Positions 1 through 32,625 of a stretch of 32,625 nucleotides of DNA are shown one piece after another. The stretch covers positions 1-32,625 of the forward strand of contig JALRBL010000068.1 of the NCBI GenBank assembly GCA_023257795.1, read 5' to 3'. Numbering within the stretch: position 1 is the first letter of the stretch; each line of letters starts with the position of its first letter. The notes beneath the pieces were generated by a model that was not told the origin of the DNA, did no database searches, and saw only the letters and a program-made list of their open reading frames with translations. The stretch comes from Gammaproteobacteria bacterium. Lineage in GTDB: Bacteria; Pseudomonadota; Gammaproteobacteria; Magnimaribacterales; D2472. A program made the translations under genes and the position numbers.

Positions 1-150
1 GGCATACCAAGAACCCGATGCCTAGAGCAAAACTTGCCCATAAGCCTAACTTTTGTTTTTCGATGTTAAACTTTTTCGCTTGAATATACGAGAAGTGCAT
101 GCTAGCACTACTCAATAAAATTAAAACGGTACTGATGTAAAAAATAGAAA
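1..150 (-). other. Cytochrome c oxidase subunit III-like segment fused in frame to Lnt (probable chimeric junction near 140-155)
   Basis: In-frame translation after HLVPFGEFVPL is SIFYISTVLILLSSASMHFSYIQAKKFNIEKQKLGLWASFALGIGFLVC. This resembles the Cox3 pattern ST..LLLSS......A.....N.......LG..Fl..Q and lacks the Lnt nitrilase ICYE catalytic segment. Confidence 0.65.
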
Positions 151-1138
151 GTGGAACAAACTCACCAAATGGGACAAGGTGCCTTTTTGAATAAAAGTCC
201 CCTGTATTATAGATCTCAAGTGTATTTAAGAGTTTTTGTTCCTGATATCTCCACGAACCTCCGACAACATTAATTCCTTTTTGATTTAAATAGTTTCTTA
301 GGTAGTCCATATTAGGGTGTTCGGTGTCAAAAGGAAGGGGTGTTTCTGGCCATATATTTATAACTTCTGAATCATGAACTGTATGTGCAAGTAATGCATT
401 AATAATATTATTAGATGACTGCAAAGAGTACTTCGCATCTAATTCAATTGCAGGTTGAACGAGATTTACATCTGCTGCTCTATTTGAAATTTCTTTTGAA
501 GGAACTGGTAAAAAACTTATCAAGAGCAAGGTCCAAATTAAAATAATTTTTATGCTTGATCCAGGAACAGTCTCATTAACAAAAAAATAAGCAAAGAAGT
601 ATATAAAAAATGACATTCCAAATACCCCTATTAATGGAATGCCTGTTTGGTAAAAAGTATCAATGGTGGTAATTCCTGGAGATAGCCAAGGGAAGCCACC
701 AAAAAGAAAATAACGCAAAAGCTCAACTGTTAAGAAGCAGCTAGCAAATAAAACTCCCTTTAAAGAATTAGGAGTAGATTTTATGAGGTTATTAAATACT
801 CCTAGAGGAGTAATAAATATAATTGATAAAAAAATACTCAATATAACTATAGCTAAAAAAGCTAGGTAAATATTGATATTTCCATAATAGTGAATACTTA
901 CTATTATCCATCCAATTCCAAAACTCCAAAATGCAAAACCCCAGATAAATAGTCTAATAAATAAAAAATAATCAGTTACCTTTTGATTAAAAAGATAGGC
1001 AATATAACCATAAGAAATGATGACTAGAAATTTAAGGTCAAATGGAGCAAAAGATAAAAAATTAATGGCTCCAAATAAAAAAGGAGTCAGAATATTACTT
1101 AAGAATTTTGAATTATTTTTCTTTAATGGTGATGCCAA
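1..1138 (-). CDS. lnt: Apolipoprotein N-acyltransferase (Lnt), truncated by window edge; the last ~50 visible residues are not Lnt-like
   Basis: Minus-strand frame open to the window edge (absent from the ORF track because no stop is visible). Translation includes GWIIVSIHYYGNI, NIWPETPLPFD (catalytic Glu motif) and FYSKRHLVPFGEFVPL (catalytic Lys motif). Probable TTG start at 1138 (MASPLKKNNSKFLSNILTPFLFGAINFLSFAPFDL), overlapping corC; start uncertain. Directly downstream of corC as in many gammaproteobacteria. Confidence 0.85.
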   Translation of the reverse strand, partial: MASPLKKNNSKFLSNILTPFLFGAINFLSFAPFDLKFLVIISYGYIAYLFNQKVTDYFLFIRLFIWGFAFWSFGIGWIIVSIHYYGNINIYLAFLAIVILSIFLSIIFITPLGVFNNLIKSTPNSLKGVLFASCFLTVELLRYFLFGGFPWLSPGITTIDTFYQTGIPLIGVFGMSFFIYFFAYFFVNETVPGSSIKIILIWTLLLISFLPVPSKEISNRAADVNLVQPAIELDAKYSLQSSNNIINALLAHTVHDSEVINIWPETPLPFDTEHPNMDYLRNYLNQKGINVVGGSWRYQEQKLLNTLEIYNTGDFYSKRHLVPFGEFVPLSIFYISTVLILLSSASMHFSYIQAKKFNIEKQKLGLWASFALGIGFLVC

Positions 1139-1955
1139 TTTTCTTAACTTTGCGCTTGTCCGCTGCAGTCACGGCAAGTATTAAATTATCAAATTCTATC
1201 CTATCTCCAACTTTAGGCAGCAAGCCAAATCGTTGGATAAATAAACCTCCTAGAGTTTCTGCATCAATAGCCCTTACATCAACCTTAAATGCTTCTGCAA
1301 ACACTGGCAACTCAAGCATAGCATCTGCAATAAATTCTTTCTCAGCAACCTGAATTAGCTCATCTGTTTCTTCAACATCATGCTCATCTTCAATTTCACC
1401 AACAAGCTCTTCCAATACGTCTTCAATCGTAACTAGGCCTGAGATAGTTCCGTATTCATCAACAACCACTGCTAGGTGGGATTTGTCTCTTTTAAAGTCT
1501 TCTAATAAAGTATCTAACTTCTTATTTTCGGGTATAACTTTAATTTCTCTTAACATTTTCTTTATATCAAGCTCTGAACCATTCACCAATTCAGGAATGA
1601 TGTCTTTTGCAAGCATTAGTCCTAATACTTCATTAGCGGCATTTCCAAGCACTGGAAACCTTGAATGCCCAGAAGAAATAACCTTTTCAATTATATTTTT
1701 GTGAGATTCTCCAGCTGATATTGTTACCATCTCAATCTTTGGAACCATTATTTCTTTTGTTTTTCTCTCTCCAAGTTTTAGCGCTCTGTCTGCTATAAAG
1801 AAAGCTTCTTTATCAATCAAATCAGTTAAATGGGCTTGCTCAAGTTGACTGCTTACCTCATTTAATGAGGATGCTCTAAAAATTTTAGATGCAATTCGCC
1901 TCCTTAAATTTTGAATAAATGAGGTTTTCGAAGGAGGTTTATCGTTTTCGATCAT
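1113..1955 (-). CDS. corC: CorC/YbeX-type CBS-domain protein (HlyC/CorC family)
   Basis: 280 aa; VPKIEMVTI and two CBS-like repeats, VVDEYGTISGLVTIEDVLEELVGEIEDEHD motif, C-terminal CorC/HlyC domain; synteny with lnt, ybeY and phoH. Confidence 0.95.
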   Translation of the reverse strand: MIENDKPPSKTSFIQNLRRRIASKIFRASSLNEVSSQLEQAHLTDLIDKEAFFIADRALKLGERKTKEIMVPKIEMVTISAGESHKNIIEKVISSGHSRFPVLGNAANEVLGLMLAKDIIPELVNGSELDIKKMLREIKVIPENKKLDTLLEDFKRDKSHLAVVVDEYGTISGLVTIEDVLEELVGEIEDEHDVEETDELIQVAEKEFIADAMLELPVFAEAFKVDVRAIDAETLGGLFIQRFGLLPKVGDRIEFDNLILAVTAADKRKVKKIGITIKEK

Positions 1956-2398
1956 ATGACAATATATGGATTAGGAATATTAAGTTTTGCAAGTATTTCA
2001 ATTTCAAGCTTTTCCATTTTAACAGCTTCTTCTGAAGTTTCATGATCATAGCCCTTAAGATGAAGAAGGGCATGTAAAAGCATATGCATGATGTGATTTT
2101 GAATAGGTTTCTCTTGTTCGATGGCTTCTTGTCTACAAAACTCATAACAAATTGCAATATCTCCCAAAAATTGATCTTCTGTAAAAGAATCATTTGGGAA
2201 AGCTAAAACATTAGTGCATGCGTCTTTATTTCTAAATTGATAATTGAGAATCTGCATATCCTCTGCATTTAAAAATTTAAGATTTGCATTGCAGTCACCT
2301 AAATCACTTATGGCATTATTGAACACTTCTTGAAGGTTTTTTTCGATTAAAGATATTTGCTCTGATTCTTTAACAGAGTTGATTACAGTTAATCCCAT
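1952..2398 (-). CDS. ybeY: Endoribonuclease YbeY
   Basis: 148 aa; zinc-binding motif HMLLHALLHLKGYDHE; 4-nt overlap with corC; synteny. Confidence 0.95.
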   Translation of the reverse strand: MGLTVINSVKESEQISLIEKNLQEVFNNAISDLGDCNANLKFLNAEDMQILNYQFRNKDACTNVLAFPNDSFTEDQFLGDIAICYEFCRQEAIEQEKPIQNHIMHMLLHALLHLKGYDHETSEEAVKMEKLEIEILAKLNIPNPYIVI

Positions 2399-3372
2399 TA
2401 TTTGTTATCTTGCTCAGCAATGCTATATGCATCAACAATCTTTCTCACCAACGGATGTCTTACAACATCTTTTGAGGTTAGGTATGTAAATCCAATACCA
2501 TCAACACCTTTTAAAACTTCTTGTGCATGACTCAACCCTGATCGAACATTTTTGGGGAGATCAATTTGGGTACTATCTCCATTAACTATGGCATAAGAGC
2601 CAAAGCCCATTCTAGTTAAGAACATTTTCATTTGATCAGTTGTTGTATTTTGACTTTCGTCCATGATTATAAATGCGTTATTAAGGGTTCGCCCTCTGAG
2701 ATAAGCAAGTGGAGCAACCTCTAGAATATCCTTCTCTATCATTCGTACAACTTTTTCATAGCCAACCATTTCATACAAGGCATCATAAAGAGGGCGAAGA
2801 TAAGGATCTACTTTTTGAGATAAGTCTCCTGGGAGAAAGCCAAGCTTTTCACCGGCCTCAACGGCAGGCCTTATTAATATTATCTTTTGCACCCTATCAG
2901 CAAGCAAATACTCAACAGCTTTAGCTACAGCCAAGTATGTTTTACCTGTTCCCGCAGGACCAATACCAAAATTTATTTCAAAAGAATCGATAGATTCTAA
3001 ATACTCCTGCTGCTTAGGAGATCTGGCTTTAATAGTCTTTCTTGGGGTTTTGATGATGATATCTTTAAAAATAGTCTTTATTTCAGCATCTGTTTCTGCA
3101 GCGTTACTAACCATATTTGTAAGCAATTCTTTTGAAATCTGCTCTCCTGAATGAGTAGCAGCATATAGCTCATTCATAACCTTGCTTGCTTTAGAAATCT
3201 GTTGAGAATCTCCCACAATTTTAATTACATTGCCGCTTTGAAAAATTTTAACCTGAAGTCTTTTTTCAATAATTTTTAAATTGCCGTTTAGCTCTCCAAC
3301 AAAATTAGCAAGAGCAAGATTGTCTGCTGGCTCTAAAACAAGTTGTTGTGAAGTTCTCTGAGATGCTGGCAT
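2398..3372 (-). CDS. ybeZ: PhoH-family ATPase (YbeZ)
   Basis: 324 aa; Walker A GPAGTGKTYLAVA, Walker B AFIIMDESQNTT; synteny between miaB and ybeY. Confidence 0.95.
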   Translation of the reverse strand: MPASQRTSQQLVLEPADNLALANFVGELNGNLKIIEKRLQVKIFQSGNVIKIVGDSQQISKASKVMNELYAATHSGEQISKELLTNMVSNAAETDAEIKTIFKDIIIKTPRKTIKARSPKQQEYLESIDSFEINFGIGPAGTGKTYLAVAKAVEYLLADRVQKIILIRPAVEAGEKLGFLPGDLSQKVDPYLRPLYDALYEMVGYEKVVRMIEKDILEVAPLAYLRGRTLNNAFIIMDESQNTTTDQMKMFLTRMGFGSYAIVNGDSTQIDLPKNVRSGLSHAQEVLKGVDGIGFTYLTSKDVVRHPLVRKIVDAYSIAEQDNK

Positions 3373-4712
3373 CAGGTTAGAGATGAGTGCTCCTTTGCGA
3401 ATATGTGACCTTGAAGTGAATGTGCCAACGCTTTGTTAATCTTTATATCTAATAATGTACCTAGAATTTCAATTTTTTGAAAGTCAAAATTTACTACTCT
3501 ATTGCATTCCGTCCTGCCCTGCATTCTTGTGTTGTCTTTCTTAGAAAGACCTGTTACTAAGCATCTTTGAACTGTACCCTCTAAGTTTTGGGAGTATTTT
3601 CTTTGAAAGCCATCTAGCAGGGTTTGTAGCTCATAAAGCCGCTCCTTTTTTTCATTCATTGAGATATTGTCTTCAATCTTTGCTGCAGGGGTTCCTGGTC
3701 TTGCTGAGTAAATAAAACTGTAAGAAGCATCAAACTGAACTTCATTAACAAGGTCTAATGTTTCTAGAAACTGTTTATGAGTTTCTTGAGGGAAACCAAC
3801 TATAAAATCTGATGAGATTTTAATGCCTGGCCTGGCCTTATGAAGTTTAGCAATAATCTCAAGATAAGTTTCCCTAGTATAGTTTCGTTTCATTTTTGTA
3901 AGTATTTCATTTGATCCAGACTGAACTGGCAAATGGAGGTGACTAACTAGCTCAGGAACATATTTATAGCATTCAATTAAATCATCTGTCATATCTAATG
4001 GGTGAGAAGTGGTATAACGAATTCTTTCTATGCCATCTACTGAGCCAGCAACTTCTATCAAGTCGCTAAGCCTAAGTAGCCTGCCATTATGTGGGTATTC
4101 ATATGCATTCACATTTTGACCAACAAACGTAATCTCAGAAACTCCTTGCTCAGAGAGTCTGGCTATTTCATCAAATATCTGCTGGGGATGTCTGCTAACC
4201 TCATCTCCTCGAGTATATGGTACAACGCAAAAGGAGCAATACTTTGAGCAGCCTTCCATAATAGAAACAAATGCGGTTGGACCATCAGCAGTAGGCAAGG
4301 GAAGCAAATCAAACTTTTCTTCAATTGGAAATGAAACATCAACTGCCTTGATTTTATTATTTTCCTCAAGCAGCTTAGGAACTCGCTGTAATGTCTGGGG
4401 ACCATAAATTAGGTCTACAAATGGAGCCCTTTTATAAATATTATCCCCCTCTTGAGTTGCAACGCATCCCCCTACGCCTATTTTCAAGTGAGGATTTTGC
4501 TTTTTGAGCTTGTTGAGTCTTCCTAGCTCTGAATAAACTTTTTCTTCTGCTTTTTCTCTTATTGAGCAGGTATTTAGCAAAATAATATCTGCTTCTTCAG
4601 GAGTAAAGACCTCCTGAATATCTCCGCTAGATTGCATTACCTCTAGTGTCATTTTTGAATCGTATTCATTCATTTGACATCCGTAGGTTTTAATATAAAG
4701 TTTCTTTCCCAT
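3372..4712 (-). CDS. miaB: tRNA-2-methylthio-N6-dimethylallyladenosine synthase MiaB
   Basis: 446 aa; KTYGCQMNEYDS, MEGCSKYCSFCVVPYTRG radical-SAM CxxxCxxC; TRAM-like C-terminus. Confidence 0.97.
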   Translation of the reverse strand: MGKKLYIKTYGCQMNEYDSKMTLEVMQSSGDIQEVFTPEEADIILLNTCSIREKAEEKVYSELGRLNKLKKQNPHLKIGVGGCVATQEGDNIYKRAPFVDLIYGPQTLQRVPKLLEENNKIKAVDVSFPIEEKFDLLPLPTADGPTAFVSIMEGCSKYCSFCVVPYTRGDEVSRHPQQIFDEIARLSEQGVSEITFVGQNVNAYEYPHNGRLLRLSDLIEVAGSVDGIERIRYTTSHPLDMTDDLIECYKYVPELVSHLHLPVQSGSNEILTKMKRNYTRETYLEIIAKLHKARPGIKISSDFIVGFPQETHKQFLETLDLVNEVQFDASYSFIYSARPGTPAAKIEDNISMNEKKERLYELQTLLDGFQRKYSQNLEGTVQRCLVTGLSKKDNTRMQGRTECNRVVNFDFQKIEILGTLLDIKINKALAHSLQGHIFAKEHSSLT

Positions 4713-4721
4713 AACCTAAAT

Positions 4722-5051
4722 ATGAATAAAAGTAAGACTATTTATAAAATAATTTTCATGCAACTTGGTGAAATATACGAGATATTTGCACGGCAAATTT
4801 ATCAAAGTGATATGTATGGTTTCATTGAGGTGGAAGAGTATATATTCAATAAATCAAAACAGCTAGTAGTTGATCCATCAACTGAAAAGCTAAAAAATGA
4901 ATTCAAAAGCGTTGAAAGATCCTATATTCCAATCAATCAAATAATTCGAATTGATGAAGTGGTTGAAACTGGTGAAGCTAAAATCAAGCAAAATAAAAAT
5001 CAAGTCACCCCGCTACCAATAAATATCCAGCCAGCAAGTTCTAAAGATTAG
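4722..5051 (+). CDS. DUF1820-family conserved protein
   Basis: MNKSKTIYKIIFMQLGEIYEIFARQIYQSDMYGFIEVEEYIF...VDPSTEKLKNEFKSVERSYIPINQIIRIDEV resembles the small gammaproteobacterial DUF1820 family. ATG at 4722 preferred over the TTG at 4674 in the ORF track, which lies inside miaB. Confidence 0.8.
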   Translation: MNKSKTIYKIIFMQLGEIYEIFARQIYQSDMYGFIEVEEYIFNKSKQLVVDPSTEKLKNEFKSVERSYIPINQIIRIDEVVETGEAKIKQNKNQVTPLPINIQPASSKD

Positions 5052-5096
5052 ATCTTTTGCCTATCATGTTGGTAATGAGATTTTTCGAGTGTGCCA

Positions 5097-5102
5097 TATA
5101 AT
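5097..5102 (+). promoter_or_regulatory. TATAAT -10-like box immediately upstream of phoD ATG
   Basis: TATAAT TTACTT ATG: perfect consensus hexamer ending 6 nt before the start; no Shine-Dalgarno between; no clear -35. Confidence 0.45.
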
Positions 5103-5108
5103 TTACTT

Positions 5109-6707
5109 ATGCAAAGAAGAGATTTATTAAAGTTTTCTGCATTAAGCGCAAGCTTTGGACTCCTATCAGGAAAGATTTCCAGTAATGTCAAAGGGGGTTC
5201 ATTTAAGCATGGAGTTGCAAGCGGAGACCCCACTCATAAATATGTGATTCTATGGACAAGAGTCACTCCTAAAGCCCCGGGAAGTATTTTAGTTACCTTG
5301 GAGGTTTCCTCTAACAATAAATTTAATGACATAGTCTATAAAAAAAGACTTTATACCGATCCCATAAGAGACTACACCATAAAACATGATTTCAATGCAG
5401 GGCTCTATTTTGACCAAGGCCAAAGTTTTTATTTTAGATTTAAATGTGGTGATTCATTTTCAGATATTGGAAGATCGCAAACCTTTCCAAAACTGGATGT
5501 AAGGTTTGCATGCTTGAGTTGCTCAAATTATCCAACTGGCTTTTTCAATGCTTACGAAGCATGTGCTAATGAGAATCTAGATTTTTGGCTCCATCTTGGA
5601 GATTATCTATACGAGTATAGTGACAAAGGATATGGAACAGAAAACGCTAGCAAACTAAATCGGGTGCCAGAGCCATCTCATGAAATAGTAACACTAGGTG
5701 ATTACAGAACTAGGCACTCTCAGTATAAGCTTGATGAAGGATCAAAAAAACTTCATGCTTTTGCCCCCCTGATTCCAATATGGGATGATCACGAGTTTGC
5801 GAATGATGCATGGATGAGAGGAGCAGAAAATCATGCTTTTGATGGAAGTGAAGGCACTTTCTTAAAAAGAAGAGCTGCTGCAATAAAGGCTTATATGGAG
5901 TGGATGCCAATAAGAGAACATAAAAATAAACGAAAAATTTATAGGCAATTTAAAAATCCAATAATAAATTTAATGATGCTGGATACGCGTCAATTTGGAA
6001 GAGATGAGCAAATTAAACCTTTAAACTATCTTGAGAACGGAAGGTTTGACAGAACTGCTTTTTTTGAAAAATTACACGATAAAGAAAGGCAGCTTCTTGG
6101 AAAAAAGCAGCTTGCATGGATTGATAAAAATTTAAGACAAAACTCTTCAACATGGGTTGTAGCTGGGCAACAAATCTTAATGACCAAGGTAAAATTTCCT
6201 AAAATTAAAGATCTGCTTGATGGGAGAAATCCCCCGCAATGGCTAGAAAAATTTTTACCTCTGCAAAATGAAGATATTCCGTCAAATCTCGATGCGTGGG
6301 ATGGGTATCCAGCGGCTAGATCATCGTTGTATGACCTATTTAAAAGATCAAATATATCTTTGATCTCATTAGCGGGTGACACTCATAATAGCTGGGTCTC
6401 AAATCTCAAAGATGATGTGGGTGATCCCATCGGTTTTGAACTAGGAACTCCTTCAGTAACCTCGCCAGGGGTAGCAGATTCCTTAAATATTGACCCAAAA
6501 AAACTAGAGAATGGAATTAAAGAAAATTCAGCTGAAATTGCATGGATGGATGCAAAATACAGAGGTTACTTAATATGCAAAGCATCCAACAAAAGATTTA
6601 CGGCTCAATTCAAATTTATCGATACTATTACAAAGAAAAAATTTAATGTTATAGATGGCCCTATGTTTGAAGCGTCGACAGGAAATAGGAATATTTCTAG
6701 GCTCTAA
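5109..6707 (+). CDS. phoD: PhoD-like alkaline phosphatase/phosphodiesterase with twin-arginine signal
   Basis: N-terminus [19 protein letters not shown] is Tat-like; [42 protein letters not shown] are PhoD metal-site motifs. Start moved to ATG 5109 so that the Tat motif is N-terminal. Confidence 0.9.
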
Positions 6708-7245
6708 AGATTTTATCTTTATAAAATTTTAATTCCTTGATCGACTCTCTTATATCATCCTGAGCTCGATGCGTTGAAGATTTTTTATAAAGCTTGTCAC
6801 TCTTGAGCCACCTTGCTATTAATTCTTTTATAGTTGAAACATCAATATGTCGATAATGAAAATAGGACTCAAGCCTAGGCATGTATTTCGCTAAAAACCT
6901 TCTATCATGAGATACAGTATTCCCGCACATTGGCGACTTTCCTTCTCCAACAAATCTTGAAATAAAATCTAGAGTCTCAATCTCTGCAATTTGTTCAGTA
7001 ATTGGGCTTGATTTTACTTTTGCCAATAATCCGCTGCTTTTATGTTGATTTTGATTCCAATCATCCATCGTTGAAAGTAATTCTTTGGGCTGATGAATGA
7101 CTAAGTTAGGTCCTTCCTCTAAAATATTTAAATCCTTATCGGTAATAATGGTTGCAATCTCAATGATGCGTTCTTTTTCTGGATCAAGTCCTGTCATCTC
7201 AAGGTCTATCCAAATTAAGTTCTTATTTGATTTTTTTAATACCAT
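6697..7245 (-). CDS. orn: Oligoribonuclease
   Basis: 182 aa; [27 protein letters not shown] DEDDh exonuclease motif; [17 protein letters not shown]; divergent from rsgA as in E. coli. Confidence 0.96.
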
Positions 7246-7280
7246 ATTTTATTGATCGAATGCTGTATTGTGGTACCTGA

Positions 7281-8141
7281 ATGGAAAAAGTTCAAATTGG
7301 AAGAATAATTGAAATCTACAAAGATTCTTGTCTCATACAAGTTGATAAAACCGTCATAAGATTATTGCTTCCCAAAAAATTAGCTATTGTTGTGGGAGAT
7401 CTTATTAAATTAGACACTTCTTCAAAGAAAGAAGCACAAATATTAGAAATTAAGCAAAGAACTTCTTCACTAACAAAAACTATTAATAAAAAAAATAGAG
7501 TTGTTGCGAGCAATATTCATAAAGTAGCGATTTTAGCTTCCTCTAAACCAAAGATTTCTAACTCCTTAGTTGATAAATGGTTGGTTTTATCAAAGATAAA
7601 TAAGTTAGAAGCAATTATTATTTTTAATAAAAGTGATCGAGAAGATTTTGAAAAAATTAGGAATGATATTACTTTATATAACAGTCTAGGCATTGAATGT
7701 TTTGAAGTTTCAACAAAATATGGGGCTGGAATAAATACGCTAAAAAATTCTATTGCCAAACAAAGCGTTGCGTTAGTTGGTCTTTCTGGAGTGGGTAAGT
7801 CCAGCCTTATCAGGCTATTAACAGGAGCTGATATTAAAACTCAAAATCTTTCAAAGAATACTGGTAGGCACACCACAACCACAACAAGGTTATATGATGG
7901 GCCTGATTTTAGTCTAATAGACACACCCGGTGCAGGAGATATAGATCTAGAAAATTTTACTAGATTGCAGATAACTTCTGGTTTTCATGAAATATTTTCT
8001 GCTGCCACGAGTTGTAAGTTTACTAATTGCAGTCATGCAAGCAATGAACAAGGTTGCAATGTTTTAAAAATGTTGAATAAAGGCATAATTGCTCAATCTA
8101 GATACGAAAACTTTATGCAAGAAATAAATGGAAGAAAATAA
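7281..8141 (+). CDS. rsgA: Ribosome small subunit-dependent GTPase A (RsgA)
   Basis: 286 aa; circularly permuted GTPase order FNKSD ... GLSGVGKSSLI ... DTPGAGD; C-terminal Cys/His zinc motif CKFTNCSHASNEQGC. Confidence 0.95.
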   Translation: MEKVQIGRIIEIYKDSCLIQVDKTVIRLLLPKKLAIVVGDLIKLDTSSKKEAQILEIKQRTSSLTKTINKKNRVVASNIHKVAILASSKPKISNSLVDKWLVLSKINKLEAIIIFNKSDREDFEKIRNDITLYNSLGIECFEVSTKYGAGINTLKNSIAKQSVALVGLSGVGKSSLIRLLTGADIKTQNLSKNTGRHTTTTTRLYDGPDFSLIDTPGAGDIDLENFTRLQITSGFHEIFSAATSCKFTNCSHASNEQGCNVLKMLNKGIIAQSRYENFMQEINGRK

Positions 8142-8871
8142 TAAAACACATTTTGGCTTTGAAGAGGTAGGCCTCGAAGAAAAACAAACAAAGGTTAAAG
8201 GGGTTTTTGATTCTGTTGCTGAAAATTATGACTTCATGAATGACCTAATGTCCTTTGGACTTCATAGACTATGGAAGAAAGCTTTGCTGGAATTAGCAGA
8301 ACTCCCCCCTCATCCATCAGTTTTGGATATCGCATCAGGGACTGCAGATATTCCAAAACTAATTATTCAATCTAATCAAAATACTGCGGTGCAGGTCACC
8401 GACATCAATGGATCTATGTTAGAGCTTGGAAGAAATAGAGCGATTGATGAAAATTTTATATCGAATTGTTTTTTTCTAACTGCCTCGGGTGAAGAGCTTC
8501 CATACAAAGATGCAACCTTTGATTTAATAACTGTGGGCTTTGGTCTAAGAAATTTCACAAACAAAGATAAGGGCATAGCAGAAATGCTGAGGTGCCTTAA
8601 ATCAAATGGCGTTCTTCTCATACTAGAATTTTCAAAGCCAACGAATTCCTTTATCAGGAAAGCATATGACTGGTATTCATTCAATATTCTTCCAAAAATG
8701 GGTAAATTTTTTGCTAACGACGAAAAGAGCTATCAATATCTGGCAGAATCAATAAGAATGCACCCAGACCAAGAAAGTCTGAAAATGCATATTCTTGCTG
8801 CCGGATTTTCGAAATGTAATTTCTATAACTTTCAAAATGGAATCGTCTCAATTCATAAGGCCATCAAGTGA
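8128..8871 (+). CDS. ubiE: Demethylmenaquinone/ubiquinone methyltransferase UbiE
   Basis: 247 aa; VFDSVAENYDFMNDLMSFGLHRLWK and DIASGTADIPK SAM-binding motif; 14-nt overlap with rsgA. Confidence 0.96.
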   Translation: MEENNKTHFGFEEVGLEEKQTKVKGVFDSVAENYDFMNDLMSFGLHRLWKKALLELAELPPHPSVLDIASGTADIPKLIIQSNQNTAVQVTDINGSMLELGRNRAIDENFISNCFFLTASGEELPYKDATFDLITVGFGLRNFTNKDKGIAEMLRCLKSNGVLLILEFSKPTNSFIRKAYDWYSFNILPKMGKFFANDEKSYQYLAESIRMHPDQESLKMHILAAGFSKCNFYNFQNGIVSIHKAIK

Positions 8872-9374
8872 ATTTGAGCTTAAAGCCACTGTTAAGATCT
8901 ATCATCCAGAATGATTCTAGCTTTCAATCTAAAATTCAAGCTCTCGGGCCGACTTACTTTAATATTGATAATGGGGTTTTGAAACTAGGCATTGAAGTAT
9001 CAGAAAATGAAGGGCGTATATGCTCGCCATTTGAAAACCCTGATTTTATTTTAGATATAAAACCAAAATCGATGATGAGAATTTCCACTCTTAACAAATC
9101 GTTATCAAGTTTTGTGAGTGGTGATATAGAGAAATTTATCAGTTTTGTATCTATTATTTCTGAATTTAAAGTTGATTGCTCTGTAGCGATTTATGATATT
9201 TTTGGGAACAAGGCTGCTTTCATTTTTGAATCGATACTATCAGCCTATCCTATGTTGACAGCAGAAAATACTAAAGACAGGCTTGCTCCAATTAAAATGA
9301 GAATTCGAGCAACGCAACTAAAGCTTGATAGAATTGAAAAAATTATAAACAGCAATGATTATGCAGTTCGTTAG
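8868..9374 (+). CDS. ubiJ: Ubiquinone biosynthesis accessory factor UbiJ (SCP2-like)
   Basis: 168 aa between ubiE and ubiB; GTG start overlapping the ubiE stop (GTGA); SCP2-like N-terminal domain. Confidence 0.8.
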   Translation: MNLSLKPLLRSIIQNDSSFQSKIQALGPTYFNIDNGVLKLGIEVSENEGRICSPFENPDFILDIKPKSMMRISTLNKSLSSFVSGDIEKFISFVSIISEFKVDCSVAIYDIFGNKAAFIFESILSAYPMLTAENTKDRLAPIKMRIRATQLKLDRIEKIINSNDYAVR

Positions 9375-10917
9375 TCTTGCCAAAGCTATTTTTCTTCTAT
9401 TTAGATATGGGCTAATAAATGATGCTGCAAACTTGCATCCTATTACAAAACTACTTGGATTTATAAATATATTTTATTACACAACCAGAAACCAATCTTT
9501 GGGAGAAAGATTGGTGAGTTACCTAGAAAGCATGGGGCCTCTTTTTATTAAGTTTGGTCAATTGCTCTCCACAAGGACAGATTTGCTTGATAAGAGTGTA
9601 ACCTCTGAACTTAAAAGATTGACAGATGCATGCCCCCCATTTAATTCTGCAATTGCTGTTTCATCCATAGAAAAATCTCTAGGAACAAGCATTGAAGCAG
9701 TATTTTCATCTTTTAATACAACTCCAATTGCTGCTGCCTCCTTGGCTCAAGTTCATGAAGCAGAGCTAAAAGACGGTTCTGAGGTAGTTATAAAAGTACT
9801 TCGTCCTGATATAAAAAAATTAGTAACTAAGAATATAAAACTAATGAAGTTCATTGGTTTTTTAATAAGTCTTTTAATTCAAGATAGCCAAAGGCTTCAA
9901 ATTAGCAAAGTGCTTCAAGATTATGAGAATACTGTGCTCAATGAGCTAGATTTAAAGATAGAAGCAGCAAATGCAATCAAAACAAAAGATTTTTTTAAAG
10001 GCAATGAACTTCTCAAAGTGCCGTTCATCTTTCAGGAATTTTCCTCGCGGAACATAATTGTTATGGAGAAAGTAAGCGGAATTCCATGCACTGAAATTTC
10101 TGAAATTCATGAGGCCGGATTAAATATAGAGCAACTTGCAGAAAATGGAGTAAAGATTTTCCTAGACCAAGTATTCAGAGATAATTTTTTTCATGCAGAC
10201 ATGCATCCGGGAAATATTTTTGTAAACAGAGACGCCAGTATTAATGGATATGTAGCTGTTGACTACGCAATCTGCGGAAGCCTTAGCGATCAAGACAGAT
10301 ATTTCTTAGCTAGAATGCTCAAAGCTTTAATTGAAAAAGATTTTAAATCTCTTGCTAGGTTATTTATTCAAGCTCAGTGGGTTAATGCTGGAACAGATAT
10401 TTTTCAGCTTGAACTCACGCTTACTAGCGCATGCTCTGATATCATAAATAAACCTCTTTCTAAGATTGAGTTTGGCAAACTTCTTTTAGAACTATTTGAT
10501 TCAACAAGAAAGTTTGGGCTTTCTATTCAACCCTCTTTGGTTTTATTACAAAAAACATTAATTCATATTGAAGGCATGGGTAGACAGATTCATCCCGAGC
10601 TTGATTTTTGGGGTATTGCCAAGCCATATCTAGATAACTGGCTGGCTGATCAATATAACCCTTCGCTCCTCTTGAAGCATATAGCTGAAAATAAATTAGA
10701 GATCTTAGAAAAATCAAAAAAATTACCAGCCAATATTATTAACCTCATTGAGAACTTTGATATCAATCTTCAATCAAAACAATCCCTAGAGAAAGAACTC
10801 ATAAACACCAATCTAAAACTAGAAAGGTTGGAACGCCTAGGCAAGATCATGATCGCAGGATTGTTAATTGGAGGCTCAATAATCTTTGTGTTACAAGGTC
10901 CTTTTGCATTAATATAG
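9355..10917 (+). CDS. ubiB: Ubiquinone biosynthesis atypical kinase UbiB
   Basis: 520 aa; [47 protein letters not shown]-terminal TM segment. Confidence 0.96.
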
Positions 10918-10921
10918 CTAT

Positions 10922-11089
10922 ATGTTGAGCGGAATTAGTATTTGGCAACTCCTAATCATACTTTTAATTGTACTTGTATTATTTGGTGGCAAAAAACTTA
11001 GATCCATGGGATCCGACTTAGGACATGGTCTAAAGGATTTTAAAAAAGCTATCAAAGATAATGATAAGCCAACAGATAAATCTGAGTAG
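10922..11089 (+). CDS. tatA: Sec-independent translocase TatA (55 aa, missing from ORF track)
   Basis: [57 protein letters not shown] helix, FGGKKL hinge and amphipathic helix typical of TatA; between ubiB and tatB. Confidence 0.95.
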
Positions 11090-11094
11090 CTGAA

Positions 11095-11325
11095 TTGTTT
11101 CAAGTCGGATTCTTAGAAATTCTACTTATCTTTGTAATATCACTATTTGTATTTGGACCTGACAAGCTTCCCTCAGCAATAAAATCTATCACTAAATTTT
11201 GGTATCTCACAAAATCTAAAATCGAAAAAGCAAAAACCGACTTTGAAAGAGACATAGGCGCCGAAGATATTGAACAAGACGTATTTAATGAGTTGAAACT
11301 CAAAGAACTTGAAAAAAATGAATGA
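11095..11325 (+). CDS. tatB: Sec-independent translocase TatB (76 aa, TTG start)
   Basis: MFQVGFLEILLIFVISLFVFGPDKLPSAIKSITKF matches TatB F.iGF.E.L...i..L.V.GP.kLP; TTG initiation codon. Confidence 0.93.
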   Translation: MFQVGFLEILLIFVISLFVFGPDKLPSAIKSITKFWYLTKSKIEKAKTDFERDIGAEDIEQDVFNELKLKELEKNE

Positions 11326-12037
11326 TGCCGGTGAAATGCCTTTATCAGAACACTTGCTTGAGCTAAGAAAAAGACTGATAAGATTTGTTATGTTTCTTGG
11401 CATTGTTTTTGTAGCTTCTTTGCCATTTAATGAATATATATATGCATATTTAAGCAATCCGCTATTAAGTTCGCTGCCTCAAGATGGTAGGCTAATAGCT
11501 ACACAGGTAACTAGCCCGGTGCTAGTTCCTATAAAGACAGCCTTTTATGCCGCCTTGTTGGCATGCATGCCTATCCTTTTTATTGAAATCTGGGGCTTTT
11601 TAAAGCCTGGCCTTTATTTGCATGAAAAAAAATTAGCTCTGCCAATAATTATTTCAACAACCATCTTATTTTTTATGGGAGTTGCGTTTGGTTTTTATGT
11701 TGCTACTCCTGTGATCTTTAACTTTATCCATACATTTAGTCCGAATAATATTTTAATCATGACAGACATAGGAAACTACCTATCATTTATGTTGAAATTA
11801 TTGTTTGCTTTTGGCATTGCGTTTGAAATGCCCATAATTGTAAATCTTTTAATAAGAACCGGAACTGTAAGTAAAGCTCGCCTTAGAGAGCTTAGACCCT
11901 ATTTAGTAGTATTATTTTTTATACTTGGGATGTTGCTAACTCCGCCCGATATGTTTTCTCAACTCTTCTTGGCTATACCAATGTGGATGCTTTTTGAGCT
12001 TGGCCTATTAGTTAGTAAGGAAAAAACTAGATTTTAA
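11309..12037 (+). CDS. tatC: Sec-independent translocase TatC
   Basis: 242 aa polytopic; MPLSEHLLELRKRLI signature, GFLKPGLYLHEKK, LTPPDMFSQ. Confidence 0.97.
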   Translation: MKKMNDAGEMPLSEHLLELRKRLIRFVMFLGIVFVASLPFNEYIYAYLSNPLLSSLPQDGRLIATQVTSPVLVPIKTAFYAALLACMPILFIEIWGFLKPGLYLHEKKLALPIIISTTILFFMGVAFGFYVATPVIFNFIHTFSPNNILIMTDIGNYLSFMLKLLFAFGIAFEMPIIVNLLIRTGTVSKARLRELRPYLVVLFFILGMLLTPPDMFSQLFLAIPMWMLFELGLLVSKEKTRF

Positions 12038-12611
12038 GCCTTGTCATCCAATCATCTTGGGATGGCGCCGTTAAATTTAAAGCCATTTCTACAGCCTCTT
12101 CTGGAGATGAAGTAATAATTATTTGATTTCTATTAATATTGGATAAAAACTTGTACTTAACTGCATTATCCATCCATGCTAAGAAATGATCATAGTAATT
12201 AAGCGTATTAAGAATAATTAACGGCTTAGCAATCATGCCAACTTGATTATTCACTTGAACATCTAAAAGCTCATCTAAAGACCCCATGCCTCCAGCTAAA
12301 ACAATAAAAGCATCACTGATTTCTAAAAATTTCTCTTTTCTTTCAAAAAAAGTCTTAGTAATTATTTCTGTTGTAATCCTAGGATTGGTTTGTTCAAATT
12401 GATCTAGCTTAGAAAGAGCAATTCCTGTAACTTTTCCATTGTTGTCAATTGCAGCATCTGAAACTATTCCCATTAAGCCTCTGTTCCCCCCTCCAAAAAC
12501 TAGTTCTGCTTGATTTTGGGCGATGAGCTTTCCTACTTCACGAGCATGGTCTGAAAAGATCTGCTCTGAGCCAGAATGAGCCCCACAAAAGACTGCTATT
12601 TTTCTATTCAT
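12027..12611 (-). CDS. LOG-family protein (cytokinin riboside 5'-monophosphate phosphoribohydrolase-like, TIGR00730)
   Basis: 194 aa; VFGGGNRGLMG and LAGGMGSLDELL motifs; IAVFCGAHSG N-terminus. Confidence 0.92.
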   Translation of the reverse strand: MNRKIAVFCGAHSGSEQIFSDHAREVGKLIAQNQAELVFGGGNRGLMGIVSDAAIDNNGKVTGIALSKLDQFEQTNPRITTEIITKTFFERKEKFLEISDAFIVLAGGMGSLDELLDVQVNNQVGMIAKPLIILNTLNYYDHFLAWMDNAVKYKFLSNINRNQIIITSSPEEAVEMALNLTAPSQDDWMTRLKI

Positions 12612-13752
12612 TTGGTAATCCTAGTATATTTTTAGATATTATATTAAGTTGAATCTCGGAACTTCCACCGGCGATAGTATAAGCTTTTGAATAAAAAAAT
12701 GATTTAATAATGTCGTATTCATCTTCGGTCGCACTTTCTAAGTCTTTGATGCCGTCAGCTCCAAGGGCAAATAAATTCAGCTCCCATCTTTTTTGAACCT
12801 CTTCGGTTGATAGGTATTTTAGAACCATGGACGGATGGAAATTTCCCTGACGTGCTGCTTGACCTGCTCTAGCAATGGTGAGATCAATTGCTCGTTGCCG
12901 CAAAGTATGACGAATTATTTTGTAATAAAAAGTAGTGTAGGCTTCTAGGCCTAGCAAGGTAAAAAGCTTTGCTGGGTCAACATCTACTGCACCCTCTGCG
13001 CCTAAATCAGACATCATCATCCTCTCTAAAGCCAATAATTTCTTTGCAATCTCCCAGCCTTGATTTTCTTTTCCAATAAGACTTTCCTTAGTAACTCTCA
13101 CATCGGTAAAAAAAACCTGACAAAATGGTGATTGACCACTTAGAAGTTTGATTGGTTTAATTTCAATGCCAGGTAAAGTCATATCAATTAAGATAAATGA
13201 AATTCCGCCTTGTTTTGATTCTTTGGAGGTTCTTACCAAGCAGTACATATAATCTGCCTTATTTGCTTCAGAGGTCCAAATCTTTGAGCCATTTATAACA
13301 TATGAATCCTCTTCTTCTAAAGCGGAGGTACTTAAGCTTGCAAGATCAGAGCCTGACCCTGGCTCAGAAAATCCCTGGCACCACCAAATCTCACCACGTG
13401 AGATCTTAGGAAGGAAAAATTCCTTTTGCTTTTGATTAGCATATTCTAATAACACCGGACCTAGCATTGTGATACCAAAGTTTATTTGTGCGGGTCGTGC
13501 ATTAATAACTGCAAGCTCCTCTTTCAGAATTTGAGCTTTCTCTTGATTTAAACCCGCTCCACCAAACTCAATAGGCCACTCAGGCGTACAATAACCTCTT
13601 TTAGTCATTGCAAAGAACCAATCTTTAGCTTCTCGATTTGGGAATTGTATATTTGAAGAGGACCACACTTGCTCATCATTTGGCATCGAAGTTCTCATGC
13701 GCATTGGACAGTTGTCTTCAAGCCAATGCTTAATCTCTTCCCTAAATTCCAT
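12604..13752 (-). CDS. Acyl-CoA dehydrogenase
   Basis: 382 aa; WCQGFSEPGSGSDLASL, INGSKIWTSEANKADYMYCLVRT, C-terminal AGGSSEIQLNIISKNILGLP. Confidence 0.95.
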   Translation of the reverse strand: MEFREEIKHWLEDNCPMRMRTSMPNDEQVWSSSNIQFPNREAKDWFFAMTKRGYCTPEWPIEFGGAGLNQEKAQILKEELAVINARPAQINFGITMLGPVLLEYANQKQKEFFLPKISRGEIWWCQGFSEPGSGSDLASLSTSALEEEDSYVINGSKIWTSEANKADYMYCLVRTSKESKQGGISFILIDMTLPGIEIKPIKLLSGQSPFCQVFFTDVRVTKESLIGKENQGWEIAKKLLALERMMMSDLGAEGAVDVDPAKLFTLLGLEAYTTFYYKIIRHTLRQRAIDLTIARAGQAARQGNFHPSMVLKYLSTEEVQKRWELNLFALGADGIKDLESATEDEYDIIKSFFYSKAYTIAGGSSEIQLNIISKNILGLPNE

Positions 13753-13753
13753 A

Positions 13754-14191
13754 TCAGAAATTATAAATTAGTGTATAAGGACCATCATTAATAGATGATA
13801 CTTGCATACTTGCACCAAACTCTCCAAAAAAAACCCTTATGCTCAGATGCTTTGATGTTTCAATCATTAAATCAAATAGATTTTTTGCCTGAGAAGGTTC
13901 TAAGGCTAAATGATAGCTTGGTTTAAGACCTTTATTTGTTGAAGCGCTAAGCGTAAATTGACTCACAATCAATAGTGCAGCATCTAATTGTGCCAAACTT
14001 GTATCTAAATTGCTGCTATCTCCTTCAAAAATCTTGTATCTTGAAACTTTATCAAAAAATTTATTTATACTATTTTGATTATCGCCTGACTCAAAACATA
14101 CATAGGCCAGCAGGCCCTTTTTAATAGATGAGTATTGAAGGCCATCTATTGAAACAGAAGCCTCCAACACCCTTTGAAGGATAACTTTCAA
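13754..14191 (-). CDS. dtd: D-aminoacyl-tRNA deacylase
   Basis: 145 aa; MKVILQRVLEASVSI, SQFTLSA catalytic motif, C-terminal NDGPYTLIYNF (GP motif). Confidence 0.95.
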   Translation of the reverse strand: MKVILQRVLEASVSIDGLQYSSIKKGLLAYVCFESGDNQNSINKFFDKVSRYKIFEGDSSNLDTSLAQLDAALLIVSQFTLSASTNKGLKPSYHLALEPSQAKNLFDLMIETSKHLSIRVFFGEFGASMQVSSINDGPYTLIYNF

Positions 14192-14197
14192 GTTTAT

Positions 14198-15262
14198 TTA
14201 GTTTACTGTTGGATCAAGACTGCCATCAAGATATCTGAGATGCATTTCCTCCAATGAGATAACAGATATTTTGTCTGCTTGACCAGCAGTGCCAAAAGCC
14301 TCATATCTATCTATACAGATATCTCTCATTGCATCAATTGTCTTTGCAAGATATTTTCTAGGATCAAACTCCGATCTATTCTCTTGCAAAAATTTTCTAA
14401 TCGCGCCTGTTGATGCTAGCCTCAAATCCGTATCAATATTTACTTTTCTTACTCCATGCTTAATTCCTTCTTGAACCTCTTCGACAGGAACTCCGTATGT
14501 TTCTGGTATCTGGCCACCAAAATGATTGATTACCTCTAGCCAATCTTGGGGCACTGCAGAAGATCCATGCATAACAAGATGAGTGTCAGGAATTCTTGCA
14601 TGAATTTCTTTTATGCGCTTTATTGCTAGAATATCACCGGTTGGGGGCCTAGTAAATTTATAAGCTCCATGGCTGGTGCCAATTGCAATAGCTAGAGCAT
14701 CAACATGAGTATCTTTAACAAATTGAGCTGCTTCTTCAGGATCTGTTAGCAATTGATCATGCGACAAAATACCTTCAGCACCTGACCCATCCTCATCTCC
14801 TGCCTCTCCTGTTTCTAGAGATCCTAGGCATCCTAGTTCACCTTCGACAGAAACACCGCAAGCATGCGCCATCTCAACCACTCTTTTAGTAACTGATGAG
14901 TTATATTCGTAATCTGCTGGTGTTTTCATGTCTTCTAACAATGATCCATCCATCATCACCGAAGAGAAGCCAAGCTGGATTGAGCGCTGGCAAACGCTTG
15001 GAGAGGCCCCATGGTCTTGATGCATGACTACAGGTATATGAGGAAACTCCTCCAATGCAGCCAAAATAAGATGTCGCAAAAAAGTTGGCCCCGCATACTT
15101 CCTTGCGCCTGCCGAAGCTTGCACAATGACTGGGCTGGATGTTTTATCTGCGGCCTCCATGATAGCTCTCATCTGCTCAAGATTATTTACATTAAATGCT
15201 GGTACGCCATAATTATTTTCTGCTGCATGATCTAATAGTTGCCTTAAACTTATTAAAGCCAT
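14198..15262 (-). CDS. fba: Class II fructose-1,6-bisphosphate aldolase
   Basis: 354 aa; [62 protein letters not shown]. Confidence 0.96.
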
Positions 15263-15280
15263 AATAATTCTCCTGTTTAC

Positions 15281-16426
15281 TTAAAAATCATATCCTAAGG
15301 CTTCTAGTGCGGGAAGCTTTTTGCCTTCAAGAAATTCTAAGAAAGCTCCTCCTGCAGTAGAAATATACCCAATCTTAATTGGATCAATAAATTCATTGAT
15401 TGCTGCTATGGTCTCTCCTCCGCCAGCTATTGAGAAAGCATTAGAAGATGAAATAATAGAGGCTAGGTATTTAGTGCCATTTTTAAATCCCTCTTTTTCA
15501 AAAACTCCCGCGGGACCATTCCAAATTATTGTCTTTGCTGTCTCAAGGACTTTTTTATAAGAACTATCGACGTTGATATCTAAAATTAAATCATCGTCCT
15601 CTATTGCATCAATGGATTTCATTGTTGAATGATGATCATCAAAGCTTTTTGCAGTAAACACTTCTGTTGGTAATATGCAGTTCCCTTTTTCGAGAATAGA
15701 TTTAGCCATCACAAGCATATCTGTTTCCACAAGCGAGCGCCCAACATTAAATCCTTTGGCTAGTAAGAAAGTATTGGCGATGCCTCCACCTACAATAATG
15801 TGATCTGATATTTCGGATAGTTTTTTTAACACTGACAATTTTGTTGAAACCTTTGACCCACCTACAATAGAAACAAGAGGAGCATCAAATGATTTAAACG
15901 CCCTAGTTAATGAGAGCACTTCTTTTTCAACTAAAAGACCAGCACAAGATACCTTTGATTCAATGATAGCTCCATAAGTAGAGGATTGAGCTCTGTGAGC
16001 AGTTGCGAAGGCATCAAATACATATATATCGCAAATGCTCGCTATTTTCTTAGAGAGAGTTAATTCATTATTCATTTCGCCTTCAAAACACCTTATATTT
16101 TCAAGCATTGCTATTTGATAGCCATCTTTGAAGCATTCTTCAAAACTAATTTCTCTACAAAGAGGTATTTCTAGGTTTAATAAATTTGAGAGGTATTTGG
16201 CTACTGGTTCTAGAGAGCTCTCTTTATCAAAAGTTCCCTCGGTTGGCCGTCCAAGATGTGAGATTATTAAAAGTTTACAATTTGCTGAGAGAAGTTGCTC
16301 AATTGTAGGAATACAGGCCTCAATTCTGGTTGCATCTGCAACTACGCCATCTTTAATTGGTACATTTAGATCTAATCTAAGTGCAATATTTTTTTCAAGA
16401 TAGTCTTGATCTTTAAGAAGCCTCAT
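15281..16426 (-). CDS. pgk: Phosphoglycerate kinase
   Basis: 381 aa; RLDLNVPIKDG, LLIISHLGRPTEG, VGGGIANTFL, TIIWNGPAGVFE, GGGETIAA. Confidence 0.97.
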   Translation of the reverse strand: MRLLKDQDYLEKNIALRLDLNVPIKDGVVADATRIEACIPTIEQLLSANCKLLIISHLGRPTEGTFDKESSLEPVAKYLSNLLNLEIPLCREISFEECFKDGYQIAMLENIRCFEGEMNNELTLSKKIASICDIYVFDAFATAHRAQSSTYGAIIESKVSCAGLLVEKEVLSLTRAFKSFDAPLVSIVGGSKVSTKLSVLKKLSEISDHIIVGGGIANTFLLAKGFNVGRSLVETDMLVMAKSILEKGNCILPTEVFTAKSFDDHHSTMKSIDAIEDDDLILDINVDSSYKKVLETAKTIIWNGPAGVFEKEGFKNGTKYLASIISSSNAFSIAGGGETIAAINEFIDPIKIGYISTAGGAFLEFLEGKKLPALEALGYDF

Positions 16427-18414
16427 CCTATTAAATTTCTAGCCTCAAGTGCTATATTTTCGGGATCAAATCCAAATTCATGAATCAATACTTCGCCTGG
16501 CGCACTTTCACCAAAAGTAGAAATTCCTAATATTTTGTCTGTTGAGGAAGCCATAAGCCCCCAACTATTGGGGTGAGACATTTCAACAAATAGCTTTGGA
16601 ACATTAGGAAGAACAACGCTATCTTTGTATGCTTGGTCTTGCTCGTTAAAAAGATCAAGACATGGCATCGATACTACATTTATATCTTTGATTCCTAATA
16701 TCTCTCTGGCCTTGAGAGCTGCTCCAACTTCGCTGCCAGATGCAATAATTTGAAGAATTGGATGATCATTTTGAGCTAGCAAGTATCCTCCCTTGGCAAC
16801 TTCTTCTATTTTATTTTCTGTTAGAGGAAGTTTAGGAAGGCTTTGTCTAGATAAAATTAAAGTATGAGGGTTTTTGCTAGAGTGTATCGCTGCTCTCCAT
16901 GCAACCGCAGTCTCAGTAAGATCAGCGGGCCTCCAATTATAAAGATTTGGTGTATTTCTGAGCGTTGCAATATGTTCTATGGGTTGATGGGTAGGACCAT
17001 CTTCTCCTAATCCAATAGAGTCATGCGTAAAAACATAGGTCACTGGGATTTTCATTAATGCAGATAGGCGCACAGCATTTCTTGCGTAGTCCATAAATAC
17101 AAGGAAAGTTCCTCCGTAAGGTCTAATGCCACCATGTAATGACATTCCGTTCATGATGGCAGCCATTCCAAACTCTCGAACACCATAATAAATATGATTT
17201 CCACTTGGATCATCGCTTGCAAATACACTGCTTGATGAGGACAGCGTGTTATTAGATCCAGTTAAATCTGCAGACCCCCCAATAAGTTCAGGTAGCTCTG
17301 GGCATAAAAAATCGAGACACTGCTCGGAAGCTTTTCTTGTGGCAACTGAATTTGTTTTATCAAGGGTAGATAGAATAAATTCATCCATCTTGGAACTAAA
17401 ATCTTTGGGAAGTTCATTGTTTATTAATCTGAGCAGCAGACCATGTTCCTCTGGAAACATGTCGCCATATTTGATGAGCAGTTCGTCCCAAATACAATTA
17501 TCCTTTTCCCCACTTTCAACAGCATTCCATGCCTCGTAGATTTCTTCTGGGATACAAAAAGGGTCGTAAAGCCAATTCAAGTTAGCTCTTGTTGCCTTGA
17601 TTTCATCGATGCCTAATGGAGAGCCATGGGATTTTTCTGAGCCTTCTTTGGCAGGCGATCCAAAGCCTATCTTGGTTTTACAACAAATCATGGATGGCTT
17701 ATGCAGCTCTTTTTTTGCAGACTCAATAGCTTTGTTGATTGCGTTAACATTATGTCCGTCTACCTCAATTACTTGCCATCCATAAGATTCAAAACGCTTG
17801 ACTGTGTCGTCTGTAAACCAGCCCTCAACCTTGCCATCAATTGAAATACCATTTTGATCATAAAAACAAATAAGCTTGCCCAATGAATGAGTTCCAGCAA
17901 AAGAGCATGCCTCATGAGAGATACCTTCCATCAAGCAACCATCACCTAAAAACACATAGGTGAAATGATCAATGATATTGAAGTCTACTTGGTTAAACCT
18001 GCACGCCAAGCTTTTTTCAGCTAAAGCCATACCAACGGCATTAGCAAGTCCTTGTCCAAGCGGCCCAGTTGTGGTCTCAATTCCAAGCGCTTTGTCATAT
18101 TCAGGGTGACCGGGTGTTTTAGATCTTAATTGTCTAAAATTTTTAATATCATCTAAGGTGATGGAATATCCAGTTAAATGAAGCAAACTGTAAAGCAACA
18201 TTGACCCATGGCCATTTGATAAAACAAACCTATCTCTGTTAAACCAATAGGGATTTTTAGGATTATGCCTTAAATGATTTTTCCAAAGAGAGACTGCGAT
18301 ATCTGCCATCCCCATTGGCATTCCTGGATGCCCTGAATTAGCTTGCTGTACCGCATCAATTGATAAAAATCTAATAGCATTTGCAAGGCTTTGATTATTT
18401 ATGTCCGCCATCAA
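16423..18414 (-). CDS. tkt: Transketolase
   Basis: 663 aa; FLSIDAVQQANSGHPGMPMGMADIA, FLGDGCLMEG, THDSIGLGEDGPTHQPIEH; 4-nt overlap with pgk. Confidence 0.97.
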   Translation of the reverse strand: MMADINNQSLANAIRFLSIDAVQQANSGHPGMPMGMADIAVSLWKNHLRHNPKNPYWFNRDRFVLSNGHGSMLLYSLLHLTGYSITLDDIKNFRQLRSKTPGHPEYDKALGIETTTGPLGQGLANAVGMALAEKSLACRFNQVDFNIIDHFTYVFLGDGCLMEGISHEACSFAGTHSLGKLICFYDQNGISIDGKVEGWFTDDTVKRFESYGWQVIEVDGHNVNAINKAIESAKKELHKPSMICCKTKIGFGSPAKEGSEKSHGSPLGIDEIKATRANLNWLYDPFCIPEEIYEAWNAVESGEKDNCIWDELLIKYGDMFPEEHGLLLRLINNELPKDFSSKMDEFILSTLDKTNSVATRKASEQCLDFLCPELPELIGGSADLTGSNNTLSSSSSVFASDDPSGNHIYYGVREFGMAAIMNGMSLHGGIRPYGGTFLVFMDYARNAVRLSALMKIPVTYVFTHDSIGLGEDGPTHQPIEHIATLRNTPNLYNWRPADLTETAVAWRAAIHSSKNPHTLILSRQSLPKLPLTENKIEEVAKGGYLLAQNDHPILQIIASGSEVGAALKAREILGIKDINVVSMPCLDLFNEQDQAYKDSVVLPNVPKLFVEMSHPNSWGLMASSTDKILGISTFGESAPGEVLIHEFGFDPENIALEARNLIG

Positions 18415-18454
18415 AAGATCTTAATATGAATATGCTTACAAATAAACAGATGGG

Positions 18455-18483
18455 TTGAGATAAACACTATAAAGATTTAAAAT
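18455..18483 (+). promoter_or_regulatory. Sigma70-like promoter for the metF-metK-ahcY operon
   Basis: TTGAGA (18455-18460), exactly 17 nt, TAAAAT (18478-18483); predicted start about 18489-18491, just before the putative aptamer. Confidence 0.65.
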
Positions 18484-18491
18484 AAGCACAC

Positions 18492-18536
18492 ATAGCGATT
18501 TGTTCCTGCTTGCATGCTAAAACTGCTAAAAGGGGC
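18492..18536 (+). promoter_or_regulatory. SAM-II/SAM-V-like S-adenosylmethionine riboswitch aptamer (H-type pseudoknot)
   Basis: ATAGCGATTTGTTCCTGCTTGCATGCTAAAACTGCTAAAAGGGGC. P1: TAGC(G) 18493-18497 with (T)GCTA 18515-18519. Pseudoknot: CC...GC in CCTGCTTGC (18505-18513) with GC...GG in GCTAAAAGG (18525-18533). GATTT..CC....TTGC and GCTAAAAGG match the SAM-II pattern GAUUU..CCGUAUUGC ... GCUAAAAAGG. Directly upstream of metF and metK. Confidence 0.75.
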
Positions 18537-18559
18537 GCCTTATAAATATAGGTGTAAAA

Positions 18560-19366
18560 ATGAGTATATCCTTAGAATTTTTTCCACCCAAAGATTTAGA
18601 TTTTCTAAAGGTTGTTGCTTGTTTAAATGATTTAACTAAATTAAATCCAAAATTTGTCTCTATAACATGGGGAGCGTTAGGAAATTCAGAGGAGAAGTCT
18701 ATTGGATTAATTCAAGCGATAAAGAATGCTTCAGATATTGAAGTTGTCTCGCATTTAACTCTAGTTAATAAATCAAGAAATCAAATTAATGAAATTGCAA
18801 AAAATCTTACAAACGAAGGCATAAAAAGAATTGTTGCCATAAGAGGAGATAGTCCAGATGGAAAATTTAAAAGTCACCCAGAGGGCTTCTCAGCGACCAG
18901 TGAGTTTGTAGCATTTCTTAAAGCAAAGGGTTTTGAGGTAATAGTTTCTGCATATCCAGAGCCACACCCTATGTCAAAAGGGCTTGAATTTGACTTGGAT
19001 ATTCTTGAGGGCAAGGTAGCCGCAGGAGCCTCTAAAGCAATTACACAATTTTGTTTTGATACCAGACAATTTGAAATTTTAAAAAATAGTCTAGCGCGAA
19101 GAAACATAAATATTGAATTGATCGCAGGAATAATGCCAATCTATAACTTCGATAATGTTTGTAATATGGCAGCCAGGTGTGGTGCTCAAATACCTTTATC
19201 TATTATTAAAAAATTTGAAGGCAAATCAAATGATGATGAAAATCTTTCTGTCCAAATAGCTGTTGATCAAATAACAGAATTAAAGAATATTGGATACGAT
19301 TCTTTTCATGTCTACACCCTTAATAAATCAAACTTAATAAATAAAATTTTTAATAGCCTTAGCTAG
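18560..19366 (+). CDS. metF: Methylenetetrahydrofolate reductase MetF
   Basis: 268 aa; SLEFFPPK, NPKFVSITWGA, VSHLTLVNKSRNQI, GIKRIVAIRGDSPDG, VSAYPEPHP, AGASKAITQFCFD; upstream of metK. Confidence 0.93.
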   Translation: MSISLEFFPPKDLDFLKVVACLNDLTKLNPKFVSITWGALGNSEEKSIGLIQAIKNASDIEVVSHLTLVNKSRNQINEIAKNLTNEGIKRIVAIRGDSPDGKFKSHPEGFSATSEFVAFLKAKGFEVIVSAYPEPHPMSKGLEFDLDILEGKVAAGASKAITQFCFDTRQFEILKNSLARRNINIELIAGIMPIYNFDNVCNMAARCGAQIPLSIIKKFEGKSNDDENLSVQIAVDQITELKNIGYDSFHVYTLNKSNLINKIFNSLS

Positions 19367-19393
19367 CCAAAATACTTAAATTTAGGAGAAATT

Positions 19394-20536
19394 ATGACTT
19401 ATATATTTACATCGGAATCAGTGTCTGAAGGCCATCCTGATAAAGTTTGCGATCAGATATCTGATGCAATTTTAGATGCTTACCTCAAGGAAGATCCCAA
19501 CAGCAGAGTTGCATGTGAGACTTTGATCAAAAATAATATGGTGATAGTTGCAGGAGAAATTACCTCATCAGGAAACCCTAATCTTGAGCCCATTATTAGA
19601 AATGTGATAAATAACATTGGGTATAATGATGATGCGCTGGGCTTTAATGGCAATAATTGCGAAATTCAAAACTTTATTTTTCAACAATCTCCCGACATAG
19701 CTCAAGGTGTGAATGAGGGTGAGGGTGAAAACTTAGAACAAGGCGCCGGAGATCAAGGTTTGATGTTCGGTTATGCATGTAATGAAACTGCGACTTTAAT
19801 GCCAGCGCCTATTGATCTTAGTCATAAGCTTGTTAAAAGACAGTCAGACATTAGAAAAAATGGAGCCCTCTCTTGGCTAAGACCAGATGCTAAGAGTCAG
19901 GTTAGTGTAATTTATGATGATGGCGGAAAAACCATTAAAGGAATATCTGCAATTGTACTATCGACTCAACATGATGAAGGCATTAAACAGAGTGATCTCA
20001 AAGAGGCTGTTTTAGAAGAAATTATTAAACCAGTTATTCCAAGTGAGTGGATTCTTGGGAGCACAAAAATTTTTATAAATCCGACTGGTAAATTTGTAAT
20101 TGGTGGACCTGTTGGCGATTGTGGTCTTACAGGCAGAAAAATTATTGTTGATACTTATGGCGGAATGGCAAGGCATGGAGGAGGAGCCTTTTCAGGCAAA
20201 GATCCATCCAAGGTTGATAGATCTGCTGCTTATGCAGCTAGATATGTAGCTAAAAATATAGTCAATTCAGGTTATGCTGATTGCTGCGAAATTCAAGTTT
20301 CATACGCAATTGGAGTTGCTGAGCCTACATCCATAAATATTAATACTTTTGGAACTGAAAAGACTGATATCGCAAACCTAGAATCATTGGTTCGGGAAAA
20401 ATTTGATCTTAGGCCAAAAGGAATTATCAATATGCTTGATTTAAAAAGACCAATATACCAAGATACAGCTGCCTACGGGCACTTCGGAAGATCAGATGTT
20501 GTGTTCTCTTGGGAAGAATTAAACGTTAACTTGTAA
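19394..20536 (+). CDS. metK: S-adenosylmethionine synthetase
   Basis: 380 aa; [56 protein letters not shown]. Preceded by AGGAGA SD. Confidence 0.98.
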
Positions 20537-20555
20537 AAATAAAAGGATTAGTTAA

Positions 20556-21950
20556 ATGAGTAATGATTATAAAGTTGCAGATATTGCATTAGCAGATTTC
20601 GGAAGAAGGGAAATATCGCTTGCTGAAAATGAAATGCCAGCGCTTATGACGCTTAGAGAAAAATATAAAAACGAACAGCCATTGAAAGGCGCAAAAATAA
20701 TGGGCTGCATACATATGACTGTTCAAACAGCTGTACTCATGGAAACCCTAGCTGATCTAGGGGCTGAGCTTCGCTGGTCATCATGTAATATTTTCTCTAC
20801 TCAAGACCATGCTGCTGCAGCTATGGCTGCAAGAGGAATACCAACCTTTGCTTGGAAAGGTGAAACCGAAGAAGAATTTGAGTGGTGTATTGAGCAAACT
20901 ATTCTCAAAGACGGAAAACCATGGGATGCAAATATGATTCTCGATGATGGTGGGGATTTAACTGCCATGGTTCATGACAAATATCCAGATATGCTTGAAA
21001 ACATTCATGGTATTTCAGAAGAAACGACGACGGGCGTACATCGATTAAAAGATATGCTAAAAAAGGGAGAGCTAAAGGTTCCTGCAATCAATGTAAATGA
21101 TTCAGTAACGAAATCCAAAAATGATAATAAATATGGTTGCAGACACAGCCTTAACGACGCCATTAAGAGAGGAACAGATATGTTGCTTTCTGGAAAAAAA
21201 GCATTGGTTATTGGGTACGGCGATGTTGGAAAAGGTTCTGCGCAAAGCCTCTCCCAAGAAGGCATGATTGTTAGAGTAGTAGAATCTGATCCAATTTGTG
21301 CAATGCAAGCCTGCATGGATGGTTATGAAGTAGTTTCGGCCTATAGAAATGGTGTTGTAACTAGAAAAATCGAGGATATAAACACCGCTCTTTTGCTTGA
21401 TACCGATCTATTAGTAACCACAACTGGAAATGTAAATGTATGTGATGCTGCTATGCTAGAAAGCCTTAAGAATGGCAGTGTAGTTTGTAATATCGGTCAC
21501 TTTGATAATGAGATTGATACTAAATACATGAGAAATGCATGGTACTGGGAGGAGATCAAGCCTCAAGTTCACAGAATATTTAGAGATGCAAAGCCTCATA
21601 GTGATCCAGATTTCAGATCTAAGAATTTTATTATCTTGCTGGCTGAAGGCAGATTGGTTAATCTAGGAAATGCTACTGGTCACCCAAGTAGAATTATGGA
21701 TGGATCTTTTGCTAACCAAGTGTTGGCTCAGATATATCTTTACGAGCAAGCCTTTGCAAATATTAACGATGAAGATAAAAAGCAAGAATTACTTAAAGTT
21801 AAGGTTCTTCCAAAAAAATTAGATGAAGAAGTGGCAAAACTTATGGTTGAGGGCTTTGGTGGAGTAGTAACCAAACTAACTGAAGAGCAAGCCAACTACA
21901 TTGGCGTAAAGGTTGAAGGCCCATTTAAAGACGAAGAATATAAATACTAA
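20556..21950 (+). CDS. ahcY: S-adenosylhomocysteine hydrolase
   Basis: 464 aa; [30 protein letters not shown]-binding motif, C-terminal [14 protein letters not shown]. Confidence 0.98.
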
Positions 21951-21951
21951 T

Positions 21952-21968
21952 TAAGAACTTTGTTCTTA
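21952..21968 (+). repeat. Perfect 7-bp inverted repeat (hairpin) downstream of ahcY
   Basis: TAAGAAC-TTT-GTTCTTA, starting 1 nt after the ahcY stop; AT-rich, no clear U-tract. Confidence 0.5.
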
Positions 21969-21974
21969 TACATT

Positions 21975-21980
21975 TATAAT
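21975..21980 (+). promoter_or_regulatory. TATAAT -10-like box immediately upstream of lptM
   Basis: TATAAT TGGACA ATG: perfect hexamer ending 6 nt before the lptM start; weak -35 candidate TTAAGA at 21951-21956 (18-nt spacer). Confidence 0.5.
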
Positions 21981-21986
21981 TGGACA

Positions 21987-22103
21987 ATGTATAAAAATTT
22001 TCTACTGTTTTTTGTCATGGCATTGTCTCTTATGTCTTGCGGATATAAAGGTCCCATCAAACCAAATACAGAACTATCCTCGATTAAAATTGAACAGCTT
22101 TAA
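21987..22103 (+). CDS. lptM: LptM/YifL-like small lipoprotein (38 aa, missing from ORF track)
   Basis: MYKNFLLFFVMALSLMSCGYKGPIKPNTELSSIKIEQL*: signal peptide with lipobox LMSC followed by GYKGP, matching the CGLKGPLY motif of YifL/LptM; location before lysA-dapF matches the lppL/yifL locus. Confidence 0.85.
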   Translation: MYKNFLLFFVMALSLMSCGYKGPIKPNTELSSIKIEQL

Positions 22104-23316
22104 ATATATTGATGGCACTCTTCATTGTGAAGAAGTCGCAATCGAAGATATTGCTAGCAAGTATGGGACGCCATCATATATTTATTCAGAGAGAGAGATC
22201 CGAAATAATGCAAAAGCGTATCTATCAAGCTTAAAAAAACCAGGCATTATATGTTTTTCAGTTAAGGCTCTATCCAATATTCATATTTTAAAAATTTTAG
22301 CAAACGAAGGCTGTGGTTTTGATGTTGTTTCTGCTGGTGAATTACAAAGGTGCTTTGAAGCAGGTATAAGCGGGGAGAAGATAATCTTTTCAGGCGTGGG
22401 TAAATCAGAACAAGAAATTGCATTAGCAATAAGCTCGGATATTTATTCAATCAATGCTGAATCAGTTTCCGAGATTAATAGAATCTCCAAAGTGGCCGGA
22501 GAAATTGGAAAGGTTGCGCCCCTAGGCATACGAATTAATCCAGATATTTCAATTGCTAGCCATGAATATATACAAACCGGAAAAAAAGATGATAAGTTTG
22601 GTATTGATCTAAGAGATGCACTTACAGTAATTAAAAAAGTTTTAAATCTACCTAATTTAGAGCTCAAAGGTATTGCCTGCCATATTGGATCACAGATTTC
22701 TGATCTAGATTTTTTTAAGAAAGCTGCTGCGAGCATGCTTGAAATTCTAAATGAAACGGATGCGCTGAATATCAATTTATCATTTATAGATATGGGAGGA
22801 GGAGGAGGCATCACTTATATTGATGAAAAGCATCTTGACCCTAAAGAAATCATTGAACAAATAGAAAAAGTTCTTCATGAGAGAAGTGAATTACTTGTTC
22901 TTGAGCCTGGTAGATCAATTGTTGGAAATGCTGGTGCTTTGGTTACAAGAATTGAGTATCTCAAATCTTCTTTTGCAATAGTAGATGCAGGAATGAATGA
23001 TTTGATTAGACCTGCTTTATATAAAGCAAAGCATAAAGTTGTTGATGTTAATTTATCATCAGCTAAAAAGAAGTCTCTAAAAATTGTAGGCCCAATTTGT
23101 GAGTCTGGAGATTATTTATCTCAAGAAACTGAGCTTAATTCAGTCGAAGGAGATCTAATTGCTGTGCTGGGTGCTGGAGCTTATGGCTCTGTTATGTCTT
23201 CAAACTACAATTCCAGAGCCAGAGCCCCTGAAATCTTAGTAAACGGTAATGAATTTAGGCTTATCAAAAGAAGAGAATCAGTGGCAGATCTGCTGTCTTT
23301 AGAAACTAGTTTATGA
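22090..23316 (+). CDS. lysA: Diaminopimelate decarboxylase
   Basis: Probable TTG start at 22090: M(L)NSFKYIDGTLHCEEVAIEDIASKYGTPSYIYSE; CFSVKALSN PLP-lysine motif, HIGSQI, EPGRSIVGNAG. The 22012 TTG in the ORF track lies inside lptM. Confidence 0.93.
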   Translation: MNSFKYIDGTLHCEEVAIEDIASKYGTPSYIYSEREIRNNAKAYLSSLKKPGIICFSVKALSNIHILKILANEGCGFDVVSAGELQRCFEAGISGEKIIFSGVGKSEQEIALAISSDIYSINAESVSEINRISKVAGEIGKVAPLGIRINPDISIASHEYIQTGKKDDKFGIDLRDALTVIKKVLNLPNLELKGIACHIGSQISDLDFFKKAAASMLEILNETDALNINLSFIDMGGGGGITYIDEKHLDPKEIIEQIEKVLHERSELLVLEPGRSIVGNAGALVTRIEYLKSSFAIVDAGMNDLIRPALYKAKHKVVDVNLSSAKKKSLKIVGPICESGDYLSQETELNSVEGDLIAVLGAGAYGSVMSSNYNSRARAPEILVNGNEFRLIKRRESVADLLSLETSL

Positions 23317-24104
23317 GTATAAGTTTCAGCAAATGGCATGCAAACGGTAATGATTTCCTAATTGCAGAGCTTCTAAGCAAAGACTTTTCATTAACGAAAA
23401 AACAAATTTCTCAAATTGCTGATAGAAACAAAGGCATAGGTTTTGACCAGCTTATCTTGATACTACCGCCAAGAAGACCAAAAAGTGATTTTGCTTTTAA
23501 ATTCTTTAATTCAGATGGCACGCAAGCAGGAAACTGCCTAAATGGCTCTAGATGTGCGATAGCATTTATTCATAAAATCGGTCTTTCTAAAAAGGATAAA
23601 ATTACTGTTGATATTAAAAATAGGTCAAATATTTTTACTATTTCAAACAGATTGGTTGCAACAGAGTCGCTGCTTCCAGTAAGCCTAAAAAAACCAGCAT
23701 TCATAGACAGGCACCTTGCCTTATTCAAACTGAATTATTTGGGTTTTGTAGATATTGGCAATAAACATTTGATTGCTCTAAGTAAAGAGCATCCAAATTC
23801 TATAGATTTGCCCATATTAGATAAAAAAATTAGGGGGCTTAAAGATTGCAGAGAAGCGAATATTTCTGTAATTCAAAAGAAAAAAGATCGCATCTTAATT
23901 AGAACATCTGAAAATGGTGTTGGTGAAACACTGTCTTGTGGCTCTGCCGCAGCATCTGTTGCTGGCTTGGTTGATGAAAACACTTTGGTAATCTTTTCTC
24001 CCGGCGGAACTCTTAAAACTTCAAGAACAAAAAGAGATACAATAATATTACAAGGCCCAACGGAACATATCATGGAATGCATATGGGAAGCAAAAAAGAA
24101 ATAA
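23313..24104 (+). CDS. dapF: Diaminopimelate epimerase
   Basis: 263 aa; KWHANGNDFLIAE, FNSDGTQAGNCLNGSRC (catalytic Cys), ETLSCGSAAAS (catalytic Cys). Confidence 0.96.
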   Translation: MSISFSKWHANGNDFLIAELLSKDFSLTKKQISQIADRNKGIGFDQLILILPPRRPKSDFAFKFFNSDGTQAGNCLNGSRCAIAFIHKIGLSKKDKITVDIKNRSNIFTISNRLVATESLLPVSLKKPAFIDRHLALFKLNYLGFVDIGNKHLIALSKEHPNSIDLPILDKKIRGLKDCREANISVIQKKKDRILIRTSENGVGETLSCGSAAASVAGLVDENTLVIFSPGGTLKTSRTKRDTIILQGPTEHIMECIWEAKKK

Positions 24105-24718
24105 CTGCAGCAGAGGTTGAGCTTTATTTGCTAGATAACTTAGATTTCTTCAAATCAAGAGAATCCTTGGTTTCTGAGCTAGAATTTAAAGACTCTGTCT
24201 CAGGCGCTTCCTCCCTGTTAGAAAGACAAGTACAAAAACTGCGAACCGAACAAAGCTCGTTGTCAAACTTACTAAATAAATTCCTGTCGAACGCTTCCGA
24301 AAATGAAGCGCTTTTTAATAATACAAAAGATTTATTGCTTAGAGCATTGGCCAGCAATGACTCTAAAGAGATGTTCGTTGAGTCTGAATCTTACTTTTTA
24401 AATATTGAGGGAATTGACTTTTGCAGTTGTAAATTCTTTGATGCAGAGGATAAATCAATCATTGAGAATGCCCTAGGAGATGCTCTTCAAAAAGAGCGTA
24501 TTTATATTGGCAGTTTTTCATTTGAAAAAGCAGAGCAGATTTTTGGCCATAAAGAACTTAGATCTGGAGTGATTGCTATTTCTAAGGCACCTAAAAAAAG
24601 CGTGCTTATTAAACTAGCCTCAAAAGATGGATCAAGATATATAGGAGATGAAGGAACAACCTTGATTGAATATGTTTTGGAAATACTTGCAGCAATTGCT
24701 AATAAGTTAGATGGATAG
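24077..24718 (+). CDS. DUF484-family protein (YigA-like)
   Basis: 213 aa; YLLDNLDFFKSRESLVSELEF...SLLERQVQKLR; position between dapF and xerC matches yigA/DUF484. Confidence 0.88.
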   Translation: MHMGSKKEITAAEVELYLLDNLDFFKSRESLVSELEFKDSVSGASSLLERQVQKLRTEQSSLSNLLNKFLSNASENEALFNNTKDLLLRALASNDSKEMFVESESYFLNIEGIDFCSCKFFDAEDKSIIENALGDALQKERIYIGSFSFEKAEQIFGHKELRSGVIAISKAPKKSVLIKLASKDGSRYIGDEGTTLIEYVLEILAAIANKLDG

Positions 24719-24723
24719 AGGGT

Positions 24724-25608
24724 TTGTTAGATAAAGAGATAGCGGACTTTTATGAATATGTTCATCTTATTAGAGGGCAGTCAATCAACACGGCTAAATC
24801 CTATAAAAGAGACTTAAATAAACTCAATACATTTGTTGCACAAAAAGAAATCTCGACTCCAAAAGAGATCAAAAAAGAAGACGTGTCTGAATGGATTGGG
24901 AAATTATTTGACTCTGGATTAGGAACGAAGAGCATTCAAAGGCATATTTCTTCTGCAAAGGCTTTTTTTCTATTCCTTAAAAAAAGAGGTCTCATCTCAT
25001 CCTCTCCACTGCAAACTATTCGGCCACCAAAGTCAGCGAGCTACTTGCCCAATACTCTATCTCCTGAGGACGTTATGCAACTTTTATCTTTTGAACCAAA
25101 AAAACGAAATGAAGTAAGAGATCTTTGTATTATTGAGTTAATTTACTCATGTGGGCTGAGGGTTTCGGAGGCAGCAAATATTAACATCAAAGATTTTGAA
25201 GAAGATTTTCAATTTTTAAGAGTTCTTGGTAAAGGAGCTAAAGTCAGATTACTTCCTGTAGGCTCTTTTGCTGTAAAAGCTATCAATAGATGGTTAGAGA
25301 AAAGAAATACCATTGAATCCCATGGTGACGCTTTATTTATTAACCTAAGAGGTAAACGAATCACTACTAGAGCAATTCAGAATGCTATTAAAAAAGTCTC
25401 TATAATTCAGGGATTGCCTCCAGTAAACCCTCACATGCTTAGGCACAGTTTTGCAACTCATCTTTTAGAATCTAGCGGAGACCTGCGTAGCATCCAAGAG
25501 CTTTTGGGACATGCTTCACTTTCAACTACGCAAATATATACTAAATTAGACTACCAACATTTAATGAGTGTGTATGAAAAATCTCATCCAAGAGCGCTAA
25601 AAAAATGA
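24724..25608 (+). CDS. xerC: Tyrosine recombinase XerC
   Basis: 294 aa; SCGLRVSEAANI, HMLRHSFATHLLESSGDLRSIQELLGHASLSTTQIYTKLD; TTG start; synteny. Confidence 0.95.
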   Translation: MLDKEIADFYEYVHLIRGQSINTAKSYKRDLNKLNTFVAQKEISTPKEIKKEDVSEWIGKLFDSGLGTKSIQRHISSAKAFFLFLKKRGLISSSPLQTIRPPKSASYLPNTLSPEDVMQLLSFEPKKRNEVRDLCIIELIYSCGLRVSEAANINIKDFEEDFQFLRVLGKGAKVRLLPVGSFAVKAINRWLEKRNTIESHGDALFINLRGKRITTRAIQNAIKKVSIIQGLPPVNPHMLRHSFATHLLESSGDLRSIQELLGHASLSTTQIYTKLDYQHLMSVYEKSHPRALKK

Positions 25609-26324
25609 GCAATATCAAACTAATTACTTTTGATCTTGATGATACATTTTGGGAAATTGGGCCAGTCATTATTAAGGCCGAAATAAAAACAAGAGAATAT
25701 ATTGATAGCAGCCTAGGAGAGAAAATTAACTGGGGAAATATGGATGAGTACTTAGCAATTAGAAAGAGTCTAATAACCGAAAATCCAGCTATGACATATG
25801 ATTTAACATTGCTGCGAAAGGGAATGATGAATCATTATTTAACACCTTACTTTACTAGCGAGAGTGCTAAAAATGACTTACTGGATGCTGCTTTTGATTT
25901 TTTTCTAGCCGAGCGTCACAAGGTATCTTTTTATGAAGGAGTGAAAGACACTCTTGGCGAGCTTGCTAAAGCATACTCGCTAGGAATTTTAACTAATGGT
26001 AATGCTGATATGAAAAAACTAGGAATGGAAAGTTATTTTGATTTTTCAATATCCTCAGAAGACGTAAAGAGCGCTAAACCAGAACCTGGTCATTTCGAAA
26101 AGGCTCTAGAAATTTCAACCCTTGAACCAGCTAATGTGTTACACATTGGTGATCATCAATTGTGCGACATGATAGGTGGCATACAATCTGGCTTCAATGT
26201 GATGTGGTTCAATAATAAAGACATGCTTTGGGAATATTCTACCCCTAAGCCTGAAGAGTTCTCTACATGGAAAAATGGAGCAAAGATCATTAACAGCTAC
26301 ATTGAAAGGTTAAAAAATGAATGA
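25605..26324 (+). CDS. yigB: HAD-superfamily hydrolase (YigB-like)
   Basis: 239 aa; FDLDDTFWEIGPV, LGILTNGNAD, SAKPEPGHFEKAL, VLHIGDHQLCDMIGG; synteny after xerC. Confidence 0.9.
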   Translation: MSNIKLITFDLDDTFWEIGPVIIKAEIKTREYIDSSLGEKINWGNMDEYLAIRKSLITENPAMTYDLTLLRKGMMNHYLTPYFTSESAKNDLLDAAFDFFLAERHKVSFYEGVKDTLGELAKAYSLGILTNGNADMKKLGMESYFDFSISSEDVKSAKPEPGHFEKALEISTLEPANVLHIGDHQLCDMIGGIQSGFNVMWFNNKDMLWEYSTPKPEEFSTWKNGAKIINSYIERLKNE

Positions 26325-26562
26325 TGCGCTCTTAAAGTTATTAGAGTCCTTAAAAGATAAGTCTAAAAAAATTTCTGTGGATCTGCCTTCAGAAGAAGAT
26401 TTATTAATTCTTTTTGAGTTGTTGCATGAACAATTAAAAAATAAAACGGATGCTTTTTTGGCAGCAAAAGGTTATGTTGGTGAAAATGAAATTGCTAAGC
26501 TCGAAAAAATTATTGAGAGGCTTGAAAGTAGGCTAGCTGATTTAGAATCTAGGCTAGGATGA
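26317..26562 (+). CDS. Small hypothetical protein with predicted C-terminal coiled coil
   Basis: 81 aa, ATG overlaps the yigB end by 8 nt; C-terminus IAKLEKIIERLESRLADLESRLG is heptad-like; no family recognised. Confidence 0.65.
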   Translation: MNDALLKLLESLKDKSKKISVDLPSEEDLLILFELLHEQLKNKTDAFLAAKGYVGENEIAKLEKIIERLESRLADLESRLG

Positions 26563-26967
26563 ACTTATCATGTAGTTTACAGCTGCCTCAATCTCTTCCA
26601 TAGAGCAGTCAGCACATAAGCCCTTGGCAGGCATTCCACCAATACCTTTCCAGGCATTATTAACCAAAACGTCGATCCCCTTAGCAATCCTAGATTCCCA
26701 TTGTTTGACATTGCCTTTCATTGGAGCTCCTGCAACCCCTGCATCATGACAAGCAGCGCATCCAACAGCATAAACTTGATCTGCAGATCTAGCAGCAGCA
26801 GACCCATTGGATGTCATTACTATCGATGCCGCACCGCATGATTGGCCTTCTAGGCAAACTGCAACGGAGGTTGATAATCGCTCTGAAACAGCTTCTTCAT
26901 ATTTTTTACCATTGAATAAAAAAACTGCAGCAAAACAAATAATAATAAATGCGGATTTGTTTTTCAT
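26554..26967 (-). CDS. Cytochrome c5-like monoheme c-type cytochrome
   Basis: 137 aa; heme motif CAACH, VGCAACHDAGVAGAP, GGMPAKGLCADCSMEEIEAAVNYM typical of cyt c5. Confidence 0.93.
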   Translation of the reverse strand: MKNKSAFIIICFAAVFLFNGKKYEEAVSERLSTSVAVCLEGQSCGAASIVMTSNGSAAARSADQVYAVGCAACHDAGVAGAPMKGNVKQWESRIAKGIDVLVNNAWKGIGGMPAKGLCADCSMEEIEAAVNYMISSS

Positions 26968-26970
26968 GAC

Positions 26971-27588
26971 TTAGGATTCCTCTTTTTGTAATTCAATTAA
27001 ATGATCAACAATTTCAAGCAAGTAATCATTTGATCTTTGGGCTTCAACTCTGTATTTTCCATCTACAAACATCATAGGCACAGAAGTAACCTTCAGTTGC
27101 CTAGTTAGCTCAATAGCTCGCTTGGTTTTTTGACGTACAAAAAATGAGTTCATCTGTCTAACAATGTCTTCCTCACTAACCCCGAGCTTCTTTAGAAATG
27201 AAATAATTGAAGTATCGCTTCCAAGATTGTTTCCCTCTTTGTGAATTGCTGTAAAAACTGCCCTATGCCCAATATCGCTTATGCCAAGAGCTTCTATCGT
27301 ATAGAAGAGTTTTGCGTGAGTTTGATGAAATGGGCCCCAAGTTACTGGAAGTTTGCTGAAAACAACCCCATCTCCTTGAGCAGCACTCCACTTTTCAATG
27401 GTTGGCTCAAAGGAATAGCAATGCCCACAGCCATACCAAAAAGCCTCAACAACTTCTACCTTGCCATCTTTTTTTATGGGCAAAGGTGAATCAAGTACCC
27501 CAAAATCGGTTCCAAGCTTTGGCGCGGCCTGCAGAGCGATCGATGCAAACAGAGTCATTAATATTGAAGCGAAACCGGCTCTAATCAT
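26971..27588 (-). CDS. dsbA: Thiol:disulfide interchange protein DsbA (CGHC active site)
   Basis: 205 aa; signal peptide, VVEAFWYGCGHCYSFEP, cis-Pro loop VTSVPMMFVDGKYRV; neighbour of cyt c4/c5 as in pseudomonads. Confidence 0.93.
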   Translation of the reverse strand: MIRAGFASILMTLFASIALQAAPKLGTDFGVLDSPLPIKKDGKVEVVEAFWYGCGHCYSFEPTIEKWSAAQGDGVVFSKLPVTWGPFHQTHAKLFYTIEALGISDIGHRAVFTAIHKEGNNLGSDTSIISFLKKLGVSEEDIVRQMNSFFVRQKTKRAIELTRQLKVTSVPMMFVDGKYRVEAQRSNDYLLEIVDHLIELQKEES

Positions 27589-28247
27589 TGCGAATAAAGC
27601 CCATGCATATAATTTGCAACCGCCTCAATATCTGCGTCTGTAAGATTTACAGCAACAGTCTGCATGACAGATGCATATTCACCTGTGTTTCTGGATTTAG
27701 AACGATAGTTCTTCAAAGTAGTTTGTAAATAGCTAACTTGCTGCCCTGAGATGGCTGGAAAGCCAGCTTGCTCTAATCCCATGCCGCTGAGGCCATGACA
27801 TGCTGTACAAGCAGGTATGCCTTTATTGAGGTCTCCTGATCTATAAAGCCACTCTCCTCTCGCTAGCAAGGCTTGATCGTCTTTAGCCTGACCAACAGAT
27901 GTTGGTTGTGAGTTGTAAAAAGCTGCTATATCAAGAAGCTGCTGATCACTCAAATTTTTAAGATAAGGAACCACGGCCATCATCAATGCATTTTCTCTTT
28001 CACCGCCTTGAAAGTATTTAAGTTGAGAAAATAAATACTGCTGACCTTGACCTACAAGGTTTGGCCAGTCGCTATTGATGCTAGCGCCTGCCGCTCCATG
28101 GCAAGCAGCACACTGCGCAACCAAATTGGAACCAGCATTAGCATCTCCCAAAGGCAAGGTTTCTGCGGTGGTAAGCTCTTTTGTGCTTAATGGCAAGCCT
28201 AATAGCGCTATAATTAATAAAGAATTAAAAAATTTCATCTTGGGCAT
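27585..28247 (-). CDS. Diheme cytochrome c4
   Basis: 220 aa; two heme motifs CAACHGAAG and CTACHGLSGMG; signal peptide. Confidence 0.95.
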   Translation of the reverse strand: MPKMKFFNSLLIIALLGLPLSTKELTTAETLPLGDANAGSNLVAQCAACHGAAGASINSDWPNLVGQGQQYLFSQLKYFQGGERENALMMAVVPYLKNLSDQQLLDIAAFYNSQPTSVGQAKDDQALLARGEWLYRSGDLNKGIPACTACHGLSGMGLEQAGFPAISGQQVSYLQTTLKNYRSKSRNTGEYASVMQTVAVNLTDADIEAVANYMHGLYSQ

Positions 28248-28256
28248 CTAAAGAGT

Positions 28257-28269
28257 GCTTATTATAAGC
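28257..28269. repeat. Palindrome in the cyt c4 / engB divergent promoter region
   Basis: GCTTAT-T-ATAAGC perfect inverted repeat; gives TATAAT on the minus strand and TATTAT on the plus strand. Confidence 0.5.
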
Positions 28270-28288
28270 ATACAGCCATGAATTTAAA

Positions 28289-28873
28289 ATGAAAAATACC
28301 CTCAGAGAAACAAAATTTATAAAAGGAGTTACTTCTTATAAATCACTTCCGCAAGATGAGGGAGTTGAAATTGTGTTAGCTGGCAGATCTAATGCAGGCA
28401 AATCAAGCGCACTCAATGCTTTGTGTGAAAATCCAAAACTTGCGCGCATTAGCAAAACACCTGGAAGAACCACTGAAGCAAACTTTTTTGAAGTAAATAC
28501 AGAGCTAAGATTGGTTGACCTTCCTGGTTATGGATATGCAAAATCAACAAAAAAGAAAATCAATAACTGGGCTCCGTTTCTTGATGAGTATTTCGTAAAA
28601 AGAAATTGTTTAAAAGCAGCCGTGCTATTTATGGACATTAGGCACCCCCTAAAAGATTCCGATAGAGCTTTTGCGGATTATTGTCTTGGTCTTGCTCCGA
28701 ATTTAGAAATTGTCTATGTGCTGACCAAGGCTGATAAGCTAAAAAAGAATGAACAAAATAAAGCGGTTTTTTTTCTTGAAAGCTTTATGAATACTTCTAA
28801 TGTTTGGGTAATTTCATCTCTTAATGGCTTCGGTATTGAATCGCTTAGAAACAAGTTATTAAAATTTATCTAA
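28289..28873 (+). CDS. engB: Ribosome biogenesis GTP-binding protein EngB/YsxC
   Basis: 194 aa; GRSNAGKSSALNAL, TPGRTTEANFFEV, DLPGYGYAK, VLTKADKL. Confidence 0.97.
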   Translation: MKNTLRETKFIKGVTSYKSLPQDEGVEIVLAGRSNAGKSSALNALCENPKLARISKTPGRTTEANFFEVNTELRLVDLPGYGYAKSTKKKINNWAPFLDEYFVKRNCLKAAVLFMDIRHPLKDSDRAFADYCLGLAPNLEIVYVLTKADKLKKNEQNKAVFFLESFMNTSNVWVISSLNGFGIESLRNKLLKFI

Positions 28874-28876
28874 ATT

Positions 28877-31549
28877 TCAATGAGCCTCATTCCAGTTTTT
28901 ACCAGCCCCAATTTCTACTTCAAGAGGCACAGATAAATTTACAGCCTTCTCCATTAAGTTTTTAATAGTTTTGGAATAATCTTCAAGCCTATTTTCTTTG
29001 ATTTCAAAAACTAGCTCATCATGAACTTGCATGATCATTTTGATGTCTTGCAGATCATGGCACCAAGCATGAATATCAATCATTGCTTTTTTGATAATTT
29101 CAGCAGCAGACCCTTGAAGCGGCGCGTTTATAGCAGCTCTTTCTGCAGCCTGCCGCCTAAGCCCGTTTGATGAATTAATTTCAGGCATATAAAGTCTTCT
29201 GCCTAAAATAGTCTCAACATATCCATTTTTCTTAGCGTTTTCTCTAATGCTTTCCATGTAATCTTTGACTCCTGAATATTTTTTAAAGTAATTATCTAAA
29301 TATTGTTGTGATTCTGCTCTAGTAATATTCAACTGCCTGCTTAATCCGAAGGCCGACATCCCATAAATCAGCCCAAAATTTATAGCCTTGGCATTGCGCC
29401 TCATATCAGGATTCACGCTTTCTAATGGGGTTCCAAAAACCTCTGCTGCGGTTGCAGAATGAACATCAAGCCCATTTTTAAAAGCATTATTAAGAGATCT
29501 ATCTTTGGATAGGTGAGCCATAATTCTTAGCTCTATTTGAGAGTAGTCAGCTGCTACCAGAACATAACCACGATCTGGAATAAATGCGCCCCTTATCTTT
29601 CTCCCTTCTTCTGTTTTGATGGGTATGTTTTGTAGATTGGGTTCTGTTGAAGAAAGGCGCCCGGTTGATGTGATTGTTTGATGATAAGAAGTGTGAACTC
29701 TTCCGGTATGTGGGTTAATGAGAGCAACCAAAGACTCAGTATAGGTTGACCGAAGTTTGGCTAAACCTCTATATTCCATAATAAATTTTGGTATTTCGAA
29801 TTCCTCTGCAAGTCTTTGAAGAGTGCTTTCATTTGTTGAGGGCTGACCTTTGGGCGTTTTCTGCAATACAGGAAGCGATAACTTATTATATAAAACGTCT
29901 CCAAGCTGCTTTGGGGAGTCTAGATTAAACTCCTCTTTAGCTAAGGAAAATATTTTTGCGGATAATGAATCTAATGAATGTTTTAGGTCTTTTGCAAAAC
30001 TTATCAAGAACGCATCATTAATTTTAACTCCGTTTGCCTCAACCGAGACTAAAGCTTTAAGAAGTTCATACTCCACAGAAACGAGAATTTCGTTTTGAGA
30101 TGGATTCTTTTTAAAATAATCCAATAAATGATTATAAAGCTGCAATGTAACATCAGCGTCTTCACCTGCATATGCAGTTGCTTCTTTTATATCTACATCT
30201 GCAAAAGAAACCGCCTGCTTCCCTTTGCCAACTACCTTCTCAAATGAAATTGTTTGTATTCCAAGGTATTGGTTTGCAAGCGCATCAAGGCCATGTCGAG
30301 ATAATGCTGGGTTGGATACATAAGACATCAACATGGTGTCTGCCAAAAAGTTTTCTAGCTTCAACCCATGACGCCATAAAACTGGTATGTCAAATTTGAG
30401 ATTGTGGCCAACAGCTTTGGAAGAATTTTTTAGTATGGCAGGCCATAATAATTCTTGGATTTTCTCAATTGGGATTTGAGAATCATTGGTTTTATGATTG
30501 ATGGGAATATACCAACCATCCCCTTTTTCAAAAGAAAACGATAAGCCAACTAAATCAGTGGTTATTGTGTCTAACGAGTTAGTTTCGGTGTCTAACGCAA
30601 ATGCCCTTGATGCATTGATCTTAACTATTAGCTGCTTGAGCTTTTCTTCGGTATCGACTGTTTGGTAGCTTGTTTTACTGGTTATGCTTGGCTGAGCTTG
30701 TTTCTTTGAGGTCCAAGCATTGAATTCTAGCTCTATAAAAAGCTCGTTAAGCTTTTCTTCATCTTTTTCAGCTTCTAACAGCTTGTCTAAACTGGGCTCA
30801 AGATCAATATCAGACTTAAGAGTAACAAGATCAATATTCATTGGTAACAAATCTATTGATGCCCTAAGACTTTCCCCCACTGCGCCTGTGATTGCATCTG
30901 CTTCTTTGAGTAAAGATTGAATGGTTTTATGCTCGTTCAGCCACTTTGCAGCCGTTTTGGGGCCTACCTTTGGAACGCCAGGAATGTTGTCAGAACTATC
31001 GCCAACAAGAGCCAAGTATTCGACTATTTGCGACGCATTAACTCCAAATTTTTTCTTAACTCCCGCCTCATCAAACGTTTCGTTCGTCATAGTATTCATC
31101 ATCCTAATCTCAGGATCTCTGACAAGCTGCATAAGATCTTTATCAAGCGATGAAATCGTAACCCTAGGAAATCTTCTGGCTGCCTGCAAAGCAAGTGTTG
31201 CTATCAAGTCGTCGGCTTCAAAACCCTGCATTTCAATAACAGGCATTCCCATGACATTACAAATTTTCTTGAGTGGCTCTAACTGGGGCCGCAAATCTTC
31301 TGGCATAGGCGGCCTATTGGCTTTGTAGGACTCTAGTATCTTGTGTCGGAAATTTTTACCTTTAGCATCAAACACTATTATTGTTTTTGACTCAGCAAAC
31401 TCTTTCTCAATATTTCTAAGCATGCTTATGACGCCCTTAATAGCACCAGTAGGCAAGCCTGACTTTGTCGTTAAGGGAGGCATGGCATGAAATGCTCTAT
31501 ATAAATAGGATGAGCCATCGATTAAAATTATTTCTTTAAATTTTTGCAC
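28877..31549 (-). CDS. polA: DNA polymerase I (5' exo, 3' exo and polymerase domains)
   Basis: 890 aa; LIDGSSYLYRAFHAMPPL, FALDTETNSLD (3'-5' exo), VAADYSQIELRIMAHLS, RRNAKAINFGLIYGMSAFGL, QVHDELVFEI. Confidence 0.98.
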   Translation of the reverse strand: MQKFKEIILIDGSSYLYRAFHAMPPLTTKSGLPTGAIKGVISMLRNIEKEFAESKTIIVFDAKGKNFRHKILESYKANRPPMPEDLRPQLEPLKKICNVMGMPVIEMQGFEADDLIATLALQAARRFPRVTISSLDKDLMQLVRDPEIRMMNTMTNETFDEAGVKKKFGVNASQIVEYLALVGDSSDNIPGVPKVGPKTAAKWLNEHKTIQSLLKEADAITGAVGESLRASIDLLPMNIDLVTLKSDIDLEPSLDKLLEAEKDEEKLNELFIELEFNAWTSKKQAQPSITSKTSYQTVDTEEKLKQLIVKINASRAFALDTETNSLDTITTDLVGLSFSFEKGDGWYIPINHKTNDSQIPIEKIQELLWPAILKNSSKAVGHNLKFDIPVLWRHGLKLENFLADTMLMSYVSNPALSRHGLDALANQYLGIQTISFEKVVGKGKQAVSFADVDIKEATAYAGEDADVTLQLYNHLLDYFKKNPSQNEILVSVEYELLKALVSVEANGVKINDAFLISFAKDLKHSLDSLSAKIFSLAKEEFNLDSPKQLGDVLYNKLSLPVLQKTPKGQPSTNESTLQRLAEEFEIPKFIMEYRGLAKLRSTYTESLVALINPHTGRVHTSYHQTITSTGRLSSTEPNLQNIPIKTEEGRKIRGAFIPDRGYVLVAADYSQIELRIMAHLSKDRSLNNAFKNGLDVHSATAAEVFGTPLESVNPDMRRNAKAINFGLIYGMSAFGLSRQLNITRAESQQYLDNYFKKYSGVKDYMESIRENAKKNGYVETILGRRLYMPEINSSNGLRRQAAERAAINAPLQGSAAEIIKKAMIDIHAWCHDLQDIKMIMQVHDELVFEIKENRLEDYSKTIKNLMEKAVNLSVPLEVEIGAGKNWNEAH

Positions 31550-31605
31550 TATAACAATTATCTCATTAGAGGCTTATAATCTCCATTTGGTTTTATGGCT
31601 CTCTT

Positions 31606-32106
31606 ATGCAACAGCTGATAAATTTCTTTTTAGTTCGATCTAACTTCATCATTGCATTAATATCTTTTGGCTTGGTCCTTGTAGCATACCTCTTTGAAAT
31701 ATTGGGCGGATTTGAGCCTTGTCCACTGTGTATATTTCAAAGATGGTGTTTTATGGGCATGGGGTTAATGGCGCTACTAAAGTTATTTCTAGGTAGCAAA
31801 AAGATAGGCATTTTGGCAATAACTGGAATTTGGTTTTTTGGTGCCAGTGGATTAATTATTGCAGGAAGACAGATATATCTTCAGCATCTACCAAAAGAGC
31901 TCGTTCCCTCGTGTGCACCACCAATGGATTTTTTGTTGGATGCTTTGCCATTTACTGAGGTTTTAGCAACGGTTTTTTTAGCAGATGGAAATTGTGCTGA
32001 AGAAGACTGGAGATTCATTTTCAATTTTGCTGAGTGGGCTGCATTGGGCTTTTTAGCGCTTACGCTTTTTAGTATTGCATCTCAATTTATTGCAAAAAGA
32101 ACATAA
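31606..32106 (+). CDS. dsbB: Disulfide bond formation protein DsbB
   Basis: 166 aa, four TM segments; FEPCPLCIFQRW and second Cys pair (PSCAPPMDF...DGNCAEEDW). Confidence 0.93.
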   Translation: MQQLINFFLVRSNFIIALISFGLVLVAYLFEILGGFEPCPLCIFQRWCFMGMGLMALLKLFLGSKKIGILAITGIWFFGASGLIIAGRQIYLQHLPKELVPSCAPPMDFLLDALPFTEVLATVFLADGNCAEEDWRFIFNFAEWAALGFLALTLFSIASQFIAKRT

Positions 32107-32116
32107 AAATTTGGGT

Positions 32117-32122
32117 TATAAT
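32117..32122 (+). promoter_or_regulatory. TATAAT -10-like box immediately upstream of pckA
   Basis: TATAAT TAATTTGGA ATG: perfect hexamer ending 9 nt before the start. Confidence 0.4.
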
Positions 32123-32131
32123 TAATTTGGA

Positions 32132-32625
32132 ATGGTGAAAAACGACGAACTTACTCAGGTTTTTGAGTTAACGGCTGAAGAGCTTATAGAAAAATCTCTA
32201 GAAAATGGAGAAGGCGTTCTTGCGTCCAATGGAGCGCTTTCAGTTGAAACGGGAGAAAGAACTGGCCGGAGCCCTAACGACAGGTTTATTGTTAAAGAAC
32301 CTGGAACGGAGGATCTGATTGATTGGGGAAACGTTAACAAGCCATTTGATTCCGATAAATTTAATGCGCTTTGGGATAAAGTAGAGTCATATCTAGTTGA
32401 GAAAGATCGCTATGTTTCTCATGTTCATGTTGGTGCTCATGAAGAACACTACCTTCCTATAGAAGTAACCACAGAAACTGCTTGGCACAGCCTTTTTTCC
32501 CAACTCATATTTATTAAGCCAAGCGAATATAACCCTTTAGAAAAAAAGCAATGGCGCATCTTAAGCGCTTCCAATTTCAAGTGCTCTCCTGAAGAAGATG
32601 GCACCAATTCTGAGGCATGCGTAAT
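32132..32625 (+). CDS. pckA: Phosphoenolpyruvate carboxykinase (ATP), truncated by window end
   Basis: MVKNDELTQVFELTAEELIEKSLENGEGVLASNGALSVETGERTGRSPNDRFIVKEP...DGTNSEACVI; GERTGRSPNDRFIV signature of ATP-PEPCK. Confidence 0.93.
   Translation, partial: MVKNDELTQVFELTAEELIEKSLENGEGVLASNGALSVETGERTGRSPNDRFIVKEPGTEDLIDWGNVNKPFDSDKFNALWDKVESYLVEKDRYVSHVHVGAHEEHYLPIEVTTETAWHSLFSQLIFIKPSEYNPLEKKQWRILSASNFKCSPEEDGTNSEACV

Follow-up and report, generated by a model that had tools for sequence, protein, structure and literature searches.

A compact SAM-II-type element, very probably a sensor of S-adenosylmethionine, in the metF leader of a SAR86-order genome

A short pseudoknot upstream of metF

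SAM-II riboswitches occur in Alpha-, Beta- and Gammaproteobacteria according to Meyer et al. (PMC2704228), and in the survey of Leyn et al. (PMC4239095) the SAM_alpha family is limited to Rhizobiales and Rhodobacterales among about 200 genomes. The structure of SAM-V, as presented by Huang and Lilley (PMC6061858), combines within an H-type pseudoknot a P1 of 4 bp, a third strand (G5-G11) from which C6 bulges, a P3 stem-loop of 3 bp placed between P1 and P2, and a P2a of 2 bp that includes the Shine-Dalgarno sequence. The same paper reports that the SAM-V core superimposes on that of SAM-II, that both bind SAM almost identically, and that in translational members SAM stabilises P2a beside the Shine-Dalgarno sequence. 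For SAR86, we found no report of a SAM-II riboswitch in the open-access papers searched, as judged from titles, abstracts and passages.

The DNA analysed here (the window, 32,625 nucleotides) comes from a draft genome of the SAR86 order, 1.27 Mb in 108 contigs. The leader of metF (18484-18559, forward strand, as are all features below) contains an H-type pseudoknot at 18493-18536 with the SAM-II signature GAUUU, UUGC and GCUAAA in that order, and its sequence and pairings are as a first-pass annotation had described them. P1 is formed by UAGCG (T18493-G18497) and UGCUA (T18515-A18519), with four Watson-Crick pairs and one G-U. The P1 loop, GATTTGTTCCTGCTTGCA, faces GCTAAAAGGGGC at 18525-18536 and consists, in order, of GAUUU (18497-18501), GUUCC (18502-18506), UGC, UUGC (18510-18513) and A. 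A linker of 5 nt (L3, AAACU, 18520-18524) separates P1 from GCUAAAAGGGGC (18525-18536), which begins with the P2 3' strand and pocket GCUAAA (18525-18530), so that UUGC faces GCUAAA in P2. P2a extends the pseudoknot by pairing GUUCC with GGGGC (18532-18536) in five pairs, two of them G-U. By analogy with the SAM-II and SAM-V structures (PMC6061858), GAUUU would be the third strand (triplex segment) of the pocket.

A further hairpin follows. Its 5' arm, the anti-Shine-Dalgarno strand GCGCCU (18535-18540), shares two nucleotides with P2a, and its 3' arm, AGGUGU (18550-18555), holds the metF Shine-Dalgarno sequence AGGUG, 5 nt upstream of the ATG at 18560. The distance from the end of the aptamer (18536) to this ATG had been put at about 26 nt and is corrected to 23 nt. 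Upstream lies a probable sigma-70-type promoter, TTGAGA-17-TAAAAT (18455-18483), which agrees with the consensus at 10 of 12 positions; chance alone would give one site of this quality, and the match is only suggestive. The expected start of transcription, around 18490, would fall on the aptamer's 5' edge, and the leader would then consist of almost nothing except the aptamer and the hairpin. The SAM-cycle operon previously proposed downstream was identified from Pfam and TIGR families as metF, encoding methylenetetrahydrofolate reductase (18560-19366; PF02219, E=5e-65), metK, encoding methionine adenosyltransferase (19394-20536; TIGR01034, above cut-off), and ahcY, encoding adenosylhomocysteinase (20556-21950; TIGR00936, above cut-off), in this order.

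When the whole window was searched with Rfam, no family reached its gathering score. The best sub-threshold match in the metF leader was to SAM_alpha (RF00521), over the full length of the model, with 21.7 bits and E=0.009. This is below the cut-off of 36, as are most canonical SAM-II elements of the order. Across the 1.27-Mb source genome, the top two SAM_alpha sites scored 22.7 bits (ahead of metB, cystathionine gamma-synthase) and 21.7 bits (the metF leader), and the third scored 11.5. The SAM-II long loops family (RF01726) gave a weak match of 14 bits in the metF leader, and the long loops of that family are short in the window.

With canonical SAM-II the element shares the predicted H-type pseudoknot with its P2a, the order of the three pocket strings and the position before a methionine gene. 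It differs in size. P1 has 4-5 bp in the short form against 5-7 bp in canonical SAM-II, and the linker after P1 has 5-6 nt against 10-12 nt, the canonical sizes being those of nine SAR86-order loci; the shortness of the linker was also recognised in the first-pass annotation. The spacing from UUGC to GCUAA is 11 nt in most short-form sequences; a few rows gave other sizes by automatic measurement, which are probably slips of pattern matching. It differs as well in having a Shine-Dalgarno hairpin in place of a terminator and in scoring under the Rfam cut-off.

The possibility that the element is instead a SAM-V, the marine class known from Pelagibacter that acts on translation, had been raised from the short linker. 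It gains some credit from the marine host, the 4-5 bp P1, a translational mode of control that is only probable here, and the near identity of the SAM-V and SAM-II cores in the published structures (PMC6061858). However, the SAM-V model (RF01826) gave no hit at E<=10 when run on the window, or at E<=5 in 15 relatives, although it also matched nothing in 299 genomes of the phylum and so is a model without a positive control. No P3 stem-loop lies between P1 and the 3' strand of P2, where the linker consists of AAACU only; 5-6 nt leave no room for one. In the third strand one nucleotide (A) separates G from UUU, as in SAM-II, against two in SAM-V, where there is an extra bulged nucleotide, and in SAM-V the 2-bp P2a itself holds the Shine-Dalgarno sequence. 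Since the window lacks both P3 and the extra third-strand nucleotide, a compact SAM-II-type element is preferred, and SAM-V is improbable. The element is, as judged by its sequence, a compact SAM-II-type variant that approaches SAM-V in size, and the SAM-V assignment is not supported. The suggestion of a divergent SAM-II has thus held up, with a compact P1 and linker and a score below the cut-off, and the metF leader is very probably a shortened SAM-II-type sensor of S-adenosylmethionine that is missed by the standard RNA-family threshold.

The presence of ahcY in the operon invites the question of whether the compact pocket might recognise SAH, or fail to distinguish it from SAM, and ahcY and metF are typical SAH-riboswitch targets in other Proteobacteria (PMC4239095). 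This reading is slightly less probable even than SAM-V, since the uridines whose O4 faces the sulfonium in SAM-II and SAM-V are kept, and the SAH and SAM/SAH families had no Rfam match in the metF leader.

Conservation and covariation in the SAR86 order

A covariance model, R1, was built from six metF leaders and used to search 200 SAR86-order genomes, of which 39 contained the short form at E<=0.01 and about 30 at E<1e-8. When aligned, the 35 matches in fetched loci, including that of the window, show an almost unchanging core that consists of GAUUUGUUCCUGCUUGCAU, then four bases of P1, then AAACUGCUAAA. GAUUU is near-invariant in this alignment, UUGC and GCUAA are invariant, and the last A of GCUAAA is replaced by G in four relatives. 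In the MetF subfamily to which the window belongs (48-100% identity), each of the 14 genes with sequence available upstream has the element at most 80 nt from its start; the only other copy (G171) starts at position 18 of its contig, and a distant MetF of another SAR86 family, with 24-34% identity, lies outside the subfamily set. Among public genomes the nearest metF genes belong to a gammaproteobacterial MAG and to SAR86. That the element is more than a chance resemblance is argued by its place among the top two sites of its genome, by a near-invariant core combined with compensatory changes in P1, and by its presence before every metF of the subfamily that has a leader.

Outside the order the short form is scarce. 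A search of 399 genomes of the phylum returned only the window and one other match (L150), which we judged to be false: a short repeated sequence flanks an ordinary hairpin there, GAUUU and UUGC strings in the SAM-II order are lacking, and there is no nearby gene start. A search of viral contigs for the core pattern, made with phage carriage in mind, found nothing.

The pairings may be examined one by one in the alignment of relatives, bearing in mind that the covariation counts are inflated by the relatedness of the sequences. Three of the five P1 pairs are changed on both sides, as where UAGC:GCUA of the window becomes AAGU:ACUU in other SAR86 loci. P1 is paired in 93.6% of cells, compared with 14-61% when the partners are slid, and its covariation score was equalled in 4 of 500 shuffles. 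For the Shine-Dalgarno hairpin 87% of cells are paired, 14 cells show double changes, and the score was reached in none of 500 shuffles; these percentages lean towards the structure because a GG[TC] motif served to position the 3' arm, with rows cut and joined by script and two re-registered by hand. P2a is complementary in 87% of cells, mostly with one-sided changes, and has a single compensatory case (GUCUC:GAGGC in L149, C-G to U-A). P2 is complementary in nearly all sequences, and because its paired core never varies it has no covariation support. The covariance-model check proposed at the outset gave a SAM-II match below the cut-off and no SAM-V match; in related leaders P1 covaries and the core hardly varies.

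These changes also bear on the notion that the conserved stretch acts only as DNA, as an operator or promoter element of divergent tkt and metF promoters. The stretch does lie between tkt and metF, and a promoter-like site adjoins it. Against it, P1 and the hairpin show compensatory changes, and the element follows metF to loci that have no adjacent tkt (L125, L129 and L139). MetJ, the usual methionine repressor in many Gammaproteobacteria, was also looked for: 61 SAR86-order genomes were searched for the family and none gave a match, whereas E. coli, the working control, did. Control by MetJ was rejected on this ground, and a purely DNA-based role is very improbable, the least probable of the alternatives considered. 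In two loci (L125, from genome G079, and L008, both of another SAR86 family) the short form and metF are present with no metK downstream in the stretch covered, which suggests that the aptamer and metF travel together.

The Shine-Dalgarno hairpin and the mode of control

As a whole, the evidence leads us to propose, with a probability of roughly 0.8, that a compact SAM-II-type riboswitch controls metF-metK-ahcY by negative feedback, mainly at the level of translation. When SAM is bound, P2 and P2a would be fixed, by analogy with translational SAM-II and with SAM-V. The hairpin GCGCCU:AGGUGU would then stack directly on P2a and hide the metF Shine-Dalgarno sequence; P2a abuts the hairpin, and a continuous stack would hold translation off. 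When SAM is scarce the pseudoknot would loosen, the AAGG of the P2/P2a strand could capture CCUU from the 5' arm of the hairpin, and the way would be open for ribosomes to load. The small AAGG:CCUU hairpin occurs in the unconstrained minimum-energy fold of the window.

Attenuation was considered and rejected: an intrinsic terminator was sought in the metF leader of the window and none was found, in agreement with the first-pass annotation. Its preference for translational control stands as likely, though unproven, on the strength of this absence and of the conserved hairpin that covers the Shine-Dalgarno sequence, a hairpin it had overlooked. Translational repression by SAM is thus the likely mode. 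That SAM is the ligand, that control runs in this direction and that the two structures exchange is what we infer. The exchange was not borne out by calculation, since the computed accessibility of the Shine-Dalgarno sequence does not rise when the aptamer is free. In nested partition-function folding of the window it was unpaired with probability 0.14 with the aptamer free and 0.24 with the aptamer blocked, so that no switch was reproduced, and the same comparison in 11 relatives gave no consistent difference; this folding model excludes pseudoknots, ligand and co-transcriptional folding.

The aptamer might be real and yet act otherwise than by hiding the Shine-Dalgarno sequence. In that case the hairpin could be a coaxial extension of P2a that stabilises the aptamer, could protect the 5' end of the mRNA, or could act on RNA life-time or Rho. 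The unchanged pairing in the nested folding fits such a role, as does a Sinorhizobium SAM-II, which stabilises its mRNA while lowering translation (PMC9373788). A further argument comes from genomes that carry the short form without metF at the site. There the element stands ahead of metK, in most cases with 104-135 nt from the first base of the match to the metK start, and the hairpin is kept in nearly all of them (it is absent in L142 and weak in L140). In one such group it also covaries, its inner pairs being swapped from CCUU..GAGG to CCAA..UUGG with no metF start behind. On the other side, the genomes that do have metF place its Shine-Dalgarno sequence in the 3' arm at normal spacing from the ATG, and we regard this alternative as unlikely, though well ahead of the others. 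Translational repression through the hairpin remains the favoured reading. Since the hairpin persists where metF is missing, hiding the metF Shine-Dalgarno sequence is probably not all that it does.

Comparison of remnants such as GGUGAAAAAUUAAAAUUAC (L145) with GGUGAAAAAUGAAAAUUUC (L129) suggests an in-place deletion of metF. Tentatively, the hairpin could be a new expression platform of the compact SAM-II lineage, through which the aptamer controls metK from a distance after the loss of metF; we hold this to be rather unlikely. Such control would perhaps act by ribosome loading at the Shine-Dalgarno-like arm of the hairpin, comparable to Sinorhizobium metA, where translation is reported to occur at a distance from a Shine-Dalgarno sequence inside the SAM-II leader (PMC9373788), or else by a relay of hairpins. 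Four metK leaders (L131, L133, L135 and L137) have a further hairpin, UUUUCCUCC:GAGGAAAA, over the metK Shine-Dalgarno sequence, and its UUUUCCUCC strand is nearly complementary to AGGUGGAAAA of the aptamer-proximal hairpin, so that a relay is possible.

SAM-II-type RNAs in the methionine regulon of SAR86

The short form exists beside a larger set of canonical elements. RF00521 sites at E<=0.1 were found in 125 of 200 SAR86-order genomes, and sites above the 36-bit cut-off in 14 of the 200. Those examined sit before metY-type genes, metB, a metX-type alpha/beta hydrolase, metH and two TonB-dependent receptors (metY, metX and metH were named from sequence and Pfam domain). The canonical elements (before metB in the source genome and before metY, metX or metH elsewhere) share the pocket strings and the regulon with the short form. 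They differ in their longer P1 and linker, and in most of them an intrinsic terminator follows that has anti-terminator complementarity, its 5' arm being able to pair with the GCUAAA strand. This is a transcriptional design, in contrast to the window, which has no terminator in the metF leader.

The metB site of the source genome (L082:1501-1603, contig C60) illustrates this arrangement: downstream of its canonical SAM-II-like aptamer come a terminator hairpin and then a T run, and UUUGAUAUGG in the aptamer loop is complementary, apart from one bulge, to CCUAUCAAA in the stem of the terminator, so that it could serve directly as an anti-terminator. At two other loci (L129:1282-1572 and L139:1482-1822) a short-form metF is divergent from a metH that has a canonical SAM-II-like aptamer (23.6-28.3 bits), so that a single intergenic region carries one aptamer on either side. 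In L113:1501-3075 and L115:1501-3075, TonB-dependent receptor genes are preceded by SAM-II-like aptamers of about 35 bits, which suggests that uptake of a substrate is under SAM control.

SAR86 is an abundant, uncultivated marine lineage in which MetJ was found in none of the 61 genomes searched and SAM-II-type RNAs stand before most of the methionine-cycle genes seen. From the compact form one can see how far the SAM-II fold can shrink, and the helix length of this form makes it a bridge from SAM-II to SAM-V. The persistence of the aptamer before metK after the loss of metF is a natural experiment on the re-use of a riboswitch.
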